A stretch of DNA of 64,000 nucleotides from Streptomyces europaeiscabiei (lineage in GTDB: Bacteria; Actinomycetota; Actinomycetes; Streptomycetales; Streptomycetaceae), in contig NZ_CP107841.1 of NCBI RefSeq assembly GCF_036346855.1, positions 5,026,001 through 5,090,000 of the forward strand, written 5' to 3'. The position numbers and the translations under genes were made by a program. Numbering within the stretch: position 1 is the stretch's first letter; the number at the start of each line of letters is the position of its first letter. The notes below the pieces were generated by a model. That model searched no databases, was not told where the DNA came from, and was given only the letters and a program-made list of their open reading frames with translations. Shown piece after piece: positions 1-64,000 of the stretch.

Positions 1-264
1 CACCCCGGTGTCGAGAAGGACCTCGCCGACCGCGGGATCCTCTACGCACCGGACTACGTGGTGAACGCCGGCGGGGTCGTCCAGGTCGCCGACGAGCTCC
101 ACGGGTTCGACTTCGAGCGGTGCAGGGCGAAGGCCGCGAAGATCTTCGACACCACGCTGGCAATCTTCGCACGTGCGAAGACGGATGGCATTCCGCCGGC
201 TGCCGCGGCCGACCGGATCGCCGAGCAGCGGATGCACGAGGCGGTCGCGGCACGCGGTCGCTGA
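1..264 (+). CDS. vdh: Valine (Glu/Leu/Phe/Val family) dehydrogenase, C-terminal part
   Basis: Only the last 87 codons are in the window; the frame is open from base 1 to the TGA at 262-264. The residues ([19 protein letters not shown]) match the C-terminal NAD-binding end of amino-acid dehydrogenases of the Glu/Leu/Phe/Val family, with the typical AGGV turn. In Streptomyces the copy next to DUF3073 and purM is valine dehydrogenase, which oxidatively deaminates branched-chain amino acids to feed acyl-CoA pools. The assignment as Val rather than Leu dehydrogenase rests on this context, not on the fragment itself. A strong hairpin follows 13 bp after the stop. Confidence 0.85.
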
Positions 265-277
265 GTCTCGGCGGACG

Positions 278-311
278 CGCCGTACGACCCTCATGCGGTG
301 TTCGTACGGCG
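278..311 (+). terminator. Terminator hairpin after vdh
   Basis: A perfect 10-bp stem, CGCCGTACGA pairing with TCGTACGGCG, with a 14-nt loop, lies just after the dehydrogenase stop. It has no U-tract, which is normal in high-GC actinobacteria. Confidence 0.65.
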
Positions 312-587
312 TCGGCCGGTACCCGTCGGCGGCTTTAGAGAGAACTCTCACTTCCGTCGGCGGGTCGCTCGCCCAGAAACGGTTAAAATCACCGTTGACC
401 AGCGGGGAAAGGGCTCCTCGCAGGTTCTGGGCACGGGCACGTCCTGCGGGCGACGTACCGTATGGGCGTGGGCTCAGGTACCGTGGAAGCCCTACGGACC
501 GGTCTCTCCACGGAGAGTCCGTTCTAGATCATGAACGCGTGTCAAGACTCTGGGGCCACCGAGCCCCGTATCCGAGGGGGTCGAGCC
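312..587 (+). promoter_or_regulatory. Leader/promoter region of the DUF3073 gene
   Basis: A gene-free stretch of about 275 bp upstream of the small acidic protein gene. It holds an AT-richer patch around 381-400 (GTTAAAATCACCGTTGACC), which could supply promoter elements, and a short palindrome CTCTCC-AC-GGAGAG at about 505-518. No ORF here looks real. Transcription start not determinable by eye. Confidence 0.35.
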
Positions 588-842
588 ATGGGGCGCGGCC
601 GGGCAAAGGCCAAGCAGACGAAGGTCGCCCGCCAGCTGAAGTACAGCAGCGGCGGTACTGATCTTTCGCGTCTGGCCAATGAGCTGGGCGCTTCGACTTC
701 GAGCCAGCCGCCGAATGGCGAGCCGTTCGAAGATGACGAAGACGACGACGACCCGTACTCCCAGTACGCGGATCTCTACAACGACGACGATGAGGACGAG
801 GACGAGGAGTCCGGTCCTGCGTCGCATCGTCGCGGGGCTTGA
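588..842 (+). CDS. DUF3073 family small acidic protein
   Basis: 84 aa. The N-terminus (MGRGRAKAKQTKVARQLKY) is basic and strongly conserved in actinobacteria, while residues 45-77 are a run of Asp/Glu (DDEDDDD, DDDEDEDEE). This bipolar layout is the hallmark of DUF3073. Function unknown; the basic head plus acidic tail suggests nucleic-acid or ribosome association, which is inference. The ATG at 588 was chosen because a GAGGGGG Shine-Dalgarno lies just upstream; an in-frame start 57 bp earlier has none. It runs convergently toward purM, each gene with its own hairpin. Confidence 0.9.
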   Translation: MGRGRAKAKQTKVARQLKYSSGGTDLSRLANELGASTSSQPPNGEPFEDDEDDDDPYSQYADLYNDDDEDEDEESGPASHRRGA

Positions 843-860
843 CTCCGTACCGCTGCGCTT

Positions 861-896
861 GCCCGGTCCTGGTGGGTTTCCACCGCCGGACCGGGC
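861..896 (+). terminator. Terminator after DUF3073 gene
   Basis: Stem GCCCGGTCC / GGACCGGGC (861-869 with 888-896), extended by an inner GGTGG..CCACC stem. It sits 18 bp past the DUF3073 stop codon. Confidence 0.75.
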
Positions 897-995
897 TTCG
901 TGCTGCCTCGCTCCGATTACCGGCACCCAGTGGGCAGAGGCCCTCTGTGTGGGGGTGCGTGCGGATGCGTTGTGGCTGGTCGCGCGGTTCCCCGT

Positions 996-1026
996 GCCCC
1001 TTGGGCGGCCATGCCGTCCAAGGGGC
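996..1026 (-). terminator. Terminator after purM
   Basis: Perfect 9-bp stem GCCCCTTGG / CCAAGGGGC (996-1004 with 1018-1026), 12 bp beyond the purM stop on the minus strand. Confidence 0.75.
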
Positions 1027-1037
1027 GTTTCGGTGTT

Positions 1038-2108
1038 CTAGTCGCGCGCGTAGTCGCCCACCAGTTCCGCGCCTGTCGTGTGGTCGGCACGATCCGTGAT
1101 CTCTCCCGCCACCCAGGCATCGACGCCGCGGTCGGCCAGGGTCGTCAGGGCGACGTCCGCGGACTCCTGGGGGACGATGGCGATCATGCCCACGCCCATG
1201 TTCAGGGTCTTCTCCAGCTCCAGACGCTCGACCTGGCCCGTTCTGCCGACCAGGTCGAAGATCGGGGCCGGGGTCCAGGTGGAGCGGTCCACCGTGGCGT
1301 GGAGGGTGTCGGGGATCACACGGGCCAGGTTGGCCGCGAGACCGCCGCCGGTGACATGGCTGAAGGCGTGGACCTCGGTGGTGCGGGTGAGGGCCAGACA
1401 GTCCAGCGAGTAGATCTTGGTGGGCTCCAGGAGCTCCGCGCCGAGGGTGCGGCCGAGTTCGGCGATCTCGGCGTCCAGGGAGAGACCGGCCTGGTTCAGG
1501 AGGACGTGGCGGACCAGCGAGTACCCGTTCGAGTGAAGGCCGGAGGCCGCCATGGCGATCACCGCGTCACCCGTACGGATACGATCCGGGCCGAGCAGGT
1601 GCTCCGCCTCGACGACGCCCGTGCCGGCGCCGGCGACGTCGAAGTCGTCCGGGCCGAGGAGGCCGGGGTGCTCGGCGGTCTCGCCGCCGACGAGGGCGCA
1701 GCCGGCCAGGACACAGCCCTCGGCGATGCCCTTGACGATGGCGGCGACCCGCTCGGGGTGGACCTTGCCGACGCAGATGTAGTCGGTCATGAACAGCGGT
1801 TCGGCGCCGCAGACCACGATGTCGTCCATCACCATCGCGACCAGGTCGTGGCCGATGGTGTCGTAAACGCCGAGCTGCCGGGCGATGTCGACCTTCGTGC
1901 CGACGCCGTCCGTGGCGGAGGCGAGCAGCGGGCGCTCGAAGCGCTTGAGGGCGGAGGCGTCGAAGAGGCCGGCGAAGCCGCCGAGGCCGCCGAGGACCTC
2001 GGGGCGCTGCGTCTTCTTCACCCACTCCTTCATCAGCTCTACGGCGCGGTCGCCCGCCTCGATGTCGACGCCCGCGGCTGCGTAGCTGGCACCAGTTGTC
2101 TCAGACAT
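1038..2108 (-). CDS. purM: Phosphoribosylformylglycinamidine cyclo-ligase (AIR synthetase)
   Basis: 356 aa, cytoplasmic. It catalyses ATP-dependent ring closure of FGAM to 5-aminoimidazole ribonucleotide, step 5 of de novo purine synthesis. The nucleotide-binding loop ATDGVGTK is at residues 65-72, the conserved GGETAEHPG near 142 and HSNGYSLVR near 200; length is normal for the family. The ATG at 2108 gives the usual N-terminus MSETTGASYAAAGVDIEAGD; the longer open frame upstream has no family match and runs into the purF gap. It lies 67 bp downstream of purF on the same strand, so the two are probably cotranscribed. Confidence 0.97.
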   Translation of the reverse strand: MSETTGASYAAAGVDIEAGDRAVELMKEWVKKTQRPEVLGGLGGFAGLFDASALKRFERPLLASATDGVGTKVDIARQLGVYDTIGHDLVAMVMDDIVVCGAEPLFMTDYICVGKVHPERVAAIVKGIAEGCVLAGCALVGGETAEHPGLLGPDDFDVAGAGTGVVEAEHLLGPDRIRTGDAVIAMAASGLHSNGYSLVRHVLLNQAGLSLDAEIAELGRTLGAELLEPTKIYSLDCLALTRTTEVHAFSHVTGGGLAANLARVIPDTLHATVDRSTWTPAPIFDLVGRTGQVERLELEKTLNMGVGMIAIVPQESADVALTTLADRGVDAWVAGEITDRADHTTGAELVGDYARD

Positions 2109-2175
2109 GACGGTGAGAACTTTCGTGTCGTACTGCGGCAGGTAAGCAGGTGTTACCGGCTGTCTACGGGCAGTC

Positions 2176-3702
2176 TTACGGGCGACGGATCGCGTCGGCC
2201 GCGGCCGTGGCGGCGGGGCCCGCCGCCAGCTCGGTCTCCAGGAGCCGCTTGCCGAGCAGCTCGGGGTCCGGCAGGTCCATCGGGTACTCACCGTCGAAGC
2301 AGGCACGGCAGAGGTTCGGCTTGGCGATGGTGGTCGCCTCGATCATGCCTTCGAGGGAGATGTACGAGAGTGAGTCGGCGCCCAGCGAGGTGCCGATCTC
2401 GTCGATGGTCATGCCGTTGGCGATGAGCTCGGCGCGGGTGGCGAAGTCGATGCCGAAGAAGCAGGGCCACTTCACGGGCGGCGAGGAGATCCGGATGTGG
2501 ACCTCCGCCGCGCCCGCCTCGCGGAGCATCCGGACCAGGGCGCGCTGGGTGTTGCCGCGGACGATCGAGTCGTCGACGACCACCAGGCGCTTGCCCTTGA
2601 TGACTTCCTTCAGCGGATTCAGCTTCAGACGGATGCCGAGCTGGCGGATCGTCTGGGAGGGCTGGATGAACGTACGTCCGACGTACGCGTTCTTCACCAG
2701 ACCCGCACCGAACGGGATGCCCGAGGCCTCGGCGTAGCCGATGGCGGCCGGGGTGCCGGACTCCGGGGTCGCTATGACCAGATCGGCCTCGACGGGGGCT
2801 TCCTTGGCGAGCTTGCGGCCCATCTCCACGCGGGAGAGGTACACGTTCCGGCCGGCGATGTCGGTGTCCGGGCGGGCCAGATAGACGTACTCGAAGACGC
2901 AGCCCTTGGGCTTCGCTTCCGCGAAGCGGGAGCTGCGCAGACCGTTCTCGTCGATGGCGATGAACTCGCCCGGCTCGATCTCGCGGACATAGGCGGCGCC
3001 GCAGATGTCGAGGGCGGCGGACTCGGAGGCGACAACCCAGCCGCGCTCCAGGCGGCCGAGGACCAGCGGGCGGATGCCCTGCGGGTCACGCGCCGCATAG
3101 AGGGTGTGCTCGTTCATGAAGACGAGGGAGAAGGCGCCGAGCACCTGCGGGAGGACCGTGTGGGCGGCCTCCTCGATGGTCAGCGGCTTGCCGTCCTCGT
3201 CGACCTGGGCCGCCAGGAGCGCGGTGAGCAGGTCGGTGTCGTTGGTGGCCGCCACACGCGGCGTACGGCCCTCCTGCTTGGGCAGGTCGGCGACCATCTC
3301 GGCGAGCTGGGCGGTATTGACCAGGTTGCCGTTGTGGCCGAGCGCGATGGAGCCGTGCGCGGTGGCACGGAAGGTGGGCTGGGCGTTCTCCCACACGGAG
3401 GCACCGGTGGTCGAGTAGCGGGCGTGACCGACCGCGATGTGACCCTGGAGCGAACCGAGCGAGGTCTCGTCGAAGACCTGGGAAACGAGGCCCATGTCCT
3501 TGAAGACGAGGATCTGGGAGCCGTTGCTGACCGCGATACCCGCGGATTCCTGGCCCCGATGCTGGAGGGCGTAGAGCCCGAAGTAAGTGAGCTTCGCGAC
3601 CTCTTCGCCCGGGGCCCAGACACCGAAGACGCCACACGCGTCCTGGGGGCCTTTCTCACCGGGGAGAAGGTCGTGGTTGAGTCGTCCGTCACCACGTGGC
3701 AC
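2176..3702 (-). CDS. purF: Amidophosphoribosyltransferase
   Basis: 508 aa. It commits PRPP to purine synthesis by transferring ammonia from glutamine to give phosphoribosylamine. The N-terminal Ntn-glutaminase nucleophile is Cys23 (DACGVFGVW), so a 22-residue propeptide is probably removed, as in B. subtilis-type enzymes. The PRPP motif VVVDDSIVRGNT lies in the C-terminal half, and C-terminal cysteines (including CRACF) fit a [4Fe-4S]-bearing PurF. The GTG at 3702 was chosen because it gives the family N-terminus MPRGDGRLNHDLLPGEKG; the reading frame upstream is not family-like. Downstream neighbour purM is on the same strand. Confidence 0.96.
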   Translation of the reverse strand: MPRGDGRLNHDLLPGEKGPQDACGVFGVWAPGEEVAKLTYFGLYALQHRGQESAGIAVSNGSQILVFKDMGLVSQVFDETSLGSLQGHIAVGHARYSTTGASVWENAQPTFRATAHGSIALGHNGNLVNTAQLAEMVADLPKQEGRTPRVAATNDTDLLTALLAAQVDEDGKPLTIEEAAHTVLPQVLGAFSLVFMNEHTLYAARDPQGIRPLVLGRLERGWVVASESAALDICGAAYVREIEPGEFIAIDENGLRSSRFAEAKPKGCVFEYVYLARPDTDIAGRNVYLSRVEMGRKLAKEAPVEADLVIATPESGTPAAIGYAEASGIPFGAGLVKNAYVGRTFIQPSQTIRQLGIRLKLNPLKEVIKGKRLVVVDDSIVRGNTQRALVRMLREAGAAEVHIRISSPPVKWPCFFGIDFATRAELIANGMTIDEIGTSLGADSLSYISLEGMIEATTIAKPNLCRACFDGEYPMDLPDPELLGKRLLETELAAGPAATAAADAIRRP

Positions 3703-3786
3703 GCCACCGAGTGTAGGCGAGATCGCGCACCGGTCCGAATCCGCTGATCTCGCCCGCCCCGGTTCCCGACTGCGGCCCCTCACCCG

Positions 3787-4608
3787 TCACTTGTCGGCGA
3801 CGGCACCGATACCCTCGTCGTTTTCGCTGGTCAGCGTGATACTGCGGTGATCGATCCGATACTCCACCGTGCCCTTGAAAAGGTCCAGGAGGCTCCGCTC
3901 GGCGGCCATGAGTGAGTCGGAGCACATCTTGCGGGTCGTCCGCGGATTGCCGAGAGTGATCCGGTCCTCGCTCACCGTCGCCTTCGCGGAGATGTCGTTG
4001 CAGCCGACGCTCCCGCTGAGCGTCCCGGCCTTCTTGTCGAGGGTGAACCAGGCCTTGCCCTGCGCGGCCTCGGGGAGCGAGGTGGCGACGTCGTGGTCCA
4101 TGAGGGAATCGATTCGCCACTTGGTGCCGTACAGCTCGGCGGACTTCTCCTCCGTCAGCTTGACGGAGTCCCCGTCACCCGTGGTGAGGGTGAGCCCGCC
4201 GTCGGCGGTCTCGGCCGTGAACCTCCCGGTGTCGAGCGTGCGGGCGAAGCTCTCCTCGAATTTCATCGGGGCGTCGCCGCAGGCCATCTCGGTGGACCGG
4301 CCCGCCTCGAAGTCGATGCCGTCGTCGTCGAAGGCGGCGGTCGAGCCGAAGGTGTTGCAGCCGTAGTTGCCGTTGACCTCGCCGTCGTCGGCGATCTTCA
4401 GATAGGCGCTGTCGGGGGCCTGTTCGGTCTTCCCGCCCACGGTGAGGCTGTCGACCTTCCAGCGGACCCCGGTGACCGAGGCCTTCGTCGTGTTCGAGCC
4501 GACGTTGCCGCTGCCGGAGTCGCCGGCCGACTCGGAACCACAGGCCGCGAGCAGCGGAAGCGGAAGCACGGCCAGGGCGGTGAGGGTCAGTCGCAGTCGC
4601 TTGTCCAT
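3787..4608 (-). CDS. META-domain lipoprotein
   Basis: 273 aa. The N-terminus is a lipoprotein signal (MDKRLRLTLTALAVLPLPLLAAC) with lipobox LLAAC and lipidated Cys23, so it is exported and anchored to the outer face of the membrane. Two META/HslJ-like repeats follow, at roughly residues 45-155 and 160-260. Each starts W-x-h-x-S (VRWKVDSL, TKWRIDSL) and contains G-C-N (YGCNTF, VGCNDI), the family signature. Function of META proteins is poorly known; HslJ relates to stress and antibiotic tolerance in E. coli. The ATG at 4608 is preferred over a GTG 36 bp upstream because it yields a clean signal peptide. It precedes purF on the same strand. Confidence 0.85.
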   Translation of the reverse strand: MDKRLRLTLTALAVLPLPLLAACGSESAGDSGSGNVGSNTTKASVTGVRWKVDSLTVGGKTEQAPDSAYLKIADDGEVNGNYGCNTFGSTAAFDDDGIDFEAGRSTEMACGDAPMKFEESFARTLDTGRFTAETADGGLTLTTGDGDSVKLTEEKSAELYGTKWRIDSLMDHDVATSLPEAAQGKAWFTLDKKAGTLSGSVGCNDISAKATVSEDRITLGNPRTTRKMCSDSLMAAERSLLDLFKGTVEYRIDHRSITLTSENDEGIGAVADK

Positions 4609-4663
4609 GGCGGTGGGACGGGTGAGGTGAGTGGGCGGTTCCACCGGGATTTCCGGGTCCGGA

Positions 4664-5461
4664 TCAGCTCATCAGGGGCAGCAGGGCGCTCAGGTCGGCC
4701 CGCTCCCCGCTCGCGCCGACCTTCGCCTCGTCCAGGGCGGCGGCCCACTCCAGGCGGCCGGTGGCGAGACGGATCCAGGTCAGCGGGTCGGTCTCGACGA
4801 CGTTCGGCGGGGTGCCCCGGGTGTGCCTGGGCCCCTCCACGCACTGCACGACGGCGTACGGCGGGATCCGCACCTCCGTCGAACCGCCGGGCGCCCGCGC
4901 AGCGAGGGTGTCGGCGAGCAGCCGGACGCAGGTGGCCAGGGCGTGCCGGTCGTACAGGATGTCGAGACCGGGGACGGCGTCGTTCAGGTCGTCGGTGTGG
5001 ACGACGAGCTCGATGGTGCGGGTGAGGAGGTAGTCGTCGAGCGCCATGCCGCCGGCGCGGGTGTCGACGACCCGGTCGCGCGGAGCGGCCGCGAGCCCCT
5101 CGGTGATCCGCTGCTCCACCCCCGCGTAGAGGGCGACGACGTCGGGGTGGGCCTCGGCCAGGTCGTGGCTGCCCTCGGCGATGGCACCGGCGTACGCAGC
5201 GGTGGCGGAGGCGTAGTCCAGGGGGTTCAGCTCGGCCTTCGGGGGCTCGGGCAGGTCCAGGGCCCGGTTGACGCTCTCCACAGCCATGGTGAGGTGTGCG
5301 GCCAGGTCCCGTACGGTCCACTCCCCGAGCCGGGTCGGCAGCGCGAGCTGTTCCTGGGTGAGGACGCCCATCGCCTCCCGTACGTGCCCGAACTGGGCCA
5401 GGACGGCCTTGCGGGTCTTGGCGGGGTCGTAGGCGCGGGGGCGTTTCCTGGCGGGCGGCAT
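4664..5461 (-). CDS. Maleylpyruvate isomerase-like / sterol-carrier family protein
   Basis: 265 aa. Residues about 15-155 form a DinB-like, mycothiol-dependent maleylpyruvate isomerase N-terminal domain: TRLGEWTVRDLAAHLTM carries the characteristic W-TV-DL--H pattern, and later comes the second helix IELVVHTDDL with a candidate metal His. The C-terminal ~100 residues resemble the SCP2-like tail of the same family. Such proteins are abundant in mycothiol-producing actinobacteria and few have known substrates. It lies 55 bp upstream of the META lipoprotein on the same strand and is divergent from the Uma2 gene. Confidence 0.8.
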   Translation of the reverse strand: MPPARKRPRAYDPAKTRKAVLAQFGHVREAMGVLTQEQLALPTRLGEWTVRDLAAHLTMAVESVNRALDLPEPPKAELNPLDYASATAAYAGAIAEGSHDLAEAHPDVVALYAGVEQRITEGLAAAPRDRVVDTRAGGMALDDYLLTRTIELVVHTDDLNDAVPGLDILYDRHALATCVRLLADTLAARAPGGSTEVRIPPYAVVQCVEGPRHTRGTPPNVVETDPLTWIRLATGRLEWAAALDEAKVGASGERADLSALLPLMS

Positions 5462-5586
5462 GGGCTGAGCGTATGCGGCCGCGCCTGCGTGGACTCCCGG
5501 TCACTCGAAAGTGTGGTCGACGGCGAAGTGCGCCCCGCCCCGACGCCCGCTGGCGACACTGGCCTTCGCCCGGAAAGGGGGGCAAC

Positions 5587-6171
5587 ATGACGGTTATGGC
5601 CGAGCGCACGTCTCAGATGTCGGTGGAGGAGTTCGAAACGATCGCTTCCGCCGCTCCCGAGACCGTCACGTTGGAGTTCATCAACGGACGGATCGGAGTC
5701 AAAGCGGTGGCGGACGGAGACCACGACACGATCGTGACGTGGCTTGCACGGCGCTGTATGCAGTCCAGGCCCGACCTGGATCTGTATCAGGGCCGAGGGC
5801 TCAGGGTGGAGTCCTATCGAGGGGGCAGGGCGAAACCGGATGCCGTGGTCACTCCCGAGGCCCACTTCGCGGGGCACGGCGAGTGGGCCGACCCCGAGGG
5901 TGCCCTCATGGTCGTCGAGGTCACCTCGTACGACTCCGACACCGACCGGCGGGACCGCCACGAGAAGCCTGCGGCGTACGGGCAGTCCGGGATCCCTCTG
6001 TATTTGCTGATCGACCGGGACTCGTGCACCGTCACCGTGCACAGCGGCCCTGACCGGCACGTCGGCGGTTACCGCGACGTACACACCGCGAAGTTCGGCG
6101 AGAAGGTCCGCATCCCCGGCCCGATGAACATCGAACTGGACACGGAGATCCTCAAGACGTACGTCCGCTGA
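5587..6171 (+). CDS. Uma2 family (DUF820) PD-(D/E)XK nuclease-like protein
   Basis: 194 aa. Shows the restriction-endonuclease-like core of Uma2 proteins: YRGGRAKPDAVV (the first Asp), then MVVEVTSYDSDTDRRDRHEKPAAY (E-V-T and a K in the next helix), then GIPLYLLIDRD. This family is greatly expanded in Streptomyces and cyanobacteria; its biological role is unknown. The ATG at 5587 follows a strong AAAGGGGGG Shine-Dalgarno; an open upstream extension lacks similarity. Followed by a bidirectional terminator shared with purL. Confidence 0.85.
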   Translation: MTVMAERTSQMSVEEFETIASAAPETVTLEFINGRIGVKAVADGDHDTIVTWLARRCMQSRPDLDLYQGRGLRVESYRGGRAKPDAVVTPEAHFAGHGEWADPEGALMVVEVTSYDSDTDRRDRHEKPAAYGQSGIPLYLLIDRDSCTVTVHSGPDRHVGGYRDVHTAKFGEKVRIPGPMNIELDTEILKTYVR

Positions 6172-6182
6172 CCCGAGACCGA

Positions 6183-6220
6183 GAAGCCCCGCCCGGACAT
6201 GTCGATCCGGGCGGGGCTTC
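6183..6220. terminator. Bidirectional terminator between Uma2 gene and purL
   Basis: Perfect 15-bp stem (6183-6197 with 6206-6220), GAAGCCCCGCCCGGA paired to its complement around an 8-nt loop. It lies between two convergent stop codons and can serve both. Confidence 0.85.
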
Positions 6221-6235
6221 GTCGTGTACGGGGGA

Positions 6236-8494
6236 CTACGCCAGCAGCGCCGGGATCGTGGCCTCGTGGGCCGTGCGCAGCTCCTCCAGGGGGAGGGTGA
6301 ACTCGCCCTGGATCTCCACCGAGTCGCCGTCGACGACACCGATGCGCGTGGCCGGCAGGCCCCGCGCGCCGCACATGTCGTTGAAGCGGAGTTCCTCGGA
6401 GCGGGGGACGGCCACGACGGCGCGGCCGGCCGACTCCGAGAGGAGGAAGGTGAACGCGTCCAGGCCGTCCGGGACGATCAGGCGCGCGCCCTTGCCGCCG
6501 AGCAGGGCCGACTCCACGACCGCCTGGATCAGGCCGCCGTCGGAGAGGTCGTGCGCGGAGTCGATCATGCCGTCGCGGGACGCGGAGATCAGGATCTCGG
6601 CCAGCAGGCGCTCGCGCTCCAGGTCGACCTGCGGGGGCAGACCGCCGAGGTGGTCGTGGACGACCTGGGACCAGGCCGAGCCGCCGAACTCCTCACGGGT
6701 GTCGCCGAGCAGGTAGAGCAGCTGGCCCTCCTCCTGGAAGGCGACCGGCGTGCGGCGGGCGACGTCGTCGATCACGCCGAGGACAGCGACCACCGGGGTG
6801 GGGTGGATGGCCACCTCGCCCGTCTGGTTGTAGAGGGAGACGTTGCCGCCGGTCACCGGGGTGCCCAGCTGCAGGCAGCCGTCCGCGAGACCGCGCACGG
6901 CCTCCGCGAACTGCCACATGACCGCCGGGTCCTCGGGCGAGCCGAAGTTCAGGCAGTCGGAGACGGCGAGAGGCTTGGCACCGGTGGTGGCGACGTTGCG
7001 GTACGCCTCCGCCAGGGCCAGCTGGGCGCCGTGGTACGGGTCCAGCTTCGCGTAGCGGCCGTTGCCGTCCGTGGCGATGGCGACGCCCAGGCCGGTCGAC
7101 TCGTCGACGCGGATCATGCCCGAGTCCTCGGGCTGGGCGAGGACCGTGTTGCCCTGCACGAAGTGGTCGTACTGGGAGGTGATCCAGGACTTGGAGGCCT
7201 GGTTCGGGGACGCCACCAGCGCCAGGACCTGCTGCTTCAGTTCTTCCGAAGTCGCGGGCCTGGGCAGCTTGTTCGCGTCGTCCGCCTGGAGGGCGTCCTG
7301 CCAGTCGGGGCGGGCGTACGGGCGCTCGTAGACCGGGCCGTCGTGCGCGACCGTGCGCGGGTCGACGTCGACGATCTTGCCGCCGTGCCAGAAGATCTCC
7401 AGGCGGTCGCCGTCGGTGACCTCGCCGATGACCGTGGCGATGACGTCCCACTTGTCGCAGATCGCGAGGAAGCGGTCGACCTTCTCCGGCTCGACGACCG
7501 CGCACATGCGTTCCTGCGACTCGCTCATGAGGATTTCCTCGGGAGAGAGCGTCGAGTCGCGGAGCGGGACGTCGTCCAGGGTCACGCGCATGCCGCCGGA
7601 GCCGTTCGACGCCAGCTCGGACGTGGCGCAGGACAGGCCTGCCGCGCCGAGGTCCTGGATGCCGACGACCAGCTTCTCCTTGAACGCCTCCAGGGTGCAC
7701 TCGATGAGGAGCTTCTCCTGGAAGGGGTCGCCGACCTGGACGGCGGGACGCTTGGAGGGCTTGGCGTCGTCGAAGGTCTCGGAGGCGAGGATGGAGGCGC
7801 CGCCGATGCCGTCACCGCCGGTACGGGCCCCGTAGAGGATGACCTTGTTGCCGGCGCCGGAAGCCTTCGCGAGGTGGATGTCCTCGTGCCGCATGACACC
7901 GATGGCACCGGCGTTGACCAGCGGGTTGCCCTGGTAGCAGGCGTCGAAGACGACCTCGCCGCCGATGTTCGGAAGGCCCAGGCAGTTGCCGTAGCCGCCG
8001 ATGCCCGCGACGACGCCCGGGAGGACGCGCTTGGTGTCGGGGTGGTCGGCCGCGCCGAAGCGGAGCGGGTCGACGACGGCGACCGGGCGGGCGCCCATGG
8101 CGATGATGTCGCGGACGATGCCGCCGACACCCGTGGCCGCGCCCTGGTAGGGCTCGACGTACGACGGGTGGTTGTGCGACTCGACCTTGAAGGTGACCGC
8201 GTAGCCCTGGCCGACGTCGACGACGCCGGCGTTCTCGCCGATGCCGACGAGCAGTGCGTCGGACTGCGGGGCCTTCTCGCCGAACTGGCGGAGGTGGACC
8301 TTGGAGGACTTGTACGAGCAGTGCTCGGACCACATGACGGAGTACATGGCGAGCTCGGCACCGGTGGGCCGACGGCCGAGGATCTCGACGACCCGCTCGT
8401 ACTCGTCCTTCTTCAGGCCCAGTTCGGCCCAGGGCAGCTCGACGTCGGGGGTCTCGGCCGCGTGCTCGACCGTGTCCAGAGGCGTCCGGCTCAT
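6236..8494 (-). CDS. purL: Phosphoribosylformylglycinamidine synthase subunit PurL
   Basis: 752 aa, the small-type PurL that needs PurQ (glutaminase) and PurS. Converts FGAR to FGAM using ATP and ammonia. Motifs include SEHCSYKSS (residues 56-64), [10 protein letters not shown] (102-111), [10 protein letters not shown] and the second pseudo-repeat GTGVG-type loops. Length is typical. The ATG at 8494 overlaps the purQ stop by 4 bp, showing translational coupling in the order purS-purQ-purL. Confidence 0.98.
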
Positions 8495-9171
8495 GCGTTG
8501 ACCAGCTTCTTGAGGATCGAGGTGAAGAAGGGGAGGCCGTCGGTGCGGCCGGTGCCGATCAGCGGCTCCACGGCGTGCTCCGGGTGGGGCATGAGGCCCA
8601 CGACGTTCCCGGCCTCGTTCGAGATGCCGGCGATGTCGCGGAGGGAGCCGTTCGGGTTGAAGTCGACGTAGCGGAAGACGACCCGGCCCTCCGCCTCCAG
8701 CATGTCGAGCGTGTGCTCGTCGGCGACGTACCGGCCGTCCATGTTCTTCAGCGGGATGTGGATCTCCTGGCCGGCCGTGTAGTCGGTCGTCCAGGCGGTC
8801 TCCGCGTTCTCCACCCGCAGCTTCTGGTCGCGGCAGATGAAGTGGCGGTGGTCGTTGCCGAGCATCGCGCCGGGGAGCAGATGGGCCTCGGTGAGGATCT
8901 GGAAGCCGTTGCAGATGCCGAGGACCGGCAGTCCGGCCTTCGCCTGCTCGATGACCGTCTCCATCACCGGCGAGAAACGCGCGATGGCCCCGGCCCGCAG
9001 ATAGTCACCGTAGGAAAAACCGCCGCACAGCACCACGGCGTCGACCTGGTGGAGGTCCTTGTCCTTGTGCCAGAGAGCGACCGGTTCGGCACCGGCGAGC
9101 CTGATCGCACGCTGCGTGTCCCGGTCGTCGAGGCTGCCGGGAAAGGTGACGACGCCAATACGAGCGGTCAC
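8491..9171 (-). CDS. purQ: Phosphoribosylformylglycinamidine synthase subunit PurQ
   Basis: 226 aa class I glutamine amidotransferase that supplies ammonia to PurL. The nucleophile elbow VLGICNGFQ places catalytic Cys at residue 87; [12 protein letters not shown] is at 50-61; the catalytic His-x-Glu lies in MPHPEHAVE near the C-terminus. It overlaps purL by 4 bp and purS by 4 bp, so the three are co-translated. Confidence 0.98.
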
Positions 9172-9431
9172 TTTCCCGCCTCCGCGACTTCCTCGACCTT
9201 GACGGTGAAGTCCTCGATCACGGTGTTGGCGAGGAACGATTCCGCCAGTTCATGGATGCGGGCGAGCGCGGCGTCGTCCACCGGTCCGTCAACTTCCAGT
9301 TCGAATCGCTTTCCCTGACGTACGTCGGAGACGCCCTCGAAACCGAGGCGCGGCAGCGCGCGCTGCACCGCCTGGCCCTGGGGGTCGAGGATCTCCGGCT
9401 TGAGCATGACGTCGACTACGACGCGTGCCAC
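9168..9431 (-). CDS. purS: Phosphoribosylformylglycinamidine synthase subunit PurS
   Basis: 87 aa. PurS bridges PurQ and PurL in the FGAM synthase complex. Residues [20 protein letters not shown] are the family signature. Two GTG codons six bases apart could start it; 9431 is preferred because a GGGAG Shine-Dalgarno sits 5 nt before it, whereas the GTG at 9437 would overlap that site. First gene of the purS-purQ-purL operon, divergent from lsr2. Confidence 0.95.
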
Positions 9432-9772
9432 TGGCACTCCCGGTGTGTGGTGCTGAGCAGGTTCCTTCAGACTACCCGTACAAAATTTCTACGCGGGTAG
9501 ATTCGTAGGAAACTACAGGGATTCCAGGTGACGGCGGTCACGATCCGGTATCGAGTGATCACCCTCGCGAAAACTTCCGGGAAAGATCCCGGATCCCTAT
9601 TGCGCGAGGGACACGCGGGCGGATTAAGTCTGTCTTCACAATGTAATGTCGGGCACTGTACAAATGAATTGGCAATAGCCGATACTTTGCCCAAATAACA
9701 GCCGGACAGCCGACATCTTCCCGACGTCAGGGCACGTCGACGGAGAGATGTCGCACGAAGGGACCGATATTC
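9432..9772. promoter_or_regulatory. AT-rich divergent promoter region, purSQL versus lsr2
   Basis: A 341-bp gap that is visibly AT-rich compared with its surroundings, with runs such as ACAAAATTTCTACGCGGGTA near 9480 and TGTACAAATGAATTGGCAAT near 9660. It must carry the promoters of the purine operon and of lsr2. Lsr2 prefers AT-rich DNA, so autoregulation is plausible (inference). No ORF is supported here. Confidence 0.55.
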
Positions 9773-10090
9773 GTGGCGCAGCGTGTCGTGGTCACTCTCT
9801 CCGACGACATCGACGGCTCGGAAGCGGCGGAGACGATCGCCTTCGGACTCGACGGCAAGTCGTACGAGATCGACCTGAACGAAGCCAATGCCAAGAAACT
9901 GCGTAAGGCGCTCGCGCCCTACGTCGACGCCGGCCGCAAGCGGTCGAGGTCGGGCCAGACGTACAAGCAGACCCAGGTCGCCCCGGACCCGGCGGCCGTC
10001 CGCGCCTGGGCCCAGGCCAACAAGCTGGACGTCCCCGCACGCGGCCGGATCCCCAAGAGGGTCTACGAGGCGTTCGCCGAGGCCCAGTAG
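9773..10090 (+). CDS. lsr2: Lsr2-family nucleoid-associated protein
   Basis: 105 aa, full length for Lsr2. The N-terminal dimerisation domain (AQRVVVTLSDDIDGSEAAETIAFGLDGKSYEIDL, residues 2-36 region) is followed by a basic linker and a C-terminal DNA-binding domain with the RGR motif (PARGRIPKRVYEAF) that inserts into AT-rich minor grooves. Lsr2 is the actinobacterial xenogeneic silencer and represses specialised-metabolite clusters and acquired DNA. The GTG at 9773 has a GAAGGGA Shine-Dalgarno. Divergent from purS. Confidence 0.97.
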   Translation: MAQRVVVTLSDDIDGSEAAETIAFGLDGKSYEIDLNEANAKKLRKALAPYVDAGRKRSRSGQTYKQTQVAPDPAAVRAWAQANKLDVPARGRIPKRVYEAFAEAQ

Positions 10091-10205
10091 GCGCGCTTCC
10101 GTCGGCCGGTCCTCAGGGTTCGTCAGCGGGCTTCCGGGGTGGCCGACTTGGACCCGATCTGGACCCCGGGGACAACCGACTTGCGTTGCCCCCGGGCGGA
10201 TCGGC

Positions 10206-10211
10206 TAGAGT
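10206..10211 (+). promoter_or_regulatory. Candidate -10 element for the tRNA-Gly pair
   Basis: TAGAGT, matching the Streptomyces vegetative -10 pattern TANNNT, 50 bp before the first tRNA-Gly. A TTGCGT about 19 bp upstream could be the -35. Assigned by eye only. Confidence 0.45.
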
Positions 10212-10261
10212 CTGGAGCACGCCGAGGGGCAAGGCCGAAAGGCCCGGCTCACCGGAGTCAC

Positions 10262-10333
10262 GCGGGTGTAGTTCAGTAGTAGAACATCCCCCTTCCAGGG
10301 GGAAGGCGCAGTGTGCAATTCCTGTCACCCGCT
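10262..10333 (+). tRNA. tRNA-Gly (anticodon TCC), atypical D-loop and T-arm
   Basis: 72 nt. The acceptor stem GCGGGTG/CACCCGC, D-stem GTTC/GAAC and anticodon stem TCCCC/GGGGA are perfect; loop CTTCCAG gives anticodon TCC (reads GGA). The D-loop is AGTAGTA, lacking the usual GG pair, and the T-arm is CAGTG-TGCAATT-CCTGT, in which only one Watson-Crick pair forms and T55 of the TTC motif is replaced by G. No CCA is encoded. Anticodon identity is secure; whether it serves ordinary translation is discussed in the findings. Confidence 0.85.
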
Positions 10334-10412
10334 CTGGATCACTTACCGACCACGGTTGTGGATCAGGTAAAGTAGTCCTCGCGCCGATCGGTGGGAGCCG
10401 GTCGGAGGCAAT

Positions 10413-10485
10413 GCGGACGTAGCTCAGTTGGTAGAGCGCAACCTTGCCAAGGTTGAGGTCGCCAGTTCGAACCTGGTCGTCCGCT
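10413..10485 (+). tRNA. tRNA-Gly (anticodon GCC), copy 1
   Basis: 73 nt cloverleaf with canonical parts: acceptor GCGGACG/CGTCCGC, D-arm GCTC..GAGC, anticodon stem CAACC/GGTTG with loop TTGCCAA (GCC), T-arm GCCAG-TTCGAAC-CTGGT. CCA is not encoded. Identical in sequence to the tRNA at 14599-14671. Lies 79 bp after tRNA-Gly(TCC) and is followed at once by a strong terminator. Confidence 0.97.
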
Positions 10486-10490
10486 CGGGA

Positions 10491-10525
10491 AAGAAGACCC
10501 CGGTCCTATGGACCGGGGTCTTCTT
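10491..10525 (+). terminator. Terminator after tRNA-Gly(GCC) copy 1
   Basis: Perfect 16-bp stem AAGAAGACCCCGGTCC around a 3-nt loop; the descending arm ends TCTTCTT. Near-identical to the hairpin after the second tRNA copy. Beyond it, 10526-10570 repeats GTGTTCCGACTCCC about three times. Confidence 0.85.
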
Positions 10526-10610
10526 CGTGTTCCGACTCCCGTGTTCCGACTCCCGTGTTCCGACGCCTGTGTTCACGACTCCCGGGTTCAAGGCCCCCGC
10601 GTCTGACATT

Positions 10611-10630
10611 TGTCATGCCGAGTGATGACA
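10611..10630 (+). promoter_or_regulatory. Candidate operator (TGTCAT-N8-ATGACA) before the ABC/TCS operon
   Basis: A dyad TGTCATGCCGAGTGATGACA lies 43 bp upstream of the ABC ATPase start. NarL/DesR-type response regulators bind short dyads of this kind, and one is encoded in the same operon, so autoregulation is likely (inference). Confidence 0.45.
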
Positions 10631-10673
10631 CCGCGCACTGCTCTCCGGTCCCTGCCGCCGGGACGCTGAAGAC

Positions 10674-11750
10674 ATGAAAACGAGCGGGCACGACGGCGTG
10701 AGCACTCACGATCACGAGAACGTGATCGAGGTCACCGACCTGCGGCGCGTGTACGGGGGCGGTTTCGAGGCCGTGCGGGGGATCACCTTCTCCGTCGGCC
10801 GGGGGGAACTCTTCGCGCTCCTCGGCACCAACGGCGCGGGCAAGACATCGACGGTCGAACTGCTGGAGGGACTCGCGCCGCCGTCCGGCGGCCGGGTGCG
10901 GGTCCTCGGTCACGACCCCCACGGGGAGCGCGCGGCCGTACGCCCCCGCATCGGCGTGATGCTGCAGGAAGGCGGCTTCCCCTCCGAGCTGACCGTCGCG
11001 GAGACGGTACGGATGTGGGCCGGCTGCACCAGCGGGGCGCGGCCCGTCGGGGAGGCACTGGAGATCGTCGGCCTCGGACGGCGGGCCGACGTACGGGTCA
11101 AACAGTTGTCCGGGGGCGAGAAGCGGCGCCTCGACCTGGCGCTCGCGCTCCTCGGGCGGCCCGAGGTCCTCTTCCTGGACGAGCCGACGACCGGCCTCGA
11201 CGCGGAGGGCCGCCAGGACACGTGGGAGTTGGTCCGAGAGTTGCGCGACGGGGGTACGACCGTGCTGCTCACCACGCACTACCTGGAGGAGGCGGAGGAC
11301 CTGGCCGACCGGCTGGCCATCCTCCACGAGGGCACCGTCGCCGCGACCGGCACCCCGGCCGAGGTGACCGCCTCCCAGCCGTCCCGCATCTCCTTCGAAC
11401 TGCCCGCCGGGTACTTCCTGGGCGACCTGCCGCCGCTGGGCGAACTGGGCGTCACCGGGCACGAGGAGCACGACCGCGTGGTGGTGCTGCGCACGAACGA
11501 ACTCCAGCGGGCGGCCACCGGACTGCTGCTGTGGGCCGAGCGGGCGCGGGTCGAGCTCCGACGCCTGGAGGTGCGGTCGGCCTCGCTGGAGGAGGCGTTC
11601 CTGCGGATCGCCCGGGAGTCGGCGGAGGCAACGCGTGCCGGTACGGAATCACGTACGGACACGGGCTCACGTACGGGCAAGGAGTCACGTCGTACGGGCA
11701 AGGGATCGCGTACGGGCAAGGGATCGCGCAAGGACGGGGTGGCGGCATGA
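10674..11750 (+). CDS. ABC transporter ATP-binding protein (ABC-2 exporter type)
   Basis: 358 aa. Walker A GTNGAGKTST at residues 51-60, Q-loop MLQEGGF, signature LSGGEKRR, Walker B VLFLDEPTTGLD and H-loop TTHYLEE are all intact. After the nucleotide-binding domain comes a ~70-residue regulatory extension, then a low-complexity basic tail with repeats of RTGKGS encoded by a CGTACGGGCAAGG-type DNA repeat. The stop overlaps the permease ATG (ATGA). With the two-component system downstream it forms one four-gene unit, of the type that senses and exports membrane-active compounds; substrate unknown. Confidence 0.93.
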   Translation: MKTSGHDGVSTHDHENVIEVTDLRRVYGGGFEAVRGITFSVGRGELFALLGTNGAGKTSTVELLEGLAPPSGGRVRVLGHDPHGERAAVRPRIGVMLQEGGFPSELTVAETVRMWAGCTSGARPVGEALEIVGLGRRADVRVKQLSGGEKRRLDLALALLGRPEVLFLDEPTTGLDAEGRQDTWELVRELRDGGTTVLLTTHYLEEAEDLADRLAILHEGTVAATGTPAEVTASQPSRISFELPAGYFLGDLPPLGELGVTGHEEHDRVVVLRTNELQRAATGLLLWAERARVELRRLEVRSASLEEAFLRIARESAEATRAGTESRTDTGSRTGKESRRTGKGSRTGKGSRKDGVAA

Positions 11751-12592
11751 GCACGACCACGGGTACGGGTACGGGTACGGGTACGGGTGCCTCGACGGGC
11801 GCCGGGGCGGCGCCCGTCGTCACGGCCGGGACGACCCGCAGGAGTCGGATGACCGCGCTCGCCCGCGCCGAGCTGACGCTGCTGGGGCGCAGCCGGGCCA
11901 CGCTGTTCACGGCGCTGTTCGTGCCGCTGCTGCTGCCGCTCAGTGTGCGGTCGGCGACGGGGGAGATGGACCTCGACGAGGCGGGACTGGACGTCGGGAC
12001 GGTCATGCTCTGCGCCGCCGTCGGCTTCTCGCTGCTCTTCGCGGTCTACACCGCCCTGACCAACATCTTCGTCGTACGCCGCGAGGAACTCGTCCTGAAG
12101 CGGCTGCGGACCGGTGAACTGCGCGACCCGGAGATCCTGGTGGGGGCCGCGCTGCCCGCCGCCGGCATCGCGCTGGCGCAGTGCGTGCTCGTCGCGATCG
12201 GGTGCACGGTCCTGCTGGACATGAAGGCGCCGTCCGCGCCGCACCTGGCCGTCCTGGGGCTGCTGCTGGGTGTCGTGCTGTGCGTGGCGCTGGCGGCGGT
12301 CACCGCGAGCTTCAGCCGGACCGCCGAGAGCGCGCAGGTCACCAGCCTGCCGCTGATGTTCGTGTCGCTGCTCGGGTCCGGCATCACCGTGCCGCTCGAA
12401 GTGCTGCCGGACCGCCTGGCCTCCTTCCTCGAACTGCTGCCGCTCACCCCGGTCATCACCCTGGTGCGCGGCGGCTGGACCGGCGACCTGTCCGCGTACG
12501 ACGCCCTGGGCGCCGTCGCCACCGCGCTGGCCTGGACCGTGATCGCGGTGTTTGCTGTACGGCGGTGGTTCCGCTGGGAACCGCGCCGATGA
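11747..12592 (+). CDS. ABC-2 type permease
   Basis: 281 aa integral membrane protein. After a Thr/Gly-rich N-terminal repeat (TGTGTGTG, from a GGGTAC microsatellite) and the conserved RMTALARAELTLLGRSR, about six hydrophobic segments follow: near residues 55-75, 85-110, 130-155, 165-190, 195-220 and 250-272. The short EEL-LKRLRTGEL motif between helices 2 and 3 is typical of daunorubicin/DrrB-like ABC-2 permeases. Start overlaps the ATPase stop by 4 bp. Partner of the upstream ATPase. Confidence 0.9.
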   Translation: MSTTTGTGTGTGTGASTGAGAAPVVTAGTTRRSRMTALARAELTLLGRSRATLFTALFVPLLLPLSVRSATGEMDLDEAGLDVGTVMLCAAVGFSLLFAVYTALTNIFVVRREELVLKRLRTGELRDPEILVGAALPAAGIALAQCVLVAIGCTVLLDMKAPSAPHLAVLGLLLGVVLCVALAAVTASFSRTAESAQVTSLPLMFVSLLGSGITVPLEVLPDRLASFLELLPLTPVITLVRGGWTGDLSAYDALGAVATALAWTVIAVFAVRRWFRWEPRR

Positions 12593-12605
12593 GGGGAGTT
12601 GAGCC

Positions 12606-13934
12606 ATGCGGGGGCCGGGGACCTGGTGGCGGGTGAAGAGCACACCGGCGAAGGTGGAGACGTACACGCGGTGGTCGTTCCACATGTTCGCGGTGATCGA
12701 GCTCCTCGCGGCCGGACTGCCCGCCTTCGCCGAGGTGGGGCCGGGGCGGCCGGCCGGCTGGCTGCTGCTGCTCCTGGTGAGCGCGCACGCCGCGACCTGT
12801 GTGGTGACCGCGTCCCGGGCGCTCGACTGGACACGCGGCCGACGGGCCCAGCCCGTACGGCTGCTGTGGGTCCTCACCGGCGTGACCGCGGTGATCGCCG
12901 TCCTCACCTTCGTGATCGCCGACCACGGCGTGACGGGGGACGTCGCCGACAACGCCGGCATCTTCGGCATCGTGGTGGTCTTCGGCGTCGGTAACGTGAC
13001 GCTCGGCATCCGCGGCCGGAAGCGGGTCCTGGGAATCGTCGGCGGCTTCACGGCGAGCTCCGCGCTGCTGATGCTCCTGCTGGGCGCCCCGGTGGCCGAC
13101 GCGCTGATCACGTCGATGATCGTGGTGATCAGCGGCGGGGCCATGGCCTTCACGGCCGTCTTCTCCGTCTGGCTCCTCGACGCCGTCTACGAGCTCGCCG
13201 ACGCCCGCGAGACCCGCGCCCGGCTCGCCGTCGCCGAGGAGCGCCTCCGCTTCGGGCGTGACCTGCACGACGTGATCGGCCGCAACCTCGCGGTCATCGC
13301 CCTCAAGAGCGAGCTGGCCGTCCAGCTGGCCCGCCGGGAACGGCCCGAGGCCGTCGAGCAGATGATCGAGGTCCAGCGGATCGCGCACGACTCGCAGCGC
13401 GAGGTGCGGGAGGTCGTACGGGGGTACCGGGAGGCCGACCTCGGGGTCGAACTGGCCGGTGCACAGGGCGTGTTGGCGGCAGCCGGCATCGACTGCTCGG
13501 TCGACGGCGCCGAGGCCGCCGGGCTGCCCGGGGAGGTGCAGTCCGCGCTCGCCTGGGTGGTGCGGGAAGGGACGACGAACGTGCTCCGGCACGGGAACGC
13601 CGTGCGGTGCACGGTGATGCTGAAGGTGACCGAGGGGCAGGTGGTACTGACCGTGGAGAACGACGGGATGCGGACGGCGGGTGCGCAGGAGGACTCCGGC
13701 CGTTCCGTCGGCGCCGGGTCCGGGCTCGCCGGGCTGCGGGAACGGCTGGCGGTCGTGGACGGGACGTTGGAGGCGGGGCCGGTGGGCGGGGAGGCGTTCC
13801 GGGTGGTGGCGCGGGTGCCGCTGGGCCCGGCCGGTCCGGGGGCCGCCTCGGACCCGGGGGCGGAGTCGGTCCCGGTGTCCGGCACGGTCGCACGGGGCTC
13901 GGCCGCCGCGGCCGTTCCCGGGGGCACGTCATGA
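12606..13934 (+). CDS. Sensor histidine kinase (NarL/DesK type, HisKA_3)
   Basis: 442 aa. Six predicted membrane helices fill residues 25-205 without a large extracellular domain, suggesting intramembrane sensing. The dimerisation motif FGRDLHDVIGRNLAVI gives phosphoacceptor His221; the ATPase domain has the N box EGTTNVLRHGNA and G box GSGLAGLRERL. A Gly/Ala/Pro-rich tail of about 50 residues follows. 13 bp after the permease, and overlapping the regulator by 4 bp, so it is part of the same operon. The sensed signal is probably the exporter's substrate or membrane state (inference). Confidence 0.93.
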   Translation: MRGPGTWWRVKSTPAKVETYTRWSFHMFAVIELLAAGLPAFAEVGPGRPAGWLLLLLVSAHAATCVVTASRALDWTRGRRAQPVRLLWVLTGVTAVIAVLTFVIADHGVTGDVADNAGIFGIVVVFGVGNVTLGIRGRKRVLGIVGGFTASSALLMLLLGAPVADALITSMIVVISGGAMAFTAVFSVWLLDAVYELADARETRARLAVAEERLRFGRDLHDVIGRNLAVIALKSELAVQLARRERPEAVEQMIEVQRIAHDSQREVREVVRGYREADLGVELAGAQGVLAAAGIDCSVDGAEAAGLPGEVQSALAWVVREGTTNVLRHGNAVRCTVMLKVTEGQVVLTVENDGMRTAGAQEDSGRSVGAGSGLAGLRERLAVVDGTLEAGPVGGEAFRVVARVPLGPAGPGAASDPGAESVPVSGTVARGSAAAAVPGGTS

Positions 13935-14575
13935 CCGGCGCAGCCGGCACACCGGCGAGGGCGGGGCGGCCCGTGCGGCTGCTGCTGGCCGACGACGAGC
14001 ATCTGATCCGGGGGGCGCTGGCCGCGTTGCTGGCGTTGGAGGACGACCTGGTGGTGGTCGCGCAGGCGGCGAGCGGTCCGGAGGCGCTGGCGATGGCGAT
14101 GGCGCACAAGCCGGATGTGGCCGTGCTGGACCTGCAGATGCCGGGGGCGGACGGTGTGAGGGTCGCCACATCGCTGCGGACCGAACTGCCGGACTGCCGC
14201 GTACTGATCGTGACCGGTCACGGCCGGCCGGGGCATCTCAAGCGGGCACTGGCGGCAGGTGTGCGCGGGTTCGTCCCCAAGACCGTCAGCGCACAACGGC
14301 TCGCGGAGATCATCCGGGCCGTCCACGCGGGGAACCGTTATGTGGATCCGGAGTTGGCGGCCGATGCGATCTCCTCCGGCGACTCCCCGCTCACCGCGCG
14401 GGAGGCCGAGGTGCTGGAGCTCGCCGCCGACGGGGCACCCGTCACGGAGATCGCCGAGCGGGCCTCGCTGTCCCAGGGGACTGTCCGGAACTATCTGTCG
14501 TCGGCCGTGTCCAAGCTCGGGGTGGAGAACCGGCACGCGGCGGTGCGTCTCGCACGGGAGCGAGGTTGGGTATAG
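13931..14575 (+). CDS. Response regulator, NarL/LuxR family
   Basis: 214 aa. Receiver domain with acidic pocket ADDEH (residues 20-24), phosphoacceptor Asp67 in VLDLQMP, conserved Thr in VTGH and Lys in VPKTV. The C-terminal LuxR-type HTH runs from about 150 (SPLTAREAEVLELAADG). Cognate partner of the kinase, which it overlaps by 4 bp. The stop codon TAG lies within TATAGT, which is also a plausible -10 for the tRNA-Gly gene that begins 23 bp later. Confidence 0.95.
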   Translation: MTGAAGTPARAGRPVRLLLADDEHLIRGALAALLALEDDLVVVAQAASGPEALAMAMAHKPDVAVLDLQMPGADGVRVATSLRTELPDCRVLIVTGHGRPGHLKRALAAGVRGFVPKTVSAQRLAEIIRAVHAGNRYVDPELAADAISSGDSPLTAREAEVLELAADGAPVTEIAERASLSQGTVRNYLSSAVSKLGVENRHAAVRLARERGWV

Positions 14576-14598
14576 TAGGCCTCGCGCCACGGCGCAGC

Positions 14599-14671
14599 GC
14601 GGACGTAGCTCAGTTGGTAGAGCGCAACCTTGCCAAGGTTGAGGTCGCCAGTTCGAACCTGGTCGTCCGCT
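14599..14671 (+). tRNA. tRNA-Gly (anticodon GCC), copy 2
   Basis: 73 nt, identical base for base to copy 1 at 10413-10485, including flanking TCGGGAAAGAAG and the terminator architecture. A shared upstream string (TAGT..CCTCGCGCC) suggests that promoter and terminator were duplicated with it. Anticodon loop TTGCCAA. Confidence 0.97.
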
Positions 14672-14676
14672 CGGGA

Positions 14677-14711
14677 AAGAAGGCCCCGGTCCACTGGACC
14701 GGGGCCTTCTT
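14677..14711 (+). terminator. Terminator after tRNA-Gly(GCC) copy 2
   Basis: Perfect 16-bp stem AAGAAGGCCCCGGTCC around ACT. Differs from the copy-1 hairpin only by a compensated A-to-G/T-to-C pair and the loop, so pairing has been conserved. Confidence 0.85.
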
Positions 14712-14721
14712 CGTCTTCCCC

Positions 14722-14888
14722 AGTGCTGCGGCAGGCAGCGTTCGCCCGTGAAGGGGCGGCGTCCGGTGCGTGCTCTCGGCGTGCCGCCCGAAGGCCCTCG
14801 TACTGGGATGTACTCGGGTCTTCGGCCGGTGCGGCGAGAGGGCGTGCCGGGCGTCGCGACGGGGCGAACGTTGCCTGCCGCGGCACTA
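14722..14888. repeat. ~165-bp imperfect inverted repeat abutting the purC stop
   Basis: The stretch folds on itself over nearly its whole length. The outer arms AGTGCTGCGGCAGGCAGCG and (complement) AGTGCCGCGGCAGGCAACG match with two differences. Inner arms around 14772-14793 (CTCTCGGCGTGCCGCCCGAAGG) match 14820-14841, and only about 20 nt at 14798-14818 stay as loop. The right outer end lies inside the purC stop codon. It may act as a terminator, but it is far longer than needed and looks like a palindromic insertion element. Confidence 0.7.
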
Positions 14889-15785
14889 ACGCCAGCTCGT
14901 GCCCGTCAGACGCTCGTACGCCTCCACGTACTTGGCGCGGGTCGCGGCGACGATCTCCTCGGGCAGCGGCGGCGGGGGCTGCTCGCTCGCGCGGTCCCAG
15001 CCGGAGGCGTCCGAGGTCAGCCAGTCGCGGACGAACTGCTTGTCGAAGGACTGCTGGGCACGGCCCGGCTCCCACAGGTCGGCCGGCCAGAAGCGGGACG
15101 AGTCCGGGGTGAGGACCTCGTCGGCGAGGACCAGGGTGTCGTCCTCGAAGCCGAACTCGAACTTGGTGTCGGCCAGGATGATGCCCCGGTCACGGGCGAT
15201 GTCCCGGGCGCGGCCGTACACGGCGAGAGTCGTCTGCCGAAGCTGGGCGGCGGTCTCCGCGCCGACCTGGCGGGCGACCTCCTCGTACGACACGTTCTCG
15301 TCGTGCTCGCCGACGGCGGCCTTGGTGGCCGGGGTGAAGATCGGCGCGGGCAGCTCCGAGCCGTCGACCAAACCCTCCGGGAGGGCGAGGCCGCAGACCG
15401 TGCGGGTCTCCCGGTACTCGGCGAGGCCTGAGCCGGTGAGGTAGCCGCGGGCCACGGCCTCCACCGGGACCATCTTGAGCGACTTGCAGATCAGGGTGCG
15501 GCCCGCCCAGTCGGCGGGGGCACCCGGCGGGAGTTCGGTGCTCAGGACGTGGTTCGGGACCAGGTCGGCGAGCTGGTCGAACCACCAGAGGGACAGCTGC
15601 GTGAGGACGCGCCCCTTGTCGGGGATCTCCGTCGGCAGCACCCAGTCGAACGCGGACGTTCGGTCGCTGGCGACCATCACGAGGTCGCCCGCCTCGTTCT
15701 GGTACAGCTCGCGCACCTTGCCGGTGTGCAGATGCACCAGGCCCGGAACCTGGATCGGCTCGGGCTTTTCTACGAATCCGGACAC
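14886..15785 (-). CDS. purC: Phosphoribosylaminoimidazole-succinocarboxamide synthase (SAICAR synthetase)
   Basis: 299 aa. Condenses CAIR with aspartate using ATP to give SAICAR. Signature SDRTSAFD at residues 40-47, the GKVRELY nucleotide loop at 22-28, and DTKFEFG in the second half. The GTG at 15785 has a GGGAGGA Shine-Dalgarno and yields the family N-terminus MSGFVEKPEPIQVPGLVHLHTGKVR. Upstream on the same strand is the DMFase-like gene (85-bp gap). Confidence 0.97.
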   Translation of the reverse strand: MSGFVEKPEPIQVPGLVHLHTGKVRELYQNEAGDLVMVASDRTSAFDWVLPTEIPDKGRVLTQLSLWWFDQLADLVPNHVLSTELPPGAPADWAGRTLICKSLKMVPVEAVARGYLTGSGLAEYRETRTVCGLALPEGLVDGSELPAPIFTPATKAAVGEHDENVSYEEVARQVGAETAAQLRQTTLAVYGRARDIARDRGIILADTKFEFGFEDDTLVLADEVLTPDSSRFWPADLWEPGRAQQSFDKQFVRDWLTSDASGWDRASEQPPPPLPEEIVAATRAKYVEAYERLTGTSWR

Positions 15786-15870
15786 GGTTCCTCCCCGTGG
15801 TGATGTCCAAGTGGCTCGATTCTCCCGTACCCGGGCAACCGATCTTGGCCAGGGGTTGTGCTCACTGGGC

Positions 15871-17376
15871 TCAGTCGCGTTTGCAGATGCGGTCCAGGAG
15901 GTTTGCGGTGGCCCGCTGGACCCGGGTGTCGACGTGGCCAGGCCGGTCCAGGGCCGGGGACCAGGCGAACGTTCCGGATGCGAAGACCCAGGCACCGGAG
16001 GGGGCCCGGTACAAGGACGTCTCCTGATGGCGGACGGCGTCGCCGCTGTCCCGGTACGGGGAGTGGGAGAGGAGGATGCGGCCCTGGTGCTCGGGGAGCG
16101 GGGTGCGCGGGAAGTAACGGTCGGCCTCACCGGCGACCATGCCTGCCAGCTCGTCGTTCTCGTGGGCGCCGGTCGCGTCCCAGAGCCAGTGGTCGGCGTT
16201 ACGCACGACCAGGGGGTGCGGTTCGGGGACCCGGCCCTCGTACTGGATGCCCATCAACTGCTGCTCGGGGCGGTCGATCTCGCGCCACAGTGCGGGTTTG
16301 CCGGGGCCCCGGCGTTTTCGGCAGGTGAGGAGGCGGTCGGGGACACCGGACGGGGACGGGCCCAGCTCCACCTGCCAGTACATGGTGTTGGAGGAGAGGA
16401 AGACCAGCGAGGTGCCGGTGTCGCGGGCGAGTTCGGTGGTACGGCGCATCTGCGGCGACCAGTACTCGTCGTGGCCCGGGAAGACCAGCCCCCGGTAGCG
16501 GCTGGGGTCGACGCGGCCGGAGTGCAGGTCGCGGGCGTCGGCGTAGGCGAGGTCGTAGCCGTAGCGCTCGGCCCAGCGGATGAAGTCGTAGGCGTGACCG
16601 ACGTGGAGAGGGAGGCCGGCGCCGGCGTACGGACGGTCGAAGGAGACGGTCGTCGCGGCGTCGGACTCGCCGAGCAGCCGGCCGTCCTCGTCCCAGGCGT
16701 GGTAGAGGCTGGCGCCGGTGCGGCCGTCCTCCGGATACAGGTTGTACGCCTGCCAGGTGATGTCCGGGAGCAGGAGCAGCAGGTCGGCCGGGCGGTCGTC
16801 GCGGATGGTGAACGGCACGTGGGAGCGGTATCCGTCGGCGGTGGTCAGGACCGCCACGTACGCGCCGACGTTCCAGTAGCTCGGGATCTGCAGCCGCCAG
16901 GAGAGCCACCAGTGGTGACAGGAGACCGTGCGGTCGGCCGTGAGGGGCGGGGGCTGGACGATGCCGGACAGGCGGGGGCTGGTGGTGATCTTCGCCGCGC
17001 CGTCGCCGCTGTAGTGGCCGATGCGGTAGATGTCGACGCCGAATTCCTGGGGCGGGTCCACGGTGATGTGGAAGTCGATGGACTGGCCGGGGGCGGCCGC
17101 TCCGGTCGCCGTGAAGCCCTTGATCTGGCGGTGCACGTCGTCGGCGGAGCGAGGGCCCGGCGGGGTGCGGGGGGCGGGGACGCGGGCGCCTTTGGCCGGT
17201 GCGCGGGGCTCGGGCGGGCCCGGCTCCACGTACCAGGGGACCACCTGGCCGGTGTCGTCGAAGTACGTCACATTGCCCCGTAGCCAGGGGACCGGGCCCT
17301 GGCCGAAAGGGTCCGTCACGGCGTGGGCGAGGGCGCCCGATTCCCAACGGCGGATCTGGTGGTGCTCCGAGCCCAT
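15871..17376 (-). CDS. N,N-dimethylformamidase large-subunit-like protein
   Basis: 501 aa, soluble, no signal peptide. Resembles the beta/large-subunit domain of dimethylformamidase: an N-terminal beta-rich region (QIKGFTATGAAAPGQSIDFHITVDPPQEFGVDIYRIGHYSGDGA) then an alpha/beta domain with GLVFPGHDEYWSPQMR and FLSSNTMYW, which include the conserved Tyr/Glu segment of the family. The true substrate in Streptomyces is unknown, and no small subunit gene is adjacent. It precedes purC. Confidence 0.8.
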   Translation of the reverse strand: MGSEHHQIRRWESGALAHAVTDPFGQGPVPWLRGNVTYFDDTGQVVPWYVEPGPPEPRAPAKGARVPAPRTPPGPRSADDVHRQIKGFTATGAAAPGQSIDFHITVDPPQEFGVDIYRIGHYSGDGAAKITTSPRLSGIVQPPPLTADRTVSCHHWWLSWRLQIPSYWNVGAYVAVLTTADGYRSHVPFTIRDDRPADLLLLLPDITWQAYNLYPEDGRTGASLYHAWDEDGRLLGESDAATTVSFDRPYAGAGLPLHVGHAYDFIRWAERYGYDLAYADARDLHSGRVDPSRYRGLVFPGHDEYWSPQMRRTTELARDTGTSLVFLSSNTMYWQVELGPSPSGVPDRLLTCRKRRGPGKPALWREIDRPEQQLMGIQYEGRVPEPHPLVVRNADHWLWDATGAHENDELAGMVAGEADRYFPRTPLPEHQGRILLSHSPYRDSGDAVRHQETSLYRAPSGAWVFASGTFAWSPALDRPGHVDTRVQRATANLLDRICKRD

Positions 17377-17649
17377 GAGTTCTCCCCTCCCTCGTCCCCC
17401 GCGAGCTGTCGCAAGCCCTTGCTATGTACGCGATCGGTCCCAGCACATCACATTACGCACGCGCTCCGTCACCGTTCGTCGCGAATCGGCAAGAGTGGAA
17501 CGGTGAGATCCGGATGGGGAGTTGGGAGAGCCGGGGCAAGCCGGGGGGCCGGGTGTGGGTGATCGGCGGTGGTCGTGGTGTGTTGTGGCTGGTCGGGACG
17601 GCACTGGAGGGCACTGGACTGGACGGGACACGGACGGTCGGGGCGGGGG
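17377..17649. other. Gene-free spacer between minus-strand genes
   Basis: About 270 bp upstream of the DMFase-like gene. It includes an AT-richer patch (CACATCACATTACGCACGCG near 17441), a likely promoter area for the minus-strand gene. No supported ORF. Confidence 0.4.
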
Positions 17650-17741
17650 GTGGTCGGGCCGGCCGGGCTGGTGGTCGGGCCGGCCGGGCTGGTGGTCGGG
17701 CCGGCCGGGCTGGTGGTCGGGCCGACCGGGCTGGTGGTCGG
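17650..17741. repeat. 21-bp tandem repeat array
   Basis: About 4.4 copies of a 21-bp unit built on GTGGTCGGGCCGGCCGGGCT; the last copies carry single substitutions (GGCCGACC). It lies a few bases from the stop of the large membrane protein gene at 17748. No spacers, so not CRISPR. Confidence 0.85.
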
Positions 17742-17747
17742 TCGCGG

Positions 17748-19877
<2,130 letters not shown>

Positions 19878-20327
19878 GGCCCGACGTCACCCCCTGCTGT
19901 CCCGTGCGGCGCACACCGCGACGCCTGCGACGACTGCTCGTCACAGTGGCCACCGCCGAATGCCCTGACGTTGCTCACTCCCCCACTGTGGCACCGACCA
20001 CCGACATCGCAATGCCGGTGGGCCAAGTGCCGGAACACTTGCGCCGCACCCTAGTTGGGGCCCCGGCCGCCGTCAGCCGGATAGGCCATCGCTCACTCGA
20101 TGGAATGGCTTTGGGGAGAGGTGAATGACGCTGGGCAAGGATCGGGCCCCGGATTCCGGCGGATTTTCCAGGGGTTCCTGGGGGTCTCCGTGGGATTCCG
20201 GGGCCTGGGGTTCGTACCCGTTGCTGGTGCTTCGCATGCGGATGTCGCGAAGGGGGCGGATGCGTATGGATGCGTGGAGATGCGTGCGGAAGGACGCGAG
20301 GGGCGTGGAAAGCCGGCCGTCAGTCGG
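19878..20327. other. 450-bp gene-free interval between purD and the membrane protein gene
   Basis: Both flanking genes are on the minus strand, so this holds the purD 3' region and the promoter of the downstream gene. I see no ORF with plausible coding content on either strand and no strong hairpin immediately after purD. Confidence 0.4.
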
Positions 20328-21581
20328 TCACGCCTCGGCCGCCGCCTTCGCCGCGATGTCCGCACGGTGCTGGGAGCCGTCGAGACCGATGCGGGCGACG
20401 GCGGTGTAGGCGCGGTCACGGGCCTCGGTGAGGTCCTTGCCGGTCGCCGTGACGGAGAGGACGCGGCCGCCGGCGCTGACGACGACGTCACCGGCGCGCT
20501 TGGTGCCGGCGTGCAGGACGTACGCGTGCGGGGCGTCCACGGCGGCGACCTCGTCGAGGCCCGTGATGGGGTCACCGGTGCGCGGCGTGCCCGGGTAGTT
20601 GTGCGAGGCCACGACCACGGTGACGGCCGCGTCGCCGCTCCAGCGGAGGGGTTCGAGGTCGCCGAGCGTGCCGTTGGCGGCGGCGAGCAGGACACCGGCC
20701 AGCGGGGTCTTGAGGCGGGCGAGGACGACCTGGGTCTCCGGGTCACCGAACCGCGCGTTGAACTCGATCACCCGTACGCCTCGGCCGGTGATCGCCAGGC
20801 CCGCGTAGAGCAGGCCGGAGAACGGGGTGCCGCGGCGCCGCATCTCGTCGACCGTCGGCTGCAGCACGGTCTGCAGCACCTCGTCGACCAGCTTCGGGTC
20901 GGCCCACGGGAGCGGCGAGTACGCGCCCATGCCGCCGGTGTTGGGACCTTCGTCGCCGTCGAGCGCGCGCTTGAAGTCCTGCGCGGGCTGGAGCGGGAGG
21001 ACGGTCACGCCGTCGGTGATGGCGAAGAGGGAGACCTCGGGGCCATCGAGGAACTCCTCGATGACGACCCGGCCGCAGGCGAGCGCGTGATCGCGGGCCT
21101 GGGCGAGGTCCGCCGTCACGACGACACCCTTGCCGGCCGCGAGCCCGTCGTCCTTCACGACGTACGGCGCGCCGAAGGCGTCCAGCGCCTCGTCGATCTC
21201 CTCGGCGGTGGTGCAGACGTACGACCGCGCGGTGGGCACGCCGGCCCCGGCCATGACCTCCTTGGCGAAGGCCTTGGAGCCCTCCAGTTGCGCGGCCTCA
21301 CCGGACGGACCGAACACCGGGATGCCCGCCGCGCGCACGGCGTCGGCGACACCCGCGACCAGCGGGGCCTCCGGCCCCACGATCACCAGGTCGGCCTCCA
21401 GCCGCGTGGCCAGCGCGGTCACGGCGGCGCCGTCGAGCGCGTCGACCGGGTGCGACTCGGCCACCTCCGCGGTGCCCGCGTTGCCGGGCGCGCAGTGGAG
21501 TGCGGTGACATCGGAGTCGAGGGACAGCGAACGGCACAGCGCGTGCTCACGAGCACCGGTACCAATGACGAGGACCTTCAC
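20328..21581 (-). CDS. purD: Phosphoribosylamine-glycine ligase (GAR synthetase)
   Basis: 417 aa ATP-grasp enzyme, step 2 of purine synthesis, joining phosphoribosylamine and glycine. N-terminal [18 protein letters not shown]-grasp strand [25 protein letters not shown] loop ([13 protein letters not shown]) and [15 protein letters not shown] near the metal site. Length matches the family. Downstream of dnaX on the same strand with a 363-bp gap. Confidence 0.97.
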
Positions 21582-21944
21582 GGTGCCAGCCTAGCCGCAG
21601 GGGGCGGGTGGCTTTGTGGGGGCTTCCGAAGAGTGGGACGGCAGGGGTTTGTCGGATCGCACGAAGGTGACGCGGAGTACGGGGTGGGGGGTGCGGTGGG
21701 GAGGGGTGCAGGGAGGGGCGCGGGGGCGCTGGGGCTGGTGCGGGGTGGCGAACCGGACGTCGGCGCAGCGGTGGTCAACCCTCGGCTGTGCTCCCGCGGG
21801 TGGCGGAGCGGGCCGAGCCGGGGCGGAGTCAGCCGGGCCGGCCCGGCGCTCGACGGCGTGCCCGCCTACCGCACCGCGGCGTCAGCCGGGGCTCTGCCCC
21901 GTGCCCTCACGGTTGGCCGTCCGCGCTCGCGGTCCGCTCGCCCG
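21582..21944. other. 363-bp interval between dnaX and purD
   Basis: G-rich on the plus strand (runs of GGGGTGGGGGGTGCGG near 21681-21720) with no convincing coding frame. It probably carries the purD promoter. A possible 66-codon minus-strand frame at 21578-21778 is Pro/Ser/Thr-rich, overlaps the purD start and is not supported. Confidence 0.4.
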
Positions 21945-24407
21945 CTACTCGTTCGCGATCTCCTCCACCACCGTCGCCCCCAGTTCTCGCACGATCAGGT
22001 CGTGGCCGGAGAGGGCCGATTCGTCGAGGTCGGGATCGTCGTCCTCGGGGGTGTCGTCCTCAGGGGAAACCGGCGGGGGTTCGGGGGCCGGGGGTGGCCC
22101 GGCGGCGACGGGCGGGGCGCTCGGGGTCGACTGGTGGGGCGCGGCCGGACGGGGGCCCGCCGAGGCCTGGGGCGCGGCGGGACGTGACGCCGGAGCCGGG
22201 GAGCCTCCGTAGCCACCGCCGGCGCCGCCACCTCCGTAGCCACCGCCCGTGCCGCCACCGTAGCCACCCGCGGCCGGTGCGGGAGAGCCGTAGCCGCCGG
22301 GGGCGCCCGGCGGGGTCCCGCCGCCCGAGGTGTCGATGACCGCCTCGATCTTCCAGTGGACGTTGAACTGCTCGGCCAGCGCGGCCCGCAGTACGTCCTC
22401 GCTGCCGCTGGTCGCGAAGTTGTCCCGGGCTCCCGCGTTGACGAAGCCGATCTGGAGGGTCGTGCCGTCGAACCCGGCCACATGCGCGTTCTGGCTGAGC
22501 AGGATCCAGGTGAAACGGCGGCGGTTCTTCACCGTCTCCAGGATGTTCGGCCAGAGCGTGCGGGGGTCGGGGCCGCCGGCAGCCGGGTTGTAGGCGGCGG
22601 GGGCCTGGGCCGCGGCCGGGGGGCCGGGCTGGGCGTACGCGGCGGGCGGGCCCGATGCGGGAGGCGTGGTCGGGCCGGGCGGGGCCGGGGTCCCGGGGGC
22701 AGGGCCACCACCACCGGCGGGCGCGGCCGTCGGCCAACCGCCGGGCCGGCGCCCACCGCCCGCGGTGGCCGGGGTGGGCCAGGAGCCGGGGGCGGAGCCG
22801 CCAGGGGCGGCCGGCGCGGAGGCGGGCGCGTCGGGGTGGGCAGGGCTCGCGCCGGGGCTGGCGTGCGCGGGGTCGGTGGGCGGCGCGGCCGGAGCAGCGG
22901 TCACGGCGGCCGGGGCGATCGGCGCGGCCTGGGGCGGGGCAGCCGGAGCCGCTCCACCCGGGGCCGGCTGTCCGCCGACGGTGCCCCCGGCACCGTACGC
23001 ATCCGGACCCGGGCCGGGGCCCGGCGCACCTGTTCCTCCGCCCCCGGCGCCCCGGACGGCGGCCCGAGCGGCCGCGGGCCCGCCACCGGGCGGGACCTGG
23101 GCGGCTTGCGGAACTTGCGGGGCGTGTGGGGCCTGTGGGGCCTGTGGGGCCTGTGGGGCCATGCTCATGGGCGGGGCGGTCGCTCCCCCATGTGCTTCGG
23201 GGCCGGGCACGTATCCCATGGCGGGCCCGGCGCCGCCGCCCGAGAAGTTCACCCCGCGCTCCAGGCGGTCCAGGCGGGCCATGACGGACCGTTCGTCGCC
23301 GTAGGTGGCGGGGAGGAGCACGCGGGCACAGATCAGTTCGAGCTGGAGACGGGGCGAGTTGGCGCCGCGCATCTCGGTGAGGCCTTCGTTGACCAGGTCG
23401 GCGGCGCGGCTGAGCTCGGCGGCGCCGAAGACGCCGGCCTGGGCCTGCATGCGCTCCAGGACCTCGACGGGGGCGTCGATGAGGCCCTTCTCGATGGCGT
23501 CCGGCACGGCGGCCAGGATCACCAGGTCCCGCAGCCGCTCCAGCAGGTCGGCGACGAACCGCCGCGGGTCGTTGCCGGCCTCCATGACGTGGTCGACGAC
23601 CTCGAAGGCCGCGGCCCCGTCCCCCGCGGCGAAGGCCTCGACGACCGAGTCGAGCAGCGACCCGTCCGTATAGCCGAGCAGCGACGTCGCCATGGCGTAC
23701 GTCACACCCGCGTCCGTCGCACCCGCCAGCAGTTGGTCCATGACGGACATCGAGTCACGCACGGAGCCGGCCCCGGCGCGCACGACCAGCGGGAGGACAC
23801 CCTCCGCGACCGGGATCTTCTCCTTGCCGCAGACCTCGCCGAGGTACTCCCGGAGCGTGCCGGGGGGCACCAGCCGGAACGGATAGTGGTGCGTACGCGA
23901 CCGGATCGTGCCGATGACCTTCTCTGGCTCGGTGGTCGCGAAGATGAACTTGAGGTGCTCCGGCGGCTCCTCGACGACCTTCAGCAGCGCGTTGAAACCG
24001 GCCGACGTGACCATGTGGGCCTCGTCGATGATGTAGATCTTGTACCGGCTGCCCGCGGGCCCGAAGAAGGCCTTCTCTCGCAGCTCACGGGCGTCGTCCA
24101 CACCACCGTGCGAGGCCGCGTCGATCTCGATGACGTCGATCGACCCCGGTCCGGTCCGTGCCAGGTCCTGGCAGGACTGGCACGTTCCGCACGGCGTCGG
24201 CGTGGGCCCCTGCTCGCAGTTCAGACACCGGGCGAGGATCCGCGCGCTGGTCGTCTTCCCGCACCCACGCGGCCCGCTGAACAGGTACGCGTGATTGACC
24301 CGGTTGTTCCGCAGCGCCTGCTGCAGCGGGTCGGTGACATGCTTCTGCCCGATGACCTCGGCGAACGACTCCGGGCGATAACGGCGGTACAGCGCGAGAG
24401 ACGACAC
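21945..24407 (-). CDS. dnaX: DNA polymerase III subunit gamma/tau
   Basis: 820 aa clamp-loader ATPase. Walker A GPRGCGKTT at residues 45-53; zinc ligands Cys64, Cys73, Cys76 and Cys79 (CLNC..CGTCQSC); Walker B IIDEAHM; SRC-like GTIRSRTHHY. After domain III (about residue 370) comes a ~200-residue Gly/Pro/Ala-rich linker, then a conserved tau C-terminus (LWPNILETVKNRRRFTWILLSQNAHV). The GTG at 24407 gives the family start MSSLALYRRYRPESF; no Shine-Dalgarno precedes it and a TATAAC lies 9 bp upstream, so the message may be nearly leaderless. Confidence 0.96.
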   Translation of the reverse strand: MSSLALYRRYRPESFAEVIGQKHVTDPLQQALRNNRVNHAYLFSGPRGCGKTTSARILARCLNCEQGPTPTPCGTCQSCQDLARTGPGSIDVIEIDAASHGGVDDARELREKAFFGPAGSRYKIYIIDEAHMVTSAGFNALLKVVEEPPEHLKFIFATTEPEKVIGTIRSRTHHYPFRLVPPGTLREYLGEVCGKEKIPVAEGVLPLVVRAGAGSVRDSMSVMDQLLAGATDAGVTYAMATSLLGYTDGSLLDSVVEAFAAGDGAAAFEVVDHVMEAGNDPRRFVADLLERLRDLVILAAVPDAIEKGLIDAPVEVLERMQAQAGVFGAAELSRAADLVNEGLTEMRGANSPRLQLELICARVLLPATYGDERSVMARLDRLERGVNFSGGGAGPAMGYVPGPEAHGGATAPPMSMAPQAPQAPQAPHAPQVPQAAQVPPGGGPAAARAAVRGAGGGGTGAPGPGPGPDAYGAGGTVGGQPAPGGAAPAAPPQAAPIAPAAVTAAPAAPPTDPAHASPGASPAHPDAPASAPAAPGGSAPGSWPTPATAGGGRRPGGWPTAAPAGGGGPAPGTPAPPGPTTPPASGPPAAYAQPGPPAAAQAPAAYNPAAGGPDPRTLWPNILETVKNRRRFTWILLSQNAHVAGFDGTTLQIGFVNAGARDNFATSGSEDVLRAALAEQFNVHWKIEAVIDTSGGGTPPGAPGGYGSPAPAAGGYGGGTGGGYGGGGAGGGYGGSPAPASRPAAPQASAGPRPAAPHQSTPSAPPVAAGPPPAPEPPPVSPEDDTPEDDDPDLDESALSGHDLIVRELGATVVEEIANE

Positions 24408-24416
24408 GCGTACGAG

Positions 24417-24422
24417 GTTATA
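24417..24422 (-). promoter_or_regulatory. Candidate -10 box of dnaX
   Basis: TATAAC on the minus strand, 9 nt before the GTG start. A start point 6-8 nt downstream would leave only a 1-3 nt leader, agreeing with the lack of a Shine-Dalgarno. Confidence 0.45.
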
Positions 24423-24593
24423 GGCGCCCACTGACAACACGGACCGCCACCGAAGCGGACCAGGACCGAAGCGGCCCTTGAGGCGTGGCCGGGCCCCTCG
24501 GCGATCGGCCCGGGATCATCGGCTCCGGGCGGGAGCCATCGGCCCGGGGTGGTGGTCATCGGGCCATCGGCTCGGCGCGGGCCCGGACGCACA

Positions 24594-24685
24594 AGACCCC
24601 TCACGCACCCGCCAGAGCCAACCTACCCTTGCTGCCTTCCGGCCCTGGGGGAGTTCAGTCAGATAGCGCCGCGTGAGGGGCTGAG
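24594..24685 (-). ncRNA. ffs: Signal recognition particle RNA (4.5S-like, bacterial small SRP RNA)
   Basis: On the minus strand the sequence holds the universally conserved SRP tip: GGCCGGAAGGCAGCAAGGGT, with the GGAA tetraloop and the asymmetric AGCA bulge that bind Ffh. The outer helix closes between CCCCTCACGC and GCGTGAGGGG. About 90-95 nt, the usual size in actinobacteria, which lack the Alu domain. Location between dnaX and tRNA-Ser is typical of Streptomyces. Ends are estimated from the terminal helix. Confidence 0.92.
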
Positions 24686-24688
24686 CCC

Positions 24689-24694
24689 AGCCTA
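24689..24694 (-). promoter_or_regulatory. -10 box of ffs
   Basis: TAGGCT on the minus strand, a strong match to the streptomycete -10 consensus, about 7 nt upstream of the predicted 5' end of the SRP RNA. Confidence 0.6.
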
Positions 24695-24804
24695 CCCGAT
24701 CCCCGACGCCCGCCGACCCGCCTCCCCGCCCCTCCCTCCCGCATCGATCACCCGCCGCCGAACGGGTTCGCAACCACCCTCCGACGTCATGTAATGTTCC
24801 CGGC

Positions 24805-24889
24805 GGAGGATTCGCCTAGAGGCCTAGGGCGCACGCTTGGAAAGCGTGTTGGGTTCACACCCTCACGAGTTCGAATCTCGTATCCTCCG
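24805..24889 (+). tRNA. tRNA-Ser (anticodon GGA)
   Basis: 85-nt class II tRNA. Acceptor GGAGGAT/ATCCTCC, long variable arm TTGGGTTCACACCCTC, anticodon stem CACGC/GCGTG with loop TTGGAAA (GGA, reads TCC/TCT). CCA is encoded at 24890-24892, unlike the glycine tRNAs here. From 24838 to the CCA the sequence is repeated at 28480-28534, marking it as an integration target. Confidence 0.97.
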
Positions 24890-24892
24890 CCA
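24838..24892 (+). repeat. Attachment-site copy 1 (3' part of tRNA-Ser)
   Basis: 55 bp from the anticodon loop (TGGAAAGCGTG) to the CCA end. Identical, base for base, to 28480-28534. 3' tRNA ends regenerated in this way are the usual attB/attP core of actinobacterial integrative elements. Confidence 0.9.
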
Positions 24893-24913
24893 GTGCCTCA
24901 CCGGGCACGATGT

Positions 24914-24947
24914 CGAAGGGCCCCACCGTTCGCGGTGGGGCCCTTCG
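24914..24947 (+). terminator. Terminator after tRNA-Ser
   Basis: 15-bp stem CGAAGGGCCCCACCG closed by a TTCG loop. A sister hairpin follows attachment copy 2. Confidence 0.85.
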
Positions 24948-25189
24948 CTGTGCGCTGGTTGCGGTTTTGGTTGCGTTTATATCCGCCCATTAAGGATGTT
25001 TCGGCAGCGGGTAGCCAGTATCTTCTCCTGCCGCCGGGCTGGGCCCGCGGGACGAGCCCGGCGGGGAGGTGCCCGGGACTCTGTCTTCGTCCGGCATCCG
25101 CGGATCATGGAACTGCGCCATCCTTGACCTTGGCGCCGAAGCGGCTTCGGCCCGCCCGTGACGTTCCCTGTCTGTCGAGGTGCACCCTC

Positions 25190-27625
25190 ATGAAGTCCCG
25201 ATCGACGCTCGTGACCTGGCTGAGCGAACTCGACGGTTCCCGCCTGGCACGCGTACTCGCCAATCGGAAGGACGCAGCCTCCTCTCCGGAACCACGCTCG
25301 GTGGGGGAACTGGCGGACCGTCTCCAACGTCCGGGGTCCGTGGCACTCGCCCTGCCCCAACTCACGCTGCCGTGCTTGCAGGCCACTGAGGCGCTGGCAG
25401 TCCTGGGAGCACGAGCGACCCGGGACAGCCTCGCGGAGTTGCTCGGCTCAAGATCCCCTACGGCGGTACACGCGCTGGACGCGACCCTGGAGGCGCTGTC
25501 GGATCGGGCGCTCGTGTGGCAGGACGGAAACGAGGCACTGCGCATGCCCACGCCCTTGCGGCAGGCGTGGAGCACACCCCTGGGACTTGACGCCCCGCTG
25601 GGCGAGCTGCTGGCCGGCACCACCTCGGAGGAACTGCGCGGCATGCTGGCGGTCCTGGGTATCAAGCCACCCGGCACCAAGCAGCAGCGACTCGCGGCTC
25701 TGGTGGAGCATCACAGTGACGCGGAACGGGTCGCCGCGTTGGTGGCGGGGGCACCGGCCGCCACACGGAAGTTGCTTGAGCGGAGCGCCAGATCCACGCC
25801 GCGTCAGTCACTGTTCGTCGTGTTCGGGACTCCTGGCCGCGACCTCCAACCAGGCGCCCGATGGGCACTCGACCGCGGGCTTCTGCTCCAGGACCGTCAC
25901 CGGTACGGGCCCGCCCGGATGCCGGTCGAGGTGGCCTTGGCTCTGCGGGGCCCCGATTGGCACGCTCCGTTCGAACCTCTGCCGCCTGTCACACAGTTGG
26001 TGCCCATCACCTCCTCGGAGGTGGAGCGGGAGGCCGCGGTGGCCGCCACCGCGTTCGCGGCCCATGCCGCCTCCGTCCTTTCGGCGTGCGCGACCGCTCC
26101 ACCGACCCGGCTGAAGTCGGGCGGGATCGGCGCGCGTGAACTGGCCCGGCTCGGCAAGGCCGCCCAAGCGGACGACGCCGTCGTACGCATCGCCCTGGAG
26201 ACCGCGTACGCCGCCGGACTGCTGGCCCGCGACGGCGATCGCGTACCTCCCACCGAGGCGTACGACGTCTGGGCCGAGCAGGAGCCCGCAGAACAACTCG
26301 CCGTACTGCTCCGGGCATGGCGGGACCTGCCGCTCACCCCCACCCGGGCACGCGACGAAGACAACAAGGCGCTTCCCGCGCTCGCCGGTGCGCCTGACTG
26401 CGGCGGCTGTCTGCAGGCCCGCCACGGGCTGCTCATCGCGGCGGCGGGGCTCCCGGCAGGACAGGGTGCGAAGGTCGCTTCGGAGCTGGGGCCGCTCGTG
26501 GCCTGGCACCGTCCGCTCGCCGACGACGCCTCGCCCCAGGACACGGCACCGTTCAGCACCGTGATCCGCGAAGGCGAACTACTGGGCGTGCTGGCACGGG
26601 GTGCGCTGTCCCCGCTCGGTGCGCACCTGGCGGCCCACACCGACGAAGAGCTCGACATCACGGCCCGGCGGCTGCTGCCCCCCGCGACCACGACGGCCCG
26701 GATCGGCGCCGACCTCACCGCCGTCGTCACCGGCACCCCGTCCGCGCGACTCGCGGCGCTGCTGGATTCGACGGCCGACCGGGAGACCAGTGGCACAGCG
26801 TCGGTATGGCGCTTCAGCGCCGGTAGTATCCGCCGGGCCCTGGACGCCGGCCGCACCCCGGACGACATCACGGCCGACCTGGCAGCCGGCTCCGCCACGG
26901 CCCTGCCACAGCCGCTGACCTATCTCATCGCCGACACCGCACGAGGTCACGGACGGGTGCGCATCGCCCCCGCGGCCTGTGTCATCCACGGCGACGAACC
27001 CGCGCTCCTGGCCGAACTCGCCGCCCACCGCGCACTGTCCAAGCTCGCCCTGCGGCGGCTCGCCCCGACGGTCCTGGTCAGCGGCAGCCCACCCGTGACG
27101 ACTCTCGCCGCGCTCCGTGCCGCGGGCTACGCCCCGGTCGCCGAGACCGCCGGGGGAACGGTACGCATCGAAAAGCGCCTGCCGCAGAGGGCCGCCGCTG
27201 CCGTCCCACCCCCGCGAGGGAACGTCGGGCGGCGCGGCCCCAGGACCACCGCGACCCACGCCTCGGAGATGCTCATCGACGCCGGGACGGACGTGGACGT
27301 CCTGGCCGACCGGCTGCTCAAGGCCCCACCGAACGCCCCGGAACCCGACCCGTTCGGCAGCGGGGTGCCTTTCGCGACGGACACCGAGGAGATCGTCGCC
27401 GGATACGCGAAGCACTTGTCGTACAGCGACGTCCGCCAGGTCGCCCATGCCATCGACGCCGGTGCGGCCATCACGGTCGAGTACATCGCCACCTCGGGCA
27501 GCCGGACCGTACGCACCCTCAGCGACCTCGAACTCGACCCGCCCTACCTCAACGCCTGGTGCCACCTGCGCGAAGCGGAACGCGTCTTCACTCTCTCCCG
27601 CATCCATGGCGTGATGCCCGCCTAG
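25190..27625 (+). CDS. Helicase-associated/WYL-domain protein (XPB/Ssl2-like C-terminal module)
   Basis: 811 aa, soluble. The body resembles actinobacterial helicase C-terminal-domain proteins: an N-terminal region (LVTWLSELDGSRLARVLANR), a middle part containing ARELARLGKAAQADD and a segment near residues 560-680. The C-terminal ~70 residues look like a WYL fold: AITVEYIATSGSRTVRTLSDLELDPPYLNAWCHLREAERVFTLSRI. No Walker A or DEAD box is visible, so it is not itself a helicase. The usual neighbouring XPB-type helicase gene is absent here. WYL domains sense nucleic-acid ligands; role here unknown. ATG at 25190 follows GAGG. It sits inside the tRNA-Ser repeat-bounded segment. Confidence 0.7.
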   Translation: MKSRSTLVTWLSELDGSRLARVLANRKDAASSPEPRSVGELADRLQRPGSVALALPQLTLPCLQATEALAVLGARATRDSLAELLGSRSPTAVHALDATLEALSDRALVWQDGNEALRMPTPLRQAWSTPLGLDAPLGELLAGTTSEELRGMLAVLGIKPPGTKQQRLAALVEHHSDAERVAALVAGAPAATRKLLERSARSTPRQSLFVVFGTPGRDLQPGARWALDRGLLLQDRHRYGPARMPVEVALALRGPDWHAPFEPLPPVTQLVPITSSEVEREAAVAATAFAAHAASVLSACATAPPTRLKSGGIGARELARLGKAAQADDAVVRIALETAYAAGLLARDGDRVPPTEAYDVWAEQEPAEQLAVLLRAWRDLPLTPTRARDEDNKALPALAGAPDCGGCLQARHGLLIAAAGLPAGQGAKVASELGPLVAWHRPLADDASPQDTAPFSTVIREGELLGVLARGALSPLGAHLAAHTDEELDITARRLLPPATTTARIGADLTAVVTGTPSARLAALLDSTADRETSGTASVWRFSAGSIRRALDAGRTPDDITADLAAGSATALPQPLTYLIADTARGHGRVRIAPAACVIHGDEPALLAELAAHRALSKLALRRLAPTVLVSGSPPVTTLAALRAAGYAPVAETAGGTVRIEKRLPQRAAAAVPPPRGNVGRRGPRTTATHASEMLIDAGTDVDVLADRLLKAPPNAPEPDPFGSGVPFATDTEEIVAGYAKHLSYSDVRQVAHAIDAGAAITVEYIATSGSRTVRTLSDLELDPPYLNAWCHLREAERVFTLSRIHGVMPA

Positions 27626-27682
27626 GACTCGGCGGCCAAGGCCGGGTGCCCCGGCGAGCCACCCCCGCGGGCACCTCACGAG

Positions 27683-27719
27683 ATATACTTGACTCCACAT
27701 TTGATATCAGGAGGCGTAG
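27683..27719 (+). promoter_or_regulatory. Promoter/operator region of vapBC
   Basis: AT-rich in a GC-rich setting: GAGATATACTTGACTCCAC then TTTGATATC. TTGACT is a good -35. GATATA and TGATATC half-sites flank it and could be the autoregulatory operator. A perfect AGGAGG Shine-Dalgarno follows, six bases before the ATG. Confidence 0.5.
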
Positions 27720-27935
27720 ATGAGTCGGACGGTTATCGACCTGGACGACGACCTGGTCGCGGACGTGGCGAAAGCCCTCGGGACGAACACCAAGAAGGAG
27801 ACCGTCAACACCGCTCTTCGCGAGGTGCTGGAGAGCCGGCGTCGTGCCCTGGCTCTCGCCCGGCTGCGGGCCGCGGCGGGCGACGGCGCATTCGATCTGG
27901 AACTGTTCGAGAACAAGGAGATCTACCGCCGGTGA
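27720..27935 (+). CDS. vapB: VapB-family antitoxin
   Basis: 71 aa. RHH-like N-terminus MSRTVIDLDDDLVADVAKALGTNTKKETVNTALREVLESRRRALAL, the usual type II antitoxin DNA-binding fold, then a short toxin-wrapping tail ending FDLELFENKEIYRR. Start preceded by AGGAGG. Its TGA overlaps the toxin GTG by 4 bp (GTGA), fixing co-translation. It should neutralise the PIN toxin and repress its own promoter. Confidence 0.9.
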   Translation: MSRTVIDLDDDLVADVAKALGTNTKKETVNTALREVLESRRRALALARLRAAAGDGAFDLELFENKEIYRR

Positions 27936-28354
27936 ACGCGGCCCAGTTCCTGATCGACACCAGCGCGTTCGCACGGTTCATGCGCGGGGAAGCAGAACAG
28001 TACGGCTGGGACCAGGCCGCCGCGGCCGGACTCATCGCGACCTGCCCGATCACCGAGCTCGAGTTCTTCTACAGCGCACGGTCAGCCGCCGACCGGGCGC
28101 GCGGCATCGAGGACATGCGGCTGATCTTCGGCTGGGTTCCCGTCGACGACCGCGCCTACGACCGCGCCTGGCAGGTCCAGGAAGCCCTCACCAAGCAGGG
28201 GAAACACCGAAGTGCCGGACCTGTCGACCTGGTCGTCGCCGCGACCGCCGAGCTGCAGGGGCTCACCCTGCTCCATCGCGATCACGACTTCGAGTGCATC
28301 GCCGCGGTGACCGGACAAGCCCTCCAGTGGTACGGCCCGGAACACGGCAAGTAG
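27932..28354 (+). CDS. vapC: VapC-family PIN-domain ribonuclease toxin
   Basis: 140 aa. All four PIN acidic positions are visible: Asp9 in FLIDTSAFAR, Glu in CPITELEFF, Asp in GPVDLVVAATA and Asp in HRDHDFE. It should cleave specific structured RNAs (tRNA or rRNA) when freed from VapB. The pair probably stabilises the integrated segment against loss (inference). It ends 126 bp before the right attachment copy. Confidence 0.9.
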   Translation: MNAAQFLIDTSAFARFMRGEAEQYGWDQAAAAGLIATCPITELEFFYSARSAADRARGIEDMRLIFGWVPVDDRAYDRAWQVQEALTKQGKHRSAGPVDLVVAATAELQGLTLLHRDHDFECIAAVTGQALQWYGPEHGK

Positions 28355-28479
28355 GTCAGCGGTGGTTGCAGTTCTGGTTGCGTTCACCGCCGTACGACAT
28401 CGTTCAGAAGCCCCACCCGAGTTGGCTGCACCGCAGGTCAGAACGCTCCCGCACATCCCCGTACCCCCGGACGAACATG

Positions 28480-28534
28480 TGGAAAGCGTGTTGGGTTCAC
28501 ACCCTCACGAGTTCGAATCTCGTATCCTCCGCCA
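28480..28534 (+). repeat. Attachment-site copy 2 (orphan tRNA-Ser 3' half)
   Basis: 55 bp identical to 24838-24892, ending in CCGCCA, with no 5' tRNA half; upstream is AACATG instead of the tRNA anticodon arm. Followed by a similar but not identical stretch (TCACCGGGCA) and the second hairpin. Confidence 0.9.
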
Positions 28535-28556
28535 TTGCTCTCACCGGGCAATACGT

Positions 28557-28588
28557 CGAAGGGCCCCACCTCACGGTGGGGCCCTTCG
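28557..28588 (+). terminator. Terminator after attachment copy 2
   Basis: 14-bp stem CGAAGGGCCCCACC with loop TCAC. A sister of the hairpin at 24914-24947, suggesting that the element carried its own copy of the tRNA terminator or that the original was displaced. Confidence 0.75.
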
Positions 28589-28598
28589 ATGTTGTCCG

Positions 28599-29360
28599 TC
28601 AGCCCTCGTTGTCCTGGTTTTTGTCCACAGCGGGTGTCTCCGGGGTTCCCCAGATGGCATCGGCGATCTTCCGGGCCACGTCCTTGAGCATGGCGTCCGG
28701 CACGTGGAGGTACCGGGCCCGCATGCCTGCGGAGGTGCCCGGCTCCCACCCCATGATCTGATCGATGACCCGGGCCGGGACACCGAGCAGCATGAGCACA
28801 GTGGCGGCCGTGTGCCGGGCGTCGTGCAGCCGACCGTCCCGAACCCCCGCCTCTTCCAGCAGACGCTTCCAGTCGTGGTAGTCCGTGTTCGGGCTCAAGG
28901 GGCCACCCAGGGGCTTGGTGAACACGTAGTCCGACTCGGCCCACAGGTCGCCGGCCACCTTGCGCTCGCGCTCTTGCGTCTCGGCGTGTGCCCGGAGCAT
29001 GGCGACCAGCGGGCCCGGCAGGGGCACGGCGCGGCGGCCCGCTCGGGACTTGGTGTTCTTGGTCTCGCGCCGGACCTGCACCTTGGCCGGGCAGTACCCC
29101 GCCTTCCGGCCGCACGGTGAGGCATCCGGGCACCCGTGCTCGTACCGGGGGCGCAGACGGTTCCGGCGCAGCTTCAGGTACTCGTTGGCGAGGTCGACGT
29201 CAGACCAGCGCAGTCCGAGCGTCTCGCCTTGCCGAAGCCCGAGCGCCAGCGGCAGCGGCAGCGCCAGCGCCAGCGCCAGCGGCAACATCCAACGGGCGCT
29301 GTTCCGGCGCTTGTTGGCCTCCAACAGCAGGCACTGAACCTCTTTCGTGGGGATCCACAA
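28599..29360 (-). pseudogene. int: Tyrosine integrase, N-terminally truncated
   Basis: Only the catalytic domain remains. R (LGLRQGETLGLRWSDVDL), H-x-x-R (LHDARHTAATVLMLLG), then H/W (IMGWEP) and nucleophile Tyr (ARYLHV) are all present. The arm- and core-binding N-terminal domains are missing; similarity stops around IPTKEVQCLLLEANKRR. Between ARWMLP and GLRQGE a CTGGCG/GCGC microsatellite adds about ten Ala/Leu/Pro residues that intact relatives lack. Its 3' end lies 65 bp from attachment copy 2, the usual place for such an integrase, so it once served this tRNA-Ser site. Confidence 0.85.
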
Positions 29361-29369
29361 CGAACGCGG

Positions 29370-29625
29370 TCCTCGCCCTGCGGGAACACCTGCTCGCCGT
29401 GCAGGTGACACTGGGCAGCGAGCGTCTACGGCGTTCCGCGCGGCGGGCGTTGGCGAGGCAGCCCCGGGCCACGCCGTAGCACCAGGGCAGTACGGCGTCG
29501 GGGGCGCTCTCCGCCCTCACCTCCACCAGACCCGGTACGTCCTTGATGCGGCGCCACAGCACCAGCAGTGTCTCCGCGAGGACGTCCTCGACCTGGTCGG
29601 GAACCGCGCCCCCACCGCTGTACCG
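29370..29625 (-). pseudogene. ECF-type sigma-70 factor fragment (region 2)
   Basis: One minus-strand frame reads VEDVLAETLLVLWRRIKDVP, then AVLPWCYGVARGCLANARRAERRRRSL, the region 2 pattern of streptomycete ECF sigma factors (an A-E-(D/T) helix followed by LPWLYGVARN-like). Nothing similar to region 4 follows; the frame runs into the integrase remnant. The 5' side fuses with the acyltransferase end. Non-functional relic. Confidence 0.6.
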
Positions 29626-30815
29626 GCGCCTCTACACAGTGAAAGGTCAGCACACACACCGGCAACAGCACCACGTAGAAGGCCACTTCGACCACCACAC
29701 TGTCCTGCCGCCACCGCCCGAACCTGTCGTCGCTCACCGCCAGCAGTACCGGATGTATCAGGTAGACCGAGTAACTGATCGTTCCCAGCCAGATCAGCGG
29801 GCGCGGTATCCGGCGGTGGCGCAGTGCCAGGCCCACGCCGAAGGTGAGTACGGCCAATAGGAACGCCGTGATCCAGCCGCGACGGGTGAAGTTGGACGTG
29901 TCACCGTGCCAGTACGCGCTTCCCACGGCGCAGAACAGCACCACGACCGTCGTCCACGCCGCGTACCGCCACGTGCTCTGGCCGTGCTCGGCCCGGTACG
30001 CGGCGGTGCCCAGGAACATCACGGCGAGGATGACCAGTCCCTCCCACATGGGGACGGTGCCGTTGAAGGCGACGAGGACGAGGGCCAGTACGCCGCCCAG
30101 CAATCCCCCGAGCAAGCGCAGTGCGGGCGATGCCGCGCTCGCGCAGCAGACGGCGAGCAGCATGGTGACGGCGGCGAACGCGATCAGTGGGCCCCTGCCG
30201 ACCGTGTCGGAGACCGCGGAGGCCGGCAATGCGACCCCCACCGCCACGCTCGTGGCAGCGAGTACGGCGAGTGGCGGAGATCGCCGCCGACCGCTTGTGC
30301 AGACGGACCGTGAAGAGCGCCACGACCAGCACATAGAAGGCCATCTCGTACGAGAGCGTCCACGGGACGAGCAGGAGATTGGGCGTGTCCAGCAACTCCT
30401 GGAGCATGGTCACATGAGCGAGGGCGACCGCGGCGACGCTCTGCCCGTCGAACTGACGCCGCTGCGCGAAGCCCAGCATGTCGAGGGTGAGGAGAGCGGT
30501 GACGGCGACCGCCCACAGCGGGTACACGCGGAACAGTCGTCCGACCCAAAACGTCCGGACGCTGCCCCGGCGTTCCAGGGAGGCAGGGATGATGTAGCCG
30601 CTGACCAGGAAGAACACCATGATGCCGTAGCGGCTGGTGTTGAACTGCGGCATCAACTCGTGCCGGAACTCGGCCATATAGGAGTACGAGGAGTGGTCGA
30701 ACACCACGACGAGTGCGGCGAGGCCGCGCAGCGCGTCCAGCCAGCCCAGCCGCGAGGGGCCGGCCGACGCGACGGACACGGGCCTTCGTGACCGAGCGGA
30801 GCTGAGCTCCTCCAT
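29600..30815 (-). pseudogene. Acyltransferase-3 (OafA/YrhL) family protein, frameshifted
   Basis: N-terminal part in one frame: LGWLDALRGLAALVVVFDHSSYSYM..GIMVFFLVSGYIIPASLERRGSVRTFW, with the catalytic-type His and the membrane helices of the family, up to ALFTVRLHKR. The C-terminal part continues in the next frame (SPPLAVLAATSVAVG.. GTISYSVYLIHPVLLAV..HCVEAPVQRWG). The switch lies near 30275-30290. ATG at 30815 is the likely original start. Such proteins O-acylate sugars or peptides in the membrane. Either a true frameshift or a sequencing error. Confidence 0.75.
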
Positions 30816-31005
30816 CGGTTGAGGTGCGTGGCGTGGGGATCCCACACCAGTGATGACGTGTCTTCCCCTGTCGATGTTCAGCTGTTCGCCGATCACCCGC
30901 CGGCAGGTCTCGTCGCCGATGAACCGGAGAGTGTTCGGCGTCTTGCGGACGGCCGTAGCGCGGAACACGTCCCCTGGAAGTTCCTGTCGGCTCCTGGCGT
31001 GCCGG

Positions 31006-32052
31006 TTACTGGACCAGTTCGATGTGGGGATGGTCCGGTGATACCGGGCAGGCGTGGAGTTGCAGGCTGTAGGCGCCGGCGATGTCGAGAAGAGTGAAGT
31101 TCGAGGGCGGGGTGCCGATCAGGAGCGGAGTCGGGTTCGTCCGTTCCTCGTCGGGCATCCAGCTCTTGCTGCCGGAGTTCCATTCCGAGGACGCGATGGT
31201 GAGGAGCGGGGTCGCCTCGGTGCCGCATTCGGGGCAGGGGCGCGGCATGGGGTCGGTGAGGCCCCAGCGGGTCCAGCCGCCGGTCTTCCACCCGGGGGCG
31301 TGGCACAGGTTGCGGAAGTAGAACTCCTGCGGGTCCAACGCGCCGGTGCCGTCCCACGCGAATCCGGCCGTCTCCCACAGGTTCACGTCGCCCAACTGCT
31401 GCTGCAGTTCCTTGCTCAGCTCCAGGGGGCTGGGGTACTCGGTGACCTGTTCCGGTGCGAGCAGGCACGGCTCCGGGAGGTACCAGTCGAACTGGATCAC
31501 GGGCGGCTCGGGCGGGGCCTCGAGGACGTCGGTGACGGAGGCGGAGGAACGCCAGACGAGGGCGGTTCGGGGGTGTGCAAACTCCTCGTGGTCGCAAGGG
31601 CACCACAGAACCTGGAGAAGATCGGCACCGGGAGGGCTGACCGGGAGGGGGACGTCGCGGGTGTAGATCTGGGCCACGGGAATCATGGGAATCGGGCCGT
31701 CGAACCACGGGTGGCCCTCGCGGAGCCGCTGCTCGATCTCCCGTTCCTCTGGCGTGATCGCGGGCGCCTGGGGGTCGCGGAGCCGGCGCTCGGCCGCCGC
31801 TGTACGGATGCGACGCAGGAGCCGGATCTCGTCCGGAGAGTGCATCTCGTCCGCCGCTTCAGTGTCGTGCGGCTCTACGCAGTGGGGCCATGGCTCGTCG
31901 GCGGGCCACAGGAGCGGCCCGCCGACCGAGTTGTCGTACACGGACGGAGACCCGGGCCGGGGATGCAACCGGGTCGCCGTGCGCGCCAGCGGGACCAGTT
32001 GAGGGAAGAGCGCGGTCACGTCGAACGGCCGCGGCGGGGTGGTGAAACTCAT
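31006..32052 (-). CDS. DUF1963 (YwqG-like) protein
   Basis: 348 aa, soluble. Typical actinobacterial DUF1963 text: TRLHPRPGSPSVYDNSVGGPLLWPADEPWPHC near residue 28, IPMIPVAQIYTRDVP, LLQVLWCPCDHEEF, then a Cys pair in RPCPECGTEATPLLTIASSEWN. Biochemical function unknown. It starts 32 bp after the nuclease-like gene on the same strand, so a toxin-immunity or scaffold partnership is possible (inference). Ends in LLDIAGAYSLQLHACP. Confidence 0.7.
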   Translation of the reverse strand: MSFTTPPRPFDVTALFPQLVPLARTATRLHPRPGSPSVYDNSVGGPLLWPADEPWPHCVEPHDTEAADEMHSPDEIRLLRRIRTAAAERRLRDPQAPAITPEEREIEQRLREGHPWFDGPIPMIPVAQIYTRDVPLPVSPPGADLLQVLWCPCDHEEFAHPRTALVWRSSASVTDVLEAPPEPPVIQFDWYLPEPCLLAPEQVTEYPSPLELSKELQQQLGDVNLWETAGFAWDGTGALDPQEFYFRNLCHAPGWKTGGWTRWGLTDPMPRPCPECGTEATPLLTIASSEWNSGSKSWMPDEERTNPTPLLIGTPPSNFTLLDIAGAYSLQLHACPVSPDHPHIELVQ

Positions 32053-32084
32053 GCTGGCTCCCGATGGAACAAACTGACGGTAAA

Positions 32085-33293
32085 TCAGTTACCCAGGTTG
32101 TACAACCCGGTGTTCTTCAGGGTGTTGGGAACATAGACGTTGGGGAACAGTTCCTCGGTCGTCCCATCCGCCTGTTCGATTTTAGCGTTCATCGTGACTC
32201 CCACCGGGATCGTGCTGGTGTCGTCGTTGTAGACGGGCGTCACCTGGTAGAAGACCGCGTCGTCCGTTCCGAGACTGGAGGAGGAGCCCCTGATCATTTT
32301 CTGCGCCATGGTCTCGAAGGTTCGCATGCTGGGCGTGCCGGTGTTCATCCCTGACTGCCAGCATGGGACGAGATTAACCTGTATACCCCTTCCGCCGGTG
32401 ACCTTCGGAATCAGGTGACACCGGGCCTGCCCGTTGGTGAGCGAGTTGTCAGCCTTGAATTTCTCCGCGTCCTGCCAGCCCGGGATGTCTCCCTGTGCGT
32501 CGGTGCCCTCGGGAGCCGTCCTGTCCAGGCATGCCTGTGCCTGCGTCGGCCGCTGCCCGGGCGGGCCCAGCGGGGTGGTCGTCTTGTTGACGTGGGCGAC
32601 CGGTTCGGTGGTGTTCAGGATCCACCCGTTGCCGTTGGGAAGCGCACCAAGCAACGTGGTGTCCAGGCAGCGGGCGTGCGGGCCGGTGTCTGGCAGAGTG
32701 AACTTCACCTCGAACTGGTCGGCGTCGATCACCCGTTGGTCCGCGAAGCCCTTGGTGAGCTGTGCGTCGGCGAACTGCTTGTCGGCGGCCGTGGCATGGG
32801 CACGCACACAGGGCGAGGTCCGATCCAGCTTCTTGCTGTTGCCGAGTACGTACGTGTCCCACTCGCCGTTGCCGAGGTTGGGGATCACCTCGACGCACTG
32901 GGCGCCGTCGGTTCGCCCTTCCTTCGTCTCGGCGAAGGGGAACTCGCTGCAGGTGTCGGTGCTGACAAGATCCGTCCGCGCCTTGAAGCTCCCGCAGGTA
33001 CGGGCCGTGCGGTCGGCCACGCCGCTCGTCGACCGGGTCAGCGGCTTGCCCTTCTTCCCCCAGCCGCCGTCGAGGATCTCCAGATGGCGTCCCTCGGGCA
33101 GAGCGAAGGCATTACTGGGGTTTCGGTAGGAGTGCCCACCGTCGTTGATCCAGACGCCGTCTGCCGACCTCCAATGAGCTGGAGCCCATTGGCCCTGGTT
33201 CTCAAGGATCATCCGCGCGATTTCGGCGGGCTCCTCGAAGCGGATCGCCGAACTGTCCCGGTCGCGGATCGCGCGGGAGACGATGGCCGAGGT
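32085..33293 (-). CDS. Polymorphic-toxin-like DNA/RNA non-specific endonuclease module, 5'-truncated
   Basis: About 400 coding residues; the frame stays open to 33602 but the extra part overlaps a transposase remnant and is Arg/Pro junk. A middle segment CSEFPFAETKEGRTDGAQCVEVIPN recalls NucA/NucB nucleases. The C-terminal part ARCHLIPKVTGGRGIQVNLVPCWQSGMN..SMRTFE matches DNA/RNA non-specific endonuclease toxins (normally RGHLI..GG..NLV...N), here with Cys in place of Gly before His. Then FYQVTPVYN..IPVGVTMNAK, the strand pair of that family. No signal or delivery domain remains. ATG codons such as 33212 could restart it. Confidence 0.6.
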   Translation of the reverse strand, partial: TSAIVSRAIRDRDSSAIRFEEPAEIARMILENQGQWAPAHWRSADGVWINDGGHSYRNPSNAFALPEGRHLEILDGGWGKKGKPLTRSTSGVADRTARTCGSFKARTDLVSTDTCSEFPFAETKEGRTDGAQCVEVIPNLGNGEWDTYVLGNSKKLDRTSPCVRAHATAADKQFADAQLTKGFADQRVIDADQFEVKFTLPDTGPHARCLDTTLLGALPNGNGWILNTTEPVAHVNKTTTPLGPPGQRPTQAQACLDRTAPEGTDAQGDIPGWQDAEKFKADNSLTNGQARCHLIPKVTGGRGIQVNLVPCWQSGMNTGTPSMRTFETMAQKMIRGSSSSLGTDDAVFYQVTPVYNDDTSTIPVGVTMNAKIEQADGTTEELFPNVYVPNTLKNTGLYNLGN

Positions 33294-33532
33294 GCCGGGC
33301 GGACGGCCCGGGCGGGGCCGGTTCCGGATGCGGAGGCCGCGGCGCTGTCGGCGGGGCGGAGGTGTCCGGGGGGATGTGCCGGTGACCTCGGAGGCGTATC
33401 GGCGCCGGCCGGTACGCACGCCCGCGGAATCGCGAAACCGGCCACGATCAAGGCGCCTGGGCTCGTTCGCCAGGCCGGCGGCCACGTCAACGATCTGACC
33501 GGCGCCGGGGTCGGCCGTAGGCAGGTCGCCGA

Positions 33533-33830
33533 GTGGGCAATCGCCGCCTCGATCCGCGGCCGCCGAACAGGCCGGGATCGCCGTCGGCCACCTCAAAGGC
33601 ATCGACGACGCCGTGGCCTACCTCACCGACAAGGCCGCCTACCTCCGCGACGACACCGCGTCGGCCGTACGGCCGGCCGGTCGCGACGGGCATCACCGAG
33701 GGAGCGTGTCGCCACCGGAGACCTCCGAGGCCTGGCCGGAGCCGGCGCCGTGCTGGGGCTCCGTGTCCGACACGCCGCCAACCACTGGGCCCGATACCGC
33801 AGCACCCTCATCCTGCCGCCTGATCAACCA
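33533..33830 (+). mobile_element. ISKra4-family transposase remnant, frameshifted
   Basis: One plus-strand frame reads AEQAGIAVGHLKGIDDAVAYLTDKAAYLRDDTA; another, overlapping, GRPVATGITEGACRH; a third, LAGAGAVLGLRV then ANHWARYRSTLIL. In that order these match the C-terminal half of ISKra4 transposases (..YL--KA-YL-Y--AL--GWPIATGVIEGACRHL..). At least two frame changes and no N-terminus or terminal repeats: dead. Confidence 0.65.
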
Positions 33831-33853
33831 GCACCCTCATCGCATACGCACCC

Positions 33854-34141
33854 TCACGTGCGGTGCGTGATGTCGGTCCAGCGCCAGGCTCGCAGGGACG
33901 AGTCGGTGAAGATGCGGTCCAGCGCCCTGCCCAGATCCGGGTCCGTCTCCGTCTCCGGGTCCGTCTCCGTCTCCGGGTCCGTGGGCCACCGAAGGCGAAC
34001 GGTGAAGCGTTCGCCCGCGAACTCCGGTTCGTAGTCCCAGCCTTCGGGCAGCAGGGCGATGAACCGTACGGCTGCCAGTTCCGGGGCACCGGCCGCCTCG
34101 GTGGAGCGGGGTTCGATCAGGACGACGCGGCGGCCCGTCAT
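33854..34141 (-). CDS. Small hypothetical protein coupled to lanKC
   Basis: 95 aa, soluble. RRVVLIEPRS..LAAVRFIALLPEGWDYEPEFAGERFTVRLRW, then TDPETETDPETETDPD (an 18-bp DNA repeat), then DRIFTDSSLRAWRWTDI. Its ATG overlaps the LanKC stop by 4 bp (ATGA), so it is the last gene of the peptide operon. No recognised family. The strict coupling suggests a helper for the synthetase (inference). Confidence 0.6.
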   Translation of the reverse strand: MTGRRVVLIEPRSTEAAGAPELAAVRFIALLPEGWDYEPEFAGERFTVRLRWPTDPETETDPETETDPDLGRALDRIFTDSSLRAWRWTDITHRT

Positions 34142-36870
34142 GAGGGGCGCCGGCGGGAGGACGGGAAGAACGGCAGGCTCCCGCCCGAGCCCAGTGCCTC
34201 GTCAAGGGCGAGCAGGACTCCCGCTGTGCCGGTGGCGAGGTCGGTCGACAGGCGCAGGGTCTGGTCGCCGAGGAAGGCGGGGTGGCCCGCGTACGGGATG
34301 GCGTGCCAGCCGAAGGCCACCAGGTGGCGGCGTACTGCGGCCTCGGTCTCCGACTTCGGCTCCAACACCGACTTCGGCTCCGACCCCGGCTCCGGCTCCG
34401 GCGTTCTGTCGCGCAGGTGACGCAGGGCGAGCGTCGCCCCGGCGCGGCCCTGGAACAGGCCCGCCTGGGCTTGGTAGAGGGCCGCCACCGATGACTGGAG
34501 GAGGGGGAAGGAGTCGTTCAGCTCCGGCTCGGGGAAGGGGAGATGAGGGAGTACGTCGCTCACGACCATCGCCACTCCCGCCCCGCCCACCGCCAGGTAC
34601 GGCATCCGGCTGATGCCCGGCCCGGCCGACAACTCGGCGAGGTCGTGACGCAGCGCCTCCACCGCCCCGTGCAGCAGCTTCCGGTCACCCGTCTTCTCGT
34701 ACAGCCGCAGCAGGAACAGTGCCGCGCCCGTCGCCCCGTACAGCAGGCCCGGTCGTGGGCGGGCCGCGTAGCCGCCCGGGGTACGGTCCGCGACCAGCTC
34801 CGCGAGGCGTTCGGCCGCGTCGAGGTGGCCGAAGTGGAGCAGGGAGAGGCCGATTCCGGGGAGGCCGGCGAAGAGGGAGCCGTCCAGGTCGTCCAGCGGC
34901 AGGGCGAGGGCACGGTCCAGGACTTCACGGGCCTCGACCGTACGGCCCAGGGCGTCGAGGGCGTACGCGATGCCGTGCAGGCCGTCGTAGAAGCCGGGGC
35001 GGGGGTCGGCCCAGCGGCGTACGCGCTCGGTCAGCCAGTCCACGTGTGCGGCCGGGATCTCCGTACCCGCGCCGCCCAGCGCCCACAGGACTCCGGCGGC
35101 GCCGTGGGCGAGGTCGAGGCCGCCGCCCGGGTCGGTGAACTGGGCGATGTCGCCGGGGAAGAGGCGGTCCTCGCGGTCCGGGGTCGCGGTGGCCAGGATT
35201 CCGGCCGCGAGTGACGCGCGCAGGGACGGCCAGTCGGCGGGGGTGAGGGTCTCGGGCCAGACCGGGGCAGCGGCGCGCTCGGCGCTCACTGCGGCCTCGG
35301 TGTCCGCCTCGGTGTCCGCGTCGGTGTCCGCCTCGGTGTCCGCCTCGGTGTCCGCGTCGGTGTCCGCCTCGGTGTCCGCGTCGGTCTCAGCGTGCGCGTC
35401 GGCCGCGTCGGCCTTGGCGGCCTCGGTCGCCTCGCCGCCCTCCGGGCCCGCCAGATCCGCCGCCACCCGCTCCGCGAAGTCCGCCGGTACCGGGAAGTTC
35501 TCCGTCACCAGCGCGATCAGCTGCTGTGTCTTCTCCCGGCCCCAGCCCACCACCACCGTCAGCGGCAGGAACACCGCGAGCCGCAGGCAGCCGAGCGCGT
35601 ACCGGTCGACCGCCGCGCCCACGTAACCGGCCGGGGCGCGGAAGCCGGGCGCGCCGATCGCCTGAGGTGCCTCGTCGTCTACCGGGGTCGCCGTCTCCAG
35701 GTCGATGAAGGCGATCGTGCCGTCCGGCCGGACCAGGACGTTGTTGGGGTGCAGATCACCGAAGACCACACCCCGGGCGTGCATGGCCCGCACGCCCGCG
35801 TCGATCTGGTCGATGACGGACAACGCCCACGAGGTGTACGCCGCGAACGACCCGGGGGAGGCGTCGGCATCCGGGTTCAGCAGTGGGTTGGACTCGTGGA
35901 TGCGGGTATGGAGCGATGCACCGGGCACGAACTCCCGTGCCAGGAAGTAGTGTTCGCGGCCTTTTCGGTAGTCGATCAGCGGCGGTACGCAGTCCAGTCC
36001 CGCCAGCCGCTCCAGCGCCCAGCGCTCCCGCTCCAGCCGGGCCACCGCGTCCGCGCCCTCCTCGTCGAGGCCGGCCAGCGGGCGGGCCTCCTTGAGGAGC
36101 ACGGAGGCGGAGGCCTCGGTACCGGGGCCCTGGCGCAGGTCCGCGGCCTCGTACACGCCGCCCCCGTTGGAGAAGTGCAGCGCCCTGACCGCGCGGAACG
36201 GGAAGTCGCCCATCGTGCTCGCGTTACGGGCCGCCAGCGACTCGGCGAGGCAGTCCGGCAGCGTCACCCACGCGGGCGGCCGGAACCCGGGGCCGCGCAC
36301 ATCGGGGACGAGGCGGCCGTCCGGGTCCTCGATGCAGTGCACCGGGTCGCCCTTCGCGTCCCGGCCGAGGCGTGCGACGAAGCCGCCGTAGCGGACGTAG
36401 AGCGGGCCGGAGCGCCAGCGCAGGTCGCTGAGGATGTACGGGCCGGGCTCGCCGCCTATCTCGGCGTCCAGCTCGACGAGCACCCGCTCCAGCTGGGGCT
36501 CGTCCAGCGGGTAGACGGTGATGAACTTGCCGCTCGCGCCGCGGTCGCCGTACTTGCTGTTGCGCCGGCTCAGGACCTTGGCGCTGCGGATGTACTTGAA
36601 GGTGAGCCGCTCGCGTACGCAGTAGGCGCGTACGACGTCGAGGATGTGGTCGGCGTTGTCCCGGGTCGCCGAGACATGGATCTTCCAGCCCTGGCCGGGG
36701 AGTTCGGTGCGCGGCGGGGTCAGCACCACCCAGTCGCTGTTGACGGTCCGGGTCCAGCCCGCGGGGGGTTCCGCCACGACGTCGGCGGGCTCGGTGGTGG
36801 CAGCGGCGGTCGCCGGGTCCTCGTAGAACGCGTTGCCCGCCTGGCAGTAAGTCACATACCGGAGATCCAT
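34138..36870 (-). CDS. lanKC: Class III lanthionine synthetase-like protein (LanKC)
   Basis: 910 aa. Residues 1-210 correspond to the lyase domain. A Ser/Thr-kinase domain spans about 230-490 (Lys260 in VLLKEA; catalytic loop VFGDLHPNNV with Asp372; FIDLE in place of DFG at 388-392). An acidic linker of DADT/EADT repeats fills 497-527. The LanC-like domain runs from about 570 (GLDLAHGAAGV, FYDGLHGIAYAL, GLPGIGLSLL). No Cys-His zinc ligand motif is present, as in class III. Expected chemistry: phosphorylation of Ser/Thr, elimination to Dha/Dhb, with cyclisation only if Cys is available. The ATG at 36870 has AGGAAG. Confidence 0.93.
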   Translation of the reverse strand: MDLRYVTYCQAGNAFYEDPATAAATTEPADVVAEPPAGWTRTVNSDWVVLTPPRTELPGQGWKIHVSATRDNADHILDVVRAYCVRERLTFKYIRSAKVLSRRNSKYGDRGASGKFITVYPLDEPQLERVLVELDAEIGGEPGPYILSDLRWRSGPLYVRYGGFVARLGRDAKGDPVHCIEDPDGRLVPDVRGPGFRPPAWVTLPDCLAESLAARNASTMGDFPFRAVRALHFSNGGGVYEAADLRQGPGTEASASVLLKEARPLAGLDEEGADAVARLERERWALERLAGLDCVPPLIDYRKGREHYFLAREFVPGASLHTRIHESNPLLNPDADASPGSFAAYTSWALSVIDQIDAGVRAMHARGVVFGDLHPNNVLVRPDGTIAFIDLETATPVDDEAPQAIGAPGFRAPAGYVGAAVDRYALGCLRLAVFLPLTVVVGWGREKTQQLIALVTENFPVPADFAERVAADLAGPEGGEATEAAKADAADAHAETDADTEADTDADTEADTEADTDADTEADTEAAVSAERAAAPVWPETLTPADWPSLRASLAAGILATATPDREDRLFPGDIAQFTDPGGGLDLAHGAAGVLWALGGAGTEIPAAHVDWLTERVRRWADPRPGFYDGLHGIAYALDALGRTVEAREVLDRALALPLDDLDGSLFAGLPGIGLSLLHFGHLDAAERLAELVADRTPGGYAARPRPGLLYGATGAALFLLRLYEKTGDRKLLHGAVEALRHDLAELSAGPGISRMPYLAVGGAGVAMVVSDVLPHLPFPEPELNDSFPLLQSSVAALYQAQAGLFQGRAGATLALRHLRDRTPEPEPGSEPKSVLEPKSETEAAVRRHLVAFGWHAIPYAGHPAFLGDQTLRLSTDLATGTAGVLLALDEALGSGGSLPFFPSSRRRPS

Positions 36871-36900
36871 GATCGTTCTTCCTGTCCCTCTCCGTCTCGG

Positions 36901-36932
36901 CTTCTCGGCTTCTCGGCTTCTCGGCTTCTCGG
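36901..36932. repeat. 8-bp tandem repeat between lanKC and mpaP
   Basis: Four exact copies of CTTCTCGG fill most of the 62-bp gap between the mpaP stop and the lanKC start; the array ends at the last base before the mpaP stop codon. Confidence 0.9.
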
Positions 36933-38600
36933 CTACCAGCGCCAGGCCGGCGCGACGTACTTGGTGTAGAGCCACTCCCAGCCCGGCCGGCTGCCCGCGT
37001 CCAGCTGGGCCGCGCCCGAGACGTCGGCGGGAGTTCGGCCCTGCCCATCACGTGTCTCCAGCGGAAGGCCGAGCGCCGGGGTCGGCAGGGCCTCGCTGCG
37101 GACCGGGATCAGGGCCGACAGCGGGGCCATGGCGTCCGTGCCGTCCGCCCCGTCGACGGCGACCGTCGCGGCGCCGGTCTGCTCGCGGGTCGCGATGCCC
37201 GCGCGGTAGAGGCGTACCGGGGCACCGGCCTCGATCAGCGAACGGTCGGTGGAAGGGGGCAGGAGCAGCGTGATCCGGCCGTCCTTGGCCGTCGTATAGC
37301 CGCCGTTGACGGTGTACGGGACCTGGACCAGCTGCCCGAGTACCGCGATGGCGGCAGCGGCGAGGGCTAGCACCGCGCCGAGGCGCCAGGGGAGCCCGCC
37401 CGCCGTACGGGCCTCGCGAGCGAAGCGGCGTACGCCACGCGCCAGGTGGTGGAGGAAGTAGCCGATGCCGCACAGCACGAGGAGCGCGCCCAGGGCGCCG
37501 AGGCGCTGGAGGCTGTCCGACCACAGGGTGATCGCGCCCGCCACGATGTAGAGCGGGAAGGTCATGCAGAGCAGGCCGAAGGGGACCGCCCAGCGCACGC
37601 CGGGCAGTTCGCGGCGGTAGCCGGTGCCGCCGGCCAGCAGGCGGGCCAGCCATCTGCGGGCGTCGGTCATCGCCCGGTCGCGCAGATGCGGGATGTCGAG
37701 GTGACTCATCAGCGCGATGTAGCCGTCCAGCTTCACGAACGGCAGGAGGTTGAGAACGCCGGAGAGATAGGTGACGACGGCGTACACGAGGACCCCGTCG
37801 CGCGCCGCCGAGTCGCCCATGAAGAGGGTGGCGAGGGCGGCGCCCCCGGCGATGACGGTCTGTGTGGCGATTCCGGCGAGTGCGACCCGTACCCGCTGTT
37901 CCTTGCGCGGCAGCCGCCACCCGTCGGACACGTCGCAGAAGAAGGCCGGCGACATGTAGAAGAGCATCATGCCCATCCGGGTCGGCCGTCCGCCGTAGTA
38001 CGTGAGGACCGCGCCGTGGCCGATCTCGTGGACGGCGGTGGTGGCGAGCACCGCGCCGATCACGCAGAGGTAGAGCAGGGGCGCGAAGGGGCGCCCCAAC
38101 GCGCCCTGGAGATCGGCCGTCTGGAGGGCCAGGGCGAGCAGTCCGCCGATCGTGACGGCCGAGGCGACCAGGGCGGCCTTACGGTTCGCGGCGGCCTCGA
38201 CCAGCGGGGCGAGCCGGGCCAGCAGCCGGTCCGGCTTGAGGAGGGTGAACTGGAGGGTGAGCGGCGGGACGAACCGGAACCAGGAACTCCGGTCCTTCTT
38301 CGGCACCCCGTCGTCCAGCACCTTCGCCCCGGCGAGCGTCCGCACCGCCGAGCCGACATCGGCCTGGGTCCAGGGCGCGCCGAGGGCGTCGGCCAGGTCG
38401 TCGTGGTCGCGTACGCCGTCGACGGCCCGGACGAGGCGGGCCAGGTCCTCCTGGAGGCGGAAGTACTGGTGGCTGCCGCGCTGCACCACCCAGGGCGCAC
38501 CCGGCTCGGCCGGCTCGTGGACCACCACGTCGGGGGCGAGGCGGGGACGGGCCAGCCGCTCGGGGGCCAGTAGTACGGCACCGGCGGGTGTGCTGGACAT
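36933..38600 (-). CDS. mpaP: Daptide-type intramembrane metalloprotease (M50-like)
   Basis: 555 aa. An N-terminal ~110-residue domain resembling a RiPP-recognition/PqqD-like fold (GSHQYFRLQEDLARLVRAVDG) precedes a site-2-protease core: HEIGH at 191-195 and the second zinc motif NLLPFVKLDGY at 284-294, among about nine membrane helices. It should remove the leader peptides during maturation or export. Start ATG at 38600 with GAGGAG. It lies between the exporter genes and lanKC. Gene symbol follows the Microbacterium mpa cluster, from memory. Confidence 0.85.
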   Translation of the reverse strand: MSSTPAGAVLLAPERLARPRLAPDVVVHEPAEPGAPWVVQRGSHQYFRLQEDLARLVRAVDGVRDHDDLADALGAPWTQADVGSAVRTLAGAKVLDDGVPKKDRSSWFRFVPPLTLQFTLLKPDRLLARLAPLVEAAANRKAALVASAVTIGGLLALALQTADLQGALGRPFAPLLYLCVIGAVLATTAVHEIGHGAVLTYYGGRPTRMGMMLFYMSPAFFCDVSDGWRLPRKEQRVRVALAGIATQTVIAGGAALATLFMGDSAARDGVLVYAVVTYLSGVLNLLPFVKLDGYIALMSHLDIPHLRDRAMTDARRWLARLLAGGTGYRRELPGVRWAVPFGLLCMTFPLYIVAGAITLWSDSLQRLGALGALLVLCGIGYFLHHLARGVRRFAREARTAGGLPWRLGAVLALAAAAIAVLGQLVQVPYTVNGGYTTAKDGRITLLLPPSTDRSLIEAGAPVRLYRAGIATREQTGAATVAVDGADGTDAMAPLSALIPVRSEALPTPALGLPLETRDGQGRTPADVSGAAQLDAGSRPGWEWLYTKYVAPAWRW

Positions 38601-38710
38601 GCCTGGTTCTCTCCTCAGGACGGCGGGACGTGGCGGGTTTCAGCGGACTCGGACGACGCGGGATGTCGTCGGGCGGCATCGGGCGGCATCGGGCGACGTC
38701 AGTGGCCGCC

Positions 38711-38920
38711 AGGCGGACTCAGACAGCAACAGATGCCGTCGGGCAGCTCGGACGAACGTTGGACGAGGGCAGGCGGCATCGGACGACATCAGATGTCGTC
38801 AGGCAGCATCGGACAACAACAGATGTCGTCAGGCAGCATCGGACAACAACAGATGTCGCCAGGCAGCTTCGAACAAGGTCAGACGACGTCAAGCGGCTGC
38901 GAACGACGTTCAGACGACGT
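38711..38920. repeat. 30-bp imperfect tandem repeats between exporter and mpaP
   Basis: About seven units of 30 bp. The best copies (38771, 38801, 38831) share AGGCAGCATCGGACAACAAC followed by AGATGTCGTC; flanking units are more diverged, and the last overlaps the permease stop codon. No spacers. The 309-bp gap has no supported gene. Because the period is a multiple of 3, several frames stay open by chance. Confidence 0.85.
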
Positions 38921-39653
38921 CGCGGGCGGTGAACAGCTTCCGGGCGAGCAGCCCTGCGGCCGCGAGCCAGCCCGCGATCACCAGCAGCGCGAGCGGCGTG
39001 GACAGCAGCTCGGGCTTCATGTCCCGGTAGACGGAGCTCTGGGCGATCGTCATCAGGTATTTGCCGGCGTCCGGCACCAGGACCTGCACCGCCGGATCGA
39101 CGACCAGGGTCAGCGCGACGACGGTCACGACGGCCCCGACCTGGTGCCGGACGATCCAGCCGATCAGCGCGCCCCAGGGAGCGGCGAGCGTGTTGACGGC
39201 GAAGACGCCCAGCAGGATCAGCCAGGTCTCGCCGTGCCACGCGGGCTCGGTCCCGTTGGCCGCGAGTGCCCCCCAGGCGGAGGCGAGGGACAGCGCGGCG
39301 GTGAACAGCGCGGCGAGGGCGCCCACGGCGGTGGCGATCAGCACCTTGGCGGCGAGCAGGCGGGTACGGCCGCCGCTCATCAGCACGGAGCGGCCGATGG
39401 CGCCCGAGGTGTACTCGCGGGACACGAAGACCGCGCCGAAGAGGGAGGTGAACAGCGACATCATGAACCAGGAGCGGACGATGTCATCGGTGACGGCTGC
39501 CCGGCCCATGGTGCCCTCGTCGATGGCCGTGGCGCCCTGGGAGGCGTAGCCGAGGGCACCGAGCAGGGACATCAGGACGCCGCACCCGGCCAGGATCAGC
39601 CAGCCGCGGCCGGTCCAGGCCTTGGCCCATTCGCCGGCGAGCAGGTTACGCAT
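38910..39653 (-). CDS. ABC-2 type permease of the daptide exporter
   Basis: 247 aa, six hydrophobic segments. Starts MRNLLAGEWAKAWTGRGWLIL, contains SREYTSGAIGRSVLMSGGRTRLLAAKVL, typical of bacteriocin/lantibiotic-type ABC-2 permeases (an S-E--SG---S-L--G pattern). Its start overlaps the ATPase stop by 8 bp. It should export the mature peptide or protect the producer. Confidence 0.88.
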   Translation of the reverse strand: MRNLLAGEWAKAWTGRGWLILAGCGVLMSLLGALGYASQGATAIDEGTMGRAAVTDDIVRSWFMMSLFTSLFGAVFVSREYTSGAIGRSVLMSGGRTRLLAAKVLIATAVGALAALFTAALSLASAWGALAANGTEPAWHGETWLILLGVFAVNTLAAPWGALIGWIVRHQVGAVVTVVALTLVVDPAVQVLVPDAGKYLMTIAQSSVYRDMKPELLSTPLALLVIAGWLAAAGLLARKLFTARDVV

Positions 39654-40428
39654 GGTTCTGTCCTCCGACAGCGGATGATGCGGTCGTCGCCGTGCCGACC
39701 AGGGAGAAGAACCGGTCTTCGAGGCGTTCCCCTTCGCCCGCGCCGACGAGTCCGTCGAGCGGACCGGCGTACCGCAGCGAGCTCTGGATGATCACGACGT
39801 CGTCCACGGTCTGCTCCACCTCGGAGAGCAGATGGCTGGAGACGAGGACGGTCCGGCCCTCGTCGGCCAGGCCGCGCAGCAGGCCGCGCAGCCAGCGGAT
39901 GCCGTCCGGGTCGAGGCCGTTGGCGGGCTCGTCCAGGACGAGGAGTTCGGGGTCGGGGAGCAGGGCGGTGGCGAGCGCGAGGCGCTGCTTCATGCCGGTC
40001 GAGTAGCCCTTGACGGGGCGGGAGGCCGCGCCGTCGGCCAGGCCGACCAGTTCGAGGACCTCCTCGACGCGCTGCTTGGGCAGGCCCAGGGTCCGGGCCC
40101 AGATGGTGAGTTCGCGTCGGGCACTGGCTCCCGGCAGCGGTCCTACGGCGTCCATGCTGACGCCCACCCGGCGAGCGGCGTGGGGCAGTTCGGCGTACGG
40201 GCGGCCGAAGACGGCCGCCTCGCCGGAGGTCGGCCGGCACAGGCCGAGGAGCATCCGCAGCGAGGTGGTCTTACCTGCTCCGTTGCGGCCTAGGAGGCCG
40301 ACGATCCGGCCGGGCTGCACCTCGTACGTCAGGTCGTCGACCGCCGTGACCTCGCCGAAGCGCTTGGTCAGGCCGCGCAGGGCGACGACGGGGGCGGCAC
40401 CGGTGCTTGAGGCGTTCGCGGTACTCAA
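39646..40428 (-). CDS. ABC transporter ATP-binding protein of the daptide exporter
   Basis: 260 aa. Walker A GRNGAGKTT at 47-55, signature YSTGMKQRLALA, Walker B LLVLDEPANGLDPDG, H-loop SSHLLSE. BcrA/MutF-like self-protection subfamily. Overlaps the small membrane protein upstream by 4 bp (ATGA) and the permease downstream by 8 bp. Confidence 0.92.
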   Translation of the reverse strand: MSTANASSTGAAPVVALRGLTKRFGEVTAVDDLTYEVQPGRIVGLLGRNGAGKTTSLRMLLGLCRPTSGEAAVFGRPYAELPHAARRVGVSMDAVGPLPGASARRELTIWARTLGLPKQRVEEVLELVGLADGAASRPVKGYSTGMKQRLALATALLPDPELLVLDEPANGLDPDGIRWLRGLLRGLADEGRTVLVSSHLLSEVEQTVDDVVIIQSSLRYAGPLDGLVGAGEGERLEDRFFSLVGTATTASSAVGGQNHA

Positions 40429-40622
40429 CGGCGCGCCTTACGGAGGTTGGCACCGATCCGGACCAGGCAGCTCAGCATGACGACACCGAGGCCGGCCATG
40501 ACGAAGATCTCGAGGCCGCCCGTCAGCTGCGTGGTCGCGACCGCCATGCCGAGCGGGATGAGAGCGCAGGCGAAGGCGAGGTTCTTGTTCTCGGCCGCTG
40601 CCTTGTCTCGGCTGTTGGCCAT
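40425..40622 (-). CDS. Small two-helix membrane protein
   Basis: 65 aa. Basic N-terminus (MANSRDKAAAENKN), two hydrophobic spans at about 15-33 and 37-56, basic end GANLRKARR. Unknown family. Coupled to the ATPase, it is probably an accessory or immunity component of the exporter (inference). First gene after the hairpin that follows the precursor genes. Confidence 0.65.
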   Translation of the reverse strand: MANSRDKAAAENKNLAFACALIPLGMAVATTQLTGGLEIFVMAGLGVVMLSCLVRIGANLRKARR

Positions 40623-40660
40623 GCTGGACTCCTTGGTGGGGCGAGGTGGTGGAAAACGAA

Positions 40661-40730
40661 GCGCGGATTCCGCGGTGGCGGCCCAGGGTCCTGTGAGGTC
40701 CCAGGGACGCCGCCGCGGAAATCCGTATGC
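40661..40730 (-). terminator. Hairpin between precursor genes and exporter genes
   Basis: Outer stem GGATT.CCGCGG..GCGGC with its complement GCCGCGG.AAATCC, inner stem CCT-GTG-AGG. On the minus strand it lies between precursor 2 and the exporter genes, the right place for an attenuator that keeps precursor mRNA more abundant than downstream mRNA. Confidence 0.65.
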
Positions 40731-40751
40731 GGTTCAGTCGCCGCTGATCAA

Positions 40752-40860
40752 CTGGATCCGGTGGATCCGGTGGATCCGGTGGATCCGGTGGATCCGGTGG
40801 ATCCGGTGGATCCGGTGGATCCGGTGGATCCGGTGGATCAGGTGGATCAGGTGGATCAGG
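40752..40860. repeat. 9-bp minisatellite overlapping the stop of daptide precursor 2
   Basis: Twelve tandem 9-bp units of GGTGGATCC (nine with GGATCC, the last three with GGATCA). On the minus strand they read ACC TGA TCC three times, then (ACC GGA TCC)n, so the precursor's own TGA is the first of three in-frame stops and the rest would encode Thr-Gly-Ser. Confidence 0.95.
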
Positions 40861-41011
40861 TGGCGATGACCGCGCTGGCGACGGTGCTGATCACGACGCC
40901 GGTCTTGAAGCCGCTCCAGAAGCCCGGGGCTTCCATGGCCTCCAGCTCCTGCATGCCCAGCTCCAGCGATGCGTCGAAGCCGTTCGGCTCCTGCGTGACG
41001 GTGTCCTTCAT
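40856..41011 (-). CDS. mpaA2: Daptide precursor peptide 2
   Basis: 51 aa. The leader half contains LELGMQELEAMEAPG (residues 16-30), shared exactly with precursor 1; the hydrophobic core FWSGFKTGVVISTVASAVIAT starts near residue 31 and ends in the obligatory C-terminal Thr. No Cys. A Shine-Dalgarno (GGGAGGGG) lies 7 nt before the ATG. The C-terminal Thr is the expected site of conversion to a dimethyl-1,2-propanediamine end group, and the core Ser/Thr are potential LanKC targets. Confidence 0.9.
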   Translation of the reverse strand: MKDTVTQEPNGFDASLELGMQELEAMEAPGFWSGFKTGVVISTVASAVIAT

Positions 41012-41110
41012 ATCCGTTCCCCTCCCGTTGAGTTGAGACTGAATCGAGTCGAGTGAATCAGGTCCACCAGCCGGGCCTTCATGGCCTCCTGCTGCACGAC
41101 CACGGGCCGA

Positions 41111-41284
41111 TCAGGTGATGATCGAGACGGCGACGCCCGTCGAGACACCGACGGCCGACACGACGGTCGCACCCACGACGACGCCACCGGCGGTCCACCA
41201 GCCCGGGGCCTCCATCGCCTCGAGCTCCTGCATACCCAGCTCCAGGTCGGAGCTGAAGTTGTTGTTGTCGAAGTTCTCCTGCAT
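41111..41284 (-). CDS. mpaA1: Daptide precursor peptide 1
   Basis: 57 aa. Leader MQENFDNNNFSSDLELGMQE, then LEAMEAPG, then a strongly hydrophobic core (GWWTAGGVVVGATVVSAVG, then VSTGVAVSIIT) ending in Thr. No Cys. The ATG at 41284 is chosen over an in-frame ATG 21 bp upstream because AGGGGGAG lies at the right distance. Conserved leader motif with precursor 2; the two genes are about 100 bp apart on the same strand. Confidence 0.92.
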   Translation of the reverse strand: MQENFDNNNFSSDLELGMQELEAMEAPGWWTAGGVVVGATVVSAVGVSTGVAVSIIT

Positions 41285-41332
41285 GGGAACTCCCCCTTTT
41301 CTCATGAGTGTCGAGAGCCGTTGCTCTCTTTT

Positions 41333-41360
41333 CCGCCCGCTCCCGGGATCGGGAGCGGAA
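41333..41360 (-). terminator. Hairpin between mpaC and precursor 1
   Basis: CCGCTCCC-GGGATC-GGGAGCGG (41337-41358), followed on the minus strand by GAGAG..CTCTC. Together with the hairpin at 40661-40730 it brackets the precursor genes. Confidence 0.5.
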
Positions 41361-41363
41361 GTC

Positions 41364-42653
41364 TCAGGTGTGCGCGGGATGCGCAGTGCGGGCGGTGTGC
41401 GCGGTGCGGGCGGTGTGCTTGGTGCTCGTGGGGTGCACGGTGCTCGTTTTGGTCGCGCCCAGTGCCGCGTCCAGCAGGCGGCGCACGTCCTCCGCCCGGA
41501 GCCCGCCGAGCATCGGCAGCCCGGCGCCCCAGGCCCGTACGGTCCGCTCGGCCAGGGCCTCGATCTGCCCCGGGCCGCCAGCGGTGAGCCGCCGGCCCAC
41601 CCGCCAGTCGTCCATCAGGGCCTCGATCCCGTCGGCCGGGTCCGCGGGCAGGGCCTGCGCCCGGTCCCGCGGTGCGGCGTCGCGCAGCCCCGCCCACATC
41701 CGGTGCAGCCGCGGCGCGGAGCCCAGTCGTGGCTCCCCGTCGAGCACGGCCCGCCACAGGTGCGGCAGCAGCGCGGCGACGGCGGTCATCTTCCGTACGC
41801 CCAGGGCCGACGACATCTCGTTGGCGATGAGCCAGCCCTTGACCGCGTACGGGTCGCGGCCCTGGTGCAGCCATTCACCGTGCGTGAGCCCGCTGAGCTT
41901 CGCGATGTCGAGGCGGAGCGCGTCGCCCGGCTTTTCCTCCCGTACCGCCTCGTAGCCGAGTTGGACGAGCCGCCGGGCGACCGTCTCCGTCAGACGGTCC
42001 TCGGTGCGGCGGTCGTCCCGGTGGTCACCGGCGTACGGACTGACCGCCCGGAACAGCGCCTCCAGGACGCCCTCCACGACCAGTTCGCGGGGCAGTGTGG
42101 CGGTGGCCGACGGATCGAGCAGTGCCGCCTCCGGCCGCAGTACGCCGCCGAGGATCAGCCGCTTGCCCTGCGGGTACGCCAGGCAGGCGACCGCGCTCAG
42201 CTCGCTGCCGGTGCCGAGGGTGGTCGGTACGGCGAGCAGCGGGACGGTACGGGTGACCTCGCCCGGCAGGCCCATCAGACCGCCGCGCTGGGGCACGGTG
42301 AGGCGGGTGTACGCGACCGGGTTGGCCCGCAGCAGAGCCGCGATCTTCGCCTGGTCGAGCACCGATCCGCCGCCGATGGCGACCACCAGGCCGATGCCGG
42401 CGAGCTTGTCGGCGAGGCCTTCGGCGATCGCGGCAGCCGTGCCGAGATCACCGGGGCCGGTGGTCAGTGGTGTCTGGGTCGTCCGCCAGTGGGCCCGGCC
42501 GAGGCGGTCCCGTACCAGGGCCGTGATCCCCGCCGTCGCGACAGCGCTGTCCACGAGGAGGGCGGCCGTGCGGCCCGCCCCGTCGGGGAGCCATGCCGTG
42601 AGGGCGTCGGGACCGATCAGCGCCCGGGTCGGTCCGCCCCGGCCGTAGCTCAT
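41364..42653 (-). CDS. mpaC: Daptide-type dehydrogenase (iron-containing alcohol dehydrogenase fold)
   Basis: 429 aa. NAD-binding motif VVAIGGGSVLDQAK around residues 91-103 and VPTTLGTGSELSA around 143-154, both typical of the group III iron-ADH fold. Proposed role: oxidise the side-chain hydroxyl of the C-terminal Thr so that the beta-keto acid decarboxylates to a methyl ketone. The C-terminal 25 residues are a low-complexity HTARTAHTARTAH tail. It overlaps the aminotransferase by 4 bp. Confidence 0.85.
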   Translation of the reverse strand: MSYGRGGPTRALIGPDALTAWLPDGAGRTAALLVDSAVATAGITALVRDRLGRAHWRTTQTPLTTGPGDLGTAAAIAEGLADKLAGIGLVVAIGGGSVLDQAKIAALLRANPVAYTRLTVPQRGGLMGLPGEVTRTVPLLAVPTTLGTGSELSAVACLAYPQGKRLILGGVLRPEAALLDPSATATLPRELVVEGVLEALFRAVSPYAGDHRDDRRTEDRLTETVARRLVQLGYEAVREEKPGDALRLDIAKLSGLTHGEWLHQGRDPYAVKGWLIANEMSSALGVRKMTAVAALLPHLWRAVLDGEPRLGSAPRLHRMWAGLRDAAPRDRAQALPADPADGIEALMDDWRVGRRLTAGGPGQIEALAERTVRAWGAGLPMLGGLRAEDVRRLLDAALGATKTSTVHPTSTKHTARTAHTARTAHPAHT

Positions 42654-43975
42654 GCCGGTACCTCCGTGTGCGCTTCCGCCGGCGCCGACTGGCCGGTGAA
42701 CAGGGCCAGTCCGGCGCGGATGCGGTCCATCAGCTCGGTCAGTTCCGCGTCGGTGTAGGTCAGCGCGGGGAAGAGCTGGATGCCGTGGACGCCGGGGTGC
42801 ACGATGGCGCCCGCCGTACGGATCGCGGCGACCAGTTCCGGGACGCGTGCCTGTGGCAGCGGTTCCCCGTCCGGGGTGGTCAGCCGCAGCGAGCGGAAGC
42901 AGCCCAGACCGGTGGTGCCCGTCACCCAGGGGTGCTCGTCGACCAGCCGGGACAGCTCCGCGTCCAGCCGTTCGCCCAGGGCCCGGCCGAGGGCGACCGC
43001 GTCCAGGCGGCGCATCTCGGCGATGGTGGCCAGGATGGCGGCGCAGGTGGCGGGGGTGCCGGCCTGGGTCTCGCCGTGGGTCAGCATGGCGCCCGCCGTG
43101 TCGAAGGCGTCCGCGACCGTGTGCGAGGCGATGACGGCTGCGGCGGCGCTCGTACCGTTGGTGAGCCCCTTGGAGGTCACCAGGAGGTCGGGCCGGGCGG
43201 ACCAGCGCTGGGAGGCGAAGAAGTCGCCGGTACGGCCGAAGCCGGTGGCCACTTCGTCGGCGACCAGCAGGAAGCCGTACTCCTCGCGCAGCCGCAGCAG
43301 TTCTTCGACGTACTCCTCGGTGAGCGGCACCGCCCCCGAGCCGAGCACCGGCTCGACGACGACGGCCGCGACCATGGCTCCCTGACGTTCCATCAAGGTA
43401 CGGATACCGAGCGGGTCGTTGGGGTCGACGTGGCGGATGAGGCGCTGGTCGACGCCGTACACCTGTTGTCCGAGGTCCTCACCGGTCAGCGCGAAGCTGC
43501 CGTACGTCAGACCGTGGTAGCTGCCGCGCAGCCCGACCACGAGTTTGCGGCGATCCTCGCCGCGCAGTGCGTGGTAGTGGCGGGCGAGCTTCATGACCAG
43601 GTCGTTGGCGGCGCCGCCGGAGGTCGAGAAGAGGACCCGGCCGTAGGTGTCGGCGCCGCACAGCTCGACGAGGGCGGCGGCCGCGGCACGGGCGTAGCTG
43701 TTCTCGTAGCGGAAGACGCTCAGGTACGAGGCTTCGCGGAGCGCTTCCGCGGCGGCCTGGGCGATGGCTTCGTTGCCGTAGCCGATGTTGGTGTTCCACA
43801 ACCCGCTGGAGGCGTCGAGGAGTTCACTGCCGTCGGCGTACCGGACCCGTACCCCGTGCGCGGAGACCGCGCAGAGCGCGTCCGAGCCGTGCAGGGCGGG
43901 GGCCAGGAGGGACGGCCACAGCGCGTGCTTCGTGCTCTTCGTGCTCTTCGTGCTCTTCGTGTGTACGGGACTCAT
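42650..43975 (-). CDS. mpaD: Daptide-type class III aminotransferase
   Basis: 441 aa PLP enzyme. Schiff-base Lys269 in LVTSKGLTNG; Asp240 in LLVADEVATGFGRTG; STSGGAAND binds the phosphate. Expected to aminate the C-terminal ketone made by the dehydrogenase, giving a 1,2-propanediamine end. N-terminus has a KSTKSTKSTK repeat. Start and stop overlap both neighbours by 4 bp (ATGA). Confidence 0.88.
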   Translation of the reverse strand: MSPVHTKSTKSTKSTKHALWPSLLAPALHGSDALCAVSAHGVRVRYADGSELLDASSGLWNTNIGYGNEAIAQAAAEALREASYLSVFRYENSYARAAAAALVELCGADTYGRVLFSTSGGAANDLVMKLARHYHALRGEDRRKLVVGLRGSYHGLTYGSFALTGEDLGQQVYGVDQRLIRHVDPNDPLGIRTLMERQGAMVAAVVVEPVLGSGAVPLTEEYVEELLRLREEYGFLLVADEVATGFGRTGDFFASQRWSARPDLLVTSKGLTNGTSAAAAVIASHTVADAFDTAGAMLTHGETQAGTPATCAAILATIAEMRRLDAVALGRALGERLDAELSRLVDEHPWVTGTTGLGCFRSLRLTTPDGEPLPQARVPELVAAIRTAGAIVHPGVHGIQLFPALTYTDAELTELMDRIRAGLALFTGQSAPAEAHTEVPA

Positions 43976-44823
43976 GGCGTGACCTCCGTTTCGAGCAGTA
44001 CTTCGAGCAGTACGTCGTGGTGGCGGGAGCCGACGGCCGGCAGCGGGTGCCGGGCGTGGACGGCGAATCCGGCGGCGCCCAGTTCGGCTTCGAGGAGGGC
44101 GGCGGGCAGCACGCCGACGCTGGTCGTGGTGACCTGGACGGGGCTGTCGTCGTCCGGGATCCGCGCCGGGAAGACGGTGACCGTGCGGGCGCTGTCGCCG
44201 ACCGCCCAGTGCTCGTACATCCGGTAGGCGCGGCCGGCTTCGGCTTCCACCACCAGTTCGGCCTCGGCTGGCTGGCCGGAGTCCGTGTCCATGCCGACGG
44301 TCGACAGAAGGAACCGGCCGCCGGGCGCGAGGTGCTGGCGTACGGCCCGGTAGAGACCGGTCCGGCCGCGCTCGTCGAGGAGCGAGACGGAAGTGGTGCC
44401 GAGGACGATCACCGGGAAGGTGCGGCCGAGCGCGAAGGCGCTCATGTCGGCCTCGACGACCGTGCAGCGCTCGCTCAGGGCGGCGGGCGCGGCGGCCAGC
44501 CGGTCTTCGAGGAGCTGCAACATGTACGGGGAGAGGTCGAGGGCGGTGACCCGTCGGCCCAGTGCGAGCAGCGGCATGGTCAGCCGCCCGGAGCCGGCCG
44601 CCAGGTCGAGGACATCGCCGGGCAACGTCCTTACGAGGCTGGTCAGTTCACGTACTTCGTGGGTGCTGCGGCCGGCCACGTCGTGGTAGACCTGCGCGCC
44701 CGCTTCGGCGTAGAGGTCGCCGGTGACGGCTCGGGAGCCGAGTTCGGCGAGCAGCTCCCCGGCCCGTCCGGGGATGGTGACCGGGCTGGTCGGTGTCGTC
44801 GGGGTGGTCAGGGTGGTGGTCAT
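43972..44823 (-). CDS. mpaM: Daptide-type SAM-dependent N-methyltransferase
   Basis: 283 aa. SAM motif I VLDLAAGSGR at 71-80, then VTALDLSPYML and VVEADMSAF. It should dimethylate the new C-terminal amine to the Dmp group. ATG at 44823 has GGAG 10 nt upstream; a GTG at 44832 overlapping the preceding stop (GTGA) is an alternative. N-terminus is Thr-rich (MTTTLTTPTTPTSP). Confidence 0.87.
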   Translation of the reverse strand: MTTTLTTPTTPTSPVTIPGRAGELLAELGSRAVTGDLYAEAGAQVYHDVAGRSTHEVRELTSLVRTLPGDVLDLAAGSGRLTMPLLALGRRVTALDLSPYMLQLLEDRLAAAPAALSERCTVVEADMSAFALGRTFPVIVLGTTSVSLLDERGRTGLYRAVRQHLAPGGRFLLSTVGMDTDSGQPAEAELVVEAEAGRAYRMYEHWAVGDSARTVTVFPARIPDDDSPVQVTTTSVGVLPAALLEAELGAAGFAVHARHPLPAVGSRHHDVLLEVLLETEVTP

Positions 44824-44828
44824 CGTGG

Positions 44829-45875
44829 TCACACTCCGGCCCGTGCGAGGAACCGCTCGATGCGTACGGTGTGGTCCGGATCGGCGAACTCCGCCGCCGC
44901 CTCGGCCGAACCGCAGGCCAGCAGTGCCTCGACCGGCGTGGCGGCTGCCCGTTCCACACTGAAGGTCCTGCCGGGGGCAGGAGCGTGGACGTACACGTCC
45001 TGGTCGGTCCACAGGAGGAGCGGCGCGTCCGCGTCCCGCAGGTCGGCGTCGGCGCCGGCGCCGGCGGCCAGCGCGTCGGTGATCCGCCCGCCGAAGCCGG
45101 AGACCCGGATGCTGCCGTCCACACCCCGGGCGCGCAGGGCCCGGATCGCGGCGAGGGCGGCCAGGTAGCGCCCGAGCCAGGGCCGGGCGGCCAGTTCGGT
45201 ACGCCGAAGGTCGTGGTCCACAGCCGTCCCCAGGCACACCGCGCATGTTGTCCGTGCGCCGCTGTTGAGCCGCTGCCACTGTGCGTCGAGGAGTTCGGGC
45301 CCGTCGCCCGCCGTACCGAGGCGGGTACCGCCCGGCGTGGTGGAGACGGCTCCGTCCGCGTCGACGTACAGCCGGTACCGGGGTCCGGCGGCCGGCGTGC
45401 GGTCGGCGCCGAGGCCGGGGAGGTCGGCGAGCTGGATGGCGGGGTGGGTGAGGAAGTCGGGGAAGGTGCCGTCGAGCAGGGCCCGGTCGGCGTCGGCGAG
45501 GAAGACGTCGAAGTCCGTGTCGTCGGCGATCCGGACGAGGGTCGGCCCGGCGACGGACATGTACTCGCTGATGCCGTAGCCCTGGATCTGGAGGTAGAAG
45601 CCCGCGCCTGGCGAGAACTCGCCGCCGGCCCCGGCCAGCGACCCTTCGTACCCGACGATGCGGCGGCCGTCCGTCGTCGTGTCCTCGCCGGGCACACCGG
45701 GCACGAGTACCAGCGTGTCCGTTCCGACGACACCGGAATTCATCATCGCCGTAAGGTGCTCCCGGTTTTCCAGTACGACGGTTTCCACACCGTCGTACGA
45801 GAATTCACCGGTAGTGGTGCCGGCACTGGCCGTACCAGTCCCCCAGCGGATGAGCCGCTCTTTCAGATCAGCCAT
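44829..45875 (-). CDS. mpaB: Daptide biosynthesis RiPP-recognition protein
   Basis: 348 aa, soluble. No classical enzyme motif; distinguishing features are FSPGAGFYLQIQGYGISEYM (about 87-106) and a CxxC at Cys211/Cys214 (TTCAVCLGTAVDHDLRRTELAARPWLGRYLAAL). It corresponds to the conserved MpaB-type protein of daptide clusters, thought to bind the leader and present it to the C-terminal modifying enzymes. ATG at 45875 has GGGGGAAG upstream; a GTG 18 bp earlier is possible. Confidence 0.75.
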   Translation of the reverse strand: MADLKERLIRWGTGTASAGTTTGEFSYDGVETVVLENREHLTAMMNSGVVGTDTLVLVPGVPGEDTTTDGRRIVGYEGSLAGAGGEFSPGAGFYLQIQGYGISEYMSVAGPTLVRIADDTDFDVFLADADRALLDGTFPDFLTHPAIQLADLPGLGADRTPAAGPRYRLYVDADGAVSTTPGGTRLGTAGDGPELLDAQWQRLNSGARTTCAVCLGTAVDHDLRRTELAARPWLGRYLAALAAIRALRARGVDGSIRVSGFGGRITDALAAGAGADADLRDADAPLLLWTDQDVYVHAPAPGRTFSVERAAATPVEALLACGSAEAAAEFADPDHTVRIERFLARAGV

Positions 45876-45895
45876 TGTTTCGTCTTCCCCCACGG

Positions 45896-46915
45896 TCAGG
45901 CGGCCAGGGCGGCCAGAATTCGCTTCGTTTCGTCCAGGGCCGCTTGTGGGCCGTACAGATTACAAACGCCGGTCAGGTTCAGGACGACCTCGTCCACCCC
46001 TGCCTCGCGGAACGCGCCCAGTTTTCCGACGAGTTCGTCCGGGTCTCCGCTGAGGAACGCCCCGCCGTCGACGAGCGCCTTGGCGTTCGCCGCCGGGTCG
46101 TCACCGGCAACATCCGTTCCGGACCGGCGCAACATGTCGATGTAGTGGGCGCCCTGGAGATGGGCGGCGTTGCTCGCGAGCGCCAGTTCGGCGGGTTCGC
46201 GGTCGGGCCGGGCGAGGGCGAGCGGCACGATGGCGGTGAGCCTCGGGGTTCTGCGCCCCCTGCCCCCCTTGCCGTCCGCCGCGTTCACCGCGTCCGCCGC
46301 TTTCACGGCGTTCACCGCGTTCGCCGCGCCCTCGCGCATCGCCGGGAGCACGGTGTCCCGCAGGTAGTGCGCCGGAGTCAGCCAGGTCACGGCGACATCG
46401 GCAACCTCACCTGCGAGCTTCGCCATGCCGGGCCGCAGCACACCGAGCCCGATCTCCACACCCGGCACCGGGTAACGAGGCATCTCGGCCCGGCAGCTGA
46501 AGTACTCGCCCCGGGTGTCGACGGTCTCGCCCGCCAGCAGTCCGCGCACGATCGAGAGGTACTCGCGCGCCGCCGTGAGCGGACTGCGGTACGCCTCGCC
46601 GAGCAGCGACTGCTGCAACTGCCGGCCGCCGGGCCCGAATCCGGCGATCACCGGCTGCCCGGTGGCCATCGCCAGCGAGCGGGCCTGGAGAGCGGCCTCG
46701 TACGGGTGGCGGAGCGGCATGAGCGTGACGCCGAGTCCGGTCGGCACGCGGAATCCCGCTCCCGCCGCCGCGACGAATCCCTGGTGCGGCTCGATCATCA
46801 CGGACTGCCCCTGCCAGAGGCGGCTCGCGTTGCTCCAGTGCACCAGTCCGGCGTACGGAAGGATTTGTTCCGGCCGGCGCGGGAGAAAGGGCAGGAGTAC
46901 GGAATAAGAAGTCAT
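45896..46915 (-). CDS. LLM-class flavin/F420-dependent oxidoreductase
   Basis: 339 aa luciferase-like TIM barrel: MTSYSVLLPFLPRRPEQILPYAGLV at the start, RVPTGLGVTLMPLRHPYEAALQARSL, AREYLSIVRGLLAGETVD, and the C-terminal FREAGVDEVVLNLTG. A repeat AVNAVKAADAVNAADG sits in a loop near residue 210. LLM proteins use FMNH2 or F420H2. In lanthipeptide pathways F420H2-dependent members (LanJC type) reduce Dha/Dhb to D-Ala/D-Abu, a plausible role beside LanKC (inference). First gene of the minus-strand cluster; GGAGG Shine-Dalgarno. Confidence 0.82.
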   Translation of the reverse strand: MTSYSVLLPFLPRRPEQILPYAGLVHWSNASRLWQGQSVMIEPHQGFVAAAGAGFRVPTGLGVTLMPLRHPYEAALQARSLAMATGQPVIAGFGPGGRQLQQSLLGEAYRSPLTAAREYLSIVRGLLAGETVDTRGEYFSCRAEMPRYPVPGVEIGLGVLRPGMAKLAGEVADVAVTWLTPAHYLRDTVLPAMREGAANAVNAVKAADAVNAADGKGGRGRRTPRLTAIVPLALARPDREPAELALASNAAHLQGAHYIDMLRRSGTDVAGDDPAANAKALVDGGAFLSGDPDELVGKLGAFREAGVDEVVLNLTGVCNLYGPQAALDETKRILAALAA

Positions 46916-47198
46916 GCCCTGTCCTCCATTTCGCGACGTAATTGGTTGATGCCGGCAGGTACTGCTTGTCCTGCGTTTCTCTTTCTTCTGTCGGCGTTCG
47001 TTCGTTCCGACACAGAGAACAATGCCAAACCGGAGCACGTCATCGGGCAGTTCCAGGGCGCTACTTGCTGCCAGTGACCGTGCAGCTTGTTGCAGGTACC
47101 CTCACTGTGATCACACCGCCGGATTCAGGCCGTCCTGCGCGCCTGACCAGCGCGCCGACTTGCGACCGGCGACCGATTGCGTTCTGTACGGAGGCACC
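46916..47198. promoter_or_regulatory. Divergent promoter region of the daptide/LanKC cluster
   Basis: 283 bp between the first biosynthetic gene (minus) and the regulator (plus). On the plus strand GTGACC-N17-TACCCT (47074-47102) is a candidate promoter, followed by a palindrome TGTGATCACA at 47106-47115 that could be an operator. Lower GC than the flanking genes. Confidence 0.45.
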
Positions 47199-48218
47199 AT
47201 GGGGGAATTGTCCGTACTCGGGCTCACCGATACGGAAGAGGGCATCTACCGGCACTTTCTACGGAACCCCGGCACCACCGCCGAGGACATCCAGCTGCTG
47301 CTGCATGTCCCGTTGGACGAGATCGGGAGCGCGCTGGAGCACCTGTCCGAGCTCGGCCTGCTGCACGAGACGGAAGGGACCGGAACCGGAACGGACGGCG
47401 GGCCCGGGGCGATGTCCGCCGCCGACCCCGAGATCGCCGTGGACCGGCTCACCGACCTGCGGCTGCGTGAACTCCACCAGCAGCTTCAGCAGGTCACCCA
47501 GTCCCGGCACCTGATAGCCGGCCTGCGCGCCGAGCAAAGCGTGAAGGAGCAGCCGGACACCGGGAGAATCGAGCGCCTGGAAGATCTCGGCCAGATCCGG
47601 GGCCGAATCGACGACCTGGCGTTCTTCGCCCGCGAGGAGATCCTCTCGGTCGAGCCGTACACCGAGCTGACTCCGGCGAACATCGCGCACGCCCGGCCGC
47701 TCGACACCCGCTGTCTGCGGCGCGGGGTACGGATACGCAACGTCGTCCTGCGCGAAGCCCTGGACCATCCGCCGACCGTCGGCTATCTGCGCGACCTCAC
47801 CTCGCTCGGCGCGCAGATCCGGGTCGCGGACACCATCGCGGAACGGCTCCTCGTCTACGACCGCCGCACAGCGCTCGTCCCGGTCGACCCGGCCGACACC
47901 CGGCGCGGGGCTCTGCTCGCCCGGGAGGCGGGGCTGGTCGCGAACATCCTCGCGCTGTTCGAGAAGATCTGGGACCAGGCCACCGATCTCACCGTGCTCA
48001 TCGACGAGCGGGCGGGGGCGGAGGGCGGAGGGCTCTCGGAGATGGAACAGCAGGTCCTGGAAGCGATGTGCCACGTCGGCAAGGACGAATCGGGGGCACG
48101 CTCGCTGGGTGTGTCGGTGCGGACGTACCGCCGTCATGTCGCCGACGTACTGCGCATCCTGGGCGCGAGCAGCAGGGCGCACGCGGCGCTCCTTGCACGG
48201 GAGCGCGGCTGGGTGTGA
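47199..48218 (+). CDS. Transcriptional regulator, TrmB-like N-terminus with LuxR-type HTH
   Basis: 339 aa. An N-terminal winged-helix of the TrmB sort (LGLTDTEEGIYRHFLRNPGTTAEDIQLLLHVPLDEIGSALEHLSELGLL), a central phospholipase-D-like sensor region with LSVEPYTELTPANIAHARPLD.. RGVRIRNVV, and a C-terminal LuxR-like HTH (LGVSVRTYRRHVADVLRILGASSRAHAALLARERGW). This architecture often controls streptomycete RiPP clusters. ATG at 47199 has CGGAGG. Divergent from the cluster, it is the obvious pathway regulator. Confidence 0.85.
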   Translation: MGELSVLGLTDTEEGIYRHFLRNPGTTAEDIQLLLHVPLDEIGSALEHLSELGLLHETEGTGTGTDGGPGAMSAADPEIAVDRLTDLRLRELHQQLQQVTQSRHLIAGLRAEQSVKEQPDTGRIERLEDLGQIRGRIDDLAFFAREEILSVEPYTELTPANIAHARPLDTRCLRRGVRIRNVVLREALDHPPTVGYLRDLTSLGAQIRVADTIAERLLVYDRRTALVPVDPADTRRGALLAREAGLVANILALFEKIWDQATDLTVLIDERAGAEGGGLSEMEQQVLEAMCHVGKDESGARSLGVSVRTYRRHVADVLRILGASSRAHAALLARERGWV

Positions 48219-48258
48219 GCCGAGGTAGGACCCTGGGCGCAGCAGCAGCAGTAAGTAG

Positions 48259-48321
48259 CAGCAGTACAAAGGGGGGTGCCCCGGCGGTCTGACCGCCGGG
48301 GCACCCCCCTTTGTACTGCTG
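48259..48321. terminator. Very long perfect hairpin, bidirectional terminator
   Basis: A 30-bp perfect stem with a 3-nt loop (left arm 48259-48288, loop CTG, right arm 48292-48321), containing AAAGGGGGGTGCCCCGGCGGT. Placed between convergent stop codons. Flanked by CAGCAG / CTGCTG and ACTGCTGT micro-repeats. Confidence 0.85.
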
Positions 48322-48384
48322 TCGACTACTGCCGACCTTTGTACTGCTGTACTGCTGTACTGCTGTCGACTGTTCTCGCTGTCG

Positions 48385-48684
48385 CTACGCCTTCGGCTTC
48401 TCGATCTGCCACCCGTTGACGGGCTTCCCGGTGTCGCCACCCTGCTCGCCGCAGAGCGGCAGCCGCACCGGCAGCGGAGTCGCGCAGACGCGCTCGGCGA
48501 TGGAATCGACGACCCCCAGAGCAGTCACCCCCGACTGCGCGGCCTGAACCTGTGCCTGAACCTGTGCCTGTGCCTGTGCCTGTGCCGGCCCCTGGCCACC
48601 CACCACCGCGAACGCGAGCGCCGCACCCGCCACCACGGCGGCCTTCTTGAACCCGGTGAACGCAGTGAATCCCTTGAACCCCAT
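48385..48684 (-). CDS. Small secreted protein
   Basis: 99 aa. Signal-type N-terminus MGFKGFTAFTGFKKAAVVAG then ALAFAVVGG, then an Ala-Gln-Val repeat (QAQAQAQVQAQVQAA), then a compact part with two Cys (ERVCATPLPVRLPLCGEQGG) likely disulfide-bonded outside the cell. Ends NGWQIEKPKA. ATG at 48684 with GGGGGAG. No recognised family. Confidence 0.7.
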   Translation of the reverse strand: MGFKGFTAFTGFKKAAVVAGAALAFAVVGGQGPAQAQAQAQVQAQVQAAQSGVTALGVVDSIAERVCATPLPVRLPLCGEQGGDTGKPVNGWQIEKPKA

Positions 48685-48891
48685 GACGTACTCCCCCGTT
48701 TGCTGTTCCCACGTGTTCCGGGCCGGTCGTGCCCCCGCGGTGTTCCCCACTCTGCCAACGGAAGCCGCGGACAGGGCGGCGAATCCTGTCAGCTTGCTGC
48801 ACACGCTCACTCAGCTTCATGCCATGCACGCGCGACAGCGACGCCGCCCCTGGTCGCGCACGTCGTGACCGGGCGGGACAGCCCCCGCTCA

Positions 48892-49338
48892 TCAGTGGGC
48901 CGGGGGCCAGTCCGGCAGCTCGGGCGTGGTTGGGGGCGGCTGGGCCGTGGTGAGGCGGCGGTAGGCGGCGCGGGCCTGGAGAAGGCGGGCGAGGGTCGTG
49001 CCGGTGAGGGCCGCGGTGAGGAGGCAGACCAGCCAGAAGGTGTCGCGCGGACTGGTCCAGGTCAGGACGCCGGCGGGTGGGATGGCGAACCCGTTGAGGA
49101 AGAGCCAGCACAGGGCGGCCGTACCCGGGGCCGCGGTGAAGCGGGCGTGCACGCCCAGGAACGCGGCGAGCAGGGACAGCGCGGTCAGCGCCAGGCCGGG
49201 GCGGTCCGTGCCGACCAGCGCGTTGAGAACGGCCACCAACGACATGGCGCCCGCGAAGGCCGTGGCCCACACCAAGGGGGTTGCCACAGGCTGGGGGACG
49301 GGGCGGGGGCCGGTCCCCAGGGAAACCCACTGGATCAC
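48892..49338 (-). CDS. Small membrane protein (DUF4118-like helices)
   Basis: 148 aa, four predicted membrane helices (VWATAFAGAMSLVAVLNAL, LALTALSLLAAFLGVHA, TAALCWLFLNGFAI, FWLVCLLTAALTGTTLARLLQ). The C-terminal Q-P-P-P tail is cytoplasmic. The GTG at 49338 overlaps the stop of the repeat protein by 4 bp (GTGA). Without that coupling the frame could be extended upstream through the repeats as one long protein, which I consider less likely. Function unknown. Confidence 0.65.
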   Translation of the reverse strand: MIQWVSLGTGPRPVPQPVATPLVWATAFAGAMSLVAVLNALVGTDRPGLALTALSLLAAFLGVHARFTAAPGTAALCWLFLNGFAIPPAGVLTWTSPRDTFWLVCLLTAALTGTTLARLLQARAAYRRLTTAQPPPTTPELPDWPPAH

Positions 49339-50042
49339 GGGCACGCTCCGGGGGTCTTGGGGGCGTGGGCTCCGGAGGGCGTGGGACCTACAGACGTCGC
49401 GGGGCCTACAGACGTCGCGGGGCCTACAGGCACCGTGAGTGCTCCGGGGGGCGTGAAGCCACCGAGCGCCGCAGGCCCTCGGGCGGGAACGGGGCCTCCG
49501 GGGGGCGTGAGGTCTTCTGCCACGGAGGGAACGGGTATCACCGTGGCCTGGGGCTTGCGGACACCCACGCCACGGGTCGTGAGGGCATCCACGCCGCAGG
49601 CCCTGGGGGCACCCATGCCACGGGTCGTGAGGGCACCCGCGCCGCAGGTCGTGAAGGCACCCACGCCACGGGCCCTGGGGGCACCCACGCCGCAGGCCCT
49701 GGGAGCACCCACGCCACAGGTCGTGAGGGCACCCGCGCCGCAGGTCGTGAAGGCACCCGCGCCACAGGCCCTGGGGACACCCGCGCCACAGGCCGTGAGG
49801 GCACCCGCGCCACAGGCCGTGAGGGCACCCACGCCACAGGCCCTGGGGACACCCACGCCACAGGCCCTGGGGACACCCGCGCCGCAGGCCCTGGGGGCAT
49901 CCGCTGCAGCCGGTCCGCCGGTCGTCGGGGTGCCCGGGCCGCGGGCCCTGAAGGCAGTCGGTCCACTCGTTGTCGGGGCGCCCGCTCCGCGCACCGGGAA
50001 GGCGTCCGCCGCACGGGTTGTGGGGGCACCCGTTGGGATCAT
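49335..50042 (-). CDS. Cys-octapeptide repeat protein
   Basis: 235 aa. Residues 49-160 are 14 tandem octapeptides of consensus (A/V)(P/L/F)(R/T)(A/T)CG(A/V)G, with Cys in 11 units and Arg or Cys variants in the rest. The flanks are Pro/Thr/Ala/Gly-rich. No signal peptide seen. The frame is supported by an AAGGA Shine-Dalgarno before ATG 50042 and by a GTGA overlap with the membrane protein gene. A second frame through the same repeats (GCPQGLWR) is also open, so the choice is not certain. No known family. Confidence 0.5.
   Translation of the reverse strand: MIPTGAPTTRAADAFPVRGAGAPTTSGPTAFRARGPGTPTTGGPAAADAPRACGAGVPRACGVGVPRACGVGALTACGAGALTACGAGVPRACGAGAFTTCGAGALTTCGVGAPRACGVGAPRARGVGAFTTCGAGALTTRGMGAPRACGVDALTTRGVGVRKPQATVIPVPSVAEDLTPPGGPVPARGPAALGGFTPPGALTVPVGPATSVGPATSVGPTPSGAHAPKTPGACP
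49563..49898. repeat. 24-bp minisatellite, 14 units
   Basis: Fourteen imperfect 24-bp units built from GGCCCTGGGGACACCCACGC and GTCGTGAGGGCACCCGCGCC variants. Encodes the octapeptide repeats described for 49335-50042. Confidence 0.9.
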
Positions 50043-50217
50043 GAGGGTGGTTCCTTTCGGTCATCCCGGGTGGCGGGTCGGGAGGCCGGTCCGGGGTTGA
50101 AGGGGGATTGTTCCATCGGGGTGCCGACCTCACGGCCGGCAGCCGGTTTCCGGGGTCTCGTTAGGGTGGCACCGACGGTTGTCCGATGACATATCCGAAT
50201 CAGACAGGGGGCCAGCC

Positions 50218-50703
50218 GTGGGTGCTCCGCGCCTCAGTAGTACGCCGTTGCCGGGGATCGGGGTCCGTTACGACCTCACGACCAAGGAGCAGCGGCGGAT
50301 CTCGGTGGTCGCCCATCGGGACGGTGCGCGCACGTTGAGCGCGTACCGGCAGGACGATCCGGACGCGTGTGCGCTGTCGGTGCGGCTGACGACGGGAGAG
50401 GCGACCGCCCTCGTCGACGCGTTGACGCCGGACCACCACAGCCCGAACCTGTTGTCCACCACGGAGCTGGGGCTGGTCGCGGAGCGGATCGAGCTGACGT
50501 CGACGTCCCACTGGAACGGGCGCGTGCTGGGCGACACCCGGATGCGGACCGAGACGGGCGCGTCCATCGTGGCCGTACTGCGGCGGGCCGAGGCGATTCC
50601 GTCGCCGACGCCGGACTTCCGGCTGGCCGGCGGTGACACGCTCATCGTGATCGGCACCCGGGAGGGTGTGGAGGCGGCCGCGGCGATACTCGGGCGGGAG
50701 TGA
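50218..50703 (+). CDS. TrkA-C domain regulatory subunit of cation:proton antiporter
   Basis: 161 aa. The C-terminal ~75 residues are a TrkA-C/RCK-C domain (IVAVLRRAEAIPSPTPDFRLAGGDTLIVIGTREGVEAAAAIL). The N-terminal half has IGVRYDLTTKEQRRISVVAHRDGARTLSAYRQDD, as in KhtT-like proteins that gate KhtU antiporters. GTG at 50218 with AGGGGG; TTG at 50179 is less likely. Seven bp before the antiporter, forming a two-gene operon. Confidence 0.88.
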   Translation: MGAPRLSSTPLPGIGVRYDLTTKEQRRISVVAHRDGARTLSAYRQDDPDACALSVRLTTGEATALVDALTPDHHSPNLLSTTELGLVAERIELTSTSHWNGRVLGDTRMRTETGASIVAVLRRAEAIPSPTPDFRLAGGDTLIVIGTREGVEAAAAILGRE

Positions 50704-50710
50704 GCGGTTC

Positions 50711-52078
50711 GTGTACGCCTCCGCTCAGGCCGCAGCCCAGTCCGCCGGGCAGTCAGCCGCGCAGTTCCTCGCTCAGTCGTCCACCACGCACTCCTCCGCC
50801 GTCTTCCTGGTCGAGTTCGGCGCGATCATCCTCGGGCTGGGGCTGCTGGGGAGGTTCGCCGGGCGGTTCCGGCTCTCGCCGATACCGCTGTATCTGCTGG
50901 CCGGGCTGGCGTTCGGGGAGGGCGGGCTGCTGCCGCTGGGGACCAGTGAGGAGTTCGTGGCGATCGGCGCCGAGATCGGCGTGATCCTGCTGCTGCTCAT
51001 GCTCGGGCTGGAGTACACGGCGAGCGATCTCGTCTCCAACCTCAAGACCCAGTACCCGGCCGGCCTCGTCGACGCCGCCCTCAACGCCCTGCCCGGCGCC
51101 GCCATGGCACTGCTGCTCGGCTGGGGACCCGTCGCCGCCGTCGTACTCGCCGGCGTCACCTGGATCTCCTCCTCCGGCGTCATCGCCAAGGTCCTCGGCG
51201 ACCTGGGACGGCTCGGCAACCGCGAAACACCCGTCGTGCTGAGCATCCTGGTCCTGGAAGACCTCTCCATGGCCGTCTACCTGCCGATCGTCACCGCGCT
51301 GCTGGCCGGGGTCGGTCTGGCGGCGGGCAGCGCGACCCTGGCCATCGCGCTCGGTACGGCCGGGGTCGTGCTGCTGGTGGCGGTGCGCTACGGGCGGCAC
51401 ATCTCCCGCTTCGTCTCCAGCGACGATCCCGAGAAGCTGCTGCTCGTCGTGCTGGGGGTGACGCTCGTCGTCGCCGGGCTCGCGCAGCAGTTGCAGGTGT
51501 CGGCGGCGGTGGGCGCGTTCCTGGTGGGCATCGCGCTGTCGGGTGAGGTCGCCGAGGGCGCGCACAGTCTGCTGGCGCCGCTGCGGGACCTGTTCGCCGC
51601 CGTGTTCTTCGTCTTCTTCGGCCTGCACACCGACCCCGCCAGCATCCCGCCGGTGCTGCTGCCCGCGCTCGTCCTGGCCGTCGTCACCGCCCTGACGAAG
51701 ATCGCCACCGGCTACTGGGCCGCGCGACGGGCCGGCATCTCCGTCAGGGGCCGCTGGCGGGCGGGCGGCACGCTGGTCGCCCGCGGCGAGTTCTCCATCG
51801 TCATCGCCGGCCTCGCCGTCACCGCCGGCATCGAACCGTCCCTCGGCCCGCTGGCCACGGCATACGTCCTGATCCTGGTCATCGCCGGCCCGCTGACCGC
51901 GCGATGGACCGAGCCGGTGGCCGTCCTGCTCACCGGCCGCCTGCGCCGCCGCCCCGCGACGGCCGACCCGGGAGCGGGAACCGCAGGTGGCACCGGCGGA
52001 GCGGGGGGCACGTCACCGTCGGCTCCGGCGGGAGCGCACGAGGCGCTGGACGAGCGGAACGCGGCCGACCGGGCCTGA
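50711..52078 (+). CDS. Cation:proton antiporter (CPA2, KefB/KhtU-like)
   Basis: 455 aa, about 12 membrane helices. SPIPLYLLAGLAFGEGGLLPL, GVTWISSSGVIAKVLGDLGRL and RGEFSIVIAGLA are typical CPA2 signatures; SILVLEDLSMAVYLP carries the conserved acidic pair of the ion pathway. Probably exports K+ (or NH4+) for H+ under control of the upstream TrkA-C subunit. Gly/Ala-rich tail. GTG at 50711. Confidence 0.9.
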   Translation: MYASAQAAAQSAGQSAAQFLAQSSTTHSSAVFLVEFGAIILGLGLLGRFAGRFRLSPIPLYLLAGLAFGEGGLLPLGTSEEFVAIGAEIGVILLLLMLGLEYTASDLVSNLKTQYPAGLVDAALNALPGAAMALLLGWGPVAAVVLAGVTWISSSGVIAKVLGDLGRLGNRETPVVLSILVLEDLSMAVYLPIVTALLAGVGLAAGSATLAIALGTAGVVLLVAVRYGRHISRFVSSDDPEKLLLVVLGVTLVVAGLAQQLQVSAAVGAFLVGIALSGEVAEGAHSLLAPLRDLFAAVFFVFFGLHTDPASIPPVLLPALVLAVVTALTKIATGYWAARRAGISVRGRWRAGGTLVARGEFSIVIAGLAVTAGIEPSLGPLATAYVLILVIAGPLTARWTEPVAVLLTGRLRRRPATADPGAGTAGGTGGAGGTSPSAPAGAHEALDERNAADRA

Positions 52079-52124
52079 GGGGCGCGGTCGGACGTCGCGT
52101 CGGCGCATCGATGTTCCGCGCCTT

Positions 52125-52167
52125 GACCGCCCCGCCGAGCGCACCCGTCCGAGCGGCCGGGGCGGTC
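52125..52167. terminator. Hairpin between antiporter and dehydrogenase genes
   Basis: GACCGCCCC (52125-52133) pairs with GGGGCGGTC (52159-52167). Lies between convergent stop codons. Confidence 0.65.
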
Positions 52168-52170
52168 GCA

Positions 52171-53082
52171 TCACCCATGTGCGCCCGCGTCCACATCGCC
52201 CGCGTCCTCGTCGAAGCTGGCGAAGTACGCGGCGGCCATGTCCTCGTCGGCGTGGCCCTGGGCGGCGGCACGGGTGAGGCGAGCGGCGCCGGCCTCGGCG
52301 ACGTCGAGGCGTACGCCGTGTCGCCGGCCGGCCTCGACGATCAGGCGGGCGTCCTTGGCGGCGGTGGAGACGGCGAAGGAGGCCGGCGAGAGGCGGCCGT
52401 CGAGGATGAGCGCGGACTTGGCGCGCAGGTAGCCCATGTCGAGCGGACCGCCCTCGATGATCGCGAAGAAGGACTGCGGGTCGACGTCGAGGGCCTTGGA
52501 CAGGGCCAGAACCTCCCCGGCCGCGTTGGTGGCGGCGAGCACCCAGCAGTTGGCCACCAGCTTGAGCCGGGTCGCGGTACCCGCCGCGCCGTCCTCGCCG
52601 GTCCAGACGGTACGGGCGCCGACGGCGTCGAAGACGGGGGTCACCGTCCCCCGCCCCTCGACCGGCCCCGCGGCCAGCACGGTCAACTGCCCCGCCTCCG
52701 CGGGCTGCCGCGTGCCGAGGACCGGGGCGTCGAAGAAGACCAGCCCGTGCTCGCCGGCCCACGCGGCCAGTTCGGCGACACCCTCGACACCGGCGGTGGT
52801 GGACTGGACCCAGGCCGTGCCCCGGCTCAGCGCGGGCGCCGCCGCACGCATCACGTCCAGGGCGGCGGCCCCGTCGTACAGCACCGTCAGCACCACATCG
52901 GCACCCCGCACGGCCTCCGCCGGGCTGTCGACGACCTGTGCGCCGTCCGCGGCGAGCGGCTCGGCCTTCTCCCGGGTCCGGTTCCACGCCCGTACGGCAT
53001 GACCGGCGCGGACGAGGTTGCGGGCCATCGCGGCGCCCATGATGCCGGTACCCAGGACACTTACGGTGAGCTTGTCGGTCAT
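52171..53082 (-). CDS. NAD(P)-dependent beta-hydroxyacid dehydrogenase family oxidoreductase
   Basis: 303 aa. Rossmann motif VSVLGTGIMGAAMARNLVRAGH at 7-28, WNRTREKAEPL, then the substrate helix with catalytic Lys in GTATRLKLVANCWVLAATNAAGEVLALSKALD. Family members oxidise 3-hydroxyisobutyrate, tartronate semialdehyde or glyoxylate-type substrates; the usual DAPVLGTR..AEAGQLT loop is present. Substrate not inferable. Divergent from the dioxygenase gene. Confidence 0.88.
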   Translation of the reverse strand: MTDKLTVSVLGTGIMGAAMARNLVRAGHAVRAWNRTREKAEPLAADGAQVVDSPAEAVRGADVVLTVLYDGAAALDVMRAAAPALSRGTAWVQSTTAGVEGVAELAAWAGEHGLVFFDAPVLGTRQPAEAGQLTVLAAGPVEGRGTVTPVFDAVGARTVWTGEDGAAGTATRLKLVANCWVLAATNAAGEVLALSKALDVDPQSFFAIIEGGPLDMGYLRAKSALILDGRLSPASFAVSTAAKDARLIVEAGRRHGVRLDVAEAGAARLTRAAAQGHADEDMAAAYFASFDEDAGDVDAGAHG

Positions 53083-53285
53083 GACGTCAACTTCCTGCCG
53101 CGTACAGTGCGTTGGCAGTTTCGCAGCCCGGGGTGGGCCAGGAGGCGGTACGACACCGGGCAGTACGACCAGGACGCGGCGCCTGAGCGCAGGAGGGGTT
53201 GAAGGGGCGCAGCCCCTGGGGAGGGAACGGGTAGGGGCGGCGGGGGCGGAACAACCGGTGTGACCGACACGGTGAAGGGTGAGCG

Positions 53286-54254
53286 ATGACGACCATCGAC
53301 GCAGTGGGACCCCCCGGCGGCCTCGACGTGCGCCCGGCCTCCGGGTACATCGGCGCCGACATCCACGGTGTGGACCTCGCCGGCCCGCTCGACGACGGGA
53401 CCGTCGCCGGTATCCACGCGGCGCTGCTCCGCTGGAAGGTCGTGTTCTTCCGCGGGCAGAAGCTGGACCACACCGGCCAGATCGCGTTCGCGCGCCGCTT
53501 CGGCGAGCCGATCCGGCTGCGTTCACGGGGCTCGGTGTCACCCGCCGGGCACCCGGAGATCGAGACGACGGCCGACCGTCAGGAACTGGGCCGCAAGCAC
53601 GGCATGGACCAGGCCGAATGGCTGGAGCGCCGCCGCCACTCCACCCTCCGCGGCTGGCACGCCGACCACACCGCGCGCATCGACCCGCCCGCCCTGACCC
53701 TGCTACGCGCCGAACACGTGCCCCCGTACGGCGGCGACACCACGTGGGCCAACCTCGCCACCGCCTACGCGGGCCTGTCCGAGCCGGTGCGCCGGTTCGC
53801 CGAGGGGCTGCGCGCCGAACACCGTCTCGGCGTCGGCTATCTCGCCCGCTCCGGCCCCGACCCGTACCTCCGCCACCTCCAGGACCACCAGGTCGCGTCC
53901 GTCCACCCGGTCGTCCGCGTCCATCCCGAGACCGGCGAACGCATCCTGTACGTCAACCCGTACTACGTCGAGAACATCGTCGACGTCACCCGGGCCGAGA
54001 GCCGGCTCCTGATGGAGATGTTCGTCGAGCAGATCACGCGCCCCGAGTACACGGTCCGCTTCCGCTGGGAGCCGGGTTCCGTGGCCCTCTGGGACAACCG
54101 TGCCACCGTCCACCTCGCCCCCAACGACACCGCCCACTTGGACTTCCCGCGCATCATGCACCGCGTCATGGTCGCCGGGGAGCCTCCCGTCGGCGTCGAC
54201 GGCACCCCGTCGAAGTCGCTCTGCGGCGGGCCCCTGCACGAGCGGAGCGAGTAG
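53286..54254 (+). CDS. TauD/TfdA family 2-oxoglutarate-dependent dioxygenase
   Basis: 322 aa. Iron ligands His125-x-Asp127 (WHADHT) and His276 (NRATVH); an Arg shortly after (near 293, MHRVM) binds 2-oxoglutarate. VRPASGYIGADIHGVDLAGPL is the typical N-terminus. Likely hydroxylates a sulfonate, phenoxyacid or amino-acid-like substrate; identity unknown. Starts 203 bp from the divergent dehydrogenase. Confidence 0.9.
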   Translation: MTTIDAVGPPGGLDVRPASGYIGADIHGVDLAGPLDDGTVAGIHAALLRWKVVFFRGQKLDHTGQIAFARRFGEPIRLRSRGSVSPAGHPEIETTADRQELGRKHGMDQAEWLERRRHSTLRGWHADHTARIDPPALTLLRAEHVPPYGGDTTWANLATAYAGLSEPVRRFAEGLRAEHRLGVGYLARSGPDPYLRHLQDHQVASVHPVVRVHPETGERILYVNPYYVENIVDVTRAESRLLMEMFVEQITRPEYTVRFRWEPGSVALWDNRATVHLAPNDTAHLDFPRIMHRVMVAGEPPVGVDGTPSKSLCGGPLHERSE

Positions 54255-54339
54255 CCCCCGCCGAGCGGGGGCCAGGACGCCGACTCCGGGTGCCCGGCAC
54301 CTCATTCATGGGTGACCTACTCGTCGGAACCTGCTCCTG
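54255..54339. other. Short spacer after dioxygenase
   Basis: GC-rich; CCGCCGAGCGGGGGCCAGGA near 54259 might contribute to termination. No gene. Confidence 0.3.
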
Positions 54340-54552
54340 GACCGTGGACAGCCGGACTGCCGGACTGCCGGACTGCCGGACTGCCGAACTACCGGACAGC
54401 CGAACTACCGGACTGCCGGACAACCCGACGGCCGGACAGCCGAACTACCGGACTGCCGGACAACCCGACGGCCGGACAGCCGAACTACCGGACTGCCGAA
54501 CTGCCCGACGGCCCGACGGCCGGACTGCCGGACTGCCGGACTGCCGGCCCGA
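54340..54552. repeat. Tandem repeat array of CCGGACTGC-type units
   Basis: Over 200 bp of 9-10-bp units alternating CCGGACTG, CCGAACTA and CCGGACAGC, with a larger ~50-bp super-period (ACAACCCGACGGCCGGACAG repeats). It lies between the dioxygenase stop and the convergent CopCD stop. Open frames through it are artefacts. Confidence 0.9.
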
Positions 54553-54565
54553 TGACCCGGCCCGG

Positions 54566-56725
54566 CTAGCTCACCCGTACCGACTTCTCCACGGTGACCT
54601 GGTCGATCTCCGTCGTACGGACCGTGAGCTTCATCGTCCACTTGCCGGGCAGGGGGAGCTGGAGGTCGTCGGTGACCCAGTAGCCGCCGCGGTCGGTGAG
54701 CTTCGCGTCGATCGGGCCAATCTTCTGGGCCCGCAGGGTGAAGGTGAGACGCAGTTCGGGGACGGTCGCGATGCCGTCGTCGGGGCCGAAGACCACGGCC
54801 TGCACGGAGTTCTTGCCCACGCGCCCGGGACCCAGGTCGATCTGGACCTTGCCGTGTCCGTTCGGCGTGCCGACGTCGAACGGGATCGTCGTCGAGGAGG
54901 CCGTGACCCCACCGGCCGCCGCGCCCGCGCTCTCCTTCGCGATCTCCGCCGCCGCCCGGCCCGGCAGGGTTCCCGTCAGCACGGTGGTGATCACCAGCAC
55001 GACGACCGCGACAGTGAACTCCGCGAGCACGGAACGCCGGAGGCCCTGCCGCAGGGGATCGGCCGCCGAGGCGTCCTCGGCGGCCGGGCGCTCCCTGCCG
55101 CCCTGGACGGCGTCGCCCAGGCCACCGGAGGGCACGTCGGCGCCACCATCCGAAGCCTCGCTGTCGGTGGCCCTGACCCGCTCGGGCCCACGCGCCGCCA
55201 CCGCCACGGTCGCCCGAGCGGTGACCTCGGCCCGGTCGGCGGCCTGCACCGACTCGCCGGCCCGCACCGAGGCAGCCTGCACCGGCTCGACGACCGTCGT
55301 CGACGCGACGACCTCGGCCGACCCGACCGCCTCTGCTGAAGCGGCAGCCTCTGCTGAACCGGCAGCCTCATCCACCGCACCGGCCTCCGCCGAAGCCTCC
55401 CCCAGTCGTCCCGTCCAGCGCCGTGAGAACGCCGCCGCCACCAGCAGGAGCAGAACCACGACCAGCTTGGCGACGAGGACCTCCCCGTACGCCGTGGAAG
55501 TGAAGGCGGACCAGGAGCCGAGACCGCGCCAGGACTGGTAGACGCCGGTGACGACGAGGACGATCACCGAGACGAAGGCGAGCCGGGAGAAACGGTTTAC
55601 CACGGCGGCCGACAGGGTGTTCGGCGCCCGATACAACACGGTGAGCAGCGCGGTCAGCCCGCCCAGCCAGACGGCCATGGCGAGCAGGTGCAGCACCGAG
55701 GAGGTCATCGCGACCGGCACCTGGATACCGGCGGAGGCGTGCTCGGCGACCGCCCAGGTGCCGGCGAGACCGATGGAGAACAGCGCCCCACTGACGAGCG
55801 CGCCCTTCCCCCACTGCTCCCGCCCCTGCTCTCCCTGTTGTCCTTGCCCACGTACGCGGACCAGGAGGAAGGCCGCCACCGCGAGCAGCGCCAGCCGGGC
55901 CAGCAGGGCGAGGCCCGGCCGACTCACCATGGTGTCGCGCAGGACGGAGAGGTCGAGGGCTGCTCCGACGCCGGTGCCCCGCTCGTACGGTCCGCGGAGC
56001 AGCAGCAGAACAGCCGAGGCCAGCAGCAGCGCCAGCCAACCCGCCATGAGCAGCTTGCGCAGCACCTCGCTCGGGCCCCCGAGCACGACCGCCAGGAAGA
56101 AGGTCACGCCGATGAGCAGGGCGAGGGCGCCGTACGCGAAGTAGCGGGTGATGTCGTAGAGGGAGGAGGTGAGCGGGTCCTCGGTGAGGTCGGCGGGGAG
56201 GACCGCGGCGGTCGCGGAGGGCTCGCCGATCGAGAAGAGCAGGGCACCCGAGATGGGGTGGCTGTCGGCCGAGACCACGCGCCAGGCGATCGTGTACGTG
56301 CCGTCGTCGAGGCCGGTGGGCAGCGTGACGCTGGCCGTGTCGGCCCGGCCGCCCGCGCGCCCCGGCTTGCCCGTGTCGACGGCCCGGTTCTCCGGGTCGA
56401 GGACGCGGATGGAGTCCTCCAGGAGGCTTACCGACTCGGTGAAGCGGAGGGTGATGTCCCGGGGGGCGGCGTCGAGGACGCTTCCGTCGACGGGGTCGCT
56501 TCCTTTGAGAGCGGCGTGCGCGGACGCGGTACCCGCCCCGCCGAGGAGGAACAGGACCAGCACGGTGCCCAGCAGCACCAGGCGCTGAACCCCTCGGCCC
56601 CGGCCACCGGCGGTCCGGCGTCCGAGTCCACCGGTTCCGCCATGTCGCCTCGTGCCTCTGTCCCTGTCTCTACTTCTACCGCTGTTCCCGACCTTGTCCA
56701 TGGCCCTGTCCATAACCCTGTCCAT
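54566..56725 (-). CDS. CopC-CopD fusion, copper resistance / uptake protein (YcnJ-like)
   Basis: 719 aa. Signal peptide (RLVLLGTVLVLFLLGGAGTASA) followed by His-Ala-Ala-Leu-Lys, the CopC N-terminus whose first His binds Cu(II). The CopC domain contains DPENRAVDTG and WRVVSADSHPISGAL. Eight to nine helices of the CopD domain follow, then an Ala/Val/Glu low-complexity cytoplasmic stretch (about 430-550) and a C-terminal YtkA-like beta domain (WVTDDLQLPLPGKWTM). ATG at 56725 with GAGGAC; the frame is open further upstream through MDRVMDRAMDK repeats. Confidence 0.88.
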   Translation of the reverse strand: MDRVMDRAMDKVGNSGRSRDRDRGTRRHGGTGGLGRRTAGGRGRGVQRLVLLGTVLVLFLLGGAGTASAHAALKGSDPVDGSVLDAAPRDITLRFTESVSLLEDSIRVLDPENRAVDTGKPGRAGGRADTASVTLPTGLDDGTYTIAWRVVSADSHPISGALLFSIGEPSATAAVLPADLTEDPLTSSLYDITRYFAYGALALLIGVTFFLAVVLGGPSEVLRKLLMAGWLALLLASAVLLLLRGPYERGTGVGAALDLSVLRDTMVSRPGLALLARLALLAVAAFLLVRVRGQGQQGEQGREQWGKGALVSGALFSIGLAGTWAVAEHASAGIQVPVAMTSSVLHLLAMAVWLGGLTALLTVLYRAPNTLSAAVVNRFSRLAFVSVIVLVVTGVYQSWRGLGSWSAFTSTAYGEVLVAKLVVVLLLLVAAAFSRRWTGRLGEASAEAGAVDEAAGSAEAAASAEAVGSAEVVASTTVVEPVQAASVRAGESVQAADRAEVTARATVAVAARGPERVRATDSEASDGGADVPSGGLGDAVQGGRERPAAEDASAADPLRQGLRRSVLAEFTVAVVVLVITTVLTGTLPGRAAAEIAKESAGAAAGGVTASSTTIPFDVGTPNGHGKVQIDLGPGRVGKNSVQAVVFGPDDGIATVPELRLTFTLRAQKIGPIDAKLTDRGGYWVTDDLQLPLPGKWTMKLTVRTTEIDQVTVEKSVRVS

Positions 56726-56922
56726 GGCCCTGTCCTCGACTGGGTAGCTGTAGCTGCCTCGGTCCACGTAGTGCTCCGGATCCACGGTCGCCGGCTCTCG
56801 GACTCCTCGAACAGGTACGGACGGCACGAACGCCGCGTTCAACGCGATCCGCACCGGCCCACCCTGCTCACCCTGCCCACCCTGCCCACCCTGCCCACCC
56901 TGCCCACCAAGCATCCCCGGGG

Positions 56923-57423
56923 CTACGCCCGCCCCAGCACCCCTACTTCGGCGGCCCGGTCCGGGTACAGCCGCGCCAGCTCGGCGGCGTCCCCGTGCTC
57001 GTACCCCTCGAACGTGAATCCCGGCGCCATGGTGCACCCGAACAACGTCCAGCCCGAGCCACCGTCCTCGCCACCGCCGGCGCGCAGCACCCTCGCCCCC
57101 ATCCAGGTCCCCGCGGGCACGACGTACTGCACGTGTTGCCCGTTGAGCACGTCCGGCCCGAGGACGACGACCCGCGAGGACCCGTCCGGGGCGAGGAGCA
57201 GCATCCGCAGCGGATCGCCGAGGTGGAAGTGCCAGATCTCGTCGCCGGGCAGCCTGTGCAGCGCGGAGTAATCGCCGGGTTCGGTGGTGAGCAGGGCGAC
57301 GATCGCGGTCCCCTCCGGCCGCCCGTCGACCCGCTCGGGCCCCGCCCAGGTCTGACGGAAACGGCCGCCTTCGCGCGGTATGGGCTCCAGCCCGTAGTGG
57401 GCAATGAGGTCTTCGGGAGTCAT
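56923..57423 (-). CDS. Cupin (DUF985) family protein
   Basis: 166 aa. MTPEDLIAHYGLEPIPREGGRFRQTW, then IVALLTTEPGDYSALHRLPGDEIWHFHLGDPL with the cupin metal site H-(x)-E..H-H, and GTWMGARVL, CTMAPGFTFEGYEHG. The complete DUF985 pattern; the fold is known but the reaction is not (possibly sugar epimerase-like). ATG at 57423. Confidence 0.9.
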   Translation of the reverse strand: MTPEDLIAHYGLEPIPREGGRFRQTWAGPERVDGRPEGTAIVALLTTEPGDYSALHRLPGDEIWHFHLGDPLRMLLLAPDGSSRVVVLGPDVLNGQHVQYVVPAGTWMGARVLRAGGGEDGGSGWTLFGCTMAPGFTFEGYEHGDAAELARLYPDRAAEVGVLGRA

Positions 57424-57460
57424 CCGCCAGAGGCTACGCCCACCACCCCGGACCACCGAT

Positions 57461-57545
57461 CGAAGTCACGGCCGAAGTCACAGCCGAAGTCACAGCCGAA
57501 GTCACAGCCGAAGTCACAGCCGAAGTCACGGCCGAAGCAACTGCC
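57461..57545. repeat. 12-bp tandem repeat (GCCGAAGTCACA)
   Basis: About seven copies of a 12-bp unit GCCGAAGTCACA with A/G variation, filling the gap between the GNAT stop (57550) and the cupin start. Confidence 0.95.
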
Positions 57546-57549
57546 GACG

Positions 57550-58173
57550 TTACCGCCGAAGCTCCTGACCGCACACGGTCTCTCTCCGCAGGAACGCCAG
57601 CCGGGCCCGCTTCTCGGGCAGATACACCTCCGGCAGATCGATCTCCGGCAGTACGACGACCGGCCCGCGCTCGAACCCGTGCCGCGCGAACCGCGCGATC
57701 GCCCTCTCGTTCCGCTCGTCCGGATCCACGACGACCCGCGGCCGGTCCAGCCCGACCAGGACGTACGACGTGAAGACCGCCAGCACCGAGGACGACCATC
57801 CCCGCCGCCCTCCACCGTCCCCGGCGGGCGCCAGCAGCACATGGACACCGATGTCTCCGGGCTCGACCTCGTAGCACTCGCCGACCCGGTCGGCCTCCGG
57901 TTCGTACGTCTGCAGCAGCCCGACGGGCTCGCCGTCGTGCACCGCGAGGTAGGCGTGGTGGGTGTCGAAGGCCTCCAGACCCTCGTACACCTCCCGCACC
58001 TGCTCCATCGTGAGCCCGTTCATGCCCCAGAACTCGGCCCTCGGTTCGCTCACCCAGCCATGGACCACCTCGGCATCGGCCCTCGCGTCCAACGGCAGGA
58101 TCCGCACGGTTCCGAACCCGTCGACCACCTGCTCATGCACGGCCGCACGGCCGCCGTACGACTCAACGGTCAT
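57550..58173 (-). CDS. GNAT acetyltransferase, siderophore-type (IucB/MbtK-like)
   Basis: 207 aa. VRILPLDARADAEVVHGWVSEPRAEFWGM at the start, LAVHDGEPVGLLQTYEPEADRVGECYEVEPGDIGVHVLLAP, then VVVDPDERNERAIARFARHGFERG, the acetyl-CoA pocket of IucB-like acyltransferases that modify hydroxylamines or lysine side chains in siderophore synthesis. Start ATG at 58173 (GAGGAG) overlaps the penicillin-acylase stop by 11 bp, so it is co-translated and should fall under the same iron box. Confidence 0.85.
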   Translation of the reverse strand: MTVESYGGRAAVHEQVVDGFGTVRILPLDARADAEVVHGWVSEPRAEFWGMNGLTMEQVREVYEGLEAFDTHHAYLAVHDGEPVGLLQTYEPEADRVGECYEVEPGDIGVHVLLAPAGDGGGRRGWSSSVLAVFTSYVLVGLDRPRVVVDPDERNERAIARFARHGFERGPVVVLPEIDLPEVYLPEKRARLAFLRRETVCGQELRR

Positions 58174-60478
58174 GGCACTTCTCCTCGCAGTCCTGCTGGT
58201 TCTTGCTGCTGTGGTTGCTCTGGTTGCTCGGATTGCTCGGGTTGCTCTGGTTGCTCGGGTTGCTCTGGTTGCTCGGATTGCTGTGGTGGCTCTCGTCGTC
58301 CTTGGTGAGGCGGTTCCAGTCCGTGACGACCGGTGCGAGGTCTCCCCTGAGCCACAGGGGGAGCTGATCGCGGTGGTGGGCCGATCCGCCCACACCGGAC
58401 GCCCCGAACGGCACCACCCAGAGGCTGTCCTCGCGCCGCGCCAGGTCCCAGACGTAGCGGGCGGCGGGGCCGCGAGCGCTGAGGTCGGTGATGCCGGGGA
58501 CGGCAGAGGTACAGAGCACGCAGTCGTGGTCACCGGCGAGACCCGGCTCGTAGGGGGCGTCCGGGTCGTCACCCGGGAGCGCGCGCCACGGCACGAGCCG
58601 GTGACGGTCGCCCCAGCGTCCGGCCCCGGCGCCGGCGACCTCCTCCAGCGCCTCCCGCACGAGCCCGGCGCGGTCGATCCCGTACAGCTCCTGCGCCCTG
58701 AGCAGATGTTCGAGCGCGAAGCCGATCCGAACGGTGAGCGAGAGCCACGGCCGGAAGACCTCGGGGTACGTCGGCGGAACCGTCAGCGCCGCGAAGGCTG
58801 GCTCCGCCGCGAGCCGCCGCACGACCGCCCCGCGCAGCGCCGCGTACGCCGCCGCCTCGACGCTGTCGGTCTCCATCCGCCGGTCCCAGCACAGGAGTCG
58901 GTCTCGCAGTTCGGCTGCGGCCGGTGTGAGTTCCGCAGGTCCCTCGGGGCCACCCTCGGCGGTGTGGGTGGTGCCGGTGGTGTCAGTGGTGCCGGCGAGG
59001 TCGGTCAGATGGTCCAACAGGGGCCCGGCGGAGGCCAGATGGGTGTCCATGTGGATGGCGGGCATGTCGGAGGCGGACCACACCCGCTTCTCGTTCAGCA
59101 GCGTACGGATGCGTTCGGCCCGGTGCGGCGGGGCGAACTCGACGCCCAACGGGGTCGCCGGACCACGCTGGTTGGCCATCACCGCGACGCCGTCCTCGAA
59201 CGTGCCGTACGGCGGCTCGTGCCACCCTTCCCACTCGTGCCCCGGCTCCCAGGCCGCGACCACCCGCGTCCGGTTGTCCCGGCTCCGCACCGGCACCCGT
59301 CCCGCCACCCGGTGCAGCACCCCGCCCCGCGTGTCCGCCGCCTGTACGACGTTCACCGGCTCGGCCCACCGGTCGAACGCCCGGTCCACGTCCGCGACTT
59401 CCCGGGCGCGGAGGAGGGGGAGCAGCGCGCCGAGCCCGAGGTCCTCGGTGACGCGGGGCGGGTAACGGAGGCTGAGGGGACCGACCGGGTCGAGGGCACG
59501 GGGATCCAGGCCCCCGATGACGACCGGCCCCCGGGTGGTCTCGATCACCTCCACCTCGACGGGCTCCCCGCCCGCGACCTCGACGACCTCCACATGCCGG
59601 TGCACGGTCCGCCACACCCCGTCCGGATCGAGCGCCTCGACCGCGCCCCCGTTCCCGCGCCGCAGCCGCTCCCGGTACAGGTCCTGGTAGTCGGCCATGG
59701 CGTTGGTGATCGCCCAGGCCACCTCGCCGGTGTGGCCGAAGTGGGCGATGCCGGGCAGGCCCGGGACGGCGAGGCCGACGACGTCGAACTCGGGGCAGGA
59801 GAGGTGGATCTGCTGGTAGACACCGGGCTCCTCGATGAACCGGTGCGGATCACCGGCGATGACGGCCTGGCCGGTGGCCGTACGGGACCCGTCGACGAGC
59901 CACCCGTTGCTGCCGGAGGTGGCGGGCCCGTCGGTGGCGAAGAGCCCGACCGCGTCGGCACCGAGATGCCGGACGGCCTCCTCGCGCCAGAGTTTGGCGG
60001 GGAACCCGGCGAACAGGATGTGCGTGGCGAGCCAGACCCCGAGCGGATGCCAGGGCTCCCAACGCCCGGGGACGAGCCCGGCGCGCTCGAACTCGGGCGC
60101 GCGCCGACCGCCTTCGGCCAGCCCGTCGTTCACACCCTCGACGTACGCCCGGACCCAGTCGGCGGTCTCCGGATCCGTTTGCTCCAGCCGGGCGAAGCAT
60201 CTTCGAGCCGTGTCCTCCAGGCGGGCCCGTCGCGCGAACCGGTCCCAGCCGAGGGAATCGACGCCGAGGAAGGCGGCCGAGGTGCCCTGGGCGCGGTGGC
60301 GTTCGACCTCCAGCTGCCAGGCACGGTCGAGGGCGGTGACCCGGCCCTGCGCGTGGGCGAGCGATCGGACGTCGGCGGCGCGAAGGTGCGGGATACCCCA
60401 TGCATCGCGATACGTCCCGTATGCCGTGTGGCTCAAAACGATCCCCTGGGCCTGCCCCTGCGCACCACTGTCCCGCAT
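58163..60478 (-). CDS. Penicillin acylase (Ntn-hydrolase) family protein
   Basis: 771 aa. The autoproteolysis/nucleophile site GPATSGSNGWLVDG gives catalytic Ser190 (SGSN-G-W); HIDTH-like IHMDTHLASAGPLL lies later. No signal peptide is obvious, unusual for the family. The C-terminus is a SNPSNQSN low-complexity tail. Candidate role: deacylate or trim a siderophore precursor, as PvdQ does (inference). Its promoter faces the iron box at 60498-60516. Confidence 0.87.
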   Translation of the reverse strand: MRDSGAQGQAQGIVLSHTAYGTYRDAWGIPHLRAADVRSLAHAQGRVTALDRAWQLEVERHRAQGTSAAFLGVDSLGWDRFARRARLEDTARRCFARLEQTDPETADWVRAYVEGVNDGLAEGGRRAPEFERAGLVPGRWEPWHPLGVWLATHILFAGFPAKLWREEAVRHLGADAVGLFATDGPATSGSNGWLVDGSRTATGQAVIAGDPHRFIEEPGVYQQIHLSCPEFDVVGLAVPGLPGIAHFGHTGEVAWAITNAMADYQDLYRERLRRGNGGAVEALDPDGVWRTVHRHVEVVEVAGGEPVEVEVIETTRGPVVIGGLDPRALDPVGPLSLRYPPRVTEDLGLGALLPLLRAREVADVDRAFDRWAEPVNVVQAADTRGGVLHRVAGRVPVRSRDNRTRVVAAWEPGHEWEGWHEPPYGTFEDGVAVMANQRGPATPLGVEFAPPHRAERIRTLLNEKRVWSASDMPAIHMDTHLASAGPLLDHLTDLAGTTDTTGTTHTAEGGPEGPAELTPAAAELRDRLLCWDRRMETDSVEAAAYAALRGAVVRRLAAEPAFAALTVPPTYPEVFRPWLSLTVRIGFALEHLLRAQELYGIDRAGLVREALEEVAGAGAGRWGDRHRLVPWRALPGDDPDAPYEPGLAGDHDCVLCTSAVPGITDLSARGPAARYVWDLARREDSLWVVPFGASGVGGSAHHRDQLPLWLRGDLAPVVTDWNRLTKDDESHHSNPSNQSNPSNQSNPSNPSNQSNHSSKNQQDCEEKCHDR
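58212..58286. repeat. 9-bp repeats encoding Ser-Asn-Pro/Gln
   Basis: Eight or so 9-bp units (GGTTGCTCG / GGTTGCTCT / GATTGCTCG) in frame at the 3' end of the acylase gene. Confidence 0.9.
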
Positions 60479-60497
60479 CTCCGCACCCGCCTGTGAA

Positions 60498-60516
60498 TTA
60501 GGTTAGCCTCACCTAA
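60498..60516. promoter_or_regulatory. DtxR/DmdR1-type iron box
   Basis: TTAGGTTAGCCTCACCTAA, a 19-bp dyad differing at one central base from the known consensus TTAGGTTAGGCTCACCTAA. Lies 20 bp from the acylase start and 40 bp from the siderophore-interacting-protein ATG, so iron-replete repression of both directions is expected. Confidence 0.93.
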
Positions 60517-60556
60517 GCAATCCGTGATCAAAGCGTACGTGAAGGGTGCAGAAGCC

Positions 60557-61438
60557 ATGGGGCAGGGGCACGGTTGGGAGGGAGCGGTCCTCAAACTGCT
60601 CCGCGGGAAGGACTTCGTCTTCACGGTGACCGGTGCGGAACAAGTCACCGAGCACTACCGCCGACTGCACCTCGGCGACGGCGGCATGCTCGCGGTGACC
60701 GGCGTCCACCCGACGATGTGGGTACGCCTCTGGTTCGACGCCGCCGGCAAACCGCACCAGCGGGCGTACACCCTCGTCGACCCCGACCCGGCCGCCGGCA
60801 CCTTCAGCCTGGAGTTCGCCCTCCACGACGGCCACGCCAGCGACTGGGCCCGCGCCGCGCAGCCCGGCGACACCATCGAGGCCACGGTCCACGGCACCGC
60901 CTTCACCGACCCCGACCCGGCCCCCTCCCACATCCTCGCCATCGGCGACCCGGCCTCCCTCCCAGCCCTCAACTCCCTCCTCGACGCACTCCCGTCAGCC
61001 CCGGCGACGATCTGGTTCGAGACGTCGACGGAGACGAAGACCGAGGAGGAGAAAGGGGAGGTGGAGGTTACTGCGGCTGCGGTTGCGGCTGTGGCTGTGG
61101 CTGTGGCTGTGGACCCGAAGGCGGACACCGACCCGGCACACGGGGCCTCCATGACAGGCGAGGCCTCCATGACAGGCGAGGCCTCCATGACAGGCGGGCT
61201 CCCCCTCCGCCTCGACCCCACCCGCCACGACTTCCGCCCGGTCCCCCGCCAGGACGCCGGCGACCGTCTCCTCACCCAGGTGAAGACCGACGCCCCCGCG
61301 CTCCTGGAGAACACCCCCGATCCCTACGTCTGGATCGCCTGCGACACCTCGACGACCCGCTCCCTGACCGCGTACTTCCGTAAAGAACTGGGCTTGCCGA
61401 GGCACCGGATGCACGCGCTGGGCTACTGGCGCCCGTAA
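60557..61438 (+). CDS. Siderophore-interacting protein (FAD-binding ferric-siderophore reductase)
   Basis: 293 aa. The FAD-binding motif QRAYTLVD is at 68-75; SHILAIGDPASLPALNSLLDALP starts the NADPH-binding domain; ends YVWIACDTSTTRSLTAYFRKELGLPRHRMHALGYWRP. It reduces imported ferric siderophore to release iron. Between 158 and 214 there is a low-complexity insertion (VAVAVAVD, then three ASMTGE units) absent from the family core. ATG at 60557 follows GAAGGG; GTG codons at 60524 and 60539 are possible but have no ribosome site. Controlled by the iron box. Confidence 0.92.
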   Translation: MGQGHGWEGAVLKLLRGKDFVFTVTGAEQVTEHYRRLHLGDGGMLAVTGVHPTMWVRLWFDAAGKPHQRAYTLVDPDPAAGTFSLEFALHDGHASDWARAAQPGDTIEATVHGTAFTDPDPAPSHILAIGDPASLPALNSLLDALPSAPATIWFETSTETKTEEEKGEVEVTAAAVAAVAVAVAVDPKADTDPAHGASMTGEASMTGEASMTGGLPLRLDPTRHDFRPVPRQDAGDRLLTQVKTDAPALLENTPDPYVWIACDTSTTRSLTAYFRKELGLPRHRMHALGYWRP

Positions 61439-61529
61439 CTCCACGGCGCACGCCCCGCCCCACCCCACCCCCGGACAGAACTGCAGGACTACGGCGCGGC
61501 CTCCGCCCCGGCTCCGCCACGCGGACCGG
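61439..61529. other. GC-rich spacer
   Basis: Leads into the G/C-only array. No gene. Confidence 0.3.
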
Positions 61530-61695
61530 GGCCGGGGGCCGGGACCGGGGACCGGGACCGGGGGCCGGGGACCGGGGGCCGGGGCCGGGGGCCGGGGCCG
61601 GGGGCCGGGGCCGGGGGCCGGGGCCGGGGGCCGGGGCCGGGGGCCGGGGCCGGGGGCCGGGGCCGGGGCCGGGGCCGGGGGCCGGGGCCGGGCTG
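61530..61695. repeat. G/C-only minisatellite
   Basis: About 165 bp of GGGGCCGGGGGCC units with 6-12-bp periods and almost no A or T. On the plus strand it is a long G-run array capable of G-quadruplexes. Lies 33 bp before the glycosylase start. Confidence 0.95.
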
Positions 61696-61727
61696 CGGCG
61701 CACCGCCCGGCGAGCGATCATCAGGGC

Positions 61728-62321
61728 ATGAACGTCACCCTTCACCTCGCCCAGGACCCCGAGGCGGACGAGCTCCTCGGGCGCAGTCCGCTCGCCGCGC
61801 TGGTCGGCATGCTGCTGGACCAGCAAGTGCCGATGGAGTGGGCGTTCAAGGGCCCGCGGACCATTGCCGAACGGCTCGGCGCGGACGACCTGGACGCCCA
61901 CGAGATCGCGGCGGCCGACCCGGAGTCCTTCGTCGCACTGCTGTCCACGAAACCTGCGGTACACCGCTACCCCGGTTCCATGGCCAAGCGGATCCAGCAA
62001 CTGTGCCAGTACCTCGTCGACCACTACGACGGCGACGCGAGCGCGGTCTGGCAGGACGCGACGACGGGCGAGGAGCTGCTCTCCCGCCTCGAATCCCTCC
62101 CGGGCTTCGGGCGGCAGAAGGCCCAGATCTTCCTCGCCCTGCTCGGCAAGCAACTCGGCGTCCACCCCACCGGCTGGCGCGAAGCCGCCGGCTCCTACGG
62201 CGACCCCGACTCCTTCCGCTCCGTGGCCGACATCAAGGGCCCCGACTCCCTGGCCAAGGTCCGCGCCCACAAACAGGAAATGAAGGCAGCGGCCAAAGCG
62301 GCGAAAGCCTCCGGCAAGTAA
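61728..62321 (+). CDS. HhH-GPD-type base-excision DNA glycosylase
   Basis: 197 aa. The helix-hairpin-helix LPGFGRQKAQIFLALLG is around 125-141; LAALVGMLLDQQVPMEWAFKGP near the start is the family's Q-rich helix. The expected catalytic Asp region (GWREAAG..) follows. Related to endonuclease III/AlkA but shorter; substrate unknown. Lys/Ala-rich C-terminus. ATG at 61728 directly after the GC array. Confidence 0.85.
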   Translation: MNVTLHLAQDPEADELLGRSPLAALVGMLLDQQVPMEWAFKGPRTIAERLGADDLDAHEIAAADPESFVALLSTKPAVHRYPGSMAKRIQQLCQYLVDHYDGDASAVWQDATTGEELLSRLESLPGFGRQKAQIFLALLGKQLGVHPTGWREAAGSYGDPDSFRSVADIKGPDSLAKVRAHKQEMKAAAKAAKASGK

Positions 62322-62689
62322 CCGACAACAGGTCCCCCCGCCCCACACGGGCGAGCCCTGCCGACACGGGCTCCGCCCCCCGGCGGGGGCCCGCGTCTAC
62401 ACTCCCGGGCGACAACGCCTCGCCCCTCCGGAGACGTCCGGACGAAGCGCCGAGGAAACCCCGAAGAAGCCCCGAGCGAGCCCCGAGCGAGCCCCTGGAG
62501 AAGCCGGAGCTCGCCCCCGCTAAATCCCCGGCGGCGTCTCGCGGCGCACTCCCCGTCCCCCGAACGGACCCCGCCGAGCACCCACGACCGCCACCGGACC
62601 CTCACAGAATTACTGCTTTGCCCCACTTCGCGACGGCTTTCCGGGGTGGCACTCCGTCGCCATGGCTGCGCCCGGAACGTCTCGACCGG
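62322..62689. other. Gene-free interval upstream of the VapB-like gene
   Basis: About 370 bp, C/G-rich with CGCCGAGGAAACCCCGAAGA-type direct repeats near 62445-62500. A minus-strand open frame spans it but also runs antisense through the next gene; not supported. The promoter of the next gene lies at its right end. Confidence 0.4.
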
Positions 62690-62695
62690 TAGGCT
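62690..62695 (+). promoter_or_regulatory. -10 box of a probably leaderless gene
   Basis: TAGGCT, followed by 6 nt and the GTG start. With the usual 6-7-nt spacing, transcription should start at the start codon. Confidence 0.6.
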
Positions 62696-62701
62696 TTCCG
62701 T

Positions 62702-62998
62702 GTGATCTTCAAGCGCATCGGAAACGGCCGGCCGTACCCCGACCACGGCCGGGAAAGCACCCGGCAGTGGGCGGACGTCGCACCGCGCCCGGTCCGCCTC
62801 GATCAGCTCGTGACGACCAAGGGGCAGCTGGACCTGGAGACCCTCCTCGCCGAGGACTCCACCTTCTACGGCGACCTCTTCGCGCACGTGGTGAAGTGGC
62901 AGGGCGATCTGTACCTGGAGGACGGCCTCCACCGCGCGGTCCGCGCGGCCCTCCAGCAACGCCAGGTGCTCCACGCCCGCGTCCTCGAACTGGACTAG
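62702..62998 (+). CDS. Conserved actinobacterial small protein (VapB-like annotation in relatives)
   Basis: 98 aa. MIFKRIGNGRPYPDHGRESTRQWADVAPRPVRLDQLVTTKGQLDLETLLAEDSTFYGDLFAHVVKW, ends LHRAVRAALQQRQVLHARVLEL. Highly conserved next to LytR_C and upp in streptomycetes (from memory). I recall it being labelled a VapB-family antitoxin, but no toxin gene is adjacent and the fold looks ParB-like in its ..GDLYLEDGLHRAVRAA.. part. GTG start with no Shine-Dalgarno; TAGGCT at -12 implies a leaderless mRNA. Confidence 0.75.
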   Translation: MIFKRIGNGRPYPDHGRESTRQWADVAPRPVRLDQLVTTKGQLDLETLLAEDSTFYGDLFAHVVKWQGDLYLEDGLHRAVRAALQQRQVLHARVLELD

Positions 62999-63010
62999 CC
63001 CTTCCACCGG

Positions 63011-63052
63011 AAGCCGCCGCGGGGGTCGCCGTGCCACCGCCGCAGGCGGCTT
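63011..63052 (+). terminator. Terminator after the VapB-like gene
   Basis: AAGCCGCC (63011-63018) pairs with GGCGGCTT (63045-63052); inner GCGGGGG..-CCGCCGC segments may add pairing. Confidence 0.7.
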
Positions 63053-63145
63053 CGACCCATGCCCGGACAGTCGCCCGTTGGCCCTTTCGGGTTGGACTGC
63101 AGCGCGGTGAATGATCATCTAGTAGGCATCGCCGTCCAACGGCAC

Positions 63146-63151
63146 TACGCT
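63146..63151 (+). promoter_or_regulatory. Candidate -10 of the LytR_C gene
   Basis: TACGCT followed by six bases and the ATG, the same geometry as at 62690. Suggests another leaderless mRNA. Confidence 0.5.
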
Positions 63152-63157
63152 GCGCCC

Positions 63158-63826
63158 ATGAGCATGCTGACTCCTCCTGGCATGGGCGGCCAGTACCGGA
63201 TCACGGGGGACAAGTACCCGAGGCTGCGCCGGCCCAAGAGGCGTCGCAGGCTCGTCCTCTCGGTCGTCGCGTCCGTGACCGCGCTGGGCCTCGTCGGCTG
63301 GGGAACCCTGCAGCTCATCGATGTCTTCACCGGTGACGAGGACCAGGCCGCCGCGGCCGGACCCAAGGCGGACTGCGCGTCCCGGGTGAGCCCTTCCCCG
63401 AAAGCGAGCGGGCCGGCCGGGAAGTCCCGGGCGTCCGCCAAGGGCTTCCCCGCACCCGGCAGGATCACCGTCAACGTCCTCAACGCCACGCCCCGCGCCG
63501 GCCTCGCCAAGGAGACCGCCGACGAGCTGAAGAAGCGCGGCTTCCGTATCGGCAACGTGGGCAACGCGACCAAGGAGTACGACAAGAAGGTCAAGGGCGC
63601 CGCGATACTGCTCGGCGCGAAGGCCGCCGAGAGCGCGGCGCTGCCCGTCCTCAACACCCAGCTCACCGGCGCGCAGCTGAAGACCGACGGCCGCAAGAAG
63701 GCCACTGAGGTGGACCTCGTCATCGGCACCGGCTTCAAGGCCCTCAGCAAGCAGAAGGACGCCGACAAGGCCCTGGCCACCCTGACCAGTCCCGAGCCGA
63801 CGCCCACCGCTGCGAAAACCTGCTGA
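63158..63826 (+). CDS. LytR C-terminal-domain membrane protein
   Basis: 222 aa. Basic cytoplasmic N-terminus (RLRRPKRRRR), a single membrane helix (LVLSVVASVTALGLVGWGTLQLI), a Ser/Pro/Ala/Lys linker, then the LytR_C domain (ITVNVLNATPRAGLAKETADELKKRGFRIGNVGNATK). Faces the cell wall; may bind envelope polymers. ATG at 63158 is preceded by no ribosome site. Convergent with upp. Confidence 0.9.
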   Translation: MSMLTPPGMGGQYRITGDKYPRLRRPKRRRRLVLSVVASVTALGLVGWGTLQLIDVFTGDEDQAAAAGPKADCASRVSPSPKASGPAGKSRASAKGFPAPGRITVNVLNATPRAGLAKETADELKKRGFRIGNVGNATKEYDKKVKGAAILLGAKAAESAALPVLNTQLTGAQLKTDGRKKATEVDLVIGTGFKALSKQKDADKALATLTSPEPTPTAAKTC

Positions 63827-63853
63827 CCTGCTGACCTGCTGCCTGTGACCGAG

Positions 63854-63882
63854 CCCCGTAGGGAGCTCTTCCCCTTACGGGG
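63854..63882. terminator. Bidirectional terminator between LytR_C gene and upp
   Basis: CCCCGTA (63854-63860) pairs with TACGGGG (63876-63882), with inner GGGAGCTCTTCCC pairing. It ends at the base next to the upp stop codon. Confidence 0.8.

Positions 63883-64000
<118 letters not shown>

Follow-up and report, generated by a model that had tools for sequence, protein, structure and literature searches.

A daptide gene cluster of the LanKC/LanJC subgroup in Streptomyces europaeiscabiei with a probable Ser-to-D-Ala module

Daptides were defined by Ren et al. in 2023, who noted that LanKC/LanJC pairs occur in the family (PMC10036551). The sca cluster from Streptomyces capuensis NRRL B-3501 was expressed and is reported to give products with a C-terminal Dmp and, in ScaA2, five Ser residues converted to Ala; D-Ala was found there by Marfey analysis of a mixture of two products (PMC10036551). 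Dmp chemistry and hemolysis are reported for other clusters, the hemolysis for the LanKC-free daptides 1-3, which are also described as alpha-helical (PMC10036551). The DapKC and DapJ proteins of Thermobifida fusca were described by Dommaraju et al. in 2025 (PMC12338566). Since sca and the T. fusca DapKC/DapJ are in print, the enzyme set considered here is already known, and the cluster is a fresh example of a set described and tested in 2023. The first-pass annotation of this DNA, which knew of no described product with these enzymes, has to be amended on this point, as products of the sca cluster have been published and hominicin has been identified as a daptide (PMC10036551). What is added here are counts of the pairing of the two enzymes, a single clade of daptide LanKCs, and class V relatives with Cys-containing precursors.

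The window (the whole stretch of DNA analysed, 64,000 nucleotides) carries a minus-strand run from 46915 to 34138 in the order J, DapB, DapM, DapD, DapC, A1, A2, a 65-aa ORF, T1, T2, DapP and LanKC. The features are as follows.

47022..48218, plus strand: R, divergent TrmB-type protein (PF01978)
45896..46915, minus strand: J, LLM-class oxidoreductase of 339 aa (PF00296, E 7.2e-26), probable LanJC-type dehydroalanine reductase (DapJ) from its pairing with LanKC and its homologues beside other lanthipeptide dehydratases
44829..45893, minus strand: DapB, MpaB-like RRE protein of 354 aa (NF041823, 420.8 bits, cut-off 150)
43972..44823, minus strand: DapM, N-methyltransferase (NF041820, 334.1 bits, cut-off 175; the start is a chosen one)
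42650..43975, minus strand: DapD, class III aminotransferase (NF041821, 662.5 bits, cut-off 450)
41364..42653, minus strand: DapC, oxidative decarboxylase of the Fe-ADH family (NF041822, 483.5 bits, cut-off 300)
41111..41284, minus strand: precursor A1, 57 aa (NF041808, 32.9 bits with the longer start scanned, cut-off 25)
40856..41011, minus strand: precursor A2, 51 aa (read from the sequence and by motif search)
40425..40622, minus strand: 65-aa ORF between A2 and T1, no Pfam family
39646..40428, minus strand: T1, ABC transporter ATPase (PF00005)
38910..39653, minus strand: T2, ABC-2 type permease (PF12730, 28.1 bits, cut-off 27; PF12698 below cut-off; adjoins T1 in relatives)
36933..38600, minus strand: DapP, intramembrane metalloprotease with HExxH (NF041824, 533.1 bits, cut-off 300)
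34138..36870, minus strand: LanKC (DapKC) of 910 aa, made up of a lyase, a kinase and a cyclase domain (NF038151, 903 bits, cut-off 575)
33854..34141, minus strand: 95-aa ORF, no Pfam family, cluster membership possible either way

DapB, DapC, DapD, DapM and the RRE-protease DapP are all present, each above its NCBIfam cut-off, and these family scores together with the conservation of the set in relatives exclude chance as its source. In DapP, H191, E192 and H195 are invariant in an alignment of 21 sequences. The gene content and coordinates agree with the first-pass annotation, whose B, M, D, C, P and LanKC assignments all score above curated cut-offs; its description of the run as mostly coupled by 4-bp overlaps was overstated, as these occur at three of the 11 junctions (M/D, D/C and 65-aa ORF/T1), while T1 and T2 overlap by 8 bp and the remaining seven junctions are gaps of 2 to 309 bp, given the chosen starts. 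The 95-aa ORF after LanKC overlaps it by 4 bp.

For comparison, 79 named daptide loci were drawn from the best 80 of the 131 matches to a DapP alignment and were searched for two kinds of dehydratase, LanKC and the class V pair; 57 of these loci are LanKC-positive. The closest clusters among the matches listed, with DapP 93-97% identical, are those of S. europaeiscabiei (L059), S. stelliscabiei (L060) and S. scabiei (L061), species tied to potato scab. A similar ORF to the 65-aa ORF, on which the earlier annotation was silent, was found in 4 of the 57 LanKC-positive relatives. Proteins similar to R occur in 19 of the 57 LanKC-positive loci and in none of the 22 others of this set, and one is also present in the LanKC-free L057 of another locus set; R is a possible regulator of the cluster. 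Tandem repeats lie after A2 (9-bp unit, window 40753-40863), between T2 and DapP (30-bp unit, 38722-38876), near the DapD start (9-bp unit, 43928-43961) and at 35294-35385 (12-bp unit), the last coding for the acidic repeat of the LanKC linker. Elsewhere in the window, ARAGORN called a 90-base tRNA-Ile at 62175-62264, which is unusually long for Ile and may be a false call.

Both precursors carry an ELExMEAP-like leader and end in Thr (A1 also by family scan, both by motif search), and both are free of Cys, as first noticed in the initial annotation. The predicted core of A1 has 30 aa and starts with GWWT, that of A2 has 22 aa and starts with GFWS, and each contains three Ser. The A1 start is most likely the ATG at 41284, giving 57 aa, not the one at 41305; by eye, a purine-rich, Shine-Dalgarno-like stretch precedes both genes. 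L059, the nearest named relative among the matches listed, encodes precursors identical to A1 and A2.

We conclude that this is very probably a daptide cluster of the LanKC/LanJC subgroup, with LanKC and an LLM-class putative reductase in one cluster, whose products would carry a Dmp C-terminus and D-Ala in place of Ser, and no rings. In the proposed pathway, the ELExMEAP part of the leader LELGMQELEAMEAP would be bound by DapB and DapP, and its overlapping LxMQ part perhaps by LanKC. The C-terminal Thr would be oxidatively decarboxylated by DapB/DapC, then transaminated by DapD and dimethylated by DapM to give Dmp. LanKC would phosphorylate Ser and eliminate the phosphate to give Dha, which J would convert to D-Ala; DapP would cut off the leader after Pro, and T1/T2 would export the two peptides. 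For the S. europaeiscabiei strain all of this chemistry is deduced, and we likewise predict that the inner Thr are left alone and that the peptides act on membranes. With Dmp and three D-Ala each, the calculated [M+H]+ is 2735.60 for A1 and 2133.26 for A2; with the Dmp change and unmodified Ser, it would be 2783.58 and 2181.24.

The LanKC of the window has the RamC_N, Pkinase and LANC_like domains of Pfam. Of the alignment columns conserved to 90% or more in 60 control LanKCs (a set first limited to the best-scoring proteins and then widened), it retains 35 of 36 in the lyase, 33 of 34 in the kinase and 41 of 43 in the cyclase domain. The motifs WKIH, SGKF, LLKEARP, GDLHPNN and FIDLETA are present and appear to mark catalytic positions, as read by eye from the ThurKC paper and an alignment to a solved LanKC. 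The linker, which bears acidic repeats, is 72 residues long, whereas the median is 25. All 56 daptide LanKCs, the window included, form one clade (support 0.948) with none of the 60 controls inside, and LanKC distances follow those of DapP with r 0.95 over 52 loci. Among LanKC, J, B, C, D and P, the correlations of such pairwise distances range from 0.86 to 0.95 over the same 52 loci, window included.

Ordinary LanKCs form thioether rings (PMC10604976), and the window protein is the only one above cut-off in the 10.95-Mb genome, so one could imagine that it serves a separate Cys-containing lanthipeptide and merely adjoins the daptide genes. The single clade and its parallel with DapP make this extremely improbable, as does the Cys count that the first-pass annotation had proposed for LanKC-holding daptide clusters: the 58 LanKC-positive loci examined, the window among them, gave 116 unique cores, and none contains Cys. 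These counts cover cores; Cys occurs in six leaders of LanKC-positive precursors and, where inspected, stands before a later Met that resembles the true start. Elsewhere in the genome, a short N-terminal LanKC-like fragment (93.5 bits, profile positions 1-102) lies at G000:C1:9764299-9764750, with an adjoining weak match that contains an in-frame stop.

Because the cores contain no Cys, ring formation by this LanKC is improbable. When binned by equal kinase identity, the 56 daptide LanKCs have cyclase values 0.10 to 0.18 below their lyase values, versus 0.00 to 0.06 for the 60 controls; compared in this way, daptide cyclases resemble one another less, and daptide lyases more, than those of the controls do. 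A vestigial cyclase was considered and not adopted, since this gap has two sources and the conserved columns remain. The pattern fits a LanKC that has long been dedicated to daptides and on which the demand for ring closure has eased. The retained cyclase domain may still have a role; ThurKC cyclase-domain mutants lose dehydrations (PMC10604976), an effect that could explain its retention.

J scores above the cut-off of PF00296 and above no specific NCBIfam cut-off. The LLM family is broad, and the best solved relatives of J are F420-dependent methylene-H4MPT reductases, which are distant, so J might instead be an unrelated monooxygenase or F420 enzyme with a hydroxylating or housekeeping role. 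Its genomic company argues otherwise. In the genus, 45 matches to J were found in 41 of 199 genomes, and the neighbourhoods of 34 matches were inspected: five hold daptide genes (LanKC lying inside the stretch in two of them), 18 hold class V LxmK and/or HopA1 genes, four a LanM and one a TIGR03891 (thiopeptide-type bacteriocin domain) protein. Thus 28 of 34 have a dehydratase-type context, and six, one on a 3.8-kb contig, show no recognised dehydratase. The J homologues beside LanM are in L208, L227, L229 and L230, with two scanned LanMs in each of the first three and one in L230. J of the window likewise adjoins a lanthipeptide-type dehydratase, as a LanJC does, and in daptide loci it tracks either LanKC or the class V pair. 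An unrelated function therefore seems highly doubtful, and J is a probable LanJC-type dehydroalanine reductase.

The pairing was counted in the 79-locus set. LanKC and J occur together in 51 of the 57 LanKC-positive loci, and in the six loci with LanKC and no J the DNA upstream of DapP is cut off short of 8.8 kb; among LanKC loci with at least 8.8 kb there, J is present in 48 of 48. In L097, L101 and L119 the J-like gene does not head the run but is located some 4 kb downstream, on the opposite strand. The class V pair accompanies J in four loci and stands without it in one. The remaining 17 loci, two of them short records, have neither LanKC nor the class V pair, and J was found in none of them. 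An earlier set of 23 loci from the same family or phylum, which overlaps the 79, gave LanKC with J in 18 and neither in five, one of which (L051) matched DapB only. From these two sets of counts, J goes with a dehydratase in daptide loci. Because J is absent from 40 hand-picked non-daptide LanKC loci of the genus, the LanKC/J pair is a mark of daptides and not of LanKC as such.

The first-pass annotation had proposed that LanKC dehydrates and that nothing reduces, giving peptides with Dmp and Dha/Dhb (calculated [M+H]+ for Dmp plus Dha, 2729.55 for A1 and 2127.21 for A2). The LanKC does look intact, and the Staphylococcus daptide hominicin keeps dehydrobutyrines (PMC10036551). However, J heads the run to which LanKC belongs and is conserved in all 48 LanKC daptide loci with 8.8 kb or more of upstream DNA, and the sca products of a LanKC/LanJC pair are reported with Dmp, Ser converted to Ala, and D-Ala (PMC10036551). 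An unreduced end product is thus very improbable. The reading of a daptide pathway that includes an intact LanKC and offers it no Cys is supported, and LanKC probably acts as a dehydratase without closing rings, while the retention of Dha/Dhb in the final product is not supported; because J looks like a LanJC, each Ser is expected to become D-Ala, with a change of -16 Da and not -18.

The cores of LanKC-positive loci are rich in potential substrate residues. Their inner Ser/Thr number 3 to 11 in 116 cores, compared with 1 to 5 in 15 cores of 16 LanKC-free loci, and the mean inner Ser+Thr fraction is 0.246 versus 0.079, with overlapping ranges (lowest with LanKC 0.107, highest without 0.167). 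Adding six cores of L040 and L057 to the LanKC-free set brings its Ser/Thr fraction to 0.075 and gives a Gly fraction of 0.211, compared with 0.146 for cores with LanKC. The contrast is partly phylogenetic, since most LanKC-free loci among the 79 come from Arthrobacter and Paenarthrobacter; among same-family LanKC-free loci, the L040 and L057 cores are poor in Ser/Thr and one L049 core has five inner Ser/Thr.

A leader contrast was also seen. Gln precedes ELE in 145 of 154 precursors with LanKC and in 10 of 31 without, and the residue before that position is Met/Leu in 154 of 154 and Ile/Val in 31 of 31, respectively; in the LanKC-free L040, both precursors have Met and one of the two has the MQ form. 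Because the contrast follows phylogeny and L040 has Met/MQ without LanKC, it is no proof of LanKC binding, and the leader Gln was rejected as a mark of it.

Inner Thr is common in the cores, and both Ser and inner Thr might be processed, giving D-Ala and D-2-aminobutyrate (calculated [M+H]+ 2687.61 for A1 and 2101.27 for A2). For the LLM reductase of a class V cluster, a role in reducing Dha as well as Dhb has been put forward tentatively (PMC7794033). On the other hand, the five Ser of ScaA2 are described as converted and the account mentions no change at Thr (PMC10036551), and across LanKC-positive cores Ser tends to fall in the register of Gly and Thr in that of Val/Ile/Leu (59 cores; weaker in a 30-core set). 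We regard processing of Thr as rather unlikely.

The register was examined by shuffling within cores, with the first three residues and the last Thr excluded. The contrast between Ser/Thr/Gly and all other residues is strongest at 180 degrees per residue (z +7.8, 59 cores), and 100 degrees shows no maximum (z -1.4). For Ser/Thr by themselves the maximum is at 120 degrees (z +5.8), and the value at 180 is only +1.1. In nine LanKC-free cores the maximum for small residues is at 160 degrees (z +5.5), so some of the periodicity may be common to daptides. Simple alternation is disfavoured by the 120-degree peak of Ser/Thr and the 160-degree peak of the LanKC-free cores. In autocorrelation lag 4 is the strongest positive, which one helix face would also give. 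By pairs at even spacing, Ser-Gly reaches z +5.5 at redundancy 0.75 and +2.0 at 0.6 (30 cores), and Ser-Thr -4.8 and -1.7. With the first five residues dropped, the values at the same two levels are +4.7 and +1.9 for Ser-Gly, -2.6 and -1.0 for Ser-Thr, -0.4 and 0.0 for Thr-Gly, and +2.4 and +1.6 for Thr with Val/Ile/Leu; in LanKC-free cores Ser-Gly gives -1.2 (46 pairs). Ser sharing the register of Gly and Thr that of Val/Ile/Leu, as if Ser but not Thr ended as D, stays a hint because many pairs were tested after the data had been seen; the signal also fades under stricter removal of similar cores. A hand count of the window cores places 12 of 15 Ser/Gly at odd core positions and 4 of 5 inner Thr at even ones.

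Gramicidin and polytheonamide offer a beta-helix for comparison. One could picture a chain in which D-Ala made from Ser shares a register with Gly and L-Val/Ile/Leu/Thr occupy the other, so that L residues alternate over stretches with D or achiral ones. In membranes it would fold as a beta-helix of the gramicidin/polytheonamide kind, in place of the alpha-helix of daptides 1-3, with the Dmp cation capping it and, as a rule, two peptide types to a cluster; we consider this architecture improbable. By our own rule, GFW- and GWx-type cores occur together in 35 of 58 LanKC-positive loci, the window among them.

A less expected lead came from relatives with Cys-containing cores. In L112, L115, L117, L118 and L122 (Amycolatopsis and Lentzea), DapB, M, D, C and P with a YcaO are divergent from LxmK and HopA1 genes, and J stands beside the class V pair in four of the five (first 12 kb of each). 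The precursor found in each contains two Cys, ends in Thr and has a daptide-like leader. The family scans of the pair, run on L112, gave LxmK by NF038156 (377 bits, cut-off 315) and HopA1 by PF17914. These loci are likely daptide/class V hybrids and may be new: the main texts of PMC10036551 and PMC12338566 mention neither such hybrids nor Amycolatopsis or Lentzea, "class V" appearing once in a reference title, and no other paper on them was found by title and abstract.

Taken together, the cluster suggests another ready-made route by which ribosomal peptides gain D-amino acids and a cationic C-terminus. The counts make a testable rule, that a daptide LanKC with J is a Ser-to-D-Ala module and not a ring maker, and this rule extends the published remark that some daptide clusters hold LanKC/LanJC pairs.

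Among known systems, the class III ThurKC shares the LanKC architecture, and its leader pattern of hydrophobic-x-Leu-Gln resembles LxMQ (PMC10604976); class III lanthipeptides differ in that A1 and A2 lack the core Cys needed for (Me)Lan or labionin rings, hence no labionin or lanthionine is expected. The class V systems pristinin (PMC7794033) and lexapeptide resemble the pathway proposed for the window in dehydrating Ser and then converting it to Ala by a luciferase-like reductase, but their dehydratase is a separate kinase/HopA1-like pair and their rings come from Cys. Hominicin has the Dmp C-terminus predicted here and, in a related cluster, a lanthipeptide dehydratase; it differs in its Bacillota origin, its retained dehydrobutyrines and its dimethylated N-terminus (PMC10036551). 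The mpa cluster of Microbacterium paraoxydans has the same Dmp pathway, conserved leader motif and Thr end, but no LanKC/LanJC, having been chosen for the primary enzymes only, and the assignable residues of its product 1 are reported as L (PMC10036551). The tfDap cluster of Thermobifida fusca shares DapBCDMP, T1T2, DapKC and DapJ and differs in its YcaO, an imidazoline C-terminus having been shown with DapY (PMC12338566); the T. fusca record among our relatives (L083) has a DapP 51% identical, and tblastn with one YcaO query from a daptide locus found no YcaO in the window. The sca cluster, compared by its published description, shares with the window the daptide core genes and the LanKC/LanJC pair (PMC10036551).
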